The notes beneath the pieces are model-generated. The model did not search any database. It was not told where the DNA came from and worked only from the letters and a program-made list of their open reading frames with translations. From Candidatus Kapaibacterium sp. (GTDB taxonomy: Bacteria > Bacteroidota > Ignavibacteria > Kapaibacteriales > JAEUSM01), in the NCBI GenBank assembly GCA_016788785.1, contig JAEUSM010000014.1, positions 1 to 64,000 on the forward strand: a DNA stretch of 64,000 bases, read 5' to 3'. Below, in pieces: positions 1 through 64,000 of this stretch. Each line of letters begins with the position of its first letter. Positions within the stretch are counted from its first letter, which is position 1. A program made the position numbers and the translations under genes.

Positions 1-75
1 GTTGCTCTTCTGACCACGGAGTGGTCACATATTTATAGAAACACATTCCACCTACCAATATATCTCCCTCGCCCC

Positions 76-106
76 ATTCGTAGAGACGTCCTATATGGGC
101 GTCTCA
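76..106. repeat. Intergenic hairpin repeat, copy 1
   Basis: A 31-base element with a 9-bp stem (83-91 pairing with 97-105) around a TATAT loop. The same element recurs at 31533-31563 with two substitutions. Both substitutions fall in the stem and are tolerated by moving a G-T wobble pair, so the fold is kept. This is seen directly; the function is unknown. Confidence 0.75.
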
Positions 107-125
107 CTCTCACACTTCCCTCAAA

Positions 126-173
126 ATAGCCCTGAAAGGGCATCCTTTTAAAGCGTAGGGTTTTAACCCTACG
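126..173 (-). repeat. Composite palindromic repeat, inverted copy
   Basis: It contains the near-perfect palindrome CGTAGGGTTTTAACCCTACG (154-173) next to a GCCCTGAAAGGGC-like hairpin (129-141). The exact reverse complement of the 20-base core lies at 6497-6516, again followed by a GCCC...GGGC hairpin. The two copies therefore form one composite intergenic repeat in opposite orientations around the first two surface-protein genes. Confidence 0.7.
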
Positions 174-627
174 TTAACCAAATATTCCTAAAATATTCCA
201 AAAAATACCCATTTTTCCATTGCCAAGAAAATTTATTTTTGTAATTTGATGAAAATATTGGAACTTTTTTCACACTAAAGCAGTACTACAAGTATAAAGT
301 GCTAAAATACGATGATAAAATATTATTGCTAAATTGTAAAAATATGTTAGACGTATCGTTTATTTTCGTATTTTGCAGTTGAGGGATAATAGAATTACAC
401 CCTTTTTTATTCACTTTTCTGTCCGTAAAAATTAGTATTGGAAGGTCCAATCGTCAGTAATTCGTACTTCCTTCGCGGTTATGATCGAGAAATCTAGATT
501 TCATGCTATTTGATTCATTGAAGCGCAAGATGAATCACGTCTTTAACTTTCAATTTTAAAATTTTCTATTTGGAGAAAAATCATGAACATTTTACGTTCA
601 AACTCGACACGCATTCAACATGCAACC
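174..627. other. Long AT-rich gene-free leader
   Basis: No convincing gene is visible. A -7-like TATTTTTG lies at 234-241. An ATG at 583 has a good Shine-Dalgarno (GGAG at 572-575), but its frame runs only about 35 codons and closes near 690. It could be a leader peptide or an out-of-frame start for the downstream secreted protein. Confidence 0.4.
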
Positions 628-668
628 AGACAGCAGACAGCAGACAGCAGACAGCAGACAGCAGACAG
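628..668 (+). repeat. AGACAGC heptamer microsatellite (5.9 copies)
   Basis: Five perfect AGACAGC units and six bases of a sixth lie between the ATG at 583 and the signal-peptide start of the secreted protein at 737. Each added or lost unit shifts the frame. Losing one unit or gaining two would put the ATG at 583 in frame with the secreted protein. Copy number was counted directly; variation is inference. Confidence 0.9.
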
Positions 669-736
669 TAACGCATCAATTCATAGTTGATTCTAACACT
701 ATGAATGTACAGTATCCCATTCAGGGAATTAACGCA

Positions 737-2077
737 ATGTCACTCATGAAAAAATGTTTTTCATCTTCAAAACATTGCGTCTTCATTTTTCTCTTTATCC
801 TCTCTAATTTACTATTTTTTCAACCATCCCAAGCACAACTTTCGAATCCTTATGATGTTTATACTTGCGATGATGACGAAGGTTGTCCTTGGATTAACGA
901 CTCAACTGAGTTTGTTTCTCCTGGTCCTGATCCAAGTTGCATGTACACTGTGTACTACAAATATCGAAACTGTAATGGGTACTTAGAATTACAACCTACT
1001 GCAGTACGACATCCAGGCACTACTGCTTGTCAAGGTGCTATTCAATTTTATGGTGATACTTTGGTAATTCAGCGAATTGAACAGTTATTGAAAACTGCAG
1101 AACTTGATTTAGTATCAAAATTTTTCGATGACTTTTATAATCCTTTACCAATAGGTGAGCAGGTTAAGTATAAAGTTACACTTGACACTTTTATCGTAGG
1201 TACGATGGTATCATGCGATACATCTAATTGTGATATGGAGTATTTCCGTAGTTTAGCCGATTCGTTTCACGTTACAATTGATTGTTTTAATCCAAATTTA
1301 ACCTGTAGTGAAGTACGCTATGATACTACGTATATTCCATTACGTGGAGATAGTACCTATAAAATTGGTTTTTACAGACCAGCTTGTAGGGGTATTTGTA
1401 TTTCTTACGGTAGAATAGATTCGCTAAACCCGATTAATTCTGTGTATGGAAAATGGTATAATTGTGGTACGGGTTGTTGTGAAATAATATCAGAATTATC
1501 ATATTATGATTATGATGATTATCCTGATAACATAATTCCTAAATATCCTTACTATTTCTATGACGGTAACTATGTTAGAACAAGTTACACTCGTGGTGTA
1601 GCAGATACATGCCAAACGTTAACTCCAAGCACATCTTGTCCAACAATGTCATTTAACACGAATGTTATTCGTTTTAAAAATTGCAGAAATTATTGTGTAG
1701 ATTCTTCGGTGGGAAATGGATATGGAGTTTATGGACCTGACCATTACGATCCGTATGGAATTTCTTCAAATGATAATTCTCGATTTGGAGTAGTGAATCT
1801 CAATGAAATGCCATTTATCTCTGATAAAATTATCAAAGAGATTCCTAATGACATTATCTTAGAGTTAACTAATAATGATATTGTTGTAAATACAACGGAA
1901 GATGTTTTGTCAGTAAAAGTAGTATCTTTAACTGGTGAAGTATTACTAAATACTAACACAATTCAAGGCAAAACCTTTCAGATTATTTCTTTACAATCCT
2001 TTCAAAATGGGTTGTATTTGTTAGTGTTTGAAACGAAAAATGGTACTACGACTAAACCATTAATCATAGCAAAATAA
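737..2077 (+). CDS. Secreted T9SS substrate of unknown function
   Basis: This 446-residue protein matches no family I recognise. It starts with a signal peptide (MSLMKK, then a hydrophobic stretch ending PSQAQ). The central part is rich in Cys, Tyr and Asp, with many spaced cysteines that suggest disulphides outside the cell. The last 80 or so residues look like a type A T9SS sorting domain: beta-rich, with an LTGEVL turn and a final NGLYLLVFET...KPLIIAK. The frame stays open upstream to an ATG at 620, but that extension is encoded by the heptamer repeat and precedes a clean signal peptide. The start at 737 (weak AGGGA upstream) or 746 is therefore preferred. It should be exported by Sec and then T9SS. 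The next surface-protein gene follows 85 bases downstream. Confidence 0.75.
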   Translation: MSLMKKCFSSSKHCVFIFLFILSNLLFFQPSQAQLSNPYDVYTCDDDEGCPWINDSTEFVSPGPDPSCMYTVYYKYRNCNGYLELQPTAVRHPGTTACQGAIQFYGDTLVIQRIEQLLKTAELDLVSKFFDDFYNPLPIGEQVKYKVTLDTFIVGTMVSCDTSNCDMEYFRSLADSFHVTIDCFNPNLTCSEVRYDTTYIPLRGDSTYKIGFYRPACRGICISYGRIDSLNPINSVYGKWYNCGTGCCEIISELSYYDYDDYPDNIIPKYPYYFYDGNYVRTSYTRGVADTCQTLTPSTSCPTMSFNTNVIRFKNCRNYCVDSSVGNGYGVYGPDHYDPYGISSNDNSRFGVVNLNEMPFISDKIIKEIPNDIILELTNNDIVVNTTEDVLSVKVVSLTGEVLLNTNTIQGKTFQIISLQSFQNGLYLLVFETKNGTTTKPLIIAK

Positions 2078-2162
2078 TTAAAGTCATTAAATGGGGAGGA
2101 TTTTAATTTCTTCCCCTTTAATGGCAATTGCTAATTTTGAAAGTTATACTAAGGAAATAGAT

Positions 2163-5100
2163 ATGTCAAAGTTTGTATTAACGTTAGTAATTGTTCTCAT
2201 TTGTAGTTGTTCTGAATATAATCTATACTCACAGGCTCCAAATTCCACAAAAGGTAAAAGATTCTATTTTGCATGGCCTTCAATTGATGGAAATGATAGT
2301 ACTTTTTGTTTTTTTTCTATTACATCAACAAAATCACTTGTTCAAGGTTATGTCAAAACAAATGATACAACTATTAATTTTTTCGATCAATCTATTTCAA
2401 GTCAATTTAGTTCATGGATACATAATATAAACAAACTTCGAGTAAGTCGTTTTAATCGATATATCGTTTCAGAATCAGAAGTAGTTGAAAACAAAGGAGT
2501 TTATGTTGAATCAGTAGATACTGTAACAATTCATCTTCAGCAAGTAAATCATGCACGTTTGTTTGATACCAGTACTACTTGGCCCACAATCGGTGAACCA
2601 ATAGACAAAGTATTTATGTCAGAGTTTACTACTCTTTACCCCATTGAATCTTTAGCAAAAGATTACACAGTAATAACAAAATCTGACCCAGGCTATGCTT
2701 CTCAGTTTTTAATAATTGCTACAGAAGATTCAACAGAAGTAGAAATAGTACCTTCAAAATCAACAGAAAAAGGTAAACCTGCAGGAATTCCTTTTACAGT
2801 TTTAATGCAAAAAGGACAAACATATTTAGTTCGTTCACCCCTTGGAGATTTGACAGGTTCCAAAATTACTTCTATAGGTAAATTCTGTAGACCTATTGCA
2901 ATAATAGTTGGTTCTCCCAAAACTACTATTGACGCAAAAGTAGCGAGTGATACCATCAAAAAGAATGTATTGTTAGAGCAATTGCCACCCTTCAAACTTA
3001 TTGGAAATAGATATATAACGCCAATAGATAAAGACGGCACAGAATTTTTAATTCGGATTATGGCACTCCAACCACAAACAACGGTACAAGTAGAAGGTAT
3101 TCAAGTAGGTGGCATGCTATCAGCAGGTGAATTTGTTGATATTCATACAGATTCTGTGATGTATATTTCATCACAAAATCCCATTGTTGTAGCACAATTT
3201 TCTAAGAGTAGAACTTTGTCTTCACCTACAATGATAATTTTACCATCATTAAATCAGTTTCAAAATAAAAGTTTAACATTAAGAAATTTAAATATATGGC
3301 ATTCTACTTTTATGCAAAAGCCCATAAAAACTGTATTGATTGCAAGAACTGATACGAGAAATTTAACAAAGATTTCTAGCTCTTCAGGTGGTAATCTTAT
3401 AAATAATACCAATTGGAAAACAGTACCTGGAAATCCATTATTCTCAACATATACTTTTAATAATCCAACAGAACAACCAAGAATGTTTTTTAATTTAAAT
3501 TCAGGACTTCTCGCCTTTGATTATGGCTTCAATCAATACCAAAGTTATGCCTACTCGGGAGGAGCATATTTCGGTAACACTATATTCGGTGGCATAGACT
3601 CAACAGGAATATATGCGAACACCTCATATTGCCAAAAGGGGATCTCCAATTTTGGTGCTTTTGGTGATACAACAGCTACTAGATTTCTGTGGGAATTTGG
3701 GGATGGAGGTAAGGGTGAAGGGAAAACGGTTGAAAATATTTACCAAAATGCTGGGCAATATGCCCTCAAACTTATTATTTATCGCGATGCGTTTTGTTCG
3801 TATGACACCGTTCGTAAGAATATCACCGTTCGAGCGTCACCAGTTATAAAAGCTGGAACAAAACCAACAGTATTACTTTGTAATGGTCAAACGGCATTGC
3901 TTGGAACGATCCAATTACCCGGAGTTACGTACCGATGGTCACCTGCAATAGGACTTTCAGACACAACTGTTGGACAACCGACTGTAACAGCAACCTTTGA
4001 TTCAGTGAAATATTTTGTTCGTGGATATGATTCGTTTGGTTGTGAAACTCGAGATTCGATTGTCGTTAAATTGTATGATCAACCCATCGCCAATGCGGGA
4101 CCTGATACGGTGTCGTGTGGAGGGAATGGGGTACAAATTGGGCGTCAAACGACTGGTGGAACACCGAACTACAGCTTCTTGTGGACACCTTCTGACGGAC
4201 TATCTAACGACAAAATTGAGCGTCCAATTGCTGCTCCATCAACGAATACAACCTACATTTTGCGTGTAACTGACGCAAATGGATGTATGGGGTACGATAC
4301 AGTGAATATTCAAGCATTACCTGCTCCAACTATTACACTTGGTACTGCTCCAACCATTTGTGAGGGTGATTCGGTGCAGTTAGTTGCCTCAGGTGCACCA
4401 ACGTACCGTTGGGTGAATGCACGAAATATTAATGACACAACCATCGGCAATCCGACGGTATATCCATCGGTTACGACCACCTATTACGTTGCTGGATTAT
4501 TTGAAACAGGATGTGTGGCGCTTGATTCTGTGCTTGTAAATGTAACCCCAAAACCACGTCTACCAATCGCATTCCAAACAACTGCTTGTCCAAACGCAAC
4601 GAAAACCTACACCGTTGAAAATCGTGGTGATTTGACGTATAATTGGGAAGTAACTGGAGGAAATCTGACAACAGGTCAAGGCTCCAACGAAGCAACCATT
4701 GTTTGGGGGGCTGGACCAACTGGAAGCATTAAACTCACGACAACTACAACAGCTGGTTCTTGCTCATTTGACACAACGGTGAATATCACCATTTCAAGCG
4801 ATATCAAACCAACAATAACCGAAAGTAAAAAGAATACAGTCGTACCATCTCTCGGAACCGTTCGTATATGCCCGAACGAATCGGTAACGCTGGACGTTGG
4901 CGTTGGTTACACCGAAATCTCGTGGACAAATGGCAGTACTTCTCGCCAAACTACAGTAAGTTCAGAAGGTTGGATTGGCGTATCTGTCAAAGACGCAACT
5001 GGCTGTAGCGGAGGCGATTCTGTGTATGTCGAGGTGGCATTGCCACCAGTTATCTTCGCCGGAAACGACCGCGTTCTTTGTGGTACCGACACTGCTGTCA

Positions 5101-6461
5101 TGCGTGGGAACGTCAATGGAAGCGGTACGTACCGCTACCAATGGATACCACCAACGGCAGTTTCTGACCCAACGTCATTGGTTACGAATTTCATCGCTCC
5201 AACAACCACAAATTTGATTTTCCAAGCGATTGACACAGTAAACGGTTGCATATCTTCTGACACCGTTTTGATGACAATTTTGTCCATCAGCAACGACATA
5301 ATCACCACCTCAAAAGGCAATAATATTCTGTGTTTTGGTGAGCAAATGACGCTCGATGCAGGTGCATTCGATAGCTACATTTGGAGTACTGGCGAAACTT
5401 CTCGTACTATAAATATTTCCACTGGCGGAACGTATTGGGTGGATGCAAAAAGTGGTTCGTGCAGTGCCATTGACAGTATAACCATCATTCAAAATCCACA
5501 AATTGTGGTCATCCCAACACCAGACATAACAGCATCACCAGGAGCAACAGTCACACTTGACGCAAATGCGACTGGTGGCACACTTCCGTACCAATTCCAA
5601 TGGACTCCAAACGTAAATTTTGTTGATCCAACGACAGTTCAAAGTCCACGCGTAACCGCGAGTGTAGGAAGTCAGACATACATTGTTACCATTACTGACG
5701 CAAACGACTGCGTTGCTCGTGACACCATCACCGTTTTTGTTCCATCGACAGCAACAACCGTTACGGTTGCAAGACGCGATGTAAGTGCGACAGCATTCGG
5801 CGAACGCTTCCCAATTACAGCTACCTTAACGCCAAATACGCCGATTACACCAACAGGATTTACTGCAACCATTACCGTTCCATTTGAACAATTCATACCA
5901 AAATCTGTGACAAACGGAACATTAACAGTAACCCAAACTCCAACCGATTATGTTATCAACATCAACGTTCCGCTAACCGAACCAATCCAAAATGGCGACG
6001 TCATAACCGAACTCATTGGCGATATCCTACTCGGTCAGCAAGACAGCACACCGATTGTGTTAACAAACGCTCAGTGGACAGGCACAACATACCCAGTAAC
6101 GACTCAAAACGGAAGAATAGTGCTAAATGACGTATGCTACAGCGGAACGCGACGGTATCTGCTCCCAACAACCGTTGGTTTCGGTATTTTATCCGTCCAT
6201 CCAAACCCAGCAAACACAAAAGCGACGTTTGAATTTGGCATCATCGAAGCTGGACAAACCACCTTCGAAATCATTGATGTGTTTGGGAATGTCGTACATT
6301 CGACCAGTTGGACACGTCAACCAGCCACACCAAAAGGTGGCTCTGACGACAGCCGTACAACACACACCGTCGACGTTAGCAATCTGCCATCCGGCACGTA
6401 TTATGGCGTGTTGAAATCATTCTCGCAACGCGAATCGGTTCCGTTGGTGATAACGAGATAA
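2163..6461 (+). CDS. Giant secreted IgGFc-binding/PKD-type surface protein with T9SS tail
   Basis: A 1432-residue exported protein. The ATG at 2163 is preferred over 2091 because AAGGA (2151-2155) precedes it and a signal peptide or lipoprotein-like leader (MSKFVLTLVIVLICSCS) follows. Residues of about 120-330 resemble the N-terminal domain of IgGFc-binding proteins (YTVITKSDPGYASQFLIIAT pattern). A PKD domain follows near 510-590 (WEFGDGG), then repeated Ig/PKD-like units of about 85-90 residues with WSP, GLS and GC..RDSI motifs. A module near 1200-1335 is shared with the protein at 18102. The C-terminus is a T9SS sorting domain (VHPNPA..., SGTYYGVL). Its role is probably adhesion or cell-surface architecture; a ligand cannot be named. 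Base composition rises sharply after about 3600. Confidence 0.85.
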   Translation: MSKFVLTLVIVLICSCSEYNLYSQAPNSTKGKRFYFAWPSIDGNDSTFCFFSITSTKSLVQGYVKTNDTTINFFDQSISSQFSSWIHNINKLRVSRFNRYIVSESEVVENKGVYVESVDTVTIHLQQVNHARLFDTSTTWPTIGEPIDKVFMSEFTTLYPIESLAKDYTVITKSDPGYASQFLIIATEDSTEVEIVPSKSTEKGKPAGIPFTVLMQKGQTYLVRSPLGDLTGSKITSIGKFCRPIAIIVGSPKTTIDAKVASDTIKKNVLLEQLPPFKLIGNRYITPIDKDGTEFLIRIMALQPQTTVQVEGIQVGGMLSAGEFVDIHTDSVMYISSQNPIVVAQFSKSRTLSSPTMIILPSLNQFQNKSLTLRNLNIWHSTFMQKPIKTVLIARTDTRNLTKISSSSGGNLINNTNWKTVPGNPLFSTYTFNNPTEQPRMFFNLNSGLLAFDYGFNQYQSYAYSGGAYFGNTIFGGIDSTGIYANTSYCQKGISNFGAFGDTTATRFLWEFGDGGKGEGKTVENIYQNAGQYALKLIIYRDAFCSYDTVRKNITVRASPVIKAGTKPTVLLCNGQTALLGTIQLPGVTYRWSPAIGLSDTTVGQPTVTATFDSVKYFVRGYDSFGCETRDSIVVKLYDQPIANAGPDTVSCGGNGVQIGRQTTGGTPNYSFLWTPSDGLSNDKIERPIAAPSTNTTYILRVTDANGCMGYDTVNIQALPAPTITLGTAPTICEGDSVQLVASGAPTYRWVNARNINDTTIGNPTVYPSVTTTYYVAGLFETGCVALDSVLVNVTPKPRLPIAFQTTACPNATKTYTVENRGDLTYNWEVTGGNLTTGQGSNEATIVWGAGPTGSIKLTTTTTAGSCSFDTTVNITISSDIKPTITESKKNTVVPSLGTVRICPNESVTLDVGVGYTEISWTNGSTSRQTTVSSEGWIGVSVKDATGCSGGDSVYVEVALPPVIFAGNDRVLCGTDTAVMRGNVNGSGTYRYQWIPPTAVSDPTSLVTNFIAPTTTNLIFQAIDTVNGCISSDTVLMTILSISNDIITTSKGNNILCFGEQMTLDAGAFDSYIWSTGETSRTINISTGGTYWVDAKSGSCSAIDSITIIQNPQIVVIPTPDITASPGATVTLDANATGGTLPYQFQWTPNVNFVDPTTVQSPRVTASVGSQTYIVTITDANDCVARDTITVFVPSTATTVTVARRDVSATAFGERFPITATLTPNTPITPTGFTATITVPFEQFIPKSVTNGTLTVTQTPTDYVININVPLTEPIQNGDVITELIGDILLGQQDSTPIVLTNAQWTGTTYPVTTQNGRIVLNDVCYSGTRRYLLPTTVGFGILSVHPNPANTKATFEFGIIEAGQTTFEIIDVFGNVVHSTSWTRQPATPKGGSDDSRTTHTVDVSNLPSGTYYGVLKSFSQRESVPLVITR

Positions 6462-6625
6462 TGTAGGGGCGAAACATTTTTCGCCATTGATGCTACCGTA
6501 GGGTTAAAACCCTACGCTTCAATAGGTCGCCCCTTCAGGGCGAAAAACGGATTGTAGGGGCAGGTCACGACCTGTCCTGCCTAAAGAAGATACCACCCCA
6601 CCACTTCGTGGCACCCCTCCAAGGG
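6462..6625. repeat. Cluster of intergenic palindromes downstream of the giant gene
   Basis: Several short palindromic units are stacked here: GGCGAAA/TTTCGCC (about 6468-6485), the CGTAGGG...CCCTACG core (6497-6516), a GCCCC-TTCAGGGC hairpin (6529-6541), a GCAGGTC/GACCTG unit (about 6559-6580), and CCACTTCGTGG (6601-6611). An 18-base stretch at 6585-6602 also occurs at 31568-31585 with one mismatch. Together they look like repetitive intergenic DNA and may also end transcription. The composite core is the reverse complement of the copy at 126-173. Confidence 0.7.
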
Positions 6626-6698
6626 ACGGGAATTTGATATGTTGTTGGTTGATTTGTAGGATTTATTTTAGTTGTATAACATTCTTTAATAAGCAATT

Positions 6699-7553
6699 TC
6701 AATGCACATCAACCACTTCATTATCAATAAGCCGTGTTGTACCAACAAAGGCTGCGATGAGGAGAACGACTGATTCTTTTGATTCTAATTCATTCTTCTT
6801 CTCTAAGGTTTTTGCATTTGCAACTGAACAATAATCAATTCTAATTCCTTCGACAGATTGTAAAACAGATTGCATCGCGTCTTCAATTGATTTACTTGTT
6901 TTACTACCGTTATCAATCAATTGTTTGCCAACCAATAATGCTTTGCGTATTTGCAATGCTGTTTTTCTTTCTGAATCCGAAAGATATTTATTTCGTGAAC
7001 TCAGTGCTAATCCATCATCATCTCGTTTTGTAGGTACCATTACCACATTTACAGGGAAATTTAGGTCTGAAACCATCTTTTTAATAACTAAAACTTGCTG
7101 ATAATCCTTTTGACCCATCATCATCCAATCTGGGTTGGTAGCCAATAGTAATTTTGCAACAATGGTTGTTACTCCTTGAAAATGAGAAGTTCGAGATGCT
7201 CCTTCAAATTTTTCCGTAATTACTCCAACATTGACCGTTGTGGAAAAATTTTCTGAATAGATTTCATGAACTTCTGGCAAAAAGACACCGTCTACCCCAA
7301 CTGTTTTACATAATTCAATATCCTTTTCAATTGGTCGTGGATACCGTGCAAAATCCTCATTCGGTCCAAACTGGAGTGGGTTGACAAACACACTTACTAT
7401 GCACACATCAGCAGTTTTTTTTGCGACACGCATCAATTCTAAATGTCCATCATGCAAGGCACCCATCGTTGGCACAAATGCTATCGAGAGATTATTGGCT
7501 CTCCATTTTTTTGTATACTCTTGCATTTCTCGAATACTTCGAACTATTTCCAT
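6699..7553 (-). CDS. panC: Pantothenate synthetase
   Basis: Cytoplasmic enzyme that joins pantoate and beta-alanine with ATP, the last step of pantothenate (vitamin B5 and coenzyme A) synthesis. At 284 residues it has normal family length. Visible motifs are PTMGALHDGH (residues 28-37, the nucleotidyltransferase HxGH motif with H34 and H37), FVNPLQFGPNEDFARYPR, EKFEGASR..HFQGVTT, GQKDYQQ and GLALSSRN. It stands alone, divergent from accD, with a TAGATTTG -7 element about 50 bases upstream of the start. Repeat-rich DNA follows its end. Confidence 0.96.
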   Translation of the reverse strand: MEIVRSIREMQEYTKKWRANNLSIAFVPTMGALHDGHLELMRVAKKTADVCIVSVFVNPLQFGPNEDFARYPRPIEKDIELCKTVGVDGVFLPEVHEIYSENFSTTVNVGVITEKFEGASRTSHFQGVTTIVAKLLLATNPDWMMMGQKDYQQVLVIKKMVSDLNFPVNVVMVPTKRDDDGLALSSRNKYLSDSERKTALQIRKALLVGKQLIDNGSKTSKSIEDAMQSVLQSVEGIRIDYCSVANAKTLEKKNELESKESVVLLIAAFVGTTRLIDNEVVDVH

Positions 7554-7606
7554 TATCTCATTAAATGATTTTCAAAAAGTGTTTTACAGTAATCTAGGAT
7601 TCAAAA

Positions 7607-7614
7607 CAAATCTA
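7607..7614 (-). promoter_or_regulatory. -7 element TAGATTTG for panC
   Basis: Matches the Bacteroidota consensus TAnnTTTG, placing the transcript start about 50 bases before the panC ATG. No clear -33 element was found at the usual spacing. Confidence 0.45.
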
Positions 7615-7665
7615 TTACAATTACTTCAATGTAAGGTATCTTTAGCCCCTTTGGTCGAAAATACG

Positions 7666-7673
7666 TATATTTG
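7666..7673 (+). promoter_or_regulatory. -7 element TATATTTG for accD
   Basis: Exact TAnnTTTG match about 85 bases upstream of accD in the divergent panC-accD gap. No TTG at the expected 19-21 base spacing was found. Confidence 0.4.
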
Positions 7674-7759
7674 TATTCGTAAGAGAAAAGATATTTTGAT
7701 AGTAACTATGCAAATATACTCTTAAATTCGACTTTTTTTCAATGTAAAAAGGATTTTCA

Positions 7760-8626
7760 ATGTCTTGGTTTTTGCGGTCAAAGAAAAATATCTCTGATGA
7801 TTCAGAGTTAGAAATACGAGAAACCCCCGATGGACTGTGGACAAAGTGCCCTTCATGCTCAGAAGTGATTTACAAAAAACAGTTCGAAGAAAATTTACAA
7901 ACTTGTCCAAAATGTTCGCATCATTTTCGCATAGGTTTCAAAGAATACTCAGAAATCCTTTTTGACGAAGGAAGTTTTGTGGAAACGAATATCGGTGTTC
8001 GATCAGCTGATCCACTCCAATTCGTTGACACACGACCATACGAACAACGAATTGAAGAAGCATATAAACGCACCGGACTTAATGACGCACTTTCAACAGG
8101 TTATGGGACTATCGACGGTATGTTAGCCTCATTGGGGTGTATGAATTTTGGATTCGTGGCTGGTTCAATGGGATCAGTAGTTGGAGAAAAATTTGTTCGT
8201 GCAGGCAAATTTGCCTTAGATAACAACTGTCCATTTATCGTTATCTCTACCTCAGGAGGTGCGAGAATGCAAGAAGCAGCTTTGTCACTGATGCAAATGG
8301 CTAAAACATCGGTTATTCTTGCAGAACTTGATGAAGCAGCCATTCCATTTATCTCAATTTTGACAGATCCTACTACAGGTGGTGTCAGTGCTTCGTTTGC
8401 AATGTTAGGGGATATCAATATAGCTGAACCTAAGGCACTCATTGGTTTTGCTGGACCACGTGTCATTGAGCAAACTATACGAAGAAAATTACCATCAGGA
8501 TTCCAAAGTGCAGAGTTTTTGTTAGAGCATGGATTTGTCGATATTATTTCGCACAGAAAATCATTAAAGTCTACACTTTCTACAATTCTTCACCAATTTA
8601 CAGCAGGTCGATATGATTCTAAATAA
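7760..8626 (+). CDS. accD: Acetyl-CoA carboxylase carboxyltransferase subunit beta
   Basis: Beta subunit of the carboxyltransferase that moves CO2 from carboxybiotin to acetyl-CoA, giving malonyl-CoA for fatty acid synthesis. The 288 residues carry the N-terminal four-cysteine zinc ribbon (C30, C33, C49, C52), followed by the crotonase-fold domain with STSGGARMQEA and LTDPTTGGVSASFAMLGD. Its last 14 bases overlap the arginase gene in another frame, so the two are probably co-transcribed. accA and the biotin subunits are not in the window. Confidence 0.96.
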   Translation: MSWFLRSKKNISDDSELEIRETPDGLWTKCPSCSEVIYKKQFEENLQTCPKCSHHFRIGFKEYSEILFDEGSFVETNIGVRSADPLQFVDTRPYEQRIEEAYKRTGLNDALSTGYGTIDGMLASLGCMNFGFVAGSMGSVVGEKFVRAGKFALDNNCPFIVISTSGGARMQEAALSLMQMAKTSVILAELDEAAIPFISILTDPTTGGVSASFAMLGDINIAEPKALIGFAGPRVIEQTIRRKLPSGFQSAEFLLEHGFVDIISHRKSLKSTLSTILHQFTAGRYDSK

Positions 8627-9539
8627 TACCATCCGTTTAATTGGTTTCCCAATGGATTTGGGTGCTGACAGACGTGGTGTTGATATGGGTCCTTCCGCAT
8701 TGCGGATTGCTGATATTGATAAGCATATTGAGGAACTTGGATATAAAGTGATTGACGATGGTGATATTGCAGTAAAAATGCAAGAAACTCAAGAAATCGA
8801 AGACCCTCAATTGAAATATTTACCGGAAATTGTTACATCTTGTTCGAAACTTGCAACTTCTGTCAAATCCATTGTCGATGAAGGTGATTTCCCTCTAATT
8901 TTAGGTGGAGATCATTCAATGAGTATTGGCTCTATCGCCGGAATTGCAGCTCATTGCAAAGAACAGAACAAACGACTTGGTGTGTTGTGGATTGATGCTC
9001 ATGCTGATATGAACACCCCAGAAACTACTCCTTCAGGGAATATTCATGGAATGCCCTTGGCAACGTGTTTGGGAATTGGTGATGAATCTTTGACGAATAT
9101 TTTTGAATTTGCTCCAAAAATTCCAAGCGATAGAATTGTTTTAATTGGACTTCGTTCAGTCGACCCTGGCGAAAAAACCCTCATTAAAGAAAAGGGCATA
9201 AAAGCATATTCAATGCTGGAAATTGATAGGCAATCAATTGCAAAAGTGATTGAAGAAACGATAATTTATTTCAAAGCAAAAAAAATCGACCATTTGCACA
9301 TTAGTTTCGATTTAGATTCTGTGGATCCATCAATTGCTACAGGAGTTGGTACGCCAGTCCCAGGTGGACTTTCTTTCAGAGAAGTTCACTTAATTATGGA
9401 AACTATCGCTGAGCAAATGGTGGTTTCGTCGTTTGAAATTGCTGAGGTAAACCCAATTTTGGACACTAAAAACAGTAGTGCAGAGTTAGCTGTAGCTATA
9501 GCTTCATCGCTTTTTGGAAAACGAATTTTAGAGGTGTGA
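8613..9539 (+). CDS. rocF: Arginase (ureohydrolase family)
   Basis: Manganese enzyme hydrolysing arginine to ornithine and urea. The 308 residues show the three metal-binding signatures: GGDHS near residue 98, DAHADMNTP near 130, and SFDLDSVDPS followed by GVGTPVPGG near 240. The ending E(I)AEVNPILD is typical. The GVGTPVPGG and AEVNPILD patterns fit arginase better than agmatinase or formimidoylglutamase, but the substrate is inferred. It starts inside the end of accD (14-base overlap), which suggests translational coupling. A gap of about 235 bases follows. Confidence 0.88.
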   Translation: MILNNTIRLIGFPMDLGADRRGVDMGPSALRIADIDKHIEELGYKVIDDGDIAVKMQETQEIEDPQLKYLPEIVTSCSKLATSVKSIVDEGDFPLILGGDHSMSIGSIAGIAAHCKEQNKRLGVLWIDAHADMNTPETTPSGNIHGMPLATCLGIGDESLTNIFEFAPKIPSDRIVLIGLRSVDPGEKTLIKEKGIKAYSMLEIDRQSIAKVIEETIIYFKAKKIDHLHISFDLDSVDPSIATGVGTPVPGGLSFREVHLIMETIAEQMVVSSFEIAEVNPILDTKNSSAELAVAIASSLFGKRILEV

Positions 9540-9775
9540 TTTTTTGATGTATATCACATAATAAACTGATAACATCAAAACTTATTGTCATCAAATTTAG
9601 AAAAAAAAGTTTTTTTCAGAAATTTCCGTAGTAATTTTGAGAATTCAAAAAAATACAGTACTTTAATAGTAGAATTGATTTTTTGAAGTAATGTTTTACA
9701 GTCAATTCTTCAATAAATCTGTTCGTTACAATAAGTGTTTTCATTTTCAAATTACTCTATAGGAAGGGTTACGCT

Positions 9776-10084
9776 ATGAATGTATCTGTAACAGCCCGAC
9801 ATTTTTCGGCTCCGCAAAAATTACATGATTTTGCAACAGACATTGCTCAAAATTTTTCAAAATTTCATGATGGGATAATGAGTGTCGACATTGTCTTGGA
9901 TGATAACCATCAAGAAAAAATTGCTGAGTATATTGTCAAAGTTAAAGGGGAGCGGTTAGTAGTGAAAGAGATTTCAGAAGTATTCGAAAAAAGTCTAAGT
10001 GACGGTGGGGATAAAATGGTGAGACAACTTAGGAAATTAAAAACAAAAGCTGAAAGTAAATTACACGAAAAAGTAGTTCTTTAA
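9776..10084 (+). CDS. hpf: Short ribosome hibernation promoting factor (HPF/RaiA family)
   Basis: A 102-residue protein of the sigma-54 modulation/HPF family, which binds the 30S decoding region and stores ribosomes in inactive form under starvation. The N-terminal strand pattern (VSVTARHFSAPQKLHDFATD) and the basic C-terminal helix fit the short HPF form with no C-terminal dimerisation domain. GGAAGG at 9762-9767 is a good ribosome binding site. An intrinsic terminator follows directly, so the transcript is probably single-gene. The upstream gap 9540-9775 is very AT-rich and shows no other gene. Confidence 0.9.
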   Translation: MNVSVTARHFSAPQKLHDFATDIAQNFSKFHDGIMSVDIVLDDNHQEKIAEYIVKVKGERLVVKEISEVFEKSLSDGGDKMVRQLRKLKTKAESKLHEKVVL

Positions 10085-10090
10085 TCATAA

Positions 10091-10117
10091 AAGCCTCAAT
10101 GTTTCATTGAGGCTTTT
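10091..10117 (+). terminator. Intrinsic terminator after hpf
   Basis: AAGCCTCAATG, a three-base loop and the exact complement, followed by a T run. It sits 7 bases after the hpf stop. Confidence 0.9.
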
Positions 10118-10137
10118 CTATTCCTTTTCTTGCAATT

Positions 10138-11151
10138 ATGCCAATTCCAAAAAATTTTAAAGTATTTAATTTAGAAAACATCCCTGTTTCTAAACTCTTA
10201 TTATCTCCTGCTCAATTACAATGCGAAACAGGTGAAATTGGTTTAAACAATGTCATAGTAGATAGTAGTATTTATCGTCCACAGCTTGCATTAGCAGGGT
10301 ATATAGAATTGTTTACCTATCAAAAAATACAACTTTTTGGGAATACTGAAATGTTTTATCTTCGTTCATTAACTCCCGAAGATCGAAGAAAAGCATTTGA
10401 AACGATTGTACAATTTCCCATGCCTTGCATAATTGTTACCAATGGTCATCATTTTGAAGCAGAGTATATCCAACTTTTTATAGAAAAAGGAATTGCCGTT
10501 TTTTCAACTCCATTAGTAACTTCAAAAGCATTATACTTCCTTTCTGAATTTTTAGAAGATCAGTTTGCAGCACAAGTTTCCATACATGCTTCCTTTGTTG
10601 ATGTTTACGGCGTTGGAATGCTTTTCATTGGCAGAAGTGGTATTGGAAAATCTGAAATCGCATTAGACCTTGTCGAACGAGGACATAGACTTGTTGCTGA
10701 TGATGTAGTGTTACTTTCAAAAAAGCGTAATATTCTCATTGGTACTGGCACTAGTGTCAATAAGCATTTTGTTGAAGTTCGTGGATTGGGTATAATTGAT
10801 ATTCAAGCTATGTTTGGTATACGAGCAATTCGTTTTCAAAAACGATTAGAGGTTATTATTGAATTGGAAGAATGGGCTTCTGATAAAGAGTATACTCGTA
10901 CTGGATTGGATGACACTTATTCATCAATTATGGATGTAGATTTGTTAACGATTACATTGCCGATTTTTGCTGGAAAAAACATTACCGTTATTGCCGAAGT
11001 AATAGCACTAAACTATTTACTAAAAACCTATAATTACAATTCAGCTGAAATTTTTGCTGCTAAACTCTCTGCAGAAATTGAGCGAAAAAAACAACATCCG
11101 CTCGACAAAGATAAACGACATATTTCGTACTTTCAAAGTGATGAAGAATGA
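10138..11151 (+). CDS. hprK: HPr kinase/phosphorylase
   Basis: Bifunctional enzyme that phosphorylates and dephosphorylates HPr (or a homologue) on serine. The 337 residues include an N-terminal HprK domain and the catalytic domain with Walker A GRSGIGKS (165-172), followed by LVADDVV and the family signature EVRGLGIIDIQAMFG (about 213-227). Outside Firmicutes it usually works with a partial phosphotransferase system and regulates carbon or cell-envelope metabolism; the target here is unknown. The stop overlaps the next start as ATGA. Confidence 0.93.
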   Translation: MPIPKNFKVFNLENIPVSKLLLSPAQLQCETGEIGLNNVIVDSSIYRPQLALAGYIELFTYQKIQLFGNTEMFYLRSLTPEDRRKAFETIVQFPMPCIIVTNGHHFEAEYIQLFIEKGIAVFSTPLVTSKALYFLSEFLEDQFAAQVSIHASFVDVYGVGMLFIGRSGIGKSEIALDLVERGHRLVADDVVLLSKKRNILIGTGTSVNKHFVEVRGLGIIDIQAMFGIRAIRFQKRLEVIIELEEWASDKEYTRTGLDDTYSSIMDVDLLTITLPIFAGKNITVIAEVIALNYLLKTYNYNSAEIFAAKLSAEIERKKQHPLDKDKRHISYFQSDEE

Positions 11152-11750
11152 GCCCTTCTGAAGTGTTATACCAACTTCCCAATATAGAAACTAAACGTTT
11201 ATTGATTAGAAAGTTAGAACCAACAGATCTACAAGACTTATTTGAATGTAGTTCTAATCCTGAAATTTCAAAATACACGTTGTGGGATGCTCATAAAACT
11301 ATGAACGATTCGAAAGACTTTCTGACAAAATGCATCAAGCAATACTCATTAGGTCTTGCCCCAGTATTTGGTATTGTGTTTAAAGAAGAAAATAAGTTAA
11401 TTGGTACTATTGGCTTTGGATCGATTGATTTTCAATCGAAACGAGCCGATTTTGGGTATGCTCTTCATGTTGGCTATTGGAATCAAAATATCACCTCTGA
11501 AGCTTCTTTAGCAATATTACAATTTGGTTTTCGTACTTTGGAACTTGAACGAATTTATGCAACTTGTTTTACAGATAATGTTGCATCGTATAGAGTAATG
11601 GAAAAAGTTGGGATGACGTACGAAGGAATTTTGCGGTCTTATCATTCCAAAAATGGTCAAAGAGTTGATGTACGATTATATGCAATTACTCGAGAAGATT
11701 GGTTTCAAAACAGACAGTTGTATTTAGATACTATCAACATCACATTTTAA
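11148..11750 (+). CDS. GNAT acetyltransferase, RimJ/RimL-like
   Basis: A 200-residue acetyl-CoA-dependent N-acetyltransferase. It opens with ETKRLLIRKLEPTDLQDLFE, the typical RimJ/RimL start, and has YALHVGYWNQNITSEA and the motif near TCFTDNVASYRVMEKVGMTYEG that forms the acyl-CoA pocket and following helix. Likely substrates are protein N-termini or small amines; nothing in the sequence decides. It is coupled to hprK by a 4-base overlap and followed 18 bases later by the AtuA-type gene. Confidence 0.87.
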   Translation: MSPSEVLYQLPNIETKRLLIRKLEPTDLQDLFECSSNPEISKYTLWDAHKTMNDSKDFLTKCIKQYSLGLAPVFGIVFKEENKLIGTIGFGSIDFQSKRADFGYALHVGYWNQNITSEASLAILQFGFRTLELERIYATCFTDNVASYRVMEKVGMTYEGILRSYHSKNGQRVDVRLYAITREDWFQNRQLYLDTINITF

Positions 11751-11768
11751 TAATTAACAGTATAAACA

Positions 11769-12119
11769 ATGAAATTAAAACTATCAACAATAGCTCACGC
11801 AAGAAGTGGCGACAAAGGTGATGCTGCAAATTGTGGCGTTATTGCGTACAAACAAGAATGGTATCCAATTCTTCAACAATATCTTACCACTGAAGTAGTA
11901 AAAACGTATTTCGAAGGAGTGGTGTTCGGTGAGATTGAACGGTATGAATTACCAAATTTATGGGCGGTGAATTTCCTTTTGAACAATACGTTAGGTGGCG
12001 GTGGAACTGTATCTTTAAAATTGGACGCTCAAGGTAAAACAATCGCCACATCGATGCTACAATGCGAAATAGAAGTACCCGATAGTATGATTCATGAGTT
12101 AGGAATAACTGCTAACTAA
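11769..12119 (+). CDS. Stand-alone AtuA C-terminal-like domain protein
   Basis: A 116-residue protein resembling the C-terminal ferredoxin-fold domain of AtuA-type proteins of acyclic terpene utilisation. It shows HARSGDKGDAANCGVIA, RYELPNLWAVNFLLNNTLGGGG and SLKLDAQGK. In the family this piece is normally fused to a large N-terminal domain; here it is a separate gene with no N-terminal partner next door. Its function is unknown. It is probably the third gene of the hprK-acetyltransferase transcript, ended by the following hairpin. Confidence 0.75.
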   Translation: MKLKLSTIAHARSGDKGDAANCGVIAYKQEWYPILQQYLTTEVVKTYFEGVVFGEIERYELPNLWAVNFLLNNTLGGGGTVSLKLDAQGKTIATSMLQCEIEVPDSMIHELGITAN

Positions 12120-12150
12120 CACAAACAGCACTGATTTTATAAAAAAACAA

Positions 12151-12181
12151 AAGGCTATTCTTTCTCAAGAATAGCCTTTTT
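12151..12181. terminator. Bidirectional terminator between AtuA-like gene and hppA
   Basis: A 12-bp stem (AAGGCTATTCTT and its complement) with a TCTC loop, a T run on the right and an A run on the left. It serves both converging transcripts. Confidence 0.9.
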
Positions 12182-12204
12182 ACTGTTGTGTAAACGATTT
12201 GAAC

Positions 12205-14346
12205 TTACTTGATAAAGTATTTCAATAAGATTCCACCAGAATTCATAAAGAACGGAACGAAAACTAATGAAATAATCGCCATTAATTTGATAAGGATGTT
12301 CAAAGCTGGACCAGAAGTGTCTTTGAATGGATCACCAACAGTATCACCTACAACTGCTGCTTTATGTGGTTCAGAACCTTTGCCACCTAATTCGCCAGTT
12401 TCGATATACTTTTTAGCATTGTCCCATGCACCACCAGAATTTGCCATTGAAATTGCCATCATAACACCACAAATCAAAGCTCCAATGAGTACACCTGCAA
12501 GCATTTGTACACCAAAGAAGAAACCAATAATGAGTGGAGTCAAAATTACTAACAACCCAGGAGCAATCATTTCTCTAATGGAGGCTGCTGTTGAAATTTC
12601 AACACATTTTGCATAATCAGCTTTTCCAGTACCCGCAAGAAGTCCTGGAATTTCTCTGAATTGACGACGAACTTCTTCAATCATTGCTAATGCTGCAGTC
12701 CCTACAGAACGCATGGTCATTGCGGAAAATGAATATGGTAATACTGCACCAATCATCAAACCAGCCAAAACAATTGGGTCTAACATATTAATATTTGTCA
12801 AATTTGCACGAGTCAAAAATGCAGATGTTAACGCCAATGAAGTCAACGCAGCCGAACCTATTGCGAATCCTTTACCAATAGCTGCAGTAGTGTTACCTGC
12901 AGCATCTAAAGAGTCTGTACGTTTACGAATATCAGGTCCCATTTCCGCCATTTCCGCAATACCACCAGCATTGTCAGAAACAGGTCCATAAGCGTCAATA
13001 GTCAAACCAACGGCAATGGTTCCTAACATACCAATAGCAGACATGGCAATACCGTACATTCCAGCTGTAATATACCCAATGACTACTGTAACTGCCAATA
13101 AAATCATTGGAATTACAGAACTGTTGTATCCTAATGATAAACCATAGATAATATTCGTTGCGGCTCCAGTTTTTGATGCATCAGCAACATCTCGTACGGG
13201 TTTGAATCTATGAGAAGTATAGTATTCCGTAATTAAACCAATCAACAAACCAGAAATTAGACCTGTTGCAACAGATATATAAACACCAAAATTTGTAAAT
13301 ACATTTGAAGTTGGAGATAATTGGAAAGATGCTGGTATCATTTGCATAGTAACTGGATACATTGCAACAACCATTACTAATGTAGAAACTATTAGAGCTA
13401 ATTTTAAAGCAAACTCAACTTTATCTTCAGATTTGGCTCTTACAAAAAACAATGAAATTAAACTTGCAACAATTCCAACACCACTAACAAATAATGGATA
13501 CAAAAGCGTAGATAATCGTAATTCTGGTGCTACTGCTGATGCAATTGCAACACCAATCACTAATGCAGCACAAGTACTTTCAGCAACTGAACCGAACAAA
13601 TCAGCACCCATACCGGCAATATCACCGACATTATCACCAACATTGTCAGCAATAACAGCAGGGTTACGAGGATCATCTTCAGGGATACCAGCTTCAACTT
13701 TACCTACTAAATCCGCTCCAACGTCAGCTGCTTTTGTGTAAATACCTCCACCGACTCTACCAAAAAGTGCAACAGAAGAGCCACCGAGTCCAAAACCTGA
13801 AAGAATCTCCATAATAACCAAATCACGGTTAACAACATCGATTGGTAATAAAGAATCAAATCCAAAATATAACAACACCATTCCAACAATTGCTAATCCA
13901 GTTAAGCCAAATCCCATTACAGCTCCAGAGTGGAACGCAATTGAAAATGACTTTTGCAAAGATATTCTTGCAGCAGCCGCAGTACGAACATTTCCAATAG
14001 TTGCGATTTTCATTCCAATAAAACCAGACAGAATAGAAATACCCGCACCAATGAGAAAGCTCACTGCAGAATAAATTCCGAACGGTAACGATGGATTAGA
14101 ATGATCACTAATTGTTAAAGCAATAATGACCGCAAAAGCAACCATAAAAATAGAAAGAACAGAGTATTCTTTCCGTAAAAATGCCATAGCTCCTTCAGAA
14201 ATAGCAGAAGAAATGGTTGTTAATCGAGCAACTTCTTCTTCAGAGCTTGCTCCTTCAGAAATAGAGATAGAACTAACTTGCTTTGCATAAAACATTGCTA
14301 CTAACAATGCAAGAGCTCCTAATGCTAAAATGATACCAATGATCAT
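12205..14346 (-). CDS. hppA: Membrane-bound ion-translocating pyrophosphatase
   Basis: Integral membrane pump of 713 residues with about 16 helices, hydrolysing pyrophosphate to move H+ and/or Na+ across the membrane. Signature motifs are [20 protein letters not shown] and [15 protein letters not shown] in the middle, and [12 protein letters not shown] further on; [20 protein letters not shown] lies near the C-terminus. In [13 protein letters not shown] the position that is Lys in K+-independent enzymes is Ala, which marks the K+-dependent class. Whether H+ or Na+ is pumped cannot be read here. The gene is monocistronic, ended by the hairpin at 12151. Confidence 0.95.
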
Positions 14347-14397
14347 TATCTACACCTACAATTTGTATATAAATTCAATACTTTTTCAAAATTCAAT

Positions 14398-14428
14398 TTT
14401 GTATTTTCACCAAAAGATTGTACTTTTG
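14398..14428 (+). promoter_or_regulatory. Promoter of tRNA-Val: TTTG-N19-TACTTTTG
   Basis: TTTG at 14398-14401 and TACTTTTG at 14421-14428, separated by 19 bases, match the Bacteroidota primary sigma consensus exactly. The element ends 10 bases before the tRNA. Confidence 0.85.
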
Positions 14429-14438
14429 TAACCCTTTT

Positions 14439-14512
14439 GGATTTTTAGCTCAGTTGGTTAGAGCGCCACGTTGACATCGTGGAGGTCGGCGGTTCGAATC
14501 CGCCAGAGTCCA
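14439..14512 (+). tRNA. tRNA-Val (anticodon GAC)
   Basis: A full cloverleaf can be folded by hand. Acceptor GGATTTT pairs with AGAGTCC; the D arm is GCTC/GAGC; the anticodon stem CCACG/CGTGG carries loop TTGACAT with anticodon GAC at 14473-14475; the T arm is GGCGG-TTCGAAT-CCGCC; the discriminator is A. The 3' CCA is not fully encoded. It lies between two minus-strand genes with its own promoter and terminator. Confidence 0.96.
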
Positions 14513-14540
14513 CATTGACTTCTTTCGTAGTAATAACGAA

Positions 14541-14571
14541 GCCTCGCACTATAAAAGTACGAGGCTTTTTT
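14541..14571 (+). terminator. Terminator after tRNA-Val
   Basis: GCCTCG stem, a 13-base loop, CGAGGC, then a T run (14566-14571). It lies 28 bases after the tRNA on the plus strand. Confidence 0.8.
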
Positions 14572-14589
14572 ATTATAATTTTAAAAGGA

Positions 14590-15867
14590 TTATCCTTTAG
14601 CGATTCTAGCTTCTAACTCATCAATTGTCATTGACTTCGGTCTTACAATTGGTGAATTAACCATTCTATGATAGATAATTTGCGAACAAATTCCAATTGC
14701 TCGAGATACTCCAAACATAACAGTATAATAATCAAATTCCACTAATCCATAATGTTGCAACAATGCTCCAGAGATTGCATCAACATTTGGCCAAGGATTT
14801 TTTGCTTTACCATGTTCTAAAAGAACGTTCGGAACGATTGCAAATAATTTGCGAACCATCTCCATTACATCATCTTGTAAATCATGATCTTGAGCAAAGT
14901 TATAGAAAGCAGTATAACGAGGGTCTGTTGCACGCAAAACGGCATGACCAAATCCTGGAACCACTCTTCCACTATTTAATCTATCCCAAAGATATTTTGT
15001 CAATTGTTCATCGGATGGTACTCCTCCCAATTCTTCCATTACTTCATTGATGAATGCCAAACACTCTTGATTTGCCAATCCATGTAATGGTCCTGCAAGT
15101 CCATTGAGACCTGCTGAAACAGAGTAGTAGACATCCGATAATGCAGAACTTACTGTATGAGAAGTCATTGCCGAAACATTTCCACCTTCGTGGTCAGAGT
15201 GTAACACCAAGTATAAACGAATTAACTCTTTGAAACTATCTTCCTGTGAAACACCCAACATATTGGCATAGTTTTCACTCCAGGACAATGAAGAATCTGG
15301 ATCAATTCTTGGACCTTTATTAAATCTCAATCTATAGATTCCAGCAGCAACATTGGAAATTCTTGATATAAGGGTAATCGAATCTTCAACAGCAGCTAAC
15401 CACAATTCATCTTTGGAAGCTCCTTGAGAATATTTTTTTGCATACAATGATTCACGTTGCATAGCAACAATAGCTGTTGAAAGCATTGACATTGGGTGTG
15501 AATCTTTTGGCATAGCCTCTAAGACACTCCATACATAAGCCGGTACTTCTGCTTTTTCTGAAAACAATGTACGTAACTGTTGTTTTTCACTCTCAGTTGG
15601 CAAAGAACCTGTACAAAGTAAAAAGAATATTTCTTGTGGTGTATTAGATACCAAATCTAAAATAGGAATATTTCTTATTTTCAATCCAGTGTCAGGTGAA
15701 ACACTCGAGGTTTCGCAAAGTAATGCTGGGATACCTCTCATACCTCCAAGAAGCTGTCCAATAGTGGTAGTTGAAAGTGCAACTTCTCCATGCTCTTTGT
15801 TAATTGTTGCACGACGTTGACGGACTTCAGGCAATATTTCAGCCAGTTTTTGTTGCAGTACATTCAT
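14590..15867 (-). CDS. gltA: Citrate synthase, mitochondrial-type
   Basis: Condenses oxaloacetate and acetyl-CoA to citrate, the entry step of the TCA cycle. The 425 residues include LHSDHEGGNVSA, AGPLHGLANQE and VPGFGHAVLR..DPR, which hold the active-site histidines and substrate-binding arginine. This motif set, with the long N-terminus (QQKLAEILPEVRQRR...), matches eukaryotic mitochondrial citrate synthases and the related bacterial group (for example Geobacter) rather than the usual bacterial GltA. The gene is monocistronic on the minus strand. Confidence 0.93.
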   Translation of the reverse strand: MNVLQQKLAEILPEVRQRRATINKEHGEVALSTTTIGQLLGGMRGIPALLCETSSVSPDTGLKIRNIPILDLVSNTPQEIFFLLCTGSLPTESEKQQLRTLFSEKAEVPAYVWSVLEAMPKDSHPMSMLSTAIVAMQRESLYAKKYSQGASKDELWLAAVEDSITLISRISNVAAGIYRLRFNKGPRIDPDSSLSWSENYANMLGVSQEDSFKELIRLYLVLHSDHEGGNVSAMTSHTVSSALSDVYYSVSAGLNGLAGPLHGLANQECLAFINEVMEELGGVPSDEQLTKYLWDRLNSGRVVPGFGHAVLRATDPRYTAFYNFAQDHDLQDDVMEMVRKLFAIVPNVLLEHGKAKNPWPNVDAISGALLQHYGLVEFDYYTVMFGVSRAIGICSQIIYHRMVNSPIVRPKSMTIDELEARIAKG

Positions 15868-16041
15868 AGTAATTTTGTAATTACATTGTTAAAAAAATCA
15901 CTTGTTTTTTTAGTCATCCACCATGGTGCCCTCGTCGGATGCATGGTGGTAAATCAACAAGTCTGCCGTATTGTTTTGGCAAAAAATTGTTCAAAAATAG
16001 AAAAATTTATGTGAATAGACATCATTTTTTTCACTTGGACA

Positions 16042-16080
16042 GAAAAAAAAAGGAAGTGACGATTTGTGCACTTCCTTTTT
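16042..16080. terminator. Terminator after the AIM24-like gene
   Basis: AGGAAGTG (16051-16058) pairs with CACTTCCT (16069-16076). An A run on the left acts as the T run of the minus-strand gene; a short T run lies on the right. Confidence 0.85.
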
Positions 16081-16093
16081 ACCAATACTTTGG

Positions 16094-16762
16094 TTATTTT
16101 ACGAGGTATGTTCCTATTAATCCAGCAAGTGGTTGAATATTTCTAGTTTGGTACCAAACCTTACCTGGACCTTTGAATTTACTTACCAATCCCTCACCAG
16201 AAGCTAAGGAAGAAAATATACCTTTTGATGCTTTACTGACTTTATATTGCACCTGTTCCGTAAAGGCTACTAAATGCCCTGAATCAATCACATAGACATC
16301 ATCGGGACCTAATTCTTTCATTAATATAGATCCATAGGCACTTATAAATACAGTTCCTGTCCCAGTTATTTTGGATAAGAACAAATCTGATGCAGAAATA
16401 ACTGATTTGAACGATCCTTTTGAAGAAAGAACCAAATCCTTTGTTCCCGCCAAATATGCACCACCAGCTGCAAACAAAGTTTCGTTGTTTAATTCAATTT
16501 GCAAAATATCACCCGGGGCAGGTGGTGCTAAGACTACTTCACCAGAACCACCTTGTGCAGTGTAGAGTGAAGCAAATAACGATTCACCCCCTACTGCTGC
16601 TTTTAATGTTCCTAAAAGTCCTTTACCAGAACCTTTTGCTTCTAAATCAATATTCGCTGACATAGACACCATTGCACCAGACTCGGCACGAAATGACTCA
16701 TTTTGTTCCAATGTGACTCTCAATATCGAAAATACTGGAGCTTGTTCAATTTCAAATTTCAT
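16094..16762 (-). CDS. AIM24/TIGR00266 family protein
   Basis: A 222-residue protein of the AIM24 family: a beta-rich, glycine-rich fold found in bacteria and in mitochondria, where yeast Aim24 stabilises the MICOS complex. Typical patterns are FRAESGAMVSMSANIDLEAKG, GKGLLGTLKAAVGGESLF and GPGKVWYQTRN near the end. The bacterial role is not established. There is no signal peptide. It is a single minus-strand gene between gltA and a long AT-rich gap. Confidence 0.88.
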   Translation of the reverse strand: MKFEIEQAPVFSILRVTLEQNESFRAESGAMVSMSANIDLEAKGSGKGLLGTLKAAVGGESLFASLYTAQGGSGEVVLAPPAPGDILQIELNNETLFAAGGAYLAGTKDLVLSSKGSFKSVISASDLFLSKITGTGTVFISAYGSILMKELGPDDVYVIDSGHLVAFTEQVQYKVSKASKGIFSSLASGEGLVSKFKGPGKVWYQTRNIQPLAGLIGTYLVK

Positions 16763-17192
16763 TTTGACTCTCTGTTTGTTAAAGGAATTCTACGAATATA
16801 GAGTAAAAAAGATAATTTGAATCATTAATTGAAAAGTTTTCTCAAATTTAATAACAAATCGATTTTTGAAATGAATTTTCAATGGTAAAAACCTTCGTTG
16901 ATTTGTCAATGTACACTTAAGGTATTGAATTTGGAAAAGTGTACAAGCAATTTACAAACATATTTACAAATTTTCTACAAAGTGTGTAGAGAATCTGACA
17001 CATAAATGGACTATTAGATTACTTATAAGGTAATAAAGTTCTTACCATCAATAGCTAATTTGCTTGAAAATGAATATATATTAAAATCAGATTAATTTTT
17101 ATTCAATTTTTGATTCAAATCACTACAAATATAATTTTAGGCATAGTTATTGCATGATAAATAGTATAGTTTTAACAATTTGGATTAGTCCG
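16763..17192. other. AT-rich divergent intergenic region
   Basis: About 430 bases between the divergent AIM24-like gene and the alpha/beta hydrolase. I see no gene, RNA fold or clear TAnnTTTG promoter. An in-frame ATG at 17154 could extend the hydrolase by 13 residues. Confidence 0.5.
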
Positions 17193-18038
17193 ATGGACAT
17201 TGTACATCACAAAAATGGATTTCGATATGTAGATTCTGGGTCAGGACCTGCAGTACTTTTTTTACACGGTTTAGCTGAAAATGTCTCTATTTGGTCTGAC
17301 TTTGTAGAACATTTTTCCTTAGAATACCGAGTAATAGCACTCGATTTGTTTGGTCACACTCCTAAAACACAATATCATTTTGATGCTTCAAAACAATTGA
17401 AAGACTATGCTCAAGAAGTCATTGACTTACTCAATGAAATTGGAGTTGATGAAATTGCGGTTGTTGGTCATTCGATGGGTGGATATATTGCATTAGAAAT
17501 GCTGAAACTTGCCCCGGCGCTTGTAACTGGAATTTCTCTTTTTCATTCTCAACCTTTTGCAGACTCAAAAGAAATTCGTTCGAATAGAATGAATATGATA
17601 CAAGATCTATTAAATGGAAAAAAATCTGATGTTATTGAATCATTATTTCAAAAAGTTCTCCCATTAGAACATCAAGCAAAACATCCAATCTGTTCTTCAA
17701 AAATTTATGCAATGATGAATCAAGTTGATGCCAAAGGTTTAGCAACGACTATTTCGGCTATAGCTCAAAGAGAAGATTCGACTGACGTATTAACTAAAAC
17801 AACAATTCCTGTTCAGTTCATTTTGGGTGGAGTGGATGCGTTCATTCCTGTTCCTCGTATGTTGGAACTAATTCCTGATATCACAAATTGTAGCGTTACA
17901 TTTCTCAAAGATGTTGGACATGTAGGTATGTTAGAAGAAGCGAATCAATGTATTGCAGCATTAAATTCATTCTTCACATTGGCGTATCCAGAAGTTGTTG
18001 ACAAATGTACAGATGTATTTGCTTTCCCTTCTTTTTAA
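17193..18038 (+). CDS. Alpha/beta hydrolase
   Basis: A 281-residue serine hydrolase of the alpha/beta fold. The oxyanion region is FLHGLAENVSIW, the nucleophile elbow GHSMGG, the acid lies in ILGGVDAFIPV and the histidine in LKDVGHVGMLEE. It is close to the 3-oxoadipate enol-lactonase/esterase-like group, but the substrate is not predictable. ATG 17193 (MDIVHHKNG) starts at the usual domain boundary; ATG 17154 adds a short hydrophobic tail and cannot be excluded. The gene ends at a strong terminator and is not in an operon. Confidence 0.85.
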   Translation: MDIVHHKNGFRYVDSGSGPAVLFLHGLAENVSIWSDFVEHFSLEYRVIALDLFGHTPKTQYHFDASKQLKDYAQEVIDLLNEIGVDEIAVVGHSMGGYIALEMLKLAPALVTGISLFHSQPFADSKEIRSNRMNMIQDLLNGKKSDVIESLFQKVLPLEHQAKHPICSSKIYAMMNQVDAKGLATTISAIAQREDSTDVLTKTTIPVQFILGGVDAFIPVPRMLELIPDITNCSVTFLKDVGHVGMLEEANQCIAALNSFFTLAYPEVVDKCTDVFAFPSF

Positions 18039-18060
18039 GAAAATTTGAACAATTAGTAGA

Positions 18061-18090
18061 AGCATTGCAAGAAATTGCAATGCTTTTTTT
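18061..18090 (+). terminator. Intrinsic terminator after the hydrolase
   Basis: AGCATTGCAA, loop GAAA, TTGCAATGCT, then TTTTTT: a perfect 10-bp stem. It shows that an ATG at 18075 cannot be the true start of the next gene. Confidence 0.95.
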
Positions 18091-18097
18091 ATTTTTG
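18090..18097 (+). promoter_or_regulatory. -7 element TATTTTTG, four bases before the ATG at 18102
   Basis: Exact TAnnTTTG match overlapping the tail of the upstream terminator, with a possible -33 TTG at 18065-18067 (22-base spacer). Transcription would begin at or next to the ATG, giving a leaderless mRNA. Confidence 0.5.
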
Positions 18098-18101
18098 TTC
18101 T

Positions 18102-21100
18102 ATGACTTTAAAAATTACTCAAATTCTTTGGAATTTGCTCCTCGTTTTTACGATATTCCAATGCACAATTTCATCGCATGCACAATCCCCAATTCCATTG
18201 AGCGGGGTTATTAACTCCTATCATAAAGCAAGGATTCTTTCACACTGCAACGGTACTCTCTTTGTTCCAAATGCTACTTCCAATTTCACTATAGGACAAG
18301 AATTTGTACTTATTCAAATGCAAGGTGCAGTTACTGATACTTCGACTACAAATTATGGTTCTGTTATTGAATACAATGGAGCAGGAAAATATGAAATTAA
18401 TTCTATTCGAACAATCAAAGGTGATACTATTGAGTGTGAATTTGTTTTTACGAATGAATATCGAAATTCTGATGCTTCATTACAAATAGTACCCATAATT
18501 CGTTATCCATCTGTGTCCATTGTAGATTCTGTCGTTGCAAAACCGTGGGACACAAACAATTTAGGAGGTGTGGTTGTACTTTTCGCTGACACCATTTTCT
18601 TAGATGGTATCATTTCTGCTGACCAGAAAGGATTTTTGGGAGGTGATGTTTCGACCTTTAGAGATACATGCGATATTTTTGATTTAGGTTTGCCAGCTAT
18701 AAATAATGGAGTAACTGGCCAAAAAGGCTATGGAATCTCAGAAGCTCCATTTAATCACAAGTCTGGAATTGGTGCTTTTGCCAATGCTGGTGGTGCTGGT
18801 GCTGGTCATAACTCTGGTGCGGGTGGTGGCTCAAATCGAACCAATGCAGGTAAAGGTGGTAAACAATATCCTGTTTGTGATCTAAATTTATTCAATGGTG
18901 GTTTTGGTGGAAAAGAAGCTCTCGAAATAGATGATTCTACTCGCTTGTTTTTAGGCGGTGGTGGTGGTGGTGGACAACAAAACAATAATTTAGCGACCAA
19001 AGGAGGTATTGGTGGTGGTATTATTATATGCAAAACCAAACACTTACAAACAATTCAAGGAGGATCATTTACAGCTACAGGTCAAACTCCTCCTATTGGT
19101 GGAAATGACAGTCAAGGTGGTGGAGGTGCAGGAGGAACAATAGTACTCAATGCAGATTCAATTATTGGACAGATTATTCTTAATGTTCAAGGTGGCGATG
19201 GTGGTACATGTCGGAATACATTGCATGGTGCTGGTGGCGGTGGATCTGGTGGTGTAGCTATTTTGAACGATACGTTAACGACATCGTTAGTAATTCAAAA
19301 AAATGGTGGAAATGGTGGTATTGGAGGAGTAGATAACGCCGCAAATAGAGTATATAAAGGTGAGAATGGAGAAGAAGGAATTTCATTACAAAACCAAATT
19401 CATTTCGCTCAAAAACGTAGAAGAAATGCTCTACTTACAGTCAATTCTTTGGTGCCTACATCTGTTTGCAAAGGTGATACTGTAACCCTCGAATTTTCGG
19501 ATAATGATGTAAATTCGTTAACACTTTTTTCTTCATCTTTAGAAATTCAAAAAAACCCACTAAACCAATATTCCGTCATAATAGATACAGCTACAACATT
19601 TACCGTGTACTATTCCTACGATTATGATTGTTTGGATACCTTCTCTTTTGCAATTGGTGTTAATCCAAGACCTAATAAGGCACTCTCACTCACAAATGAT
19701 GTAACAATTTGTGTTAATGATTCTATTACCATAACAGCAATAGATTCTTCTGCAAGATATCAATGGAATAATGGAGATACTACACGTAGTATCACCGTGA
19801 AATCAGCAGGTCAATATTTTGTTCGTATCGAAAATTCTTTTGGGTGTGATTCATATAGTGATACTATTGCAGTTTCAATCTCCCCATTTCAAAATCCTCA
19901 ATTCAATGAACCGAAAACAATCACTATTTGTCCCGATAGTTCAACGACAATTAGTATAGCAAATACAAGTGAATTTGTTTCGTATCGTTGGAACACAAAT
20001 GACACAACACCAACTATATCTGTTACTACTCCGGGAAAGTATTTTGTTCAAACTGTGAATCAAAAAGGCTGTTTACTCTTTTCAGATACAGTTGAGATTC
20101 AAAATTATTCAGTAGTTCCCTCAATAGCAACTTCCATTCAATTTGATTCTGTTGACATTGTTAATGAAAAATTACTAACTATTTCTTTAATTAATCAAGG
20201 GCTGGATGAATTTGCAGTTTCGACAAAATTGCTAAATGACAATACAATTGGGTTTTCATTGATGAACTCAAATCAATCAACAAATCTACTACCTGGACAA
20301 AGTCAACAAACTACTATTCGATTTTTTCCAGTTCAACAAATTGAGTATACTGATTCTTTGGAAATCACCATTCTTTCTCCATGCAGACGGGTTATCTATG
20401 TACCAATTTATGGATATGGAAGAGGACATTTTATTACAAAACTTTCACTACCAGATACATCTTTGTCGGTATTTGATAGAAATGTAACTATCCCTCTGAC
20501 AATATCTTTGACTCCTTCATATACAATTCCATTTTCCACATTAGAGTATTCCATAGAATTTGAAGGTGGAGCATTTTATCCTATTGAGCAAAAAGAGAGT
20601 CGCTATTCATTCAACAAGGCTAATACTCTTTCCTCATTGTTTGTTCAACATACTGAACCATTATTATTCGGTTCAACGTTGACAATTCCAATTCGTGGAG
20701 ATGTTCTTTTGGGTGAACAAGAAAACAACAGAATTGTTATTTCCAATGCACAATGGAGCAATTCTTCAGTCAATTACATAGATTCAATTGAAGTTAAAAA
20801 TGGTTCTATTCAGTTAACGGAATTATGCTTTGATGGTGGGATTCGATTGTTGAAACCATTTAATTCTCAATTTTCTCTTACTGCCTTATCAACTATTGTA
20901 GATGATAAAATAGACGTTATCATAGATTGCAAAGAAGTTGGAGAGTATTCGTTGAAAGTATTTACATTGCAAGGGAATGAAATTCATTCACAGCAATTTA
21001 GCCATACACTTCAACAAAATGCTAAAAAACAAATCTCTATTTCAATTTCTACCTTTGCTTCTGGAATGTACATACTTCAATGTAGCTCTCCTACAAATAT

Positions 21101-21128
21101 TGACAGAATTTCAATTATAAAACAGTAA
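18102..21128 (+). CDS. Large secreted glycine-rich surface protein with T9SS tail
   Basis: A 1008-residue exported protein. The start at 18102 is chosen because upstream in-frame codons lie within a terminator; it gives a signal peptide ending ISSHAQ. Residues of about 150-440 form a glycine-rich beta region with runs such as GGGGGGG and GAGGGGSGG, resembling adhesin or agglutinin-like domains of gliding and social bacteria. Ig-like repeats with WNNGDTTRSITV and WNTNDTTPTISV follow. A module at about 770-930 matches the one in the giant protein at 2163 (VLLGEQ, SNAQW, LCFDGG). The C-terminus is T9SS-like (ASGMYILQCSS...ISIIKQ). Binding partner unknown. Confidence 0.8.
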   Translation: MTLKITQILWNLLLVFTIFQCTISSHAQSPIPLSGVINSYHKARILSHCNGTLFVPNATSNFTIGQEFVLIQMQGAVTDTSTTNYGSVIEYNGAGKYEINSIRTIKGDTIECEFVFTNEYRNSDASLQIVPIIRYPSVSIVDSVVAKPWDTNNLGGVVVLFADTIFLDGIISADQKGFLGGDVSTFRDTCDIFDLGLPAINNGVTGQKGYGISEAPFNHKSGIGAFANAGGAGAGHNSGAGGGSNRTNAGKGGKQYPVCDLNLFNGGFGGKEALEIDDSTRLFLGGGGGGGQQNNNLATKGGIGGGIIICKTKHLQTIQGGSFTATGQTPPIGGNDSQGGGGAGGTIVLNADSIIGQIILNVQGGDGGTCRNTLHGAGGGGSGGVAILNDTLTTSLVIQKNGGNGGIGGVDNAANRVYKGENGEEGISLQNQIHFAQKRRRNALLTVNSLVPTSVCKGDTVTLEFSDNDVNSLTLFSSSLEIQKNPLNQYSVIIDTATTFTVYYSYDYDCLDTFSFAIGVNPRPNKALSLTNDVTICVNDSITITAIDSSARYQWNNGDTTRSITVKSAGQYFVRIENSFGCDSYSDTIAVSISPFQNPQFNEPKTITICPDSSTTISIANTSEFVSYRWNTNDTTPTISVTTPGKYFVQTVNQKGCLLFSDTVEIQNYSVVPSIATSIQFDSVDIVNEKLLTISLINQGLDEFAVSTKLLNDNTIGFSLMNSNQSTNLLPGQSQQTTIRFFPVQQIEYTDSLEITILSPCRRVIYVPIYGYGRGHFITKLSLPDTSLSVFDRNVTIPLTISLTPSYTIPFSTLEYSIEFEGGAFYPIEQKESRYSFNKANTLSSLFVQHTEPLLFGSTLTIPIRGDVLLGEQENNRIVISNAQWSNSSVNYIDSIEVKNGSIQLTELCFDGGIRLLKPFNSQFSLTALSTIVDDKIDVIIDCKEVGEYSLKVFTLQGNEIHSQQFSHTLQQNAKKQISISISTFASGMYILQCSSPTNIDRISIIKQ

Positions 21129-21131
21129 TTG

Positions 21132-21163
21132 TTGTCATATTTCCAAGAAAGATTCTATATTTG
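21132..21163 (+). promoter_or_regulatory. Promoter of the glycan block: TTG-N21-TATATTTG
   Basis: TTG at 21132-21134 and TATATTTG at 21156-21163 have consensus spacing. It lies just after the surface-protein stop and about 58 bases before the TTG start of the PseB-like gene. Confidence 0.6.
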
Positions 21164-21220
21164 CACTATGATAAATAATTCAAACCTTTAGCTCGAAAGT
21201 TAAATTCGAAAGGCTTCTCA

Positions 21221-22198
21221 TTGATTAATGGAAAAAACATTCTTATAACCGGCGGTACTGGTTCATTCGGAAAACAGTTTACAAAAACGGTTCTTGAACA
21301 ATATAGACCTAATAAAGTTATTATTTTTAGTCGTGATGAGCTAAAACAATTTGAGATGCAGTACGAATTTCCCAAATCTCAACATCCTTCATTACGCTAT
21401 TTTTTAGGAGATATTCGAGATAAAGAACGATTACTTCGAGCATTTTCCGATGTTGATATCGTGATTCATGCAGCTGCTATGAAACAAGTTCCAGCAGCTG
21501 AATATAATCCATTAGAGGCTATAAAAACGAACGTCATTGGAGCGGCGAACATCGTCGATGCAGCAATTGATTGTGGTGTTGAACATGTTGTAGCACTCTC
21601 AACCGATAAAGCAGTCAACCCCATAAACCTTTACGGAGCAACCAAACTTTGTTCTGACAAGTTATTTGTCGCTGGGAATGCCTATTCTGGAGCTAAAAAA
21701 ACGAAATTTTCCGTTGTTCGATATGGTAATGTTGTCGGTAGTAGAGGGAGTGTTGTGCCGTTTTTTGCAAAAATGAAAGAGACAGGTATCATTCCTATTA
21801 CAGATGAACGAATGACTCGTTTTTGGATTACCTTGGATCAAGGTGTAAAATTTGTACTTCAATCTTTACAAACAATGACTGGTGGAGAAATTTTTATTCC
21901 AAAAATACCAAGTATGAAAATCGTTGATTTGGCAACTGCGATAGCTCCCAATTGTCAACGAACCATTGTTGGTATACGACCTGGTGAAAAACTCCATGAA
22001 ATGTTACTTTCTGAAGATGAAGCTCGTAATGCTTTTGACATTGGTGATAGATACGTAATTGCCGATGCAAACAAACTTGAGTATTGGAAATCTCAGCCTT
22101 CAGCTGTACCAGTTGGTGAGGATTTCCGTTATGCTTCCGATACGAATAATGAATGGTTAACAGTTGCTCAATTACAAGATATGATTGATTCTAAATAG
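21221..22198 (+). CDS. pseB: PseB-like UDP-GlcNAc 4,6-dehydratase (inverting)
   Basis: A 325-residue short-chain dehydrogenase/reductase-type nucleotide-sugar dehydratase. It has the NAD(P) loop TGGTGSFG (10-17), DELKQFEM, DIRDKERL, AAAMKQVPAAEYNP, the catalytic-region STDKAVNPINLYGATK and VRYGNVVGSRGSV. This matches PseB/FlaA1, which starts pseudaminic-acid synthesis for flagellin glycosylation, or the related capsule enzymes. It starts at TTG with AAAGG upstream; no ATG fits. The next gene follows after 8 bases, so they form an operon. pseC and pseI are not in the window, so the end product is open. Confidence 0.85.
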   Translation: MINGKNILITGGTGSFGKQFTKTVLEQYRPNKVIIFSRDELKQFEMQYEFPKSQHPSLRYFLGDIRDKERLLRAFSDVDIVIHAAAMKQVPAAEYNPLEAIKTNVIGAANIVDAAIDCGVEHVVALSTDKAVNPINLYGATKLCSDKLFVAGNAYSGAKKTKFSVVRYGNVVGSRGSVVPFFAKMKETGIIPITDERMTRFWITLDQGVKFVLQSLQTMTGGEIFIPKIPSMKIVDLATAIAPNCQRTIVGIRPGEKLHEMLLSEDEARNAFDIGDRYVIADANKLEYWKSQPSAVPVGEDFRYASDTNNEWLTVAQLQDMIDSK

Positions 22199-22206
22199 GA
22201 AACACT

Positions 22207-22770
22207 TTGAAAATAAAAGAAACATTTTTTGACGGTGAAGTCAAACTTTTAGAACCAACCATTTTTCCCGACTCTCGAGGTTTTTTTATGGAAGCTTATC
22301 GTGAGGATACTTTAGCAAATTTGGGTTTACCATCTGTTTATCGACAAGACAATCTTTCAGGTTCGGTCAAAAATGTCATACGTGGATTACATTTCCAATG
22401 GTCACCGGCAATGAGCAAATTGATGCGAGTGAATGTTGGAACAGCATTTTTAGTTGCTGTTGATATTCGAATTGGTTCGCCAACATTCGGTAAATGGGTT
22501 GGAGTTGAAGCATCTGCTGATAATAAATTACAATTATTTGCTCCTGCATATTTTGCTCGTGGATTTTGTATTCTTTCCGAATATGCGGAAATTTATTACA
22601 AATGTACAGCTATTTATAATCAACCTTGTGAATCTGGCATTCTGTTCTCTGACCCCGATATCGGTATTGATTGGCCTGTTAAAAATCCAATTCTTTCTGA
22701 TAAAGATGCAAAGGCTCAAACCCTTCAAGAATGGGTAAATAAACCTGAATCAAAAAATTTTCTCTATTAA
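22207..22770 (+). CDS. rfbC: dTDP-4-dehydrorhamnose 3,5-epimerase family protein
   Basis: A 187-residue cupin-fold epimerase of the RmlC family, acting on a 4-keto nucleotide sugar. Family motifs are PDSRGFFMEAYR, RQDNLSGSVKNVIRGLHFQ (with the catalytic-region His), VDIRIGSPTFGKW and DPDIGIDWP. In the usual GFaHGF motif the His is replaced (FARGFCILS), so the substrate may not be dTDP-rhamnose precursor. The start is TTG 22207 with AGGAAAC before it, 8 bases after the PseB-like stop; together they probably make a modified sugar for glycans. Confidence 0.82.
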   Translation: MKIKETFFDGEVKLLEPTIFPDSRGFFMEAYREDTLANLGLPSVYRQDNLSGSVKNVIRGLHFQWSPAMSKLMRVNVGTAFLVAVDIRIGSPTFGKWVGVEASADNKLQLFAPAYFARGFCILSEYAEIYYKCTAIYNQPCESGILFSDPDIGIDWPVKNPILSDKDAKAQTLQEWVNKPESKNFLY

Positions 22771-22785
22771 ATTAATTGAAAATGG

Positions 22786-22793
22786 TACTTTTG
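22786..22793 (+). promoter_or_regulatory. -7 element TACTTTTG for the giant glycosyltransferase
   Basis: Exact TAnnTTTG about 50 bases upstream of the ATG at 22843; no spaced TTG was found. Confidence 0.4.
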
Positions 22794-22842
22794 TAAATTA
22801 GTACCACTATTTCTCAAACTACACAGACGAAAGATAGAATCA

Positions 22843-25800
22843 ATGGACGAAGTGACAACAACCAATAATGATAATATGAACAATGATTTTTCTAATTCAG
22901 ATAATCAAGAATTCGCACCCTTAGTTTTGCTCAATCTTGGTTGTGGAACCGATATTCGGGATGGGTATACCAATATTGATATAGTGCCTTTGAATGATTC
23001 AGTTGTTGCATGTGATGTTCGAGAACTCGACTATGACGATGAAAGTGTCGATGGTATGTTGGCATTAAACATTTTGCAATGTTTTCCAATACAAGAAATT
23101 CCTCAAATTCTCACTGATTGGTATGCTTTTCTTAGTGAGGGTGCTGAAATTGTTGTTTCTGTTCCTTCGTTATCACTCGCTGCTGAGGAATATAGCTTTG
23201 AAAATTGGAGTGCTTCTAAATTCAATACATTTCTTTTTGGAGAACAAACCAACGAAGGCAATTTTCATCTATCAGCTTTTGATGTTACAACCCTAAGAAA
23301 TTGTTTTGAACAATCTCCATTTGTCATTTTGTCTGTTGAAGAAGATCTTTCCGAACTTTCCATTATTTTACGTGCTATTAAACCAGTGCAAGAACATTCT
23401 TCCCCAATAAAATTGTTCATCGAAGAAGCTCACGATGACGATATTGATGAAGACGACGAAGATTTCCGTTCTGAATGGGATGAGGAAGATTATGATGACG
23501 AAGATATGGAACAACCCGACGATTTTTATGATGATGAAATAATCGTTGATGAAAATTTTGAACGAGAAATTGAAGCAGAAATTGAGCTTTTCAAAAATCA
23601 AATTAACGAAATTGAAGAAGAATTTTCCGAAATTATCAAAAACGATATTGAAGAAACTCAAGACACTCAAGCTTCAAGTGACGATGAAATAGTATCAGTT
23701 GAAATTGAAATAGATGAATCTGATACTGATGAAATCGAAGAAATCACTAATTTAGATGATTTATTATCTGAAATTGAAATTGATGATGAAGATAATGAAC
23801 TTTTAGAGGATGTGGATATTATCCAATCTATCAATGAAGACATCGAATTGGATGAGGATTTAGAATCTGAATTCGATGATAATGATGAAAATGACGTTGA
23901 ATCTTCTGAAGATACTGAAACATTACCGTTAGATTTTGATGAAATTGTTTCTGAAGAGGAACAAGAAGAGGTTTCTGAAGAACTTGAAGACGAAGATTTC
24001 CTCATTGAAGATGACGAAGAAATTTTAGATGAAGATTCAACTGAAGAAGAATTCGAAATAGATATCATCGATTTAGAGGAAGAAGAGGAATTACTCGATT
24101 CTGAAGAAGATGTTGATATTACTTCGCCAGAAGAAGTCGAAATTACATCTGAAGAGACTGAAGATGAAGAAATTCAAATGACTGATGAAGAATACGCAAA
24201 CGCACTGAATAGCATTTCGATTCCTTCTGCAACACAAGAATTTGCGTTAGAAATTCCTCTTTCAAATGATGATGAACTGTTTGATGATTTCCCTGAAATC
24301 GAGGAAGAACCAAGTTCAACATTAGAAACACCATCAATCATTGAAACTGCATTTTCGGATGATAGTTCCGACGAAGTAGATGCTTTTGAGGATTTGGATG
24401 TGGAATTAGATCAGCTATTGGAACAATCCATCGTTGATGATGAACCGAAGATAGATTTTGCATTCCCAGCTCCAACTGAACAATCGATTCCTGCGAAAAC
24501 AGTTGATAAACAATTAAATATATTTTGGGAAGGTTCCCAATTTACCTATCATTCATTAGCCCTTATCAATAGAGAACATTGTTTCAACTTACTCAGAGCA
24601 GGTGTTGCTGACGTTACTATCTTACCTTACGAAGAAGATACGTTTGAACCAGAAGGTGAAAAGTTCGAAGCATTGAAAAATGTTGATATTCGCTACAAAC
24701 AAGAGTGGGAAACTACTACCAGTGGTTTGCCAACTGTTCTCATTCGTCATACATGGCCTCCACGCACAGACGCTCCTTCGAATTCAAAATGGATTGTTAT
24801 GCAACCATGGGAATTTTCCGAATTGCGTTCAGATTTTGTCGACGTGTTCCAACGTGCAGATGAAGTGTGGGTTCCTTCGCATTTTGTGAGAAATATTTAT
24901 GTCAAAGCAGGTATTTCTCCTGATAAAGTACAGGTCATTCCTAATGGTGTCAATCCCCAATTGTTTACTCCATTAGGTGATGCATATCCTTTGGAAACAA
25001 CGAAACAATGTCGATTCCTTTTTGTTGGTGGAACTATCTACCGTAAAGGTATCGATGTGTTGTTGCAATCGTATGTGGCAACATTTTCAAAAGAGGATTC
25101 TGTTACCTTAGTCATCAAAGATTTGGGTGGAGATTCATTCTACAAAGGGCAAACTGCTCAAAATTTGATTAAAGAAATTCAGCAAAATCCTGATGCTCCA
25201 GAGATAATCTATATTGACGAAAAGTTAACCGAAGAAGAAATGGCTGCACTTTACAGAGCTTGTACAGTGTTTGTATCGCCGTATAGAGGTGAAGGTTTTT
25301 CTTTACCAACCTTAGAAGCTATGTCGTCAGGTTTACCAGTGATTGTTACTCAAGGTGGTCCGACTGATGAATATGTCAACGAAGATTGTGGTTGGTTAAT
25401 TCCTTCAACGCACACTTACATTGGCAATAGATTTGGCAATTACGATTTGACTGGCAATGCATTCGTTTTAGAACCTGACAAAGAAGCTCTTGCCGATGCG
25501 ATGCTTCGAGCGTATGCATTCCCTTATGAATGTGTACAAAAAGGATTAAATGGGTCTATTGTTGCTCGTACGCAGTTGACATGGAATCTATCGACAATGA
25601 AAGCGTTAAAACGTTTGGATGTCTTGTACAATACGACGATGGCAGAAGATGCTGTGGATACTTTGCAAGATGTTCCAGATTCTTCTACTATCTTTGCACA
25701 AGCAGAAGTTGCTTTCCGAGCAAAAGATTTTGATATTGCTATTGAATTATACAATACAGTTTATACCATACGAGGAATTTCACCGAAATTAGCACTTTTG

Positions 25801-26307
25801 GGTGTCCATCGTTTGGCAATGATAGGATTATTAGACCAAGAAATTGAATTTGTGCAAGATTGCCTTATCAAAGCTGATGAATTTGTTCAAGACCATCCGG
25901 ATACACTCTATATCAAAGCATCACTGTTGGCATTGCAACAACAGTGGGTTGAGGCTTCCGAGATACTGAATACTCTTATTGAAAACTGGGACACCTATCG
26001 CTATCAATCACTTATTGGCATCCGTTTGACCAATTTATTATGTGCTGCAGGAAATGCAGTTTATTACGGTTCTTCCGATTTGCAAGATCGCACGGAGGAA
26101 GTATCCGCTGCTCATCAACTGTATAGTGCCTCACTGAAAGATGATCCAGATAATGCAGAGGCATGTTACGGTGCTGCACTCTGTTTCAATGAATTTGGAT
26201 TACTCAAAGATGCAAAAAAAATGCTTGAATGGGCTATCCAACTATCTCCTGAATTTACTGCCGCTTCAGATTTGCTTACAATCATTGAAAACGATTTAGA
26301 AGAATAA
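22843..26307 (+). CDS. Methyltransferase-like / acidic linker / GT4 glycosyltransferase / TPR fusion
   Basis: An 1154-residue cytoplasmic multidomain protein. Residues of about 27-185 resemble a class I SAM methyltransferase (LLNLGCGTDIRDGYTNIDI, then a hydrophobic post-motif), perhaps degenerate. Residues of about 196-544 are an extreme Asp/Glu-rich low-complexity linker. Residues of about 557-930 are a GT-B family 4 glycosyltransferase (VIPNGVNPQLF, FVGGTIYRKGIDVLLQSY, YRGEGFSLPTLEAMSSGLPV with the EX7E pattern). The remainder holds TPR-like helices (AKDFDIAIELYN; NAEACYGAALCFNEFGLL). It follows the PseB-like and RmlC-like genes, so it may transfer their sugar to flagellin or another surface target. 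The acceptor is unknown. Confidence 0.82.
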   Translation: MDEVTTTNNDNMNNDFSNSDNQEFAPLVLLNLGCGTDIRDGYTNIDIVPLNDSVVACDVRELDYDDESVDGMLALNILQCFPIQEIPQILTDWYAFLSEGAEIVVSVPSLSLAAEEYSFENWSASKFNTFLFGEQTNEGNFHLSAFDVTTLRNCFEQSPFVILSVEEDLSELSIILRAIKPVQEHSSPIKLFIEEAHDDDIDEDDEDFRSEWDEEDYDDEDMEQPDDFYDDEIIVDENFEREIEAEIELFKNQINEIEEEFSEIIKNDIEETQDTQASSDDEIVSVEIEIDESDTDEIEEITNLDDLLSEIEIDDEDNELLEDVDIIQSINEDIELDEDLESEFDDNDENDVESSEDTETLPLDFDEIVSEEEQEEVSEELEDEDFLIEDDEEILDEDSTEEEFEIDIIDLEEEEELLDSEEDVDITSPEEVEITSEETEDEEIQMTDEEYANALNSISIPSATQEFALEIPLSNDDELFDDFPEIEEEPSSTLETPSIIETAFSDDSSDEVDAFEDLDVELDQLLEQSIVDDEPKIDFAFPAPTEQSIPAKTVDKQLNIFWEGSQFTYHSLALINREHCFNLLRAGVADVTILPYEEDTFEPEGEKFEALKNVDIRYKQEWETTTSGLPTVLIRHTWPPRTDAPSNSKWIVMQPWEFSELRSDFVDVFQRADEVWVPSHFVRNIYVKAGISPDKVQVIPNGVNPQLFTPLGDAYPLETTKQCRFLFVGGTIYRKGIDVLLQSYVATFSKEDSVTLVIKDLGGDSFYKGQTAQNLIKEIQQNPDAPEIIYIDEKLTEEEMAALYRACTVFVSPYRGEGFSLPTLEAMSSGLPVIVTQGGPTDEYVNEDCGWLIPSTHTYIGNRFGNYDLTGNAFVLEPDKEALADAMLRAYAFPYECVQKGLNGSIVARTQLTWNLSTMKALKRLDVLYNTTMAEDAVDTLQDVPDSSTIFAQAEVAFRAKDFDIAIELYNTVYTIRGISPKLALLGVHRLAMIGLLDQEIEFVQDCLIKADEFVQDHPDTLYIKASLLALQQQWVEASEILNTLIENWDTYRYQSLIGIRLTNLLCAAGNAVYYGSSDLQDRTEEVSAAHQLYSASLKDDPDNAEACYGAALCFNEFGLLKDAKKMLEWAIQLSPEFTAASDLLTIIENDLEE

Positions 26308-26324
26308 ATTTCAATACTTTCTAC

Positions 26325-26361
26325 AAAGCTTCAATCAATAATTTTTGATTGGAGCTTTTTT
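26325..26361 (+). terminator. Terminator after the glycosyltransferase
   Basis: AAAGCTTCAATCA pairs with TGATTGGAGCTTT (one wobble), followed by a T run. Confidence 0.8.
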
Positions 26362-26441
26362 GTTTTGGAAGTGTTTTGATTGATATTTGTAATTTCCAAA
26401 GTAAATATAATATTCTACTATGAATTTCGAATGAAATTACG

Positions 26442-26449
26442 TACTTTTG
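26442..26449 (+). promoter_or_regulatory. -7 element TACTTTTG for dnaN
   Basis: Exact TAnnTTTG, 37 bases before the dnaN ATG; the element is identical to that of tRNA-Val. Confidence 0.5.
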
Positions 26450-26486
26450 TAAGTATCTAACAAAAAAATATAAAAGCCAAGTAGTT

Positions 26487-27626
26487 ATGAAATTTACTGT
26501 CTCCGTTTCCGACTTCCGCAAAGCTCTCCAACAAGTGAGTAGTGTCATTCCTGTTAAAACGACTATCATAGCATACGAACATATTTTAGCTTCTTTGGAA
26601 GGTAATACGTTACAATTAATTGGCTCTGATCCTGAAGCTACCATTATTACTTCTATCAATGTTTCTGGTGAAGATGATGGGCAAGCGTTATTCCCTGCAA
26701 AAAGTTTTGTCGATACCATAAAAGCATTAAGTTCTGAAGGTTCTATTACCGTTCAATATTCTTCTATAGACAATTTTATTTCTGTTACAACCTTCAACGG
26801 GATGTACAAAATCAAAGGTATGGATGCCGTTATCTATCCTGAAATTCCTACTTTTGATACCGAAAGTGCTATTCCATTCAAAGCAGGTGTTTTACAACAA
26901 ATTGCAAAAAAAACTACATTTGCGGTTTCAAAAGATCAATACCGTTTGTCAATGACTGGTGTGTTCTTCCAATTTGAACCAACAAAATTATTGACCTATG
27001 CAACAGATGGATATAGACTTTCTCGATACACCTTAGCCTCTGAAGAAAATGAAGCATTTCCGGAAGGAATGTCATTCATCGTTCCTGAGCGTATTATGAA
27101 ATTGATTGAAAAATCAGAAACTGAAACAGTCCTTTCCGTCAATAGCCAACGAACTCATATCAGATGTGATATGGGAACAACGACATTCATCTCTCGTTTG
27201 ATTGACGAGAAATTTCCTCCATGCGAAAATGTAATTCCAAAAGAGAATACTGTTCTATTGAAAGTTTCATTAGATGATATTGTCAATTCTATCAAACGTA
27301 TTGTTGTATTGGCAAATCAAACGTCGAAACAAATGAAATTTTCGATAAAAAACGATGTTTTAGTTATTCTCTCTGAAGATGCTGACTCTGGGAATAATGC
27401 TTCGGAAAGCATCCCATGTGAATTACAAGGATTTGAAGAAGAAATCTTTGATATTGGATTCAACTATACATATTTGTTGGAAGCATTGCAAAACCTTTCT
27501 TCAAATGAAATTGCTGAAGATGGTACAATAGTTATGACGTTTTCAACTCCTACGAAAGCGGCTCTTATCAAACCATCTGAACAAGACAATACATTGTTGA
27601 TGTTAGTAATGCCTGTGAGAATCTAA
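26487..27626 (+). CDS. dnaN: DNA polymerase III sliding clamp (beta subunit)
   Basis: The 379-residue ring-forming clamp that tethers the replicative polymerase to DNA. The N-terminus MKFTVSVSDFRKALQQVSSVIP, the GSDPEATI segment, FAVSKDQYRLSMTGVFFQ, ATDGYRLS and the C-terminal LMLVMPVRI are all characteristic. It has its own promoter and is followed 4 bases later by the thioredoxin-like gene. dnaA and recF are not adjacent, so this is not an oriC-type neighbourhood. Confidence 0.97.
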   Translation: MKFTVSVSDFRKALQQVSSVIPVKTTIIAYEHILASLEGNTLQLIGSDPEATIITSINVSGEDDGQALFPAKSFVDTIKALSSEGSITVQYSSIDNFISVTTFNGMYKIKGMDAVIYPEIPTFDTESAIPFKAGVLQQIAKKTTFAVSKDQYRLSMTGVFFQFEPTKLLTYATDGYRLSRYTLASEENEAFPEGMSFIVPERIMKLIEKSETETVLSVNSQRTHIRCDMGTTTFISRLIDEKFPPCENVIPKENTVLLKVSLDDIVNSIKRIVVLANQTSKQMKFSIKNDVLVILSEDADSGNNASESIPCELQGFEEEIFDIGFNYTYLLEALQNLSSNEIAEDGTIVMTFSTPTKAALIKPSEQDNTLLMLVMPVRI

Positions 27627-27630
27627 TCCA

Positions 27631-28239
27631 ATGAGTGACAGCATTTATTTCGATAACCGTGTACAAAACGGTATGTCGTACGAAGAGTTTTTAGACACCA
27701 TTCGCGAAAAAGTTGACGCTGGTGCAGGTAATCAAAAAACAGAAAATGATGAGAAATTGTTTGGTTATGTTGAGTTAAATTACTCTCGAAAAACGAGAAT
27801 TTCAAAGACCTATACACCAAGTGAGACAATTCAATCTGTCGTTGAATCCATTTTAGAACCACAGTTTTGGTTGGTAATAACTGAGGATTGGTGTGGAGAT
27901 TCAGCCCAAAATTTGCCGTATATCGTTGCAATAAGTGAATTAAATCCACTCATTACGTTGAAGATTATTCAACGTGATGCAAATTTGGATATAATGGATT
28001 TGTACTTAACGAATGGAAGCAGATCGATACCAAAATTAGTCGCATTTTCTGAAAATGGAACGGAACTCTTCCAATGGGGACCACGTCCTCAAGCTGCAAT
28101 GGATTTGGTAAAAAAAGCAAAAGACTTGGGAGAAACTTCTGCAGAATTTATACCGAAAGTCCATAGTTGGTATGCTCAGAACAAAGGAGCCTCTTTAGAA
28201 GAAGAGTTTGTACATCTCCTCTCAAATCAAAGCCGATAA
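27631..28239 (+). CDS. Thioredoxin-fold protein (Thioredoxin_9-like)
   Basis: A 202-residue cytoplasmic thioredoxin-fold protein of the Thioredoxin_9 type. The active-site-like segment is EDWCGDSAQ, so only one Cys of the usual CxxC is present and the family role in disulphide exchange is uncertain. RSIPKLVAF contains the cis-proline of the fold. It lies 4 bases downstream of dnaN and ends in a terminator, so it is probably co-transcribed; a functional link to replication is not implied. Confidence 0.8.
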   Translation: MSDSIYFDNRVQNGMSYEEFLDTIREKVDAGAGNQKTENDEKLFGYVELNYSRKTRISKTYTPSETIQSVVESILEPQFWLVITEDWCGDSAQNLPYIVAISELNPLITLKIIQRDANLDIMDLYLTNGSRSIPKLVAFSENGTELFQWGPRPQAAMDLVKKAKDLGETSAEFIPKVHSWYAQNKGASLEEEFVHLLSNQSR

Positions 28240-28255
28240 GTTCGGCTTTTTTTTT
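28229..28255 (+). terminator. Terminator after the thioredoxin-like gene
   Basis: AAAGCCGA, loop TAAG, TCGGCTTT then eight T. The stem includes the end of the coding sequence and the loop holds its stop codon. Confidence 0.85.
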
Positions 28256-28601
28256 AGTTGCAGTTATGTGGAATTTCAACTAATGCTCTGCATCCCTCTA
28301 CGATGAATAGCGTTGTATCCAAAAGTCGTAGTAATCGCAAAAACTCTTGCTTTTTGAAGCGTAAACGAACGGTAGTTGGTCGAATATCAATATAAATACT
28401 TTGGGAAGATACTCCAGTTGTTTCTGCAACAGAAAACCAATAGTCCATATCAATTCCATCTAAGGTTTTCTTCATTTGCACTAATTCTTCTTTGGAAATC
28501 TTCATTTGAATATTTCCAAATTCTAGATAGTATTTATTACAACTTTGACAGAATGAAACATTGCCATCCTGCGTGATTGTGAGATTTACAATTTTACACA
28601 T
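28254..28601 (-). CDS. Small conserved CxxC protein of unknown function
   Basis: A 115-residue protein with a short N-terminal CQSC motif in CNKYYLEFGNIQMKISKEEL, and a C-terminal half that could be helical (FKKQEFLRLLRLLDTTLF). The layout resembles small Bacteroidota proteins of the DUF6686 type, but this is a weak match from memory. There is no signal peptide. It converges on the thioredoxin-like gene and shares its terminator, and sits alone before purB. Function unknown. Confidence 0.6.
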   Translation of the reverse strand: MCKIVNLTITQDGNVSFCQSCNKYYLEFGNIQMKISKEELVQMKKTLDGIDMDYWFSVAETTGVSSQSIYIDIRPTTVRLRFKKQEFLRLLRLLDTTLFIVEGCRALVEIPHNCN

Positions 28602-28675
28602 ACAAAAAGTGGTCGGTATTATTTTTATTTAGACTAAATCTAAATTACAACTTTTTTATCAATTTTCAAAATACA

Positions 28676-29968
28676 ATGATTGAACGTTATACAAAACCCG
28701 AAATAGGTGCTATTTGGTCTGAGCAGAATAAATATGCATTGTGGTTACAAATAGAGATTGTTGCTTGTCAAGCACAGGCAAATTTGGGAGTTATTCCTCA
28801 ACAAGCTGTCGACACCATCAAAGCAAAAGCAAAATTTGATGTTGACAGAATTTTAGAAATTGAGGAAACTACAAAACACGATGTTATCGCATTTCTAACT
28901 AATGTAGCTGAATATGTTGGAGAACCATCGAGATTTATTCATTTGGGTATGACTTCCTCAGATGTACTAGATACGTGCTTAGCATTACAACTCAAACAAG
29001 CAGGTGAATTGATTTTGAAACGTTTGATTGAACTCAAAGATATTCTCGGTAAACGTGCAAAAGAATACAAATATACTGTTTGTATTGGTCGCTCACATGG
29101 AATTCATGCCGAACCTACCACCTTTGGGCTGAAAATGGCTCTTTGGTACGAAGAAGCAAAACGAAATATACGTCGTTTGGAACAAGCAATTGAGGTTGTT
29201 TCCTATGGGATGATTTCTGGTGCAGTCGGAACGTTCGAACATCTTTCTCCAAAGGTGGAAGAGTTTGTTTGCCAAGAATTGGGACTAAAACCAGCGTCGG
29301 TTTCAACCCAAGTAATGCAACGCGATCGGCATGCAGAATTTTTGTCTACACTTGCAATTATTGGCTCATCTATCGAAAAAATTGCTACCGAAATTCGTCA
29401 TTTACAACGCACTGAAGTCTTAGAAGCGGAGGAATATTTTTCCAAAGGTCAAAAAGGCTCTTCAGCGATGCCGCATAAACGAAATCCAATTTTATCTGAA
29501 CGTCTTTGTGGATTGGCTCGACTCCTACGTTCGTATGCTATTTCTGGTTTTGAAAACAACGCACTATGGCACGAACGTGATATTTCCCATAGTTCTGTAG
29601 AACGTGTAATATGTCCTGATGCAACAATTACAATGTATTATATGCTCGACATTACGTGCAAATTAGTTGATCAATTATTGGTGTATCCAGAAAAAATGTT
29701 GAAAAACTTTGAAATTACTCACGGTTTGGCATATTCACAAACGGTACTATTGGCACTCATAGGCAAGGGACTATCGAGAGAAGATTCTTATGCATTAGTA
29801 CAAAAAGCTGCAATGAAAACATGGGCAGAGAAAGTACCATTGCAAGACACGTTATGGGAAATTGATGAGATCAAATCCGTGATGAATGAGGGTGAATTTA
29901 CTGAAATTTTCCAATCTCGTCAAATGCTGAAAAATGTCGATTATATTTTCGAACGTTGTGGACTTTAA
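28676..29968 (+). CDS. purB: Adenylosuccinate lyase
   Basis: Cleaves SAICAR to AICAR and adenylosuccinate to AMP in purine synthesis. The 430-residue fumarase/aspartase-superfamily protein has the signature GSSAMPHKRNP with the catalytic loop serine, TKHDVIAFL with the conserved His, GMTSSDVLDT and GRSHGIHAEPT. The N-terminus MIERYTKPEIGAIWSEQNKY is typical of the short bacterial class. The aldehyde dehydrogenase gene follows 15 bases later, so they may share a transcript. Confidence 0.97.
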   Translation: MIERYTKPEIGAIWSEQNKYALWLQIEIVACQAQANLGVIPQQAVDTIKAKAKFDVDRILEIEETTKHDVIAFLTNVAEYVGEPSRFIHLGMTSSDVLDTCLALQLKQAGELILKRLIELKDILGKRAKEYKYTVCIGRSHGIHAEPTTFGLKMALWYEEAKRNIRRLEQAIEVVSYGMISGAVGTFEHLSPKVEEFVCQELGLKPASVSTQVMQRDRHAEFLSTLAIIGSSIEKIATEIRHLQRTEVLEAEEYFSKGQKGSSAMPHKRNPILSERLCGLARLLRSYAISGFENNALWHERDISHSSVERVICPDATITMYYMLDITCKLVDQLLVYPEKMLKNFEITHGLAYSQTVLLALIGKGLSREDSYALVQKAAMKTWAEKVPLQDTLWEIDEIKSVMNEGEFTEIFQSRQMLKNVDYIFERCGL

Positions 29969-29983
29969 TCAAAAGGAAATCAA

Positions 29984-31462
29984 ATGAATTTTTTCAATTA
30001 TATCAATGGTGAATGGGTTCCTTCTATCAACGGTGAAACATTCCAAAACCTCAATCCAGCAAATAATACTGATGTTATCGGTAATTTTCCTCAATCTACT
30101 GCTGAAGATATTGATAAAGCAGTGAAAGCAGCTTCCAAAGCTATGAAGCAATGGAAAAATATACCAGCACCAAAACGTGGAGATATTATCCGTAAAGCTG
30201 GGGATATTTTTGCACGACGTCAGCAGGAATTAGCCGAAATTATGACTCGTGAAATGGGTAAAACCATCACCGAAACTCGTGGCGATATTCAAGAAGCTAT
30301 TGATACTTGCTATTATGGAGCGACTGAAGCTCGTAGACTCTTTGGTTATACTGCACCTAGTGAACTTACCAACAAAATGAACCTTTCCATTCGTACCCCC
30401 ATTGGAGTGTGTGGAATCATTACTGCATGGAATTTTCCGATTGCGGTACCTTCTTGGAAAATAATTCCAGCATTGATTTGTGGAAATACGGTTGTGTTGA
30501 AACCATCAGAAGAGTCTCCACATTCTGCCAATATTTTCGCCGAAATCTTGGAAGAAGCAGGTCTTCCAAAAGGTGTATTTAACGTCGTTCACGGGGCTTC
30601 CGTTGCTGGTTCAGCATTGGTCGAACATCCAGAAGTAAAGGTTGTTGGATTTACTGGTTCTACAGCAACTGGTAAAAAAATCGCTGGACGTTGTGGTGAA
30701 TTGAATAAAAAATGCTCATTAGAAATGGGTGGAAAAAACGTTCAAATCGTTTTAGAAGATGCGAATATGGAATTAGCTATCGATGGTGTATTATGGGGTG
30801 CGTTTGGCACAACCGGACAACGTTGTACTGCTACTTCACGTTTGATTTTGCAAGATACAATCTATGATGATTTTATTAACAAACTTCTCACCAGAGCAAC
30901 GAAACTTATTGTTGGTCCTGGTAATGACAACAACACTAATGTTGGACCAGTCATCAACGAAAAGCAATTGAACAAAATCCATGAGTATGTTCGCATTGGT
31001 CGCGAAGAAGGTGCATTATGTGTACTCGGTGGAGATAGAGAATTTAAAGATGAATTAGGTTTAGGTACATTCTATAAACCTACTATTTTTATTGATGTTA
31101 CACCATCAATGAGAATATTTAAAGAAGAAATCTTTGGACCAGTGTTATCAGTAATTAAAGTTTCAACTTTTGAAGAAGCTATTGAAGTAGCAAACGACTG
31201 CGAATACGGTTTATCTTCATCTATTTATACCAAAGATGTCAACAAAGCAATCGCAGCAGTTCATCAATTAGAAACTGGTATTTCCTATATCAATGCTCCA
31301 ACCATTGGAGCCGAAGCTCACATGCCATTTGGAGGTGTCAAAGGAACTGGGAACGGTCACCGTGAGGGTGGATGGACAGCATACGAAATCTTCAGCGAAT
31401 GGAAAACCATTTACATCGATTACTCCGACACACTCCAACGTGCCCAAATCGACAATTACTAA
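29984..31462 (+). CDS. NAD(P)-dependent aldehyde dehydrogenase
   Basis: A 492-residue aldehyde dehydrogenase oxidising an aldehyde to its acid. It has AWNFPIAVPSWKIIPALICGNTVVLKPSE, the cofactor GFTGSTATGKKI, the general base Glu247 in SLEMGGKN and the catalytic Cys281 in GQRCTATSR. The C-terminal NAPTIGAEAHMPFGGVKGTGNGHREGG-type region (written in parts: NAPTIGAEAHMPFGG, TGNGHREGG) is close to semialdehyde dehydrogenases, but the physiological substrate cannot be assigned. It is probably co-transcribed with purB and ended by the next hairpin. Confidence 0.88.
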   Translation: MNFFNYINGEWVPSINGETFQNLNPANNTDVIGNFPQSTAEDIDKAVKAASKAMKQWKNIPAPKRGDIIRKAGDIFARRQQELAEIMTREMGKTITETRGDIQEAIDTCYYGATEARRLFGYTAPSELTNKMNLSIRTPIGVCGIITAWNFPIAVPSWKIIPALICGNTVVLKPSEESPHSANIFAEILEEAGLPKGVFNVVHGASVAGSALVEHPEVKVVGFTGSTATGKKIAGRCGELNKKCSLEMGGKNVQIVLEDANMELAIDGVLWGAFGTTGQRCTATSRLILQDTIYDDFINKLLTRATKLIVGPGNDNNTNVGPVINEKQLNKIHEYVRIGREEGALCVLGGDREFKDELGLGTFYKPTIFIDVTPSMRIFKEEIFGPVLSVIKVSTFEEAIEVANDCEYGLSSSIYTKDVNKAIAAVHQLETGISYINAPTIGAEAHMPFGGVKGTGNGHREGGWTAYEIFSEWKTIYIDYSDTLQRAQIDNY

Positions 31463-31488
31463 AAAAAGCCCCATTTGGGGCTTTTTTT
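31461..31488. terminator. Bidirectional terminator after the aldehyde dehydrogenase
   Basis: GCCCC, loop ATTT, GGGGC followed by seven T, and preceded by an A run that overlaps the stop codon. Confidence 0.9.
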
Positions 31489-31532
31489 AGTAAAGGATTG
31501 GAGGGATTTGAACACCCAACGTGAACTAAGCA

Positions 31533-31563
31533 ATTCGTAGAGACGCCTTATATGGGCGTCTCA
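31533..31563. repeat. Intergenic hairpin repeat, copy 2
   Basis: 29 of 31 bases match the copy at 76-106, with the same 9-bp stem and TATAT loop. It lies between two terminators in a gene-free gap. Confidence 0.75.
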
Positions 31564-31620
31564 ACCGAGAAGATTCCACCCCACCTTTCATGCACTTCAA
31601 ATTAATTAGTAGGAAAATAA

Positions 31621-31658
31621 CAAAAAAAGGTTTGATACAAACGTATCAAACCTTTTTT
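31621..31658. terminator. Terminator of the flagellin gene
   Basis: GGTTTGATAC, loop AAAC, GTATCAAACC flanked by A7 and T6; the A run serves the minus-strand flagellin gene. Confidence 0.92.
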
Positions 31659-31682
31659 AGAAAGAATTAGAATTCGAAACTG

Positions 31683-32612
31683 TTAACGAAAAAGCTGTAA
31701 GAATAACTGTGGAGCTTGGTTCGCTTGTACTAAGGATGTTAAGGCTGCCTGTTGGATAAACTGAGATTTTGCTAATTGCAATTGTTCTTGAGCTACATCA
31801 GCATCTGCAATACGTGATACTGCAGCGTTGTAGTTGGTAATCTGAGAACGAATCAAGTCATCTTGAGAAGTTAAACGGTTTTGAATACCACCTAAGTATG
31901 CAGCAATATTGTTTACATTCGTCAATGCATTTGACAATGAAGTTAATGTTGACGTAATTACTGAACTTGCAAAAATACCTAAATCAGTTGCAGAAATATC
32001 ATTCAAATCTGTTAAATCTAACCCAGTTATTCCAGCAAATCTTGTTGAAGCTGATTGTAATGATGTATCACCACCAACAATGTTGAATTCAGATGAACCA
32101 GTTGTTAAGTCGATTCCTAAAGTAATAAGTGTATTCGTTGCATTGAATCCAATGACGAAATCAGCAGAGAATGTACCACCAAGAATTTGTTTACCGCCAA
32201 ATACAGTTGTATCAACTACAGTTTGAATTTGTTGTACTAAGCGATACGCAGCTTTCGCTAATGCAACTTTTTCGTCTGTTCCTAATGCACCAGATGTAGC
32301 AGTAGCAGCAGCGTCTTTGATTTGTGTTAACAATGAGTTGATGTTATCCAATGAATCTGCAGCAATTGCTACTGTTGATTGTGCATCACCAACTGAGTTC
32401 AATGCAGAACGTAATGTTCCAACACGTGAACCTAATGAACGAGATGTAATGTAACCTGCAACATCATCAGATGCGGCATTAATTCTTCTACCTGTTGATA
32501 AACGCAATTGACGAAGCGCAATATCACGGTTTGATGCTTCTAACGCATTGTATGCGTTTTCTGCTTGTGTGTTTGTACGAATGCGGGCACCGTTCGTTAT
32601 GGCTGTAGGCAT
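31683..32612 (-). CDS. fliC: Flagellin
   Basis: The 309-residue filament subunit, exported by the flagellar type III apparatus. The N-terminal D0/D1 region is classic (RLSTGRRINAASDDVAGY) and so is the C-terminus (RIADADVAQEQLQLAKSQF, QANQAPQLFLQLFR). The middle is short, so there is little D2/D3 surface domain. AGGAG precedes the ATG. An upstream sigma-28 promoter and a strong terminator make it a single-gene unit. A flagellin beside T9SS substrates suggests a flagellated lineage related to Bacteroidota rather than typical Bacteroidota. Glycosylation by the PseB block is possible but not shown. Confidence 0.96.
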   Translation of the reverse strand: MPTAITNGARIRTNTQAENAYNALEASNRDIALRQLRLSTGRRINAASDDVAGYITSRSLGSRVGTLRSALNSVGDAQSTVAIAADSLDNINSLLTQIKDAAATATSGALGTDEKVALAKAAYRLVQQIQTVVDTTVFGGKQILGGTFSADFVIGFNATNTLITLGIDLTTGSSEFNIVGGDTSLQSASTRFAGITGLDLTDLNDISATDLGIFASSVITSTLTSLSNALTNVNNIAAYLGGIQNRLTSQDDLIRSQITNYNAAVSRIADADVAQEQLQLAKSQFIQQAALTSLVQANQAPQLFLQLFR

Positions 32613-32700
32613 TATAGTACTCCTAAATTAATTAGTTTATAAAGTTATTTTTATTCGAAATTTGAGTTTTTGGTTGCCTTGAGAAGGCTAACTAAAACAA

Positions 32701-32727
32701 TTATCGTCGTTGGTATCGAAAACTTTA
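32701..32727 (-). promoter_or_regulatory. Sigma-28 (FliA) promoter of flagellin
   Basis: Read on the minus strand: TAAAGTTT, 11 bases, GACGATAA. The consensus is TAAAGTTT-N11-GCCGATAA, so 15 of 16 defined positions match with exact spacing. The transcript would carry a leader of about 80 bases before the flagellin ATG. FliA itself is not in the window. Confidence 0.88.
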
Positions 32728-32728
32728 A

Positions 32729-32736
32729 TACCTTTG
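32729..32736 (+). promoter_or_regulatory. -7 element TACCTTTG for the cyclase-family gene
   Basis: Exact TAnnTTTG one base beyond the divergent sigma-28 promoter, 45 bases upstream of the ATG at 32782. Confidence 0.45.
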
Positions 32737-32781
32737 TAGAAAATTTTTCTTTTCTCTTATCCTTACTTATTTTTTAGAACT

Positions 32782-33552
32782 ATGAAATGTACTCTTCAAT
32801 TAGTTGATCAACATCTAACCATTGATTTGCAAGATAAAATTCCTTGTTTCTTTTCATTAGTAAATGGAGAAAACAATCCACGTTGTTTCTATCTTCCATA
32901 TCCAAGTTATGAACCGTTTCGTATAGGAACGTTTGTCGGGTCTATTGAAGAGGGTGGTGTAGCAAATTGTATGGTAGTTACCATTGCTCCTCATGGTGCG
33001 GGAACTCACACGGAATGTATCGGACATATCGCAAATGGTGATTACTCGATTTCTAATACTCTTACGAATTCTTTTTTTCTTGGGTATTATAGTATTGTTG
33101 GAGTTAGTAAGGTTGGTGAGGATAAGGTTGTTTCCCACTTAGAAATACAAGAAATTCTTTTGAAATTACCAAAAGGAACTACAGCTCTTGCTTTGAAAAT
33201 TGAAGGTAATTTTAGTGTCGATAACTCTGGTACAAATCCAGCATATTTTTTACCAGAAACAATGGAGCTGATTGTCAGAAGTGGGGTTGAGCATTTGATT
33301 GTGAATATACCTTCGGTAGATAAGGAAGAAGATGGTGGAGTATTGGCTTCACATCATACGTTTTGGAATTATAAACGCAATGGTTCGCCACGATTCGGTG
33401 CGACCATTACCGAATTAGCGACGTTTCCTGAAGATTTAGAAGCAGGGATATATATGGTTGAAATTCAGATTGCTCCGATTCATTCTGATGCATCACCTTC
33501 GAGAATTTATCTTTATCCTATTGAGGATATGGCAACAACTGATTCTAAATGA
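32782..33552 (+). CDS. Cyclase/kynurenine formamidase-like metal hydrolase
   Basis: A 256-residue member of the cyclase family that includes KynB kynurenine formamidase. The metal motif HGAGTHTECIGH (residues of about 73-84) corresponds to HxGTHxDxPxH, and a downstream SHHTFW segment supplies further ligands. Family members hydrolyse formamides, cyclic amides or carbamates; the substrate here is unknown. Its last 40 bases overlap the 3' end of the convergent hydrolase gene. A sigma-28 promoter for flagellin lies just upstream on the other strand. Confidence 0.82.
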   Translation: MKCTLQLVDQHLTIDLQDKIPCFFSLVNGENNPRCFYLPYPSYEPFRIGTFVGSIEEGGVANCMVVTIAPHGAGTHTECIGHIANGDYSISNTLTNSFFLGYYSIVGVSKVGEDKVVSHLEIQEILLKLPKGTTALALKIEGNFSVDNSGTNPAYFLPETMELIVRSGVEHLIVNIPSVDKEEDGGVLASHHTFWNYKRNGSPRFGATITELATFPEDLEAGIYMVEIQIAPIHSDASPSRIYLYPIEDMATTDSK

Positions 33553-34028
33553 AGTTTGAACAGTGCACAAATTTCTGGCAGCACACTCGCCAATCGGTGA
33601 TCACTTTGGAGGATATGAAGTGTTGTTCGATACTGAGAAGCATAGATGAGTGCATTTTCTACTGGCACCACTTCATCATCCCAACCGTGAACGATTTCTA
33701 CTGTATCAGAATGGGGTATTGGATTTGGATTTGCTTCGTATAACCCAAATGCTGGTGCTAACAAGAACATTCCATCTGGTGTAAAATATTCACTTGTCAA
33801 AGCAGACACCAAACTGCCTAATGAAGAACCAACTTGCACCAAAATCCCTTCTGGACGCTGAAAATTGTTCTGCAACCATTCTTTCCGTTCAAATGGATCT
33901 TTGGAAAACGTATAATCAGGGCTGTGAACTTCAAAACCTAAATCTTTTGCAACTTCAGCCATTGCTGTAATTTTCGAACCCCATGGACCGGATTCCATTC
34001 CGTGAGCAAAGAATACTGTCTTCTTCAT
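33513..34028 (-). CDS. Small alpha/beta hydrolase (YqiA-like)
   Basis: A compact 171-residue alpha/beta hydrolase of the UPF0227/YqiA type. It has FAHGMESGPWGSK near the N-terminus, the nucleophile in QVGSSLGSLVS, the acid in HGWDDEVVPVE and the histidine in LQSDHRL. The substrate is unknown, probably a small ester. Its ATG overlaps the upstream stop by one base (TAATG), so it is coupled to the 89-residue gene. Its 3' end overlaps the cyclase-family gene by 40 bases. Confidence 0.8.
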   Translation of the reverse strand: MKKTVFFAHGMESGPWGSKITAMAEVAKDLGFEVHSPDYTFSKDPFERKEWLQNNFQRPEGILVQVGSSLGSLVSALTSEYFTPDGMFLLAPAFGLYEANPNPIPHSDTVEIVHGWDDEVVPVENALIYASQYRTTLHILQSDHRLASVLPEICALFKLHLESVVAISSIG

Positions 34029-34297
34029 TATTTATTCGTTGGTAAGGAGAATTTGTGAGCTAAGTGGTCAAATACTGAATCGAAAATTGCCAATATTTCG
34101 TTTCTACGAGCTAATTTTGGGTCTGTTTCTTCAACGGTTGTAGCGGTTGAGGTAGGAATTGTACCCTTTTCACGCATCAAACGAAAGGTCATTGGGTCGC
34201 CAACTGCTGAGGGAACTCCTGCTATTTTGTCTGCTAAAATCTCCTTGGTTAACTCCAAAGAAATTTTGAATAATTCTATTTTATGGTTTTCATTCAT
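34028..34297 (-). CDS. Small hypothetical protein
   Basis: An 89-residue protein with two predicted helices (IELFKISLELTKEILADKI; RRNEILAIFDSVFDHLAHKF) and a polar Thr-rich middle. It shows no motif, signal peptide or recognised family. It is directly coupled to the hydrolase gene by a stop-start overlap, so the two may act together or simply share a message. Its start is not separated from the upstream divergent htrA region by any clear promoter. Confidence 0.6.
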   Translation of the reverse strand: MNENHKIELFKISLELTKEILADKIAGVPSAVGDPMTFRLMREKGTIPTSTATTVEETDPKLARRNEILAIFDSVFDHLAHKFSLPTNK

Positions 34298-34433
34298 TCC
34301 GATTTTACCAAAGACAATAGGAAAAACAACCTTTCGTTTACAAGCAAATCTAACGAATTGTGAGGTTCTTTATTTCAATTGTTTTTACATCATTGACTCT
34401 GGTTTTTTGAATTACTTTAAAGGGATTATTTCT

Positions 34434-35624
34434 GTGAAAAAATTGAAGATTATTGCAAGTATTGTTTGTGCATTTATAATTGTTACGGGTTGTGATGCAA
34501 AGTCGAGCAATGAGAATGCTCAAGAGCTATTAGCATCAAATAAAATTTACAAAGAAGCTGCTAATGATGAAATAAGTAATTCACGACAAAATGCCATTAC
34601 TCGTACTGTCAAGCGTTGCTCTCCAGCGGTGGTAGGTATAAACGTAACGGAAATTCGTGAGGTGCAATATCGTGACCCGTGGGATGATTTTTTTGGAATG
34701 GATGATCCGTTTTTTCGTCATTTTGGGCGTCCACAAAGCAGAACCTACTCTCGTAAATACCCTGTGAAAAGTTTGGGTTCGGGATTTATCATCTCGGCTG
34801 ATGGATATATCATCACCAATGATCACGTTGCTGGGAAGGCATCAAAAATAGTAGTAACGCTCACTGGTGGAAAAAAATATGATGCTGAATTGATTGGATC
34901 TGACCCACGAACGGATGTTGCACTTCTAAAAATTGATGGCTCAAATCTACCATTTTTGGAATTAGGTAATTCTGATGACGTAATTCCCGGTGAATGGGCT
35001 ATTGCGATGGGAAATCCTTTTGGACTCTTTGATGTGAATTCCAAACCTACCGTTACGTGCGGAATTGTATCGAACACTGGAGTAAGTTTTGTAGAGAACA
35101 ACCGAGTGTTTCGCGATATGATTCAAACAGATGCTGCAATTTCTTCCGGTAATTCGGGAGGTCCATTGCTCAATTCATTGGGGCAAGTGATTGGAATCAA
35201 TACGATTATTTTTTCCACAGCTCAAACGCAACAAGGTTCTGGCTCCATAGGAATTGGATTTTCCGTACCCATCAACCGCGTAAAAAAAGTGGTGGATATG
35301 CTCAAAAAAGGGAAAATCGACCGTAACTATTACACTGGGTTGAAAGTACAAGAAATTGATGACCAGATTGCAAAAGCATTAGGACTGAGCAATAAAGAAG
35401 GTGTGGTAGTGGTTGAAATCGTTCGTAATTCTCCAGCTCACAAAGCAGGAATCGAACCGGGTGACATCATCAAAGAAATTAATGGACTACCCATTATGCG
35501 TGAAGACGACGCCTCTATTGCGGTCTATGACGCCATCAATGGACAAAGCCTCGAAGTAGTCATCATCCGAAATGACAAAGAAATCAAACGCACCATGACC
35601 TTAGAATCTCCTCCATCTCGCTAA
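34434..35624 (+). CDS. htrA: HtrA/DegP-type serine protease, lipid-anchored
   Basis: A 396-residue envelope protease and quality-control factor. GTG 34434 is chosen (AGGG 9 bases upstream) because it begins a lipoprotein signal (IIVTGC, C20). The trypsin-like domain has His131 in ITNDHVAGKA, Asp161 in RTDVALLKI and Ser241 in SSGNSGGPLLN. One PDZ domain follows (HKAGIEPGDIIKEINGLP, residues of about 300-385). A DPWDDFFGMDDPFFRHF linker precedes the protease as in other FCB-group HtrA proteins. It is monocistronic, ended by a shared terminator. Confidence 0.94.
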   Translation: MKKLKIIASIVCAFIIVTGCDAKSSNENAQELLASNKIYKEAANDEISNSRQNAITRTVKRCSPAVVGINVTEIREVQYRDPWDDFFGMDDPFFRHFGRPQSRTYSRKYPVKSLGSGFIISADGYIITNDHVAGKASKIVVTLTGGKKYDAELIGSDPRTDVALLKIDGSNLPFLELGNSDDVIPGEWAIAMGNPFGLFDVNSKPTVTCGIVSNTGVSFVENNRVFRDMIQTDAAISSGNSGGPLLNSLGQVIGINTIIFSTAQTQQGSGSIGIGFSVPINRVKKVVDMLKKGKIDRNYYTGLKVQEIDDQIAKALGLSNKEGVVVVEIVRNSPAHKAGIEPGDIIKEINGLPIMREDDASIAVYDAINGQSLEVVIIRNDKEIKRTMTLESPPSR

Positions 35625-35653
35625 CAAAAAAGCCACAAATTGTGGCTTTTTTT
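35625..35653. terminator. Bidirectional terminator between htrA and the metzincin gene
   Basis: AGCCAC-AAATT-GTGGCT with an A run before and a T run after; it serves both converging genes. Confidence 0.9.
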
Positions 35654-35673
35654 GTTTAATATTTGAAAGTTAC

Positions 35674-37032
35674 TTACCGTGAAATGACAATGGAAAAATC
35701 TTGAATATTTTTCGATATTGTTACTCGGATAACATAATTTCCATTTGCAAGATGCCCAACAGGAATTCCAATTTTGCTATCAAAAGATTCTAACGATCCA
35801 TTGAAATACTGCCTTCCAACATAATCATAAATTTCCACCGAATAATTTCCTTCTACAGTAGTTGGCACAAACACCCATTGGTCTGCTGGAATGGGGTAAG
35901 AAAGTGCTTGAAGTTTGTTTATGTGTTCTATGGTTGAAGCTAAGTCACATGCAGAACCATTCATAAACATTTGATTAGCGGATGTATCAGGTATAGGGCA
36001 ACAATTTGCACGTTTATATGCACATCTGTCTTGCCATGTTAATCCTTGTTTGTAGGAATGCGGTTGGTCAAAAAACATTATTGATTCTACGGATTCCCCT
36101 TCAACTTTAGTGTTGCAAATTGTATCAAAACTATGTTTAAATCCAAGAATATGCCCAACTTCGTGTAACAATACATCTTCCAGACTATAAAATTTGAATT
36201 TAGAATCATAGTTAATATCAAAGATAGCGTCAGTTCCCGTTGGAATACTGTCAGTAAAAAAGAACTTAGAAGGAATTTTATATTGAACATCAGGAACATC
36301 AACTGGGGCAAAGAACTGACGCGTAGCATTTATAATAATTTCTCTTCCACATAGTACTTGTATAGAGTCACAATCGTCATGATCATTGTAATCAGGAAAT
36401 GCTTTTGCTAAGACGTTTTCAATTCTTTCTCCTGGTTCAAGTACAAAATCTCGAACATCTGTTGACCAATAAATTTTAATACAACAAAAATCATCACCTC
36501 GAACAGTTGAATCGCTTATAGGACAATTTGACTTCCATTCTTTAAATACTCTATCTATAAGTGAATTCGAATTGTTTGTATCATAAATTGAACTAAGCTT
36601 AAAAATAGGGTATGTCCGAACTGTTGCATTGCCATTTATAATAGTGTCTCTTGAACCTGAAAAATTATTCATTTCTTCAATATCACCAAAACCTTCTACT
36701 GTCAATCTAATCCCTGGTTGTAATGGAAAGCCTAAATCTGAATAATTAAAACAAAGATTATGATTATACTTCCAGAAATTGATATTTTTAGAAATCAACT
36801 GATTGGATAGAGGAATGGTTACACACCTAGAAATTTCATAATTAACACTATCATCAGGAGAAAAAAAAGTTTTGCCATCAAAACAATGATTTTGTGGAAA
36901 GGAATGTGGTAAACAATAACATTCATCACAAGTCGGATTTTTAGGATCATTAGGTTTAGTTTTTACTTGGGCAAAAATATAATTAATTGAAACTAAAATC
37001 AAAATGAAAGTTATATTTAAAACTCTTTTCAT
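35674..37032 (-). CDS. Secreted metzincin metalloprotease with T9SS tail
   Basis: A 452-residue exported zinc protease. A signal peptide (cleavage near INYIFAQ) precedes a Cys-rich N-terminal region (CDECYC). The zinc site HEVGHILGFKH is at 290-300, with all three His and the catalytic Glu291 present, followed by a likely Met-turn in ESIMFFD. The C-terminal 80 residues form a T9SS sorting domain (YPIPADQWVFVP, VEIYDYVGRQYFNG, ANGNYVIRV). It is the last gene of the minus-strand cassette; the previous stop and this ATG are separated by a single base. The substrate is unknown; it may process neighbours or host/prey proteins. Confidence 0.85.
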   Translation of the reverse strand: MKRVLNITFILILVSINYIFAQVKTKPNDPKNPTCDECYCLPHSFPQNHCFDGKTFFSPDDSVNYEISRCVTIPLSNQLISKNINFWKYNHNLCFNYSDLGFPLQPGIRLTVEGFGDIEEMNNFSGSRDTIINGNATVRTYPIFKLSSIYDTNNSNSLIDRVFKEWKSNCPISDSTVRGDDFCCIKIYWSTDVRDFVLEPGERIENVLAKAFPDYNDHDDCDSIQVLCGREIIINATRQFFAPVDVPDVQYKIPSKFFFTDSIPTGTDAIFDINYDSKFKFYSLEDVLLHEVGHILGFKHSFDTICNTKVEGESVESIMFFDQPHSYKQGLTWQDRCAYKRANCCPIPDTSANQMFMNGSACDLASTIEHINKLQALSYPIPADQWVFVPTTVEGNYSVEIYDYVGRQYFNGSLESFDSKIGIPVGHLANGNYVIRVTISKNIQDFSIVISR

Positions 37033-37033
37033 A

Positions 37034-38071
37034 TCAATACCCTTTAGTTAAAATGATATCAACAGTCTCATTAAATTTCACTTCCCAAGTACTGTATGGA
37101 ATCCACTTGTTTTCTGACCATACTTTATTCACATCTGAAACCATACCATTTACAATTGGAAGCACACCATTTGAACAGTAATGTTCTGGACTTAATTGTA
37201 TATAATCATGAGTTCTTGAATATGATACATTTCCTCTTCCTAAAAATACTATCAAATCCTGCCCTGGTTGAAATCTCATAATTCTACGAGTTTTATCATA
37301 AATTAAAGGGTCTACAAGTGGATATGGAGTTGAAAAGTGTGAGTGTGGGCGTGGCTGAGGGTATGACCTTAATGAGATATAAAATTCAAAAAAACAGTAG
37401 TTGCTTAAATTTTCGTTAACATCCGTTGTTTTTTTTGTATTGTTTTGATTTAAACAAAACATTGGAATAGTTTTTCCTTTCAATGTATCTGTAACCAAAC
37501 AAGTTATTTTGAAATGATTGTATTGAGTTGAATCACCTTGAGTATAAATTGAAGATTTCATGGAATCTATTGACATTACAGATACTCGTAATACAAACAT
37601 CGGTCGTAATGCTGAATAAATATGATATTTATTTGCTAATGGAAGTTTGTAACTTTTATCAATTATATCATGAGTTTTGAAAGTAAAATAGGTTCTATAC
37701 TTTTTACTTTGAATGTACTGTTCTTCAAGATATTGATAAAAACGAAAAGGGTCATAATCGATAGCTTTATAAGAATATTGCCACAAAGTATGTAGGGTGT
37801 CATTAGTGAGATTTACATTTTTAATCCAATCATCAACCCAAAATGGATCTGTATTTGTTCTGCAAAAGCTATCTAATGCAAGATATGCTAATTGAACATC
37901 AAAAGGCATAGCAGAGTGTATAGGAGGGATATTCTGTAGAATGGGTAATTTTGTATGAAATACATTAATCCCTGGCTCTACCGGAAATGTACTGTCTGGT
38001 CTTACCCGTATCTGAGAATGTATAAATCCGTAAGTGAGAATAAATAATAGTATCACCAGAATTCTGTTCAT
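37034..38071 (-). CDS. Secreted protein of unknown function, metzincin cassette
   Basis: A 345-residue protein with a signal peptide (MNRILVILLFILTYGFIHSQ). The mature part is rich in Tyr and Phe. It contains the motif KTHDIIDKSYKLPLANKYH, then FKITCLVTDTLKGKTIPMFC and a QPGQDLIVFLGRGN segment that resembles beta-sandwich secreted domains. No family was recognised and no T9SS tail is visible. The gene is one base from the metzincin gene and 36 bases from the upstream gene, so translational coupling is likely. It may be a partner, inhibitor or substrate of the protease. Confidence 0.65.
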   Translation of the reverse strand: MNRILVILLFILTYGFIHSQIRVRPDSTFPVEPGINVFHTKLPILQNIPPIHSAMPFDVQLAYLALDSFCRTNTDPFWVDDWIKNVNLTNDTLHTLWQYSYKAIDYDPFRFYQYLEEQYIQSKKYRTYFTFKTHDIIDKSYKLPLANKYHIYSALRPMFVLRVSVMSIDSMKSSIYTQGDSTQYNHFKITCLVTDTLKGKTIPMFCLNQNNTKKTTDVNENLSNYCFFEFYISLRSYPQPRPHSHFSTPYPLVDPLIYDKTRRIMRFQPGQDLIVFLGRGNVSYSRTHDYIQLSPEHYCSNGVLPIVNGMVSDVNKVWSENKWIPYSTWEVKFNETVDIILTKGY

Positions 38072-38107
38072 GATTTCTTCTTTTTATTAATTGTTATCAA
38101 TCTGTTT

Positions 38108-39226
38108 TTATAAAATCATATCACTGACTAATCTACTCCAATTATAGCCATAAGGTCCGTTTTCCCAACGTACTATTGAATAACCATTCGGACAATCTTT
38201 ATCCCAAGGAGGATTTCGTGCAATTCCATAGTTACTACTGTAAAAAATTCTATCTTCATCATTAGAATTAAATTCTTTTATTTCAATTGGTGGATCTTGT
38301 TCATAAATAGTTGCTTGTTTATTAGAAATTGGATTTTGTAGATGCATCGTTTCAAATTTAAAAGTAACTATTGGAATTCTTTGCAACTTTATAAAGACTG
38401 CTGATGGACATTTTTGCAATAGATTCAAGTATTCTAAAAGATATTTAAACATTTCTCCTCGTTCTGACATTACATTAGAAGCTGGGTCCATAACATTACC
38501 GTGTAATTTTAAACGATTATAAAGAACTTCCATTTCTTCCAATATTACTTCATCGGTCTCGCCTTTTTGATTACGCAAATTTGGATCACTTTCACCAGTA
38601 AATGCTCTTTCTATAGAATTTTTAAATGCTTCTCTTAGTAATCCATATAAAGCAATGAAAAGTCTTCTCTCTTCATCTGTTAAGTCTGGGTAAAGATTAT
38701 TACCTACAACAGCATCTTTAATCTTGTTAAATAATTTTCTAACAACATCACAAGTTGCACAAATTCTTCTATCGACTGATTCACTAAAATCGAGTGGATC
38801 AGTTGAAACCGGAGGAGTATCAAATGGAGTGCTTGTTCCACCTCCTCTACCTGTATCACCTCCACCCCCATCTAGTTTTCTACATTTTAACTTGTAGTGA
38901 TAGATAGTCCTATCTGGATTATCCTGTAATGGAGTATCTTGGACTACCTCAGTTGTAGTATGGGAAAATTCTAACCAACAATCATATCCATCAGGTGTTT
39001 GAAAAACTGGTTGAGGTGGGTTTGAATCCTCAAAGGTTTTATCAAATGTGTTGGTTCCGCCATCTTCACAACCACAACCAACCTTTTGGCTTTGTGCGAT
39101 GAGGGAATGAGAACCTGAATTGCATCCACAATCGCCGCCTGATTGTAGGATGTTTGCAGTAGGGGATTGGGTTCGCTGAGAGCGTTGTGTTTGTTGACTT
39201 TGCGCGATAAATGACATTGAACTCAT
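38108..39226 (-). CDS. Unrecognised Cys/Gly-rich protein, metzincin cassette
   Basis: A 372-residue protein without a signal peptide. The N-terminus has repeated SFIAQSQ/SLIAQSQ segments (about residues 5-11 and 41-47) and two CGC clusters (GDCGCN, GCGCED). A Gly-rich linker (GGGGDTGRGGG) is followed by a helical region with CATCDV, and a polar C-terminus. No family was recognised. AAGGTG precedes the ATG and overlaps the upstream stop. The paired CGC motifs could bind metal or form disulphides; a peptide-like leader role is speculative. Confidence 0.55.
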   Translation of the reverse strand: MSSMSFIAQSQQTQRSQRTQSPTANILQSGGDCGCNSGSHSLIAQSQKVGCGCEDGGTNTFDKTFEDSNPPQPVFQTPDGYDCWLEFSHTTTEVVQDTPLQDNPDRTIYHYKLKCRKLDGGGGDTGRGGGTSTPFDTPPVSTDPLDFSESVDRRICATCDVVRKLFNKIKDAVVGNNLYPDLTDEERRLFIALYGLLREAFKNSIERAFTGESDPNLRNQKGETDEVILEEMEVLYNRLKLHGNVMDPASNVMSERGEMFKYLLEYLNLLQKCPSAVFIKLQRIPIVTFKFETMHLQNPISNKQATIYEQDPPIEIKEFNSNDEDRIFYSSNYGIARNPPWDKDCPNGYSIVRWENGPYGYNWSRLVSDMIL

Positions 39227-39235
39227 AGTATCACC

Positions 39236-39841
39236 TTAGGGTTGAATCAAAAAACAACGTAGCTCGAAGATACTCGATACATTAGTGGTGCTTTCTAATC
39301 TAATTCCCAAATTTACTTGACCAGTATATCCAGAAAAGAGAAATTCGAATGTACCGACACCAGTAAATGGACCTGTTCCGAAATTAAACACCTGAATCTC
39401 ACCATGTTCATTTCCATTAGTAACAGAATTTTCCATGACGGAAATTTGAATGGAATTATAATTCAATCCACCCAAATTCAATGAAAGTTTCGATAAGAAT
39501 CTTGGTGATGTTGGATTATTATACAAAAATACTAATCCTTTCAACTGAGAGGGAACATCGGAAGAGAGATTTGCCATTTTCGTTTGACTATTCATAGCTT
39601 GGGAATAAATTAACTCTTGTCCATTATGCATTCCGTTCACAGCCACAACCGTTGGCTCATCGTTGAATGTAATAGGAGAGGCACCCCATGTACCACCGGT
39701 TGGAGTATTGTAATTGTTTGACCATAGTACATCAGCATTTACTGGAGCACCAAATGTTGCTTTGACCGTACTAATATACGTCGTAATAAGTGATGGATTC
39801 ATGTTTTCTAATGCATTCCATCCGCCTGGGAAATTTTTCAT
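39236..39841 (-). CDS. Beta-rich unrecognised protein, first gene of metzincin cassette
   Basis: A 201-residue protein without a signal peptide. Strand-rich segments (SKLSLNLGGLNYNSIQISVME, cut short here, and VGTFEFLFSGYTG) suggest a jelly-roll or lectin-like fold. The N-terminus KNFPGGWNALENMNPSLITTY is unusual and offers no motif. ATG 39841 is preferred to the TTG at 39847 because AAGGA lies 7 bases before it. It is the promoter-proximal gene of the four-gene cassette; the -7 element at 39967-39974 gives a leader of about 120 bases. Function unknown. Confidence 0.6.
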   Translation of the reverse strand: MKNFPGGWNALENMNPSLITTYISTVKATFGAPVNADVLWSNNYNTPTGGTWGASPITFNDEPTVVAVNGMHNGQELIYSQAMNSQTKMANLSSDVPSQLKGLVFLYNNPTSPRFLSKLSLNLGGLNYNSIQISVMENSVTNGNEHGEIQVFNFGTGPFTGVGTFEFLFSGYTGQVNLGIRLESTTNVSSIFELRCFLIQP

Positions 39842-39966
39842 CGTCAAGTCCTTTTTGAGTAGTATAAAGAAATAAGTTTCGATTAAATTAGAAAAAAAAA
39901 AAAACTATCTCCAAATCTGAGGCGAAAATAACGACAAAAAACGTGTTGTTGTAATTCTTTGTTACG

Positions 39967-39974
39967 CAAAGATA
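39967..39974 (-). promoter_or_regulatory. -7 element TATCTTTG for the metzincin cassette
   Basis: Exact TAnnTTTG on the minus strand, about 125 bases before the first cassette ATG. No clear -33 element was found. Confidence 0.4.
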
Positions 39975-40071
39975 ATAATACTACACTTAGGAAAATGGGA
40001 AACTTAAAATACAGAGATGTTTTTTCACACTCTTTGAAATTACCAACAATCACTCAATTCTTCTACTTCAT

Positions 40072-40099
40072 AAAAAAAGCCACTATATGTGGCTTTTTT
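40072..40099. terminator. Bidirectional-type terminator after the XRE gene
   Basis: GCCAC-TATAT-GTGGC with an A run on the left (T run of the minus strand) and a T run on the right. Confidence 0.88.
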
Positions 40100-40113
40100 G
40101 TGTTAGATTGTAT

Positions 40114-41001
40114 TTATTCTTCCATAATGGATACACTTGAGAGGTCTGCTTTTCCATTTTTCAAAAATTCGTAGGTTATTTTATCAACTTGACAATCGAC
40201 AATGGTGATTCCTTTTAGTTTTTTACCTTTGAAAAAAGTAAAAAGGATTGTTGCGTTTTTGAATGTTACCTTAGAAAAAGAACATTGATCAAATGAGCAT
40301 TCTTCTATCAATCCGGTAAAGGTAATATTTTTAAATGCTGACTGTGAAAAAGAAGTCAATTTCCATTTTGTATCAATGACTTCACAATGAGAAAAGTTAC
40401 TCATTGCAATTGTAGCTCCAGTAAAATTTGCATTGGAGAAATTGCAATATTCGATATTTGATTTCGAAAAGTCACTCTCTTCAACATCACAGCCTTTGAA
40501 GTTGTTGTGCAATACGTTCGAAGCAAATATAGTGCATTTCTTCATAGTAGAATTAGTAAAATCACACAATTCTATATTGTTACTATTGAATGAGATTCCA
40601 ATAAGTTCTGCAGCAATAAATTTACAATTTTTTACATTGGAAGAACCAAATTGTTCTTGTAAATTCTTAAGACCAGAAAAATCTGCATCTACCCAATTTC
40701 CTTGCGACATATCCCATTTCAATGAGGTCTTATTTTTTGGTCGTGTTACTGTTTCAGTTTCAGTATTAGCAGATTCAGAGATCTCAGTCGCTTCGATTTG
40801 ACCTGTGAAATACTGCAAATCGACTCCTAATATCTCTGTTAGTCGAAAAAAGGTCGCAAGATCTGGACTTGATTCGCCACGTTCCCATTTCCCAACGGCT
40901 TGAGGACTTATGGAGATACGTTGAGCTAAATCGGCTTGAGAAAATTTTTTGTTTTTTCTGGCTTCAGCTATTTTGAAGCCAATGGAAGTTGCATTTTGCA
41001 T
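40114..41001 (-). CDS. XRE helix-turn-helix regulator fused to pentapeptide repeats
   Basis: A 295-residue fusion. Residues of about 8-66 form a Cro/C1-type DNA-binding domain (KIAEARKNKKFSQADLAQR, SPQAVGKWERGESSPDLAT). A Thr/Glu linker follows, then pentapeptide-type repeats from about 125 to the end (CDFTNSTMKKC, SNFSHCEVID, CSFDQCSFSKV) that should form a right-handed beta-helix. Pentapeptide repeats can mimic DNA or act as a scaffold; their combination with an HTH suggests a ligand- or protein-responsive repressor. The target genes are unknown. It is monocistronic with its own -7 element. Confidence 0.85.
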   Translation of the reverse strand: MQNATSIGFKIAEARKNKKFSQADLAQRISISPQAVGKWERGESSPDLATFFRLTEILGVDLQYFTGQIEATEISESANTETETVTRPKNKTSLKWDMSQGNWVDADFSGLKNLQEQFGSSNVKNCKFIAAELIGISFNSNNIELCDFTNSTMKKCTIFASNVLHNNFKGCDVEESDFSKSNIEYCNFSNANFTGATIAMSNFSHCEVIDTKWKLTSFSQSAFKNITFTGLIEECSFDQCSFSKVTFKNATILFTFFKGKKLKGITIVDCQVDKITYEFLKNGKADLSSVSIMEE

Positions 41002-41040
41002 ACGAGTTTTTAGATAGTTTTAGAAAAGTAATTACTGCTA

Positions 41041-41048
41041 CAAAATTA
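41041..41048 (-). promoter_or_regulatory. -7 element TAATTTTG for the XRE gene
   Basis: Exact TAnnTTTG on the minus strand, 39 bases before the ATG at 41001. Confidence 0.45.
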
Positions 41049-41143
41049 GGGGATTCCACAGTTGTACATTCGCTACTTTTCGTTGTTTTTGACAACTATT
41101 AGTTGTTTTTTTACAATATCAAAAATGAATGATAATTTTTTTG

Positions 41144-41644
41144 CTATTTGGTTAATTGTTCTAACATAGTATCTAAATAATCCAAAGTCATTCTCATTCC
41201 AACTTCCATTCCCATTTTGATAACGGTTTCAAGATCTTCAAGAGATGGATAAGTGATTATAACTTCTACGAGTGTGTTTTGACCTTTATCAGAAAACGTA
41301 ACCTTCCATGTTGATTGTGGCAAATCTGATTGTAAACGACCGTTTTCATCGCAAAAAGCATCTTTAGATTCGTAAGAATCTATTGGATGAATGTTGTAAT
41401 ATTCTGCCCAACCCCAATGTTTTTCACCTTCTGGAGAAACCATCGCATAATGCCACGTTCCTCCATTGATAAATTGTAATCCTTTTGATTCAACGGTGTA
41501 TGGTTTTGGAGCAAACCATTGCACTAATAATTCTTCTTTTGTGTAACAATCCCACACTAATTGGCGGTTTGCAGCAAATTCACGACGGATAGTCAATGTG
41601 TTGTTTTCCTTATCAGCAAGGAAGTCAAATTGTAAGTTTTTCAT
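41144..41644 (-). CDS. SRPBCC/AHSA1-domain protein
   Basis: A 166-residue START-like hydrophobic-pocket protein of the AHSA1 group. Characteristic segments are [41 protein letters not shown] and the long C-terminal helix [18 protein letters not shown]. Family members often pair with an ArsR regulator and are thought to bind a small ligand or to respond to stress. Here the pairing is direct: its ATG overlaps the ArsR stop as ATGA. Ligand unknown. Confidence 0.88.
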
Positions 41645-41955
41645 TGTGTTTGTAAGGTTAATAAGAGTGTATCTAATTGATTGTATTTATCTTCCCATAT
41701 TTGTCGAAACTGTTCCAACCATTGGTCAATTTCTTTCATTTTGTGTACCTCGAGTGAGTAATATATTTCCCTCCCCTGAGGTACTTGTCGCACTATTTCA
41801 CATTCAGTGAGTATTCGCAAATGCTTCGAAACGGCTTGTCTTGTCGTGCTGAAATTATCGGCAATGGCATTTGGAGTCATTGCCTGAACAGCAATTAAGG
41901 CGATAATCGCACGCCTTGTAGGATCAGCTATTGCTTGAAAAATGTCTCTTCTCAT
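41641..41955 (-). CDS. ArsR-family transcriptional regulator
   Basis: A 104-residue winged-helix repressor. ATG 41955 ([17 protein letters not shown]) is chosen because the promoter at 41989-42020 lies downstream of the alternative start at 42003. The HTH runs through [26 protein letters not shown], written in part as [14 protein letters not shown], followed by a wing (QGREIYYSL). No metal-binding Cys pair is seen, so it belongs to the ligand/AHSA1-associated type rather than metal-sensing ArsR. It is translationally coupled to the AHSA1 gene (4-base overlap). Confidence 0.9.
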
Positions 41956-41988
41956 AATAGAACGGATAAACATGAAACTGTTTGGTTG

Positions 41989-42020
41989 CAAATATACACA
42001 CAAGTTTTCATTTGAGCAAA
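41989..42020 (-). promoter_or_regulatory. Promoter of the ArsR-AHSA1 operon: TTTG-N20-TATATTTG
   Basis: Both the -33 TTTG (42020-42017) and -7 TATATTTG (41996-41989) match the Bacteroidota consensus with 20-base spacing. The leader to ATG 41955 is about 30 bases. Confidence 0.8.
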
Positions 42021-42040
42021 TTTATTTCTTATTACTCACA

Positions 42041-42069
42041 AAAAAAAGCCACAGAACGTGGCTTTTTTT
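42041..42069. terminator. Terminator after the cytochrome c gene
   Basis: GCCAC-AGAAC-GTGGC flanked by an A run and a T run. Confidence 0.88.
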
Positions 42070-42088
42070 AGTTTTGAATATTTGTGCG

Positions 42089-43078
42089 TTATTTCATTTC
42101 TTCACCTGGAGCATAAACAATCTGATCAATTTTATTACTGACTGGTTTAATCGATCGTAAATAACGATACAAAGCTTTTAATTCGACATCATCCATTCTT
42201 GCGAATAATGCCCAAGGCATTGGAGTTCCTTTATGTATTCGTCCACCTTTCATACGATTGATAAACATAGTTTCGTTCCAATTTGCCATTATCCCAGTTT
42301 TTTTGTCAGGTGTTAAGTTAGGAGTTACAAATGAAGCACCTTCTGTAAAAACATCTGGGACGAATACTAATCCACCAGCAAAGGGTTCACCAATAAATTC
42401 TCCTGTTTTCAAATCTCTATTGGTATGGCAACCATAACAATTGGCAACACTAAAAGCCAAATATGAACCATATGCAATCGAAGAATCGATTGGAACTGAT
42501 TTGGGTGGTGTTTTCTTTGGACCTTCAGGTTTAAACAGGCCAAATGCAAACAAAATTTTCCCTAAGAAGCTATATTCTGTTCTCGGGACATAATGCTTTA
42601 CAGGCTCTTGAGCTCGTAAATACGATACAATCGCTGTTAGGTCTTCATCGCTTAATTCTTGAAATGGCATAAATGGAAACACACAACCATTTTTATTGTT
42701 TACAGAGTATCGTAAGGTTCTAGCTATTTCCCCATCTGTCATAGTACCGATACCAGTTTCTTTATCAGGCGTCAAATTAGGAGCACGAAACGTTCCAGGA
42801 GGTATAGTCATTTCCCACCCCCCACTTAGAGGCATTAATGCACCATTTTCTACTACTTTGACCTTGTCCATTGGAACGTGACACGAAATACAATGCGCAG
42901 GACCCTCAGCTAGATGTTTTCCCCTAGCAATTAATGCCGAATCTTTCGAAGCAATAATTTTAGGATATGGTGCTTCGAATTTTTTGTCCCAAGCAAGTTG
43001 GACATATGTAATAAGAGCAATGACGATAATACCAATTACTCCACCAATCCACATTAACACTTTAACAATTTTACTCAT
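42089..43078 (-). CDS. Membrane-anchored dihaem cytochrome c
   Basis: A 329-residue protein with one N-terminal membrane anchor (residues of about 8-28) and two class I cytochrome c domains facing the periplasm. Haem sites are CISCH (63-67) and CYGCH (214-218), with axial Met candidates in the MPFQELSDEDLTAIVSYLR and MPWALFARMDD segments. The paired NLTPDKETGIG/NLTPDKKTGIM repeats show internal duplication; the arrangement resembles cytochromes of alcohol dehydrogenase and sugar dehydrogenase complexes. The partner dehydrogenase is not nearby, so the electron source is open. Confidence 0.9.
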   Translation of the reverse strand: MSKIVKVLMWIGGVIGIIVIALITYVQLAWDKKFEAPYPKIIASKDSALIARGKHLAEGPAHCISCHVPMDKVKVVENGALMPLSGGWEMTIPPGTFRAPNLTPDKETGIGTMTDGEIARTLRYSVNNKNGCVFPFMPFQELSDEDLTAIVSYLRAQEPVKHYVPRTEYSFLGKILFAFGLFKPEGPKKTPPKSVPIDSSIAYGSYLAFSVANCYGCHTNRDLKTGEFIGEPFAGGLVFVPDVFTEGASFVTPNLTPDKKTGIMANWNETMFINRMKGGRIHKGTPMPWALFARMDDVELKALYRYLRSIKPVSNKIDQIVYAPGEEMK

Positions 43079-43153
43079 ACTTTCCCCCGAAAATAAATAT
43101 ACTATTGATTCTTTATCTAATTGAATTATCTTATAATTTTACTTTCTTTACAT

Positions 43154-43438
43154 TTATCCTTGTAATACATCTTGAATGTCTCTCAATTTTTTAAACATAC
43201 TATTTGCAAATGGGCATAATGGAATTACGAATATTCCTTTTTCACGTGCCATTTCTACCACTTTCATAAGTAATTGTTTGCCGACATTTTTTCCACGCAA
43301 TACATCGCTAACATCAGTATGATCAATAATAATGCGTTCAGTTCCAACCCAAGTATAGGTCATAGACGCTAATTGCGTACCATTTTCAGTGACAAAAAAT
43401 TTCCCTTTTTTGCCGTTATCTTCGTGTTGAATAGTCAA
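43154..43438 (-). CDS. Small GNAT-type acetyltransferase (YjdJ-like)
   Basis: A 94-residue minimal GNAT-fold protein of the Gcn5-related group with only the acetyl-CoA-binding core: MTYTWVGTERIIIDHTDV, then VLRGKNVGKQLLMKVVEMAREKG (acyl-CoA loop; written RGKNVGKQLL) and a PLCPFANSMF ending. Members include YjdJ and human GTLF3B-like proteins; the substrate is not known. The start overlaps the cupin stop by 4 bases (ATGA), so it is the second gene of a pair. Confidence 0.85.
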   Translation of the reverse strand: MTIQHEDNGKKGKFFVTENGTQLASMTYTWVGTERIIIDHTDVSDVLRGKNVGKQLLMKVVEMAREKGIFVIPLCPFANSMFKKLRDIQDVLQG

Positions 43439-43794
43439 AGCTTCTCCAATTCAAATTTTGTCAATTCATTAATAGTATCGCCAGTATTCAAGGTAGATGC
43501 AGGTTCAAAAAGCATGACCCACACTTCTTCAGTTGCTACTGGTCGGTGCTCCACACCTTTTGGCACAATGAGAAATTCACCTTCGTTCAATAAAACATTC
43601 TTATCTCGAAACTCCATAACAAAACTACCGTTCACAACAAAAAAGAGTTCATCTTCTTCATCGTGTTTATGCCAAACAAATTCACCTTGAAACTTTGCCA
43701 ATTTGATATGTTGACCATTCAATTCTCCAACTACTTTCGGCGACCAATGTTCCGAAAATTGAGCAAATTTTTCTTGTAGATTGATGGGGTTCAT
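43435..43794 (-). CDS. Cupin-domain protein
   Basis: A 119-residue single-cupin protein. The metal motif HKHDEEDELFFVVNGSF (conserved H-x-H ... E) and the second motif PKGVEHRPVA suggest a mononuclear metal site. Small cupins of this kind bind sugars, auxin-like compounds or act as mild isomerases; this one has no decisive signature. It is coupled to the small acetyltransferase (4-base overlap) and lies 7 bases from the methyltransferase, so all three probably share a transcript. Confidence 0.87.
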   Translation of the reverse strand: MNPINLQEKFAQFSEHWSPKVVGELNGQHIKLAKFQGEFVWHKHDEEDELFFVVNGSFVMEFRDKNVLLNEGEFLIVPKGVEHRPVATEEVWVMLFEPASTLNTGDTINELTKFELEKL

Positions 43795-43801
43795 AGTTAT
43801 A

Positions 43802-44845
43802 TTATTTTAAAGTTTGATGCTTTCTTTGTATAACATAGAAATATCTACTAAATAGTTGATCATCCCATTTGGCATATCTTACTGCTTCGTTGTATCGATA
43901 TTGCCATAACAATGTATTTCCTTCTTCTTCAAATTGTTTCTTCATGTTTTCAAGAATGTAAAGCTTTTTTTTCCAATGAGAAATTCCTGAAGAAGTCAAA
44001 TCTATGGCTTGAAATTGTAAATCTAATTCAGAAAGAATTGAAATGAAAAACGAATTTTCAGGTAATAACATCGCTTTTTGTGATTCATTCATTACCCATG
44101 ATGATAAATAGACACATATATGTCCATTTTCTTCTAGGAGTTTTAACGTATTTACAAGTGCATCTTTGATATTTCGTATGTAATAAAGAGTATCTATAAA
44201 AACAATACAATCAAATTTTTGAGTTAACTGTAAAGCATTCATATCTGCTTCGAGGAATTGTAAACGTGGATTATTTACATATGTGTTTTTAGCATAATTA
44301 ATTCCCTCTGTTGAAATATCTACACCTACACACGAAGCATCAGACTCCTTTTCAATCTTATGAGTAATGCTTCCATTCCCACAGCCTATATCTAAAATCT
44401 TTACTTTCTTTTCAGAATGAACAAACTTCAAAAACAATGACAATTCTTCATTATCAACAAGTCCATGCTGTGACAAATCTTCGCCATACACTTGTTCGCA
44501 GAATTGAGAATGAGCTTTACTTGAAAGAATTGATGTATAAAAATTATCATATTCATATTTGTAAAACGGTGTTTCTATTTCTAGTAGCTTTGCTATTTCT
44601 TTACCAAAATCTGTAAAGAAGTACTCATCTTCAATTTTTTCTACAATATTCTTATTAATTAGATTTTTGCATACATTAGTCCAAGGTAAAAGAAATCTTC
44701 CTATCCAAAATTCCGCAAAACTTTTTATTGATTCTTCTGTTGCTTTTCTTTGAGGATCTAACCCCATATATAGGGCGTATCTACTTCTGAACCAAGATAA
44801 AGAAGTAATAAACTGTTGCTCTTCAAGGGAATATTGATTCATCAT
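43802..44845 (-). CDS. SAM-dependent methyltransferase
   Basis: A 347-residue protein. The N-terminal about 140 residues look like a winged-helix or dimerisation domain as in O-methyltransferase-type enzymes (LEEQQFITSLSWFRSRYALY). A class I methyltransferase follows: VKILDIGCGNGSITHKI (motif I), GVDISTEGINYAK, LEADMNALQL and FDCIVFIDTLYYI (post I to III). The substrate is unknown. ATG 44845 is preceded by a second in-frame ATG at 44842. Only 3 bases separate it from the upstream VOC gene. Confidence 0.82.
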   Translation of the reverse strand: MMNQYSLEEQQFITSLSWFRSRYALYMGLDPQRKATEESIKSFAEFWIGRFLLPWTNVCKNLINKNIVEKIEDEYFFTDFGKEIAKLLEIETPFYKYEYDNFYTSILSSKAHSQFCEQVYGEDLSQHGLVDNEELSLFLKFVHSEKKVKILDIGCGNGSITHKIEKESDASCVGVDISTEGINYAKNTYVNNPRLQFLEADMNALQLTQKFDCIVFIDTLYYIRNIKDALVNTLKLLEENGHICVYLSSWVMNESQKAMLLPENSFFISILSELDLQFQAIDLTSSGISHWKKKLYILENMKKQFEEEGNTLLWQYRYNEAVRYAKWDDQLFSRYFYVIQRKHQTLK

Positions 44846-44848
44846 TTC

Positions 44849-45217
44849 TTACCGATGCTGGTCTATCAGAATCATATTACCGTCCGGGTCAGTAAGCGTT
44901 ACGGATGCAGGTCCGCTTGCTTTGTCGACTTCGGAAGTGAGGGTTACACCTGATGCTTTTAACTGTTGTTGAATTGAACGAATGTCGTCAAAGTTATCGA
45001 TATTTTGCGCGTTTTCATCCCACCCTGGATTAAAAGTAAGGATATTCCCTTCGAACATCCCTTGAAAAAGCCCAATGAGTGCATTCCCATTTTTCATTAT
45101 GAGGTAGTTATGCTCCATACTTCCTCCAAAGACACTAAATCCCAATTTTTCGTAAAACTCTTTTGATACTAACAAGTTTTTCACACTTAAACTTGCAGAA
45201 AATGCACCTAATTTCAT
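44849..45217 (-). CDS. VOC-family (glyoxalase/bleomycin resistance) protein
   Basis: A 122-residue protein of the vicinal oxygen chelate fold with the beta-alpha-beta-beta-beta unit: KNLLVSKEFYEKLGFSVFGG, FDDIRSIQQQLKASGV, and a C-terminal VTLTDPDGNMILIDQ. Metal ligands are only partly visible, so it may bind a ligand rather than catalyse. Members include dioxygenase, glyoxalase-like and antibiotic-binding proteins. It is in the co-oriented run of small accessory genes. Confidence 0.86.
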   Translation of the reverse strand: MKLGAFSASLSVKNLLVSKEFYEKLGFSVFGGSMEHNYLIMKNGNALIGLFQGMFEGNILTFNPGWDENAQNIDNFDDIRSIQQQLKASGVTLTSEVDKASGPASVTLTDPDGNMILIDQHR

Positions 45218-45247
45218 AATGGTATTTTTCTATTTTAATAAAAGTAT

Positions 45248-45706
45248 TTATGCACCAAATTGTCGCAAATGATGGTCTAAATGTTTATACAACATATTAT
45301 TCCATTCAACTTTCGTTAAAATTCCAAACGAATGCGATTCACGCCCATCGAAGTAGATTTCTCCTAATTCTTGCGTTTTTTTCATATACTGAATCAATCG
45401 TTCTTTCTCTTTTTGAAAATCTTTTTCGGTTGTAATGAGAAATGCTGGTGCAGTTCGACTTTCTTTAGGATAGGTTGTTTCATCGACAACTTTCTTTTTG
45501 ACTAAAAGCTTAAGTATGAATTTAAGGATTGCATTTGGTTTTGGATGGATGTTCTCAAACATCATTTCGTATGTAACGTTACAATGTGCTAACATTTGTG
45601 ACACATTCATTTTTCCCCAATTAGCTTGAGAACTAGGTGTTAGCGTTTCAATTCGTTGAAGTAAATTGTTTGTAACTTCTGGAGTAAAGATATTCGGTAG
45701 TGGCAT
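45248..45706 (-). CDS. DinB-superfamily DUF1569-like protein
   Basis: A 152-residue four-helix protein: LLQRIETLTPSSQANWGKMNVSQMLAHCNVTYEMM with the DinB-type WGKMNVSQMLAHC metal-His pattern, and a C-terminal NNMLYKHLDHHLRQFG carrying further His residues. DUF1569/DinB proteins are probable metal-dependent thiol transferases or hydrolases; no substrate is known. It is one of several single-domain genes in this minus-strand run, spaced 30 and 21 bases from its neighbours. Confidence 0.8.
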   Translation of the reverse strand: MPLPNIFTPEVTNNLLQRIETLTPSSQANWGKMNVSQMLAHCNVTYEMMFENIHPKPNAILKFILKLLVKKKVVDETTYPKESRTAPAFLITTEKDFQKEKERLIQYMKKTQELGEIYFDGRESHSFGILTKVEWNNMLYKHLDHHLRQFGA

Positions 45707-45727
45707 AATGGTAGTAAATAAGTTTTG

Positions 45728-46183
45728 TTATTTTTTAAGTTCTTTTTCGTACATAATAATCCAATCTTGGACTGTTAGTTTTCTCATTAATTCGCCAATG
45801 AGTTCATAAGGAATGTCATTAATTTTTTTGAAACGAATACAGCTTTTACCCATATCCAATTTTTGTTTGGTGTGTTTTGGAAATTCAGCAACAAACCAAT
45901 CTAAAATAGTATTGTCTGTATACATCCCCATATGGTAAAAGTTAATGGAGTTTTTCTGAGATGCTAATCCTGCGAAAGGTAGTGGTTCTATGGGTTTGCA
46001 ATGATAACCATTAGGATAAATAGAATGAGGAACAACATACCCCAATCCACCATAGCTTATTGCCGGTTCGAAACCTTCCGGAAGATTTTCAACAATTACC
46101 GAATGCAATTTGTTGAATGCTTCGAAACGATCCTCTGGAACATTTGCTAATATTTCTTCGACGGTAGTGCCATTTGCTTTCAT
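45728..46183 (-). CDS. DUF1801 domain protein
   Basis: A 151-residue protein with the DUF1801 (YdhG-like) layout: an N-terminal VEEILANVPEDRFEAFNKLH, the central INFYHMGMYTD and a C-terminal GKSCIRFKKINDIPYELIGELM. The GKSCIRFKK pattern is diagnostic. The function is unproven; the fold resembles iron-binding frataxin-like proteins. It is co-oriented with the DinB-like gene. Confidence 0.82.
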   Translation of the reverse strand: MKANGTTVEEILANVPEDRFEAFNKLHSVIVENLPEGFEPAISYGGLGYVVPHSIYPNGYHCKPIEPLPFAGLASQKNSINFYHMGMYTDNTILDWFVAEFPKHTKQKLDMGKSCIRFKKINDIPYELIGELMRKLTVQDWIIMYEKELKK

Positions 46184-46317
46184 GATGGTTTTGTTAAAAT
46201 TTAGAAGGAAGAATTATTACTTTTCAAAATTATGAAAAAACTGTGTAATATCCTAAAGAAATTCATCTACTACGTGAAATTAGTTCAAATGAAATAAGAA
46301 ATGAAGTAGATGCAAAT

Positions 46318-46689
46318 TCAGGATTGAATTTTATGCAGTAAAAGTTTAACAATGTTTCCAGCACGTTGTTTTGTTTCTTCAGCTTTTTCACCTTCAAAGA
46401 GTTCGTTCACTGTTTCATTGAATAGTTTAAGCCATTCTGTAAATTCTGTATTTGTTATTGGAGTGAGTTTACTCAAGGCTATATGTTTTTGCATAGGATT
46501 CCCCTTGAAGCTATATTCACTAAAGAGTAAACTTGCCCAAAAATCATACATTTTTGGCAAATGTGTATCCCAATCTACTTGTGCAATGTCGTTAAAAATA
46601 TATCCAATGATAGTACTTTTTTGAACCTTACCGTAAAACGTATTCACTAATAATTCAATATCAGCTCGGTTTTGAATGTCGTGTTTCAA
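46318..46689 (-). CDS. Group III truncated haemoglobin
   Basis: A 123-residue 2/2 globin. Patterns are LLVNTFYGKVQKSTIIGYIF, WDTHLPKMYDFWASLLF and the FxGNPMQKHIALSKL motif, which holds the proximal histidine region of group III globins. LFNETVNELFEGEKAEETKQRA closes the fold. Group III members have high oxygen affinity and may act in NO or peroxide chemistry. It is spaced from the upstream esterase gene by 22 bases and has a gap of 134 bases to the next gene. Confidence 0.9.
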   Translation of the reverse strand: MKHDIQNRADIELLVNTFYGKVQKSTIIGYIFNDIAQVDWDTHLPKMYDFWASLLFSEYSFKGNPMQKHIALSKLTPITNTEFTEWLKLFNETVNELFEGEKAEETKQRAGNIVKLLLHKIQS

Positions 46690-46711
46690 TGGTTTTTCGA
46701 TACTTCCCTAC

Positions 46712-47608
46712 TTACTGTAAATACACTCGAAAAAATGCTAAAAGTTTTGTTATCACATCCTCGGATTGCGTTCTGTCAAATCCATGAAAGGCAATATATT
46801 CATGATATTGAGTTGGGACATTCAATGCTTTTAATTTATTAAAATGCCATTGGCTATGATAGACTGGAACCACAGGATCTAAACTTCCATGAAAAATAAT
46901 TGTGGGTTGTGTTGTAGATGAAACATTCCAATATGGGCTAACTGCTTTATAGGCTGTTGTGTCCCAAGATTTACCAACATACTCAGTTAAAATATCACCT
47001 GTTTTACCGCCAGTGGCAATATTAAAACCATTGTACCATTCCCAATCATTGAATATTGCAGGTCCGAAAATATCTCCCGCACATTTGATGTTGCTATTGT
47101 ATTTATAGGCATAAATCATAGCAAGATGTGCACCTGCACTTGCACCAATGACACCAATATTTTTTGAAATTTGATATTTCGACGAATTCGTAGAAAGATG
47201 GTCAACAACAGAAGCAATATCTGCCATAATTTCTGCATGATGAATCTTGTTCGCCGTACTTGCATAGCGGTAATTCATTGTAACGATAGCAACCGAATTC
47301 CATCTTGATTTGATTAACTCAATGTACTGATTAAAGTCTTCCTTTTGTCCAGCAGTCCACGCACCACCATGTATCATCAAAATCACTGGAGTATTAATAT
47401 TCCTTCTGGCTGGTAGATGAACATCATATTTTTGTCGCGTATGTAAACCATACGACACATCAACAAACGTGGTGTCACGAAATTCACCTATTGGGTTCGA
47501 ATCGTCAGGAGCAACCGTTTTATCAGAACACGAAACACAGACGATAGTTGCAATAATGAGGCAAAGAAATGATATTTTGTTTGTTTTGTACATCTTAGTT
47601 TTCTTCAT
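46712..47608 (-). CDS. Exported alpha/beta hydrolase, carboxylesterase type
   Basis: A 298-residue secreted or lipid-anchored hydrolase. The N-terminus has a hydrophobic signal ending CVSC (C27), an imperfect lipobox. The HGGAW oxyanion motif, nucleophile in GASAGAHL, acid in FHGSLDPVV and His near YIAFHGFD match the hormone-sensitive lipase/BD-FAE-type family. The substrate is likely a small ester or acylated sugar. It is the first gene of the minus-strand run before the inverted-repeat element. Confidence 0.85.
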   Translation of the reverse strand: MKKTKMYKTNKISFLCLIIATIVCVSCSDKTVAPDDSNPIGEFRDTTFVDVSYGLHTRQKYDVHLPARRNINTPVILMIHGGAWTAGQKEDFNQYIELIKSRWNSVAIVTMNYRYASTANKIHHAEIMADIASVVDHLSTNSSKYQISKNIGVIGASAGAHLAMIYAYKYNSNIKCAGDIFGPAIFNDWEWYNGFNIATGGKTGDILTEYVGKSWDTTAYKAVSPYWNVSSTTQPTIIFHGSLDPVVPVYHSQWHFNKLKALNVPTQYHEYIAFHGFDRTQSEDVITKLLAFFRVYLQ

Positions 47609-47629
47609 AATAATTCTATTTTTTCATTC

Positions 47630-47855
47630 AGTTGGTTAGTGGCACTAACCAACTCGTTTTGATCCTTCTTCAGTTTCGATTTGAGGTATTTCCAATAGTT
47701 TCGTATCTTTTTGCAATCAGCTTGGTCAGTGAGAACAGCACCTACCTATCGGTCAACATAAAATCGTATCGATATTTTCTGTTGTTCACCCATTATTACA
47801 GTAACGAAACAACAACCATTTTTATACATTTCAAGTGGTTAGTACCACTAACCAC
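47630..47855. mobile_element. Putative MITE-like element with terminal inverted hairpins
   Basis: Two hairpins bracket about 225 bases with no gene. Left: AGTTGGTTAGT, GGC, and its complement (47630-47654). Right: GTGGTTAGT, ACC, ACTAACCAC (47835-47855). The inner core of the right hairpin is the reverse complement of the left one with one change, so the ends are inverted with respect to each other. No target duplication is obvious. The remaining intergenic stretch 47609-47947 holds nothing else but the next terminator. Confidence 0.5.
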
Positions 47856-47914
47856 CTGAAAAAATTCTAATGTTCGAGAATTTCGAGTTGAACAGTTATT
47901 ACTTTCTGCGAAAC

Positions 47915-47938
47915 AAAAAAGCCACTTGGGGAAGTGGC
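47915..47938 (-). terminator. Terminator of the AlbA-type regulator
   Basis: GCCACTT, a GGGG loop, AAGTGGC with an A run on the left, which is the T run on the minus strand. Confidence 0.85.
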
Positions 47939-47947
47939 TTGGGGAGA

Positions 47948-49120
47948 TTATGATTTTTCTGGTCTGGGAATGACAACCCTGAATTGTTCACCATCAATGT
48001 CATTGTATAGCTCAATGTTTGGTTGTTCTCGAATTGCTCGTTTGATACCTGAACCTAATCCACTATAAGGTAATGTATGAATGCTAAAGGCAACAATTTG
48101 ATTGTTTCGAATGACTGGATTTCCATATTTGATTTCTTCCACTGTCAAACTATTCGGTAATTTTCCAGGACTACTGATTTCGATCCTATTATCAAAAATA
48201 AGAAGTCTTATAGGTGAGTTTTTAAAATAATCCCTATGAACTAAGGCATTTTGCACTAATTCAATCAAAGCGATTTCAGAAACCTCCAATTTCCCTATGG
48301 AATTAAAATTCTGACCATCTTGCAAATACTGTAATGAAGAAGTTAGAAATTTCATAGCTGCTTCAAATAATTCCGGAATCGTTCCTTGCAAATCTGCTGG
48401 CTTACTTCTATAAGTTATTCCAGCAATATCATTTCCAACATACGAAACAGCTTTTATAGTAAAAGCTGGTTTAAAGGTTTGTGGAGATTTTCCAAAAAAC
48501 AGCAAACCTGCTAAGGTCAAAGAATTATTCCGTAGAACTCTTTTAGCCCGTAAAGCTTCTTCAAAGGTCAAACCTTTTTCTTCAAAGGTTGTTAGAAATT
48601 CTCTTTTAAAATATTGAACAAATAGTCTAAAGTCTATATCCTCTATCGAAGTTCCAAACACTTCCATTTCATCTGCTAATAAATTTGCACTTTGTTGAAA
48701 CAGTCGCATTATCTCTGAATTATCAGTCAAAAGTCGTTTATTTGAACCCTGTTTTACGTATATTTCACCCTTCGCAGTTTTGTAAGGTTTATTAATACCC
48801 TCATGAATATGAATTACAAGTACGTTTTTTAATTTCCCTTTTTCGTCGATTTTGACAACTTCGTTTGATATGTAAACTGTAGGCTTTATATTATCTGCTA
48901 TGTAAGATAAATCTTTGTCGTACTGTTCAATTTGTGTTGAAGACAAACCAATAATTTCACCAGTACTATCTTTAATTCCTAACAACAAAACACCCCCTAA
49001 AGTATTCGACATTGCCACAATCTCTTGAGCAACACTATCCTTATGTGGTAGCAGTTCTTTAAACTGAACCTTACTGGTTTCGCCTGTTTCGATTATTTCT
49101 AAAAGTTCTTCGGAAGTCAT
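47948..49120 (-). CDS. AlbA_2/Schlafen-type regulator with ATPase-like domain
   Basis: A 390-residue putative regulator. The N-terminal AlbA_2 domain (residues of about 1-125; ESSKVQFKELL-like TSKVQFKELL, SNTLGGVLLLGI) resembles Schlafen-family nucleic-acid-binding domains. A C-terminal histidine-kinase-like ATPase domain follows (ELVQNALVHRDYF with the N-box, SGLGSGIKRAI). The ATG at 49120 is preferred; the GTG at 49174 overlaps the -7 element. Family members are thought to control transcription or tRNA/RNA; the target is unknown. It is a single gene. Confidence 0.82.
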   Translation of the reverse strand: MTSEELLEIIETGETSKVQFKELLPHKDSVAQEIVAMSNTLGGVLLLGIKDSTGEIIGLSSTQIEQYDKDLSYIADNIKPTVYISNEVVKIDEKGKLKNVLVIHIHEGINKPYKTAKGEIYVKQGSNKRLLTDNSEIMRLFQQSANLLADEMEVFGTSIEDIDFRLFVQYFKREFLTTFEEKGLTFEEALRAKRVLRNNSLTLAGLLFFGKSPQTFKPAFTIKAVSYVGNDIAGITYRSKPADLQGTIPELFEAAMKFLTSSLQYLQDGQNFNSIGKLEVSEIALIELVQNALVHRDYFKNSPIRLLIFDNRIEISSPGKLPNSLTVEEIKYGNPVIRNNQIVAFSIHTLPYSGLGSGIKRAIREQPNIELYNDIDGEQFRVVIPRPEKS

Positions 49121-49173
49121 CGGTTTTACGTTGTTATTTTTAACAGAAATTACAAAAATCTCTATGTGTTTCA

Positions 49174-49181
49174 CAAAAATA
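49174..49181 (-). promoter_or_regulatory. -7 element TATTTTTG for the AlbA-type gene
   Basis: Exact TAnnTTTG on the minus strand; its last base is the first base of a GTG at 49174, so the true start must lie downstream, at ATG 49120. Confidence 0.5.
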
Positions 49182-49269
49182 CAACTTTTTCAGCGATTAG
49201 TTAATCAAAACAACAAAGCCACTTTTGGAAGTGGCTAAATCATTTTTGAAAAACTAAAAGTCCAATGTG

Positions 49270-51186
49270 TTACACATGATTCAATGCAGAATTTTGTTTG
49301 TTTTGACGAACTTCTTTCATCGGTAATTCTATTATGAAGGTCGTGCCGTTTCCAATCTCAGATTCTACGTTGATTGTTCCTTTGTGACGAGAAATAATTT
49401 CTTTGGAAATACTGAGTCCCAATCCACTATTATCTTTTCCTTTAGTGGAGAAAAATGAATCAAATAGTTTCGGGATTGACTCTTTTGGAATTCCTTTTCC
49501 ATTGTCTTTGACCTTGATGATCGATGATTTTTTTGTGCTATCTGCTATAAGTTCAATTGATGTTGCACCAGCTTGAACAGCATTGACACACATATTCAGT
49601 ACCACTTGGTTCAATTCGCCTATTGATCCATAGATATTGGTAGGATTAAGCAATATTTTTTCAACATGAATTGATGGAAATTGAACGCGAAAAAGTATTA
49701 AAGAATTTTCGAAGAAAACTGACGCTTCTTCCAATTGATACTCAACTTCCTTTTTCTTTGAAAACGTTCTCAATGATGATATGATCGTTGTGATTCTATT
49801 GAGACCTATTTGAGCAATGGAAAGTGAACGTAACGATGAAGTAAAATACTTTTCCATTCTTTCTATATCTTGCACATCTGTAGTCAATGATTTTTTTGCT
49901 TCTTGGAAAATCTTTTCGTTTTCGGTTATTGCCGTGATAGCATTTTCAATAGACAAGTTTATAGCCGTATTTGGATTGTTTATTTCATGTAGAATTCCAG
50001 AGGTAAGCATACCAATAGCATTCATACGTTCACTATGAATTAATTGTGTTTGCATTTTGTGAACGGAATCAATAGCATCTAATACTTCCATATTTTTTTG
50101 CAACAATTCTTCGTTTGTCGATTCGAGTTCACGTTTTTTAAATTCTAATTCTACTTTTTGTGAGTTTATTTCTTCACTTTTAATTTGTAACAACGTGTAT
50201 GAATCTGCCAATTCTTCAGTTCTTTTCGCAATTTTATCAACCATCGTATTGAAAGCATTTGCCAAATCTTGAATTTCATCTGATGTTTTTATAGAAACTT
50301 TTTGATATGATCCATCTGAAAATTCTTGAACAGATTTTTGCAATTGTTCAATGGGTTTGGATATCCTTCTACCCATGAAAACCGAAAGAACTACAACGAA
50401 ACAAAAACTTGCTAATGCAACAACTATGTTTATCATTTGTAATTGTTCTACTTGTTGTTGATGTTGCGAAGAAATTCGCTCCATAGTATGTTGTACTCTT
50501 GAGTAGGCTATACTAAGTGAATCAGACAACATTGCAGTTTTTGTTTTTGCTTCAACAACAGTGAGGAAGTTTTTCTTATATTCTTCAGTGAGTACACTTG
50601 CTCGTTGTTTGATTGGTTCTGGTGCAGAAGTAAGCAACATTTTTTCCAAAGCTTTGTTTGCACTATCTATTGTTTGTTTGGCATATTTACTATCAGCACG
50701 CATAAAAAAATCTTTTTCTCGACGACGAGCTTCCAAAAGAGTAACTTGAATGTCGTAATATCGCAATTTGGCAACAATTTCTTGAAACTCGTGAACAGCT
50801 TCTCGCATCAACCCTTCTGAACCTTTATTTTCAGATAACCCTTTTTGTTCGGCTAAAACAACTAAAGAATCAATAGCTTCTCTAAATTCTTTGATTGCAA
50901 ATAATAGTTGTGTTTTATCTTGAAATGCATCTATACCTTCAAGAGTCTTCTCAATGAGTTGCAATTCTGAATTCATTGCTTGAACCAAGGAAGAATCCTT
51001 ACGATGAGATGATTGAAATTTTGTGTGTATTTGATACAAACGCAAAACACGAATTTCAAGATCTTTCACTCTTTGCTGTTGAAACAAATCATTAATTTGC
51101 ACACCACCCACAATAAAGATTACTGACATACAGCCCAATATTGCTGCAGCAAATAACAACAGTTTTGGAAATATATTTAATCGCAT
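49270..51186 (-). CDS. Membrane sensor histidine kinase
   Basis: A 638-residue sensor kinase. It has TM1 (about 5-27), an extracytoplasmic helical sensor (about 30-235), TM2 (about 250-272), HAMP (GRRISKPIEQLQKSVQEF), a long coiled coil, then HisKA with the phosphorylatable His400 in GILHEINNP and a HATPase_c domain (DNGKGIPKESIPKLFDSFFST, GLGLSISKEIISRH). ATG 51186 follows AAGGGA; the extra 14 residues upstream lack an RBS. No response regulator is adjacent, so its partner is elsewhere. The NtrB/PhoR-like HATPase is intact. Confidence 0.9.
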   Translation of the reverse strand: MRLNIFPKLLLFAAAILGCMSVIFIVGGVQINDLFQQQRVKDLEIRVLRLYQIHTKFQSSHRKDSSLVQAMNSELQLIEKTLEGIDAFQDKTQLLFAIKEFREAIDSLVVLAEQKGLSENKGSEGLMREAVHEFQEIVAKLRYYDIQVTLLEARRREKDFFMRADSKYAKQTIDSANKALEKMLLTSAPEPIKQRASVLTEEYKKNFLTVVEAKTKTAMLSDSLSIAYSRVQHTMERISSQHQQQVEQLQMINIVVALASFCFVVVLSVFMGRRISKPIEQLQKSVQEFSDGSYQKVSIKTSDEIQDLANAFNTMVDKIAKRTEELADSYTLLQIKSEEINSQKVELEFKKRELESTNEELLQKNMEVLDAIDSVHKMQTQLIHSERMNAIGMLTSGILHEINNPNTAINLSIENAITAITENEKIFQEAKKSLTTDVQDIERMEKYFTSSLRSLSIAQIGLNRITTIISSLRTFSKKKEVEYQLEEASVFFENSLILFRVQFPSIHVEKILLNPTNIYGSIGELNQVVLNMCVNAVQAGATSIELIADSTKKSSIIKVKDNGKGIPKESIPKLFDSFFSTKGKDNSGLGLSISKEIISRHKGTINVESEIGNGTTFIIELPMKEVRQNKQNSALNHV

Positions 51187-51415
51187 TATTTGTCCCTTAA
51201 GGGTGATTTTTTTAAATTTCACCCACAAAAGAACGTACTAAACATTATAATTCATAGAATTTCCATGCTAACTTTTGGTAATATTCCCCAACTTTCTATA
51301 CCCTGAAGTTAATAATAAACAAAAAGTAAAAACTAAAAGAAAATAACTTGTCTTTTGTTATAAAGAAAACACTATATCCGTTACCATTCTCAAACTTCAT
51401 TTCTCCCTTTTGTAC

Positions 51416-51423
51416 TATTTTTG
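51416..51423 (+). promoter_or_regulatory. -7 element TATTTTTG for glmS
   Basis: Exact TAnnTTTG, 48 bases before the glmS ATG; no spaced TTG seen. Confidence 0.4.
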
Positions 51424-51471
51424 GGGAATATTAGTCTATACTGCAAATTTACAGAGTAATATAGTAGAAAT

Positions 51472-53304
51472 ATGTGTGGTATCGTAGGATATAAAGGGCA
51501 TCAGCAGGTGTCGTCGGTGATTGTCAATGGTTTGCGTCGGTTGGAATATAGGGGATACGATTCGGCTGGTGTTGCAATTATCGAAAATGGACATTATGTC
51601 ATTAAAAAGTGTGCTGGTTTGGTGGAAGATTTGGAAAAATTAGTCAATCATTCACAACTCAAAGGCACTGTAGGCATTGGGCACACACGTTGGGCTACTC
51701 ACGGAGCTCCGACGAACGAAAATGCTCACCCACATTTGGATTACACTGGTAAAATTGTGTTAGTTCACAATGGAATTATCGAAAATTATCAGACGTTAAA
51801 AAAGAAACTTGCGAAAAATGGAGTCGAATTTGTCTCTCAAACAGATACTGAAGTTTTAGCATGTTTCATTGGCTCTATTTACGAAAAAGTACAAAATTTC
51901 GAGTTAGCAGTTCGATTGGCTCTTTCGGAAGTAGAAGGTACATTCGGTATAGCCGTATTGTGTCTTGATGAACCAGATATGATGATTGCTGTTCGACGTG
52001 GTTCACCGCTGGTTTTGGGTTTGGGCAATAACGAGTTTATTATCGCCTCTGACGCCTCAGCAATCGTTCAGCATACTCGCCAAGTTATCTATCTCAATGA
52101 TAATGAAATGGCAGTTATTGATGGAGATACCTATGTTACGAAAACTATCTACGACCAAGAAACTGACTCAGAAATTCAAGAAGTTGAGTTCGAACTCGAA
52201 AAAATAGAAAAAGGTGGTTTTGATCACTTTATGTTGAAAGAAATTTACGAGCAACCTGAAACGTTCCATAATGCTATACGCGGAAGATTACTGTCTGCAG
52301 AGGGGAATGTCAAATTAGGTGGTTTGGGACCAGTTCGCGATAAAATTCGTGCTGCAAAACGTATCATCATCACAGCGTGTGGTACTTCATGGCATTCGGC
52401 ACTTGTTGGTGAATATCTCATCGAACAATTGGCACATATTCCAGTGGAAGTTGAGTATGCTTCGGAATTTCGTTATCGTAATCCTATCATTTATCCAGAT
52501 GATGTGTTGATAGGAATTTCGCAAAGTGGTGAGACTGCTGATACATTGGCAGCTTTACGAGAAGCTAAACAAAAAGGTGCGACTATTTTGGGAATCGTCA
52601 ACGTTGTTGGTTCTACCATTGCTCGTGAGACCGATGCGGGAGTTTTTATTCATGCAGGTCCAGAAATCGGCGTAGCATCGACAAAAGCATTTACTTCTCA
52701 AGTAGGAGTTTTGGCAATGCTTGCGATATACATTGGTAGAATGATTCATCTTTCGCAACGTGAGGCGAAAGTCATTGCACAAGAATTGGAAAAAATTCCA
52801 CAAAAAATACAACAAATCCTTGATAACGCTGATAAAATCAAAGAAATTGCCTTACAATACAAAGATGCTCAAAATTTCCTGTATTTGGGACGTGGTTTGA
52901 ATTTCCCAGTTGCATTGGAAGGTGCTTTGAAGCTGAAAGAAATATCCTATATCCATGCAGAGGGTTACCCTGCAGCAGAAATGAAACACGGTCCAATTGC
53001 ACTCATCGACGAAAACCTTCCTGTTGTTTTCATAGCAACAAAGGATGACATTTACGATAAAATCATTTCCAATATCGAAGAAGTTCGAGCAAGAAAAGGG
53101 AAAGTGATTGCGATTGCAACTGAGGGTGACACTCAAATTCTTACCTTAGCCGATCATGTCATCTATATTCCAGAAACTGACTCTATGCTGACACCAATTT
53201 TAGCAGCAATCCCATTGCAGTTACTATCATATTACATTTCCGTTGCATTAGACCGCAACGTTGACAAACCACGTAACCTCGCCAAATCCGTTACTGTGGA
53301 GTAA
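51472..53304 (+). CDS. glmS: Glutamine-fructose-6-phosphate aminotransferase (isomerizing)
   Basis: Makes glucosamine-6-phosphate from fructose-6-phosphate and glutamine, the first step of UDP-GlcNAc and cell-wall synthesis. Cys2 is the N-terminal nucleophile (MCGIVGY); GHTRWATHG and HNGIIENY follow. Two SIS domains (residues of about 290-430 and 460-600) carry ISQSGETADT and the C-terminal DKPRNLAKSVTVE, with the usual 610-residue length. Its own promoter and a hairpin terminator make it monocistronic. No glmS ribozyme-like structure was recognised upstream. Confidence 0.97.
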   Translation: MCGIVGYKGHQQVSSVIVNGLRRLEYRGYDSAGVAIIENGHYVIKKCAGLVEDLEKLVNHSQLKGTVGIGHTRWATHGAPTNENAHPHLDYTGKIVLVHNGIIENYQTLKKKLAKNGVEFVSQTDTEVLACFIGSIYEKVQNFELAVRLALSEVEGTFGIAVLCLDEPDMMIAVRRGSPLVLGLGNNEFIIASDASAIVQHTRQVIYLNDNEMAVIDGDTYVTKTIYDQETDSEIQEVEFELEKIEKGGFDHFMLKEIYEQPETFHNAIRGRLLSAEGNVKLGGLGPVRDKIRAAKRIIITACGTSWHSALVGEYLIEQLAHIPVEVEYASEFRYRNPIIYPDDVLIGISQSGETADTLAALREAKQKGATILGIVNVVGSTIARETDAGVFIHAGPEIGVASTKAFTSQVGVLAMLAIYIGRMIHLSQREAKVIAQELEKIPQKIQQILDNADKIKEIALQYKDAQNFLYLGRGLNFPVALEGALKLKEISYIHAEGYPAAEMKHGPIALIDENLPVVFIATKDDIYDKIISNIEEVRARKGKVIAIATEGDTQILTLADHVIYIPETDSMLTPILAAIPLQLLSYYISVALDRNVDKPRNLAKSVTVE

Positions 53305-53323
53305 ATTTCATTCGATCTTGAAT

Positions 53324-53357
53324 TAAAAAATCCCCTCTAAAGTTTATTTAGAGGGGA
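53324..53357. terminator. Bidirectional terminator between glmS and DoxX
   Basis: ATCCCCTCTAAA, a six-base loop and its complement, with A run and weak T run. Confidence 0.85.
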
Positions 53358-53364
53358 TTTGTGT

Positions 53365-53724
53365 TTATTGAGAGATTTTTTCTAAGTAGATGTAGGATAC
53401 TACTAAGAGAATAAGTGATACCACTGGAGCGATGGCTGTTTGAATACCATCAACAGCAGTGTGGGCAATGAATGCAGAAACGAAGGTAATTGCAAATCCA
53501 ATGTAGCCTATCAAACGGATTTTTACCGAAAGTTTTGGTGCTATTAAAATCACTGCTCCGATGAGTTTGAAAATGCCGAGTTGCACCCTAAAATACTCTG
53601 GATAGCCTAAGTGCTTGAATCCTTCCGACATTTCAGGGTTAAAGAGCATCATAGATCCGGACATAATACTCATTCCAGCAGTAAGGATTGTAGTAACCCA
53701 ATAGATAATTTTACTTGTTTTCAT
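53365..53724 (-). CDS. DoxX-like four-helix membrane protein
   Basis: A 119-residue inner-membrane protein with four hydrophobic helices. The N-terminus ...ILTAGMSIMSGSMMLF and FKLIGAVILIAP resemble DoxX_2 family members, quinone- or thiol-redox-linked membrane proteins. AAGGAAAC precedes the ATG. It is divergent from the HxlR regulator gene across a gap with two palindromic sites, so the regulator may control it. Confidence 0.85.
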   Translation of the reverse strand: MKTSKIIYWVTTILTAGMSIMSGSMMLFNPEMSEGFKHLGYPEYFRVQLGIFKLIGAVILIAPKLSVKIRLIGYIGFAITFVSAFIAHTAVDGIQTAIAPVVSLILLVVSYIYLEKISQ

Positions 53725-53785
53725 TTGTTTCCTTAAAGATTAATTTGTAATTTTGTACTAAATTACAGATATAAACTATACAAGA

Positions 53786-53815
53786 TATAGTACTATACCT
53801 TTGTATAGCACTATA
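53786..53815. promoter_or_regulatory. Twin palindromic operator around the hxlR -7 element
   Basis: A perfect palindrome TATAGTACTATA (53786-53797) and a near copy TATAGCACTATA (53804-53815) flank the -7 element TACCTTTG (53796-53803). Spacing start to start is 18 bases. The arrangement suits an autoregulated HxlR-type repressor also controlling doxX; binding is inference. Confidence 0.65.
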
Positions 53816-53828
53816 CACTGAGGAAGCA

Positions 53829-54221
53829 ATGGAAACTATTACGAGAACAAATATTCTAACAGGTGAAGAATGTCCACATTCAAAAGATCACTCGGATTGT
53901 CACCGAATGTTGTTACCAGTTCGAGATACTTTAGATATATTGATGGGAAGATGGAAAATCCCTATTATTATCTCACTTACATTTGGGAATAAACGATTTG
54001 GAGAGATTGCGAAAGATCTTGAAGGGATTACTGACAGAATGCTTTCGAAAGAATTGAAAGAATTGGAAATTAATCAATTGATTGAAAGAAATGTTTATGC
54101 AACCTTTCCACCCAAGGTTGAATATTCTATCACAGAACATGGCAGAACACTCCATTTAGTAATCAAAGAGTTACATGATTGGGGTTCGTTTCATCGCAAA
54201 AAAGTTCTTGGAAACAACTAA
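53829..54221 (+). CDS. HxlR-family transcriptional regulator
   Basis: A 130-residue winged-helix regulator. Conserved HxlR features are the N-terminal CPHSKDHSDC..ML (Cys residues that may sense thiol or quinone stress), DILMGRWKIPIIISL, FGEIAKDLEGITDRMLSKELKEL (HTH, written as GITDRMLSKELKEL) and the wing VEYSITEHGRTL. It is divergent from doxX. The -7 element lies between two palindromes in its promoter, consistent with autorepression. Its stop overlaps the first half-site of the repeat array upstream of fic. Confidence 0.93.
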   Translation: METITRTNILTGEECPHSKDHSDCHRMLLPVRDTLDILMGRWKIPIIISLTFGNKRFGEIAKDLEGITDRMLSKELKELEINQLIERNVYATFPPKVEYSITEHGRTLHLVIKELHDWGSFHRKKVLGNN

Positions 54222-54349
54222 TTGCACAAAATGGCGAAAGTGCAATTATGGAATTTTATAATTGCACTTCTGCGTCTAAATGCAATTATAGATACTTATA
54301 ATTGCACTTCTGCGTCTAAATGCAATTATAGATACTTATAATTGCACTT
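54219..54349. repeat. Periodic inverted half-site array (TAATTGCA/TGCAATTA)
   Basis: Four copies of TAATTGCAC in one direction (from 54219, 54257/9, 54297/9, 54337/9) and three of TGCAATTA in the other (54240, 54281, 54321) occur with a period of 38-41 bases. Two perfect 40-bp direct copies start at 54261 and 54301. Each 10-bp inverted pair (TATAATTGCA...TGCAATTATA) is separated by 14 bases. It fills the gap before fic and may be an operator array. Confidence 0.8.
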
Positions 54350-54377
54350 ATTATACAGATTATTTCGGAATCAGAAA

Positions 54378-55532
54378 ATGATGATTAAAGAAATTTCCAA
54401 CTTTGAATCGGGCACAACCTTTCAAAAAATAGAATATAAATGCTTTGTTCCTGAGAAAATAAATTATCAGTGGCAAATAAATGATAATTCTCTTCTTGTA
54501 CTTTTAAGCGAAGCAGATAGAGAATTAGGTAAGCTAGATGCATTTTCAACACTCATCCCAGATATTGATTTTTTTATAAAAATGCATATAACGAAAGAAG
54601 CTACTGTATCGAGCAAAATCGAAGGTACACAAACAAGTTTTGAAGAAGCTTTTATAAACGAATCTGACATTGACCCTGAAAAAAGAGATGATTGGAAAGA
54701 AGTTCATCAATATATTCTTGCTATCAACGAAGCAATTGAAGAAATGAAAGAACTTCCAATTTCTACAAGACTAATCAAAAACACACATAGAACATTATTA
54801 TCTCAAGCAAGAGGGAAAGAACGATTACCCGGAGAATTCAGATCAAGTCAAAATTGGATTGGTTCAAGTCTCAAAAAAGCAGTTTTCATACCACCCTCAC
54901 ATGAATTTATTGCTGAATTGATGCAAGATTTGGAAAACTTTTGTAATTCTGAATTACTAAATAGTCCAATCCAAGTACCTCATTTGATAAAGATAGCGAT
55001 TATTCATTATCAATTTGAAACTATTCACCCATTTTTAGATGGCAATGGAAGAATTGGAAGACTTCTCATTACTTTATATTTGATTGATAAGCAAATACTA
55101 CAAAAACCAACTTTATACCTATCATTTTTTTTTGAAAAAAACAGAAGAGAATATTATGAAAAGTTAACAATTGTTCGTACTGAAAACAAGTTGGTTTCGT
55201 GGATTACTTTTTTTCTTATTGGCATTATTGAAACTGCAAAAAATAGTATAACGACTTTCCAAAACATCATTGAACTCCGTGAAAGAATAGAAAGAGAAAT
55301 ACTACCAACATTAGGTCGAAAACAAAAAGACTGCCTTAAATTAATTAATGCATTATATAAACAACCAGTTATGGACAGTAATGCCATTGCAACAATTCTC
55401 GATGTTCATCTAAGCACAGCTAACAGAATGATTAAAGATTTAGAAAGTAAAGAGATTTTAACAGAGTTAACGGGGTATAAACGCAATAGAATTTTTGCTT
55501 TTACTCCATATATTGATATATTTCAAGACTAA
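54378..55532 (+). CDS. Fic-domain AMPylator-type protein with winged helix
   Basis: A 384-residue Fic protein. The inhibitory helix motif SSKIEG (78-83) lies N-terminal to the Fic core, marking class II self-inhibition. The active-site HPFLDGNGRIGR (His217) is intact. A C-terminal winged-helix domain follows (about 320-384: NAIATILDVHLSTANRMI), as in bacterial regulators such as SoFic. It may transfer AMP to targets or to itself and act with the repeats just upstream. ATG 54378 lies after GGAA; upstream codons fall inside the repeat array. Confidence 0.9.
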   Translation: MMIKEISNFESGTTFQKIEYKCFVPEKINYQWQINDNSLLVLLSEADRELGKLDAFSTLIPDIDFFIKMHITKEATVSSKIEGTQTSFEEAFINESDIDPEKRDDWKEVHQYILAINEAIEEMKELPISTRLIKNTHRTLLSQARGKERLPGEFRSSQNWIGSSLKKAVFIPPSHEFIAELMQDLENFCNSELLNSPIQVPHLIKIAIIHYQFETIHPFLDGNGRIGRLLITLYLIDKQILQKPTLYLSFFFEKNRREYYEKLTIVRTENKLVSWITFFLIGIIETAKNSITTFQNIIELRERIEREILPTLGRKQKDCLKLINALYKQPVMDSNAIATILDVHLSTANRMIKDLESKEILTELTGYKRNRIFAFTPYIDIFQD

Positions 55533-55561
55533 AGTGTTGAAATTTATCTTAAAAACGGTTC

Positions 55562-56329
55562 TTACTGTTTTCTTATCAATTTAAGAGTGTGCTGAAGTGA
55601 TTTATTGCTTTTCCAACTATCATGACCAGGAATGACATAACGTGGGTTGGGATACTTTTTCATTACTTTTAGAATGGAATGTTCCCACTCTGACACATTG
55701 GCATCTCCAGTAAATCCCAAATCTGTATGGACAGTGCTTTTCACAAAACATCCACCATATAAGATTCTATTTCCTTTACACCAAACCACTACATTATCGA
55801 TTGTATGTCCAGCACCAGGATAATAGACTTCAAACGAATGTCCACAAATCAGAAAGGTTGTGTCAGAAGTAAAAAAGTGAGAAGGTATAGGTTTGTTGTT
55901 TTTAATGCACAAATCATACGTCATTTTAGATGTAAAAGTCGGAATGGATTTGGCATTCAAATAGTTGAGACTTCCAGTTCTATCTTCATGAAAATGTGTC
56001 GCAATACAAAGTATAACCGGTTGGTTATGTTTTACTCTAATGCTATCCAATAGTGGCTTAATTTGAGTTGTATCCCAGGGAGAATCTAATAACACCACAC
56101 CATCGTTTGTAACACAATACAAACCACTTGCTGGAATACGATATTCCTTGTAATTATTATAGGTTTCGTATATGTAATAGTCTCCTTCAAGGTGAGAAAT
56201 TTTGAGTTTTTGGGAATCAGATTCCTTCAATGAAAAAACTTTAATGGAATTGAAACTCACAATTCCAATAAATAAAGGTATTAGAAAAAGTCTAAATAGC
56301 ATTCTAATCAATGTAGTATGGTTAAGCAA
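55562..56329 (-). CDS. Subclass B1 metallo-beta-lactamase
   Basis: A 255-residue periplasmic zinc hydrolase. The signal-like N-terminus is followed by all B1 zinc ligands: H112, H114 and D116 in THFHEDRTGS, H175 in GAGHTIDNVVVW, C194 in YGGCFVKS and H236 in PGHDSW. The order and spacing match BlaB/IND/BcII-type enzymes, which usually hydrolyse carbapenems. The start may be at residue 10. It overlaps the end of the dioxygenase gene by 8 bases, so it is co-transcribed with it. No transposase is near, suggesting a chromosomal gene. Confidence 0.88.
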   Translation of the reverse strand: MLNHTTLIRMLFRLFLIPLFIGIVSFNSIKVFSLKESDSQKLKISHLEGDYYIYETYNNYKEYRIPASGLYCVTNDGVVLLDSPWDTTQIKPLLDSIRVKHNQPVILCIATHFHEDRTGSLNYLNAKSIPTFTSKMTYDLCIKNNKPIPSHFFTSDTTFLICGHSFEVYYPGAGHTIDNVVVWCKGNRILYGGCFVKSTVHTDLGFTGDANVSEWEHSILKVMKKYPNPRYVIPGHDSWKSNKSLQHTLKLIRKQ

Positions 56330-57326
56330 ATGTAATCACCTTACATTCTTTGAATGACCCTTGAAAATTTCTCACATCTAATTGATAGATAACTGATTTG
56401 GATTGAATACCCATTCCATCTTTATCTACTAAAAAAGTATAATTTCCTTTTGAAAGTTCTTTATCACAAATTGTGGTAATTATTCTTCCTTGTAGGTCAA
56501 ACAACTGTATAGTAACATTCGAGATATTGAATAATTCCAACGGAATAACAGTTTCTTTCACGGCAGGATTTGGAAAATTTTGACCTAATATGAATTGTTT
56601 TGCATTCTGTTGTTCTAAGTACCCTGTTGAAGTTTTTGTTCCTCCTTTTACAGTTACTTCTAAATACGAATTATACTGTCCTTTCTCTTTATCATACTCT
56701 AATGTAGCTACTTGATATTGATAGCCATCAGCAAAAACTCCATCGGTTGTGAAAGTTAACGGGTCAGCTCCTTTTATATACATTGTAGGGTTTGCAGCAT
56801 ATAAAGCATTCTTTTCTTCTAATGGAAATGTCAACTGTGAAATAGCCGCAGTCGCAGAATTAACAAATACTTGAAAGTGAAAATGACAAATTCTTCCAGT
56901 ATACCATCCAGGGAAAATGGTTATAAATTCTACTTCACCGTTTGCATCAGTAATTTGATATCCTCTACAATAGGTTAAACCAGTTTGATCAGGATTACCA
57001 GATGTACTATAACCAGAATATCTTCCATCTTTATCGCACGCCCAAATATTAACACGGACATTTTGCATTGGTAAACAATCGGCGTCACCAATAATTTTCA
57101 TTTTTAAAAACAAAGGTACACCTTGACGATCTTCACGAATATCTTGTCTGAAGAAAAATGTATTTTCGGTTAAATCTAATGGAAAGGGACCTGCTGTTTC
57201 AGTAGGAATTAAAACGCAACTATTAGGTACATTTTCTTCTGATTCTTTTGAAAATATATTAGTCGTTGGAGCTAAAGCTGCAAGGCTCATAATACCTGCA
57301 GATGAAAGGAATTGACGTTTATTCAT
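56322..57326 (-). CDS. Exported intradiol ring-cleavage dioxygenase-like protein with T9SS tail
   Basis: A 334-residue protein. A signal-like N-terminus (MNKRQFLSSAGIMSL) is followed by the intradiol dioxygenase core: ETAGPFPL, NIWACDKDGRYSGY (Tyr103), FPGWYTGRICHFHF (Tyr142, His148, His150), which are the four iron ligands. The C-terminal domain QNFPNPAVKETVIPL...LFDLQGRI is a T9SS sorting domain, so the enzyme should be exported to the surface. It is upstream of and overlaps the B1 lactamase gene. The physiological aromatic substrate is unknown. Confidence 0.87.
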   Translation of the reverse strand: MNKRQFLSSAGIMSLAALAPTTNIFSKESEENVPNSCVLIPTETAGPFPLDLTENTFFFRQDIREDRQGVPLFLKMKIIGDADCLPMQNVRVNIWACDKDGRYSGYSTSGNPDQTGLTYCRGYQITDANGEVEFITIFPGWYTGRICHFHFQVFVNSATAAISQLTFPLEEKNALYAANPTMYIKGADPLTFTTDGVFADGYQYQVATLEYDKEKGQYNSYLEVTVKGGTKTSTGYLEQQNAKQFILGQNFPNPAVKETVIPLELFNISNVTIQLFDLQGRIITTICDKELSKGNYTFLVDKDGMGIQSKSVIYQLDVRNFQGSFKECKVITFA

Positions 57327-57390
57327 TATTTCTTCTTTCTTTTGGTTTTCTAACTATTATAACAATGAAGAATAAAATTTGTTACATTTC

Positions 57391-58227
57391 TCACCAATGT
57401 ACTGTCAGATTTACCCCATTAAGTGACGGCGACAATTGCCAACGAAATGACTGGTTTTTGTTTGGATTCGTTCGTTCTTCTTCGAGACTGCACACATACA
57501 GTCCTGACGCAATTCCTATGGCACTGCCAAGCATAACATCCGAGAGCCAATGTTTGTCTTTGTATATTCTTGCCACAGCCGTTGAAGTAGCAATTGCATA
57601 CAGCCCAATTGAGGCATATATATTATCAATTCTTGAAGATAACACTGACGCCATGGAAAATGCAATCGTTGCATGACCAGAAGGCAATGCTAATTGAGGT
57701 TCTGATAGTTGGAACCATGCAAAACTGTGTGCATCTCCATTCACGAATGGTCTTGTTCTTCCAAAAAGAGACTTTCCTAAAGTCGTGGTTATGCCCGAGA
57801 ATATAAATGCTTCAGCCACTAATCTTCCTGTAACCCTTGTAGAGGGTTCGTCAAAAAACAACCCAATTCCATACAAAGAGGCAGACAATGCAATTGGAGT
57901 ATAAATTTCTCCGACGACATTGGAAAAATTCATTACTTTTGAAAAGTTGTCTGATTGATTTGAGATTGCTATTTCTCGAATTGGTTCATCAAATTCTAAT
58001 ATTGACGTTCCAATTGAAGCTCCCAGTAAACCCATGGTTATAGATGATTGTACTGATGGAATTTGAAATGGTGTAAGGAAATACCTTCCAGCATCACTAA
58101 ATCCAATTCCAACATCTACTTTGAAAATATCCCAAGTTGTAGGAGAATTTTTGGCTTGGCAGAAGACTTCAGTTGTACAAAGAAAAATTGCCAAAATTGC
58201 TAATGAGTATGATTTCAATTGTTTCAT
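57391..58227 (-). CDS. PAP2-family phosphatase
   Basis: A 278-residue exported PAP2/VanZ-like lipid phosphatase. Signal peptide ends TTEVFCQ. The three catalytic motifs are GKSLFGRTRPF, PSGHATIAF and ARIYKDKHWLSD. Hydrophobic segments match a membrane-embedded fold. It probably dephosphorylates undecaprenyl or other lipid phosphates. ATG 58227 is preferred over TTG 58233 because it sits three bases past the -7 element. It is divergent from comF over 26 bases only. Confidence 0.88.
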   Translation of the reverse strand: MKQLKSYSLAILAIFLCTTEVFCQAKNSPTTWDIFKVDVGIGFSDAGRYFLTPFQIPSVQSSITMGLLGASIGTSILEFDEPIREIAISNQSDNFSKVMNFSNVVGEIYTPIALSASLYGIGLFFDEPSTRVTGRLVAEAFIFSGITTTLGKSLFGRTRPFVNGDAHSFAWFQLSEPQLALPSGHATIAFSMASVLSSRIDNIYASIGLYAIATSTAVARIYKDKHWLSDVMLGSAIGIASGLYVCSLEEERTNPNKNQSFRWQLSPSLNGVNLTVHW

Positions 58228-58249
58228 AAACAAAGATACTGTATTTTTG
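58219..58249 (+). promoter_or_regulatory. Promoter of comF: TTG-N20-TATTTTTG
   Basis: TTG at 58219-58221 lies in the PAP2 coding region; TATTTTTG is at 58242-58249, and the comF ATG follows four bases later, predicting a leaderless mRNA. The spacing is exact. Confidence 0.65.
58231..58238 (-). promoter_or_regulatory. -7 element TATCTTTG for PAP2
   Basis: Exact TAnnTTTG ending three bases before ATG 58227; transcription would start at the start codon. No TTG was found at the -33 position. Confidence 0.5.
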
Positions 58250-58253
58250 AAAT

Positions 58254-58994
58254 ATGATACAGAAGTTTTTTAAAAATGTAACTACGTCATTCATAGATGC
58301 AATTGCCCCAAGGCATTGTTTGGGGACAGGAAAACCTATTCAAACATCTGATAGATTTGGCAAATCATTACTCAGTGATGATTTCATCCAAAGTTTGGAA
58401 TATGCACATTCTTCCGAAAAGATTCTGCAACACTGTAATGATATTTTGGGTTCCGACAATGTCGTTTTGAAAGAAATTCATGCGTTGTATTTTTTTGAGC
58501 CAGATGAACCAATCCAAAACATCATCCATCATTTCAAATACTATCACTTCAAACGAATTGGTACTGCATTTGGCATTCTTATAGGAGAATATCTACTTTC
58601 CCGTTACAAGCGGTTACCAGAAGTTATTATTCCTGTACCTCTTCATCCAGTTCGCCAAAGAGAACGTGGTTTTAATCAAGCAGATATTCTATCAAAAGAA
58701 GTAGGCAAAATTCTGAATAGACCTGTTCTCAAAACAACAGTAGAAAGAAGAATTTACCGAGATCAACAAGTACATCAAAAGTTTACTGACCGTATTAATT
58801 ATGATGAGAAGATGTTTTTAGTACGAAAAATAGAAAATATACAAGGAAAACACGTTCTCTTAATAGATGACGTCCTTACCACAGGCTCTACAGTAAATGC
58901 AGTCGCAAAATCGTTACGAACTGCTGGTGCCAGAAGAGTGGACACTGCAGTTATTTGTTTAACTAAAGCTAAAAAGAACAACAATGCTATGTAA
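58254..58994 (+). CDS. ComF-family phosphoribosyltransferase-like protein
   Basis: A 246-residue protein of the ComF/GntX family. The PRPP-type loop LLIDDVLTTGSTVNAVA and VPLHPVRQRERGFNQADILSKEV are typical. The N-terminal zinc-ribbon cysteines of ComF are largely missing (only HCLGTG remains). ComF helps DNA uptake in competence; in other lineages its role is unclear. Its 3' end overlaps the peptidase start by 11 bases. Confidence 0.88.
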   Translation: MIQKFFKNVTTSFIDAIAPRHCLGTGKPIQTSDRFGKSLLSDDFIQSLEYAHSSEKILQHCNDILGSDNVVLKEIHALYFFEPDEPIQNIIHHFKYYHFKRIGTAFGILIGEYLLSRYKRLPEVIIPVPLHPVRQRERGFNQADILSKEVGKILNRPVLKTTVERRIYRDQQVHQKFTDRINYDEKMFLVRKIENIQGKHVLLIDDVLTTGSTVNAVAKSLRTAGARRVDTAVICLTKAKKNNNAM

Positions 58995-60378
58995 ATGTAC
59001 TTTTACTTTCATACTATTTCTCATTTCTCAAACAGTATTTTCACAAGCTCCCGGAGTAACATTCCCGTACGAGATTTTTGACAAAGATGACATCCCACCC
59101 AGTCAATATCAATACCGTCGTGAGCAAGTGCGAACAATTTTAGGTTCAAATACTGCTTTAGTTGTGTTTGCAGCTGATAAGAGAAACCGTCAGAATGATG
59201 TTGATTACGAATACCGTCAAAATAGCGATTTGCTGTATCTAAGTGGTGCACCTGATCCAGGGATGACACTTTTTGTTATGAAAGAACCTGTGAGTTTTAG
59301 AAACAAACTATATACAGAAGTGCTTTTTGCCCCAAAACGCGTATTAGAGTCAGAAGTATGGAATGGCACTTCCATGGGACCTAAAGAAGTAACAGAATAT
59401 TTACAAATTGAATCCTTAGAATCTACATTGTTAACACAATTTTTGGATTCACTTCTCATAACGGTTGATACTATAAGATTCACATCATTACCTACAAAAA
59501 ATGTAAAAGTTCCATTAGGGAAATCAGTCTTTGTTGAGGATGAAGTTTCGAAAGTACTTAAAGCAAAAAAGCCCTCAGTTTCGTTGAAGCACAATTTTAC
59601 CCTCAATAGATTTCGTGAGGTGAAAGATACTCACGAGATTCGTTTGCTACAAAAAGCTATTGATATTTCCATTGATGGTCATCTCCACGCAATTCGTAAT
59701 ACAAAAGCTGGCATGAATGAATATCAGATAGAAGCATTAATGGAATTTGGTTTCAAAAATAGTGGTGCTCATGATGTTGGTTATCCTTCTATTGTTGGAA
59801 GCGAGTATAATGCCTGTATTTTACATTATACTAAAAACAGACGCAAAACAAAGCCGAACGAATTAGTTTTGGCAGATTGCGGTGCTGAGTATTTGAATTA
59901 TACTGCGGATATAACACGGACATTTCCTGTTAATGGGACTTTTTCAGAAGAACAACGAATAATTTACGATATTGTCTTGGAAGCTCAAGACAGTGGCATT
60001 GCAGCTTGTAAAATAGGAAATGATTTTAGAGCTCCTCACATGGCAGCATCGAATGTTATAACAAAACGACTCAAAGAACTTGGAATAATCAAAACAGATA
60101 ATGAAGTACGATATTATTTCATGCATGGAACGTCCCATTATCTTGGGCTTGATGTGCATGATGCTGGAACTGGTGGTAAATTGAAAGAAAACACAGTTCT
60201 TACTGTTGAGCCAGGAATTTATATTCCAAAAGGAAGTCCTTGCGATAAAAAATGGTGGAATATTGGTATTCGAATTGAAGACGATATATTAGTAACGATT
60301 GGTGAGCCAAAAAATATGTCCGCAGCTCTTCCTAGAACTGCGGACGGGATTGAAGCATTGATGAGAAAAGAATGGTAA
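58984..60378 (+). CDS. Exported Xaa-Pro aminopeptidase (M24 family)
   Basis: A 464-residue dimetal peptidase removing N-terminal residues before proline. It has a signal peptide (TVFSQ) and the metal ligands in LADCGAEY and YTADITRTFP, GTSHYLGLDVHD, TVEPGIYIP and GIRIEDDILV. The N-terminal creatinase-like domain is intact. Export to the periplasm differs from the usual cytosolic PepP. It overlaps comF by 11 bases, so they share a transcript, starting probably leaderless at comF. Confidence 0.92.
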   Translation: MLCKCTFTFILFLISQTVFSQAPGVTFPYEIFDKDDIPPSQYQYRREQVRTILGSNTALVVFAADKRNRQNDVDYEYRQNSDLLYLSGAPDPGMTLFVMKEPVSFRNKLYTEVLFAPKRVLESEVWNGTSMGPKEVTEYLQIESLESTLLTQFLDSLLITVDTIRFTSLPTKNVKVPLGKSVFVEDEVSKVLKAKKPSVSLKHNFTLNRFREVKDTHEIRLLQKAIDISIDGHLHAIRNTKAGMNEYQIEALMEFGFKNSGAHDVGYPSIVGSEYNACILHYTKNRRKTKPNELVLADCGAEYLNYTADITRTFPVNGTFSEEQRIIYDIVLEAQDSGIAACKIGNDFRAPHMAASNVITKRLKELGIIKTDNEVRYYFMHGTSHYLGLDVHDAGTGGKLKENTVLTVEPGIYIPKGSPCDKKWWNIGIRIEDDILVTIGEPKNMSAALPRTADGIEALMRKEW

Positions 60379-60416
60379 AAAAAACCATATGGGAAGCTAG
60401 AATTAACGAGCTTCCC
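60377..60416 (-). terminator. Terminator of the GT-C-like gene
   Basis: GGGAAGCT and its complement AGCTTCCC (60391-60398, 60409-60416), with eight A at the left (T run on the minus strand) after a six-base gap. It overlaps the 3' end of the minus-strand gene. Confidence 0.6.
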
Positions 60417-61782
60417 AAGAGGTAATTTTTGCATCAAGCCATTTGCTGAGATTTGATGATGCTATGAACAGATAAAATAATGCAAAGAATTTGAAAAAGC
60501 CTCGTTTAATAGTCCAATCAATAACTGCTGCAGGAAATAACCCAAGAATAATCACAAATCCCACGTAGATTGATAGAATCCAAAGGAGCAAAAGTAACGG
60601 CTGGAAGGAACGTCGAATTGCCGCATTGATTAACACCCACACAAAGAAAATTGGTATCGTATATGCAAAGTAAATAGTATCAAAGACAAGCTTTTCATTA
60701 ATTTCACCAATGTTTTTCATTACTTTTCCAAAGTCAAACAAGGTCACATACAATTGCTCTTCTGCTGTAGGTTTTACCGGCAAATAGGTACTAATGTAAA
60801 GTATATTCCAAAGGAAAAAGAATAAAAATGAAACAACAAACATTCCTGACATACTTAGTAATGCTTTTTGCAAAGGGAATGGTTCTTCTTTTTTACTAAT
60901 CATATACAATCCAGTCGACAAAATTCCCAATCCAGCAAGAACAATTGTATCAATACGAGTAAAGCAAGCGAATCCCATCAGAATACTTGCTAAAATGAGA
61001 TACTTATTTTCCTTTGTTCGAACATAATCCATTACAATCATTACAGAACAACCAAAGAACACGGCATTACTGTAGTCAGTAAGGAGAGAAGTTGTATAGA
61101 AAAACATCTCCGGTATCATTATAAACAACACGGTTAAAATTCCTGCAATAGCTCCATGGGTTTGACTTCTCATTTTAGAATACAAAACAGCAATAAATGC
61201 TAATGCCATTATTGGTATCCATACCTGACCAAATGGGTTACCAGCTAAGCGAAATTGAATTTGCATTATAGTAATGTAAGGAGCATAAAAAGGCTGATTG
61301 CTCAAATTCCCTTCCAAATCATAAAATACTGATGAAGCCATTGTTCCTTGTTCTACTGCATATTTTGCCACCAGATCAGGTCCCGCAATGGCGTCAACAG
61401 ACAATACTGGACTATAATATGACAACCATCCGCTAATGAACATAAAAAAGAGCACTAAACAAAGCGTAACAAAACCGTACGGTTTTACACCTTTAAGAGG
61501 AGAACTAAAAAAGTTTTTTAAAGCTTCTATTGTTGAAGCAAATGGAAATAATGCTATCAATACTAAAATAACATTTACCGCCAAAACTGAAGTGAGAGTC
61601 AATGGAATTCGAAGTAATTCCTCTATAAACACCCCAAAACAAGAGATTCCCATTCCTAAAATTAATGACAATCCAGCAGTAAGAATTTTTGGAGAATCCT
61701 CAACAAATTTACAACGAACTAATAGTCCAAAACCAATGAAAAATTGGCATAAAAGTATAAGAAACGATAGAAAGAAAGTCAT
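60403..61782 (-). CDS. Polytopic membrane protein, GT-C glycosyltransferase-like
   Basis: A 459-residue protein with about 11-12 membrane helices. A luminal loop after the second or third pair (GWLSYYSPVLSVDAIAGPDLVAKY) carries Asp and Tyr as in GT-C (PMT/ArnT) enzymes, and TRIDTIVLAGLGIL resembles the family middle. These transfer sugars from polyprenyl phosphate to proteins or lipids. The assignment is by hydrophobic pattern only. It is 2 bases downstream of the single-helix partner gene. Confidence 0.65.
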   Translation of the reverse strand: MTFFLSFLILLCQFFIGFGLLVRCKFVEDSPKILTAGLSLILGMGISCFGVFIEELLRIPLTLTSVLAVNVILVLIALFPFASTIEALKNFFSSPLKGVKPYGFVTLCLVLFFMFISGWLSYYSPVLSVDAIAGPDLVAKYAVEQGTMASSVFYDLEGNLSNQPFYAPYITIMQIQFRLAGNPFGQVWIPIMALAFIAVLYSKMRSQTHGAIAGILTVLFIMIPEMFFYTTSLLTDYSNAVFFGCSVMIVMDYVRTKENKYLILASILMGFACFTRIDTIVLAGLGILSTGLYMISKKEEPFPLQKALLSMSGMFVVSFLFFFLWNILYISTYLPVKPTAEEQLYVTLFDFGKVMKNIGEINEKLVFDTIYFAYTIPIFFVWVLINAAIRRSFQPLLLLLWILSIYVGFVIILGLFPAAVIDWTIKRGFFKFFALFYLFIASSNLSKWLDAKITSWEAR

Positions 61783-61784
61783 AA

Positions 61785-62447
61785 TTATTTGGAGGTAAAT
61801 TCAGAAATGAGTTGTTGAAGTTGTTCGTACGATTGAATAGGAGCTACACCAAAATTTTTATCTGGCATCACGACAAAACTATGAGTAATTTTTGAAAGTT
61901 GAACAGAATCATTAGGATTGACTACTGAAATCATTCTCGAGGGTACATGATTTGGCACGTACCGTATTTTCCCATGGATTTCTGCCTTGTTTGAATCCGC
62001 CAAATAAACAGTTTTCATCGGACCAGCAAAATAATACAAAACTCTCGGTACTTGAGCCCACAATCCTGCACCTTGTTGCAATTTCTTTTCAAAATATTTA
62101 TCAGGTGGTACTAAAAACACTGCATTTTTAGGAACATTTTTGGTAATATAATCAGGAATAAAATAGTTATAACCATGTCTTCGAAGCATTCGTTTGTCTA
62201 ATGCCTGATCTTTCCACTGTTCTGAAAAGTCCTTATAATATCCCATTATATTTGTAGAAAACCAACCTGGAATTGGATTAGTTTCCGTTGGAACATTCCC
62301 GTAACGTGGAGTTTGAGTAATAAGGAGAAAAACGATCAATAATCCCAAAGAAATCACGATACTTTTACCATGAAAGAACCCTTTTTCTCTCAAAGATTCT
62401 TTCGGTAATTCTATTGATTTTACTTTCTTTTGTTGTGTTTTTGCCAT
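61785..62447 (-). CDS. Single-pass membrane protein, partner of the GT-C-like protein
   Basis: A 220-residue protein with one helix (residues of about 29-46) and an external domain. A segment NAVFLVPPDKYFEKKLQ is followed by VPRVLYYFAGPM. The layout (PPDKYF, RVLYYF) resembles the soluble extracellular part of GT-C-associated proteins that detect the sugar carrier state, but no family was recognised. The gene ends two bases before the GT-C-like gene, so they form an operon with a -7 element upstream. Confidence 0.6.
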   Translation of the reverse strand: MAKTQQKKVKSIELPKESLREKGFFHGKSIVISLGLLIVFLLITQTPRYGNVPTETNPIPGWFSTNIMGYYKDFSEQWKDQALDKRMLRRHGYNYFIPDYITKNVPKNAVFLVPPDKYFEKKLQQGAGLWAQVPRVLYYFAGPMKTVYLADSNKAEIHGKIRYVPNHVPSRMISVVNPNDSVQLSKITHSFVVMPDKNFGVAPIQSYEQLQQLISEFTSK

Positions 62448-62490
62448 AAGAATTAATAAGTTACCGTAAAAAAGTGTATTTTTACAAAGT

Positions 62491-62498
62491 CAAATTTA
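62491..62498 (-). promoter_or_regulatory. -7 element TAAATTTG for the GT-C pair
   Basis: Exact TAnnTTTG on the minus strand, 43 bases before the ATG at 62447. Confidence 0.4.
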
Positions 62499-62531
62499 CA
62501 AAAATATTCTCATACTCTTGATTTTTCTTCT

Positions 62532-64000
62532 ATGTTTTCTTTAAAATATATCCCATTTATTGGTTTTTTCCGAATTGTACTCTTTGTTTTTGTAGTAAGT
62601 TTCTGTTTGCAATCTTGCAAAAAACCTGTCACTATTCCTCAATTAACCAAAGGAAAAGGTGGTGTTTATTATGGAGGAATATTTAGAGTTAATGAGAGTG
62701 CAGAACTTCGCTCTTTAGACCCCGTTCGAGTTCAAGATGTTACTTCATCCCACATCGCTGAACAGATCTATGATAATTTAGTTACCTTAGACGAAAAACT
62801 TTCGTTGGAACCTGCCTTGGCTTATCGGTGGAGCGTTTCTGAAGACGGTAAAACTTATACCTATCATTTACGAAAAGGTGTGTATTTTCACGATAATAAA
62901 TGCTTTCCAAATGGGAAAGGTCGTTTAATGACCTCACGTGACTTCAAATACTCATTAACTCGTGTTTGTGACCCCAGAACAGGGAGTTTGAACTACGAAT
63001 ACTTCAAAGGTAAAATAGTTGGTGCCAAAGAATATTACGAATCTATTGAAAAAGCTACCGAAACTTCCACAGAACCTACAGTAAAAGATGTTCCCGGTCT
63101 CATCGCAGTTGACGATTCTACTTTTCAAATTCAGTTAGAAAAACCATTTGCTCCTTTTGAATTTATGGTTACTCTCACTTCATGTGTAGTTGTTCCTAAA
63201 GAAGCGGTTGAAATGTATGGAAAAGATTTTTTCCAAAATCCCGTTGGAACTGGACCATTTGTTTTTCAATATTGGCGACCAGATAGAGATTTGTTAGCAA
63301 CCCGTAATCCACGATATTGGAAGTACGATTCAATTGGCAATCAACTTCCGTATTTGGAAGCAGTGAAATTTTCTTTTGTTAAAGATGAAAAAACGCAATT
63401 ATTAGAATTCAAAGAAGGTAATTTGGAAGAATCCTATAGAATACCATCAGAGTTTTTCTTAGGTATGGTTGATGTTGACAAACAAAAACTGAAAGGAAGT
63501 TATGAACGGTTTACTCTTTACAGTGTGTCATCATTAGCAACGCAATATTACGGAATGATGGTAACAAGTACCGAATTGCAAGACAAACGTGTTCGTCAAG
63601 CTATTTCCTATGGAATTGACAGAGATAGAATTATTCGCTATGTTTTACAAGGTCAAGCTGCAGGACCTGGAAAACATGGTCTAATTCCTCCATCAATGCC
63701 AGAATATCAAGCAGATTCTATAGTTGGGTTTACCTTTAATTTAGAAAAAGCACGTGCCTTAATGGCAGAGGCTGGATATCCGTTTGGAAAAGGATTTCCA
63801 ACATTAACCTTACAAGTTAATGCTGGTGGGGGGAGAAATCTTCTTGTCGCTGAAGCAATACAGGGGATGTTACAAGAAAATTTGGGTATAAAGGTTGAAC
63901 TTAAACAAGTGGAATTTGCAAAACATCTTGAAGAAATCGATCAAGGACGTGCAGCATTTTACCGATTAGGCTGGGTGGCAGATTATCCAGACCCAGAAAC
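62532..64000 (+). CDS. ABC transporter peptide-binding lipoprotein (family 5), truncated by window end
   Basis: At least 489 residues of an extracytoplasmic solute-binding protein of the OppA/DppA type. The N-terminus is a lipoprotein signal (CLQSC, Cys29). Family features are LDPVRVQDVTSSHIAEQIYDNL, YTYHLRKGVYFHDN, DFKYSLTRVCDP, NPVGTGPFVFQYW, RVRQAISYGIDRDRII and GQAAGPGKHGLIPP. The reading frame is open to the last base, so the C-terminal part lies outside. It probably binds oligopeptides for import; the permease genes should follow. Confidence 0.93.
   Translation, partial: MFSLKYIPFIGFFRIVLFVFVVSFCLQSCKKPVTIPQLTKGKGGVYYGGIFRVNESAELRSLDPVRVQDVTSSHIAEQIYDNLVTLDEKLSLEPALAYRWSVSEDGKTYTYHLRKGVYFHDNKCFPNGKGRLMTSRDFKYSLTRVCDPRTGSLNYEYFKGKIVGAKEYYESIEKATETSTEPTVKDVPGLIAVDDSTFQIQLEKPFAPFEFMVTLTSCVVVPKEAVEMYGKDFFQNPVGTGPFVFQYWRPDRDLLATRNPRYWKYDSIGNQLPYLEAVKFSFVKDEKTQLLEFKEGNLEESYRIPSEFFLGMVDVDKQKLKGSYERFTLYSVSSLATQYYGMMVTSTELQDKRVRQAISYGIDRDRIIRYVLQGQAAGPGKHGLIPPSMPEYQADSIVGFTFNLEKARALMAEAGYPFGKGFPTLTLQVNAGGGRNLLVAEAIQGMLQENLGIKVELKQVEFAKHLEEIDQGRAAFYRLGWVADYPDPE

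What the first reader, a model, noticed from the sequence alone, without database searches (positions are those of the whole stretch)
35674..39841. Four-gene cassette with T9SS metzincin and unrecognised partners
Seen: four minus-strand genes are packed within 1 to 36 bases of each other with translational coupling. They encode two proteins without signal peptides (one beta-rich, one with CGC clusters), a secreted unknown, and a T9SS-exported HExxHxxGxxH protease. The first three match nothing I recognise. Together they could be a secreted protease with its activator, inhibitor and target, or a new surface-processing system. This is the best candidate for an undescribed system here.
Basis: partly seen in the sequence, partly recalled or inferred. 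Interest (0 to 1): 0.62.

Follow-up and report, generated by a model that had tools for sequence, protein, structure and literature searches.

The report
Bacterial metalloprotease with TIMP-like partner
An uncultured Kapabacteria bacterium carries a secreted protease resembling our matrix metalloproteases next to a co-inherited protein whose predicted fold resembles their natural inhibitors (TIMPs), and here this pair is joined to a second, unrelated gene pair of unknown function.

Summary
The four genes are real: minus strand, spacers of 9, 36 and 1 nt. They are two modules. (A) P3+P4. P4 is a matrixin-like M10 metzincin with a T9SS sorting tail. P3's family has no Pfam or NCBIfam name; its AlphaFold model has a helical domain then an OB/NTR domain, and nearly all of the 50 best PDB matches are NTR/TIMP domains. 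In 123 genomes of the order, 38 of 39 metzincins of this subfamily sit beside P3; the exception is at a contig end whose overlap points to a P3 neighbour. P3 also occurs without a detected metzincin (27 of 65 places), never clearly the reverse. The two diverge in parallel (r=0.84). Best reading: a secreted protease with its dedicated inhibitor or guard, like KLIKK proteases with potempins and Listeria Mtz-Tim. Inhibition is not shown. (B) P1+P2. P1 is a beta-sandwich family (19 of 123 genomes), normally followed by a variable gene without signal peptide, then a secreted gene. P2 is a singleton. The modules are joined here and in one other genome (G081). Protease-plus-inhibitor is partly supported; one four-part system is not.

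The parts
39236..39841 (-). P1: 201-aa beta-sandwich protein, no signal peptide; first gene of the unit; member of a family in 19 of 123 genomes of the order
   Evidence: ORF; AF2 model pLDDT 91.3; family distribution; no Pfam/NCBIfam/PHROGs match
38108..39226 (-). P2: 372-aa protein, no signal peptide, Ser/Gln-rich N-terminus with two CGC motifs; sits in the slot that other P1 loci give to variable proteins without signal peptide; no homologue found
37034..38071 (-). P3: 345-aa secreted protein; helical domain plus C-terminal NTR/TIMP-like OB domain; constant neighbour of the metzincin subfamily
   Evidence: AF2 pLDDT 81.9, pTM 0.82; PDB fold matches; co-occurrence
37046..37603 (-). P3 residues 157-342: NTR/TIMP-like OB domain with C-terminal helix
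   Evidence: agrin NtA Z 7.3, 2.8 A over 116 residues; TIMP-1 Z 6.5; TIMP-2 Z 6.2; TIMP-3 Z 5.8
37604..37903 (-). P3 residues 57-156: helical domain holding most of the near-invariant residues of the family (Y63, D67, D91, D105, P108)
35674..37032 (-). P4: 452-aa secreted metzincin, M10 matrixin-like, with T9SS C-terminal sorting domain
   Evidence: PF00413 E 3.5e-8 over cut-off; TIGR04183 over cut-off
36133..36165 (-). P4 zinc motif HEVGHILGFKH (residues 290-300); Met-turn M319
   Evidence: sequence; conserved columns
35683..35898 (-). P4 residues 379-450: T9SS type A sorting domain
   Evidence: TIGR04183 24.2 bits vs cut-off 23
35626..35652 (.). Terminator-like hairpin between P4 and the convergent DegP-like gene
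39967..39974 (-). TATCTTTG, matching the Bacteroidota -7 element TAnnTTTG, 126 nt upstream of the P1 ATG; a consensus match only

Best explanation
P3 and P4 are a secreted protease with its dedicated partner, most likely an inhibitor or guard. P4, a matrixin-like metzincin, crosses the inner membrane by Sec and the outer membrane by the T9SS. P3, made just before it from the same message, is exported by Sec and would use its NTR/TIMP-like domain, helped by the conserved helical domain, to bind the catalytic cleft and keep the protease off the cell's own envelope until release. Shown: the genes, motifs and sorting domain, constant adjacency, parallel divergence, the predicted fold. Inferred: one message, physical binding, inhibition, where they meet, and the substrate. 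P1+P2 are a separate module whose function is not settled.
For: P4 matches M10 matrixins above cut-off and carries a T9SS tail; sprA present. 38 of 39 strong metzincin matches in the order lie beside P3 on the same strand; the 39th is cut by a contig end, and that end overlaps the end of a P3-bearing contig of the same genome at 62 of 63 bases. An independent search with Pfam M10 gives 23 of 28 short-frame matches near P3 against 0 of 45 long-frame ones. 26 pairs: distance matrices correlate, r=0.84, 0 of 2000 permutations as high; re-pairing within genomes lowers it to a mean of 0.78. P3 occurs without detected metzincin at 27 of 65 places but no metzincin of the subfamily is known without P3, the asymmetry expected of an antidote or a dedicated chaperone. 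P3's C-terminal domain matches NTR/TIMP structures as a group, whereas P1's model gives a mixed list. Precedents: each KLIKK protease preceded by a gene for its specific inhibitor (PMC7296668) and a Listeria metzincin/TIMP-like pair (PMC8235301).
Against: Fold scores are moderate (best Z 7.3, Foldseek E 0.024), and Z below 8 can reflect a common arrangement; no sequence match to TIMPs. P3's NTR domain is C-terminal, so the free N-terminal Cys by which TIMPs chelate zinc is absent; agrin NtA shares the fold without being an MMP inhibitor (own knowledge). The most conserved residues are in the linker and helical domain, not the NTR domain. Some P3-paired metzincins have degenerate zinc motifs (YELGQ in L099, YELGR in L203, none found in L202), where an inhibitor would be pointless. 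Some P3 proteins carry their own T9SS tail. P4 may have its own N-terminal latency segment. The metzincin profile was built from P3-adjacent members, so 38 of 39 is partly by construction, and only 15 candidates per genome were scored.
Confidence: 0.5

Rival explanations
1. P3 is a dedicated folding or export chaperone (steric foldase) for the metzincin, needed for activity rather than for inhibition.
For: Also explains why the metzincin is never seen without P3, the parallel divergence, the conserved helical domain and retention beside degenerate proteases.
Against: P3 without metzincin is common (27 of 65 places) and some P3 proteins have a T9SS tail of their own, odd for a periplasmic foldase; the NTR/TIMP-like fold points to protease binding.
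Confidence: 0.2
2. P3 is the protease's target: P4 cleaves and releases or activates P3, whose fragment is the effector, as proposed for Listeria Mtz-Tim.
For: In Listeria the TIMP-like lipoprotein is cleaved and released by the metzincin and both are needed for the phenotype (PMC8235301). Solo P3 genes and T9SS-tailed P3 suggest a role of its own.
Against: No lipobox in the window P3, no identified cleavage site, and protease-dead pairs persist.
Confidence: 0.15
3. P3 and the metzincin (active or dead) form a structural or adhesive surface complex; proteolysis is secondary.
For: Degenerate zinc motifs in L099, L203 and L202, with two P3 genes flanking the dead protein in L099 and L203.
Against: Most paired metzincins keep the full zinc motif.
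Confidence: 0.1
4. All four proteins make one system, with P1 and P2 acting on P3/P4.
For: Tight spacing here and terminator-like flanks; G081 (L165) also has P1, a Cys-rich gene, a T9SS gene and P3 in a row, with a metzincin start after it.
Against: P1 occurs in 19 and P3 in 36 of 123 genomes; in nearly all other P1 loci there is no P3 or metzincin.
Confidence: 0.08

Closest known systems
KLIKK proteases and potempins of Tannerella forsythia (karilysin/PotA and others)
   Same: T9SS-type secreted protease, one class of which is a matrixin; a gene for a secreted partner lies immediately upstream and the pairs vary together (PMC4404884, PMC7296668). From own knowledge, some potempins including PotA have an OB fold.
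   Different: Potempins are small lipoproteins with reported specific inhibition; P3 is 345 aa with an extra helical domain and no lipobox; P4 lacks a KLIKK ending (ends VISR). Potempin structures did not appear among the matches shown.
Listeria Mtz-Tim metzincin/TIMP-like pair (PMC8235301)
   Same: Adjacent metzincin and TIMP-like-fold genes, consistently paired across many genomes.
   Different: Tim is a lipoprotein encoded after Mtz in Gram-positives and is cleaved by Mtz; P3 is encoded before P4 here, is not a lipoprotein, and P4 is a T9SS cargo.
Animal MMPs and TIMPs
   Same: Matrixin-like catalytic motif; NTR/OB fold in the partner.
   Different: No detectable sequence similarity of P3 to TIMPs, no N-terminal zinc-chelating Cys, NTR domain at the C-terminus behind a helical domain.
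Pseudomonas alkaline protease AprA and periplasmic inhibitor AprI (own knowledge; mentioned in PMC8235301)
   Same: Secreted metzincin with a dedicated inhibitor gene.
   Different: AprA is a type I secretion cargo and AprI is not TIMP-like.

Membership tests
M10 matrixins (metzincins) | HExxHxxGxxH zinc motif and Met-turn | tested here: met
   HEVGHILGFKH 290-300 and M319, conserved in the alignment
M10 matrixins (metzincins) | Match to Peptidase_M10 profile above cut-off | tested here: met
   33.9 vs 24 bits, E 3.5e-8
M10 matrixins (metzincins) | Cysteine-switch (or equivalent) propeptide | tested here: inconclusive
   Cys-rich N-terminal region, no PRCGxPD motif seen; zymogen mechanism unknown
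T9SS cargo proteins | Signal peptide plus conserved C-terminal sorting domain | tested here: met
   Hydropathy 2.62; TIGR04183 24.2 vs cut-off 23, though PF18962 22.8 vs 27
T9SS cargo proteins | T9SS in the genome | tested here: met
   SprA_N E 9.7e-38 in the own genome
TIMP family | NTR/OB fold | tested here: inconclusive
   Predicted model; nearly all of the top 50 matches are NTR/TIMP, best Z 7.3, below the tool's confident range
TIMP family | Sequence similarity to TIMP/NTR profiles | tested here: not met
   No TIMP or NTR match in Pfam for 23 members or in PDB sequences
TIMP family | Mature N-terminal Cys that chelates the catalytic zinc | tested here: not met
   Window P3 continues after the signal peptide as QIRVRPD, without Cys; the NTR domain is C-terminal
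Potempins | Gene immediately upstream of a T9SS protease | tested here: met
   1-nt spacer; P3 first in 19 of the 26 pairs
Potempins | Small lipoprotein | tested here: not met
   345 aa, no lipobox Cys
Potempins | Specific inhibition of the neighbouring protease | not testable with these tools
   Needs biochemistry
Listeria Mtz-Tim | Homology of P3 to Tim | not tested
Contractile injection system cargo (considered for P1/P2) | Contractile (phage-type) sheath in the genome | tested here: not met
   PF04984 absent from G000 and from the other P1-bearing genomes among 61; classical T6SS sheath was not searched

The most novel reading that the evidence does not exclude
P1 marks a new kind of cassette in Kapabacteria: a small beta-sandwich protein encoded just before a variable cargo that lacks a signal peptide yet looks like an extracellular protein (Cys-rich CCxxHD proteins, galactose/glyoxal-oxidase-like proteins, a lipase-like protein, P2), followed by a secreted surface or lipoprotein gene. 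P1 would carry the cargo out by a Sec-independent route, and in this window the metzincin/TIMP-like pair has been recruited as the secreted component.
Probability: 0.15. Interest if true: 0.75.

Novelty: new variant of a known kind. Interest (0 to 1): 0.5.

Why it matters
Bacterial metzincins paired with TIMP-like proteins are barely described (Listeria Mtz-Tim; potempins in one oral genus). Here the pairing recurs through a whole order of mostly uncultured Bacteroidota relatives, with a larger two-domain partner, tandem copies and pairs in which the protease is dead. It gives a natural series for testing whether OB/NTR folds were taken up more than once as metalloprotease regulators, and how T9SS bacteria avoid digesting their own envelope. 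The P1 family is a separate lead, since several of its Sec-less partners look extracellular.

Tried and rejected
Contractile injection as the route for P1/P2: the phage-type sheath family is absent from P1-bearing genomes, so this was dropped; classical T6SS was not tested. Homology of window P2 to other P1 partners: none (best E 0.34). P1 fold: high-confidence model but only generic Ig/transglutaminase/RhoGDI-type matches, top Z 6.0, and no clear viral match, so no function was drawn from it. Finding named relatives by pattern scans: the P3 alignment had no usable conserved stretch and window P3 found none; another P3 hit Candidatus Kapabacteria KatS3mg039. Plasmid carriage of P3: no match. 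Wide spread of P3: nearly confined to the order, with one strong and two weak matches in other orders of the class among 395 genomes of the phylum. Potempin structures did not appear among the fold matches shown, which does not exclude similarity. Phospholipase A2 membership of the Cys-rich P1 partners was considered only by motif (CCxxHD); Pfam gives no support.

Full report
OBSERVATION. The four minus-strand genes are as described: P1 (39236-39841), P2 (38108-39226), P3 (37034-38071) and P4 (35674-37032), with spacers of 9, 36 and 1 nt. P1 and P2 have no signal-peptide-like N-terminus; P3 and P4 do. A terminator-like hairpin closes the unit downstream; a similar hairpin stands upstream by eye. 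P4 passes the Pfam M10 and NCBIfam T9SS sorting-domain cut-offs, and the T9SS gene sprA is in the genome. The genome belongs to the same order as Candidatus Kapabacteria KatS3mg039: genome G040, from which locus L095 was taken, matches that record at 100%. The window's own species could not be named.

THE P3-P4 MODULE. A profile of P3 finds matches in 36 of 123 genomes of the order (65 places after fragments were set aside) and very little outside it. A profile of the metzincin gives 39 strong matches; 38 have P3 beside them on the same strand. The exception (L180) is cut by a contig end. A P3-bearing contig of the same genome (L165) runs into a metzincin-like start after P3, and its last 63 bases match the end of L180 at 62 positions; the reading frame between the two is broken, so this copy may be a pseudogene or an assembly error. 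The metzincin profile was built from P3-adjacent members, so I checked with Pfam M10 alone: of the matches found in the order, 23 of 28 in short frames lie near P3 and 0 of 45 in long frames do. Both gene orders occur, P3 first in 19 of 26 complete pairs and P4 first in 7, with three tandem units in G003. Distances among the 26 P3 sequences and among their 26 metzincins correlate at r=0.84 (0 of 2000 permutations as high); shuffling partners only within genomes lowers r to a mean of 0.78, with about 3% of shuffles as high as observed, on few genomes. Part of the correlation is shared species history.

WHAT P3 IS. No family database names P3. The AlphaFold2 model from a 23-sequence alignment has mean pLDDT 81.9 and pTM 0.82: signal peptide, extended Pro-rich linker, helical domain (57-156), then a beta-barrel with C-terminal helix (157-342). 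In PDB searches the first eight Foldseek hits are NTR-type domains (complement C3/C4/C5, agrin NtA, PCOLCE NTR), and nearly all of the 50 best VIA-align rows are NTR/TIMP domains, led by agrin NtA (Z 7.3, 2.8 A over 116 residues) with TIMP-1, -2 and -3 at about 6. Scores are moderate; the consistency of the list is the stronger argument, and the P1 model searched the same way gave a mixed list. P3 lacks the sequence signature and the N-terminal zinc-chelating Cys of TIMPs, so it is not filed as a TIMP. Conservation is highest in the linker and helical domain (P49, M55, P56, Y63, D67, D91, P108) plus G199 in the NTR domain, so the helical domain may be as important for partner binding as the NTR domain.

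HOW IT PROBABLY WORKS. The asymmetry (P3 often without detected metzincin, metzincin not without P3), the parallel divergence and the fold fit a dedicated inhibitor or guard. Two bacterial precedents exist: KLIKK proteases each preceded by a gene for their specific inhibitor (PMC4404884; PMC7296668) and the Listeria metzincin/TIMP-like pair (PMC8235301), where the TIMP-like protein is cleaved and released rather than shown to inhibit. Points that resist a simple inhibitor story: P3-paired metzincins with degenerate zinc motifs (L099, L203, L202), P3 proteins with their own T9SS tail, and the absence of the TIMP zinc-chelating N-terminus. Chaperone, target and structural-complex models therefore stay open. 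Binding, inhibition and substrate are all untested.

THE P1-P2 MODULE. P1 relatives occur in 19 of 123 genomes. Downstream of P1 there is usually a gene without signal peptide and then one with a signal peptide. The middle gene varies: a Cys-rich group with CCxxHD motifs, galactose/glyoxal-oxidase-like proteins, a lipase-like protein. Window P2 occupies that slot but is similar to none of them. P1 models with high confidence as a beta-sandwich without an informative match. In several genomes P1 is longer and the middle gene is missing. Function unknown; a carrier or adaptor for Sec-less cargo is a guess. In the window the P3-P4 pair takes the place of the secreted gene after P1-P2; G081 shows P1, Cys-rich, T9SS and P3 genes in a row, so the joining is not unique, but most P1 loci and most P3 loci are separate.

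VERDICT. Real, and more than a chance cluster, but two modules rather than one system. The P3-P4 half is a new variant of bacterial metzincin/inhibitor-like pairs; the P1-P2 half is an unexplained cassette, seen so far in this order (only the order was searched for P1).

Noticed in passing
L074-L078, L088, L169, L170 (genes after P1): Cys-rich proteins (20-38 Cys) without signal peptide share CCxxHD and CLCGG motifs, the first reminiscent of the phospholipase A2 active site; no Pfam support.
   Followed up: partly
L073, L176, L177 (genes after P1): Galactose/glyoxal-oxidase-like proteins (GO-like E-set, Kelch) lacking signal peptides lie after P1.
   Followed up: partly
L093 (G010, about 6.9-16.5 kb): Three tandem units of P1, a P2-position gene and a T9SS-tailed secreted gene; the first P1 is broken.
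   Followed up: partly
L091 (G003, 6.7-14 kb): Three tandem metzincin-P3 units in reversed gene order.
   Followed up: partly
L099 (G033), L203 (G082): Metzincin-like proteins with degenerate zinc motifs (YELGQ, YELGR), each flanked by two P3 genes, one of which carries a T9SS-type tail.
   Followed up: partly
L084 (own genome, contig C2, about 2.2 kb): A degenerate P1 copy upstream of a 568-aa T9SS-tailed protein.
   Followed up: no
L082 and L083 (own genome, contigs C6 and C5): Two more P3 paralogues without a neighbouring metzincin, close to genes that look like OmpA-type proteins.
   Followed up: no
window 40114-41001: Upstream gene encodes an XRE-type helix-turn-helix regulator fused to what looks like pentapeptide repeats; the Listeria metzincin/TIMP-like pair is also next to XRE regulators, perhaps by coincidence.
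   Followed up: no
window 34227-35624: Convergent downstream gene looks like a DegP/HtrA-type serine protease with a PDZ domain, judged by eye.
   Followed up: no
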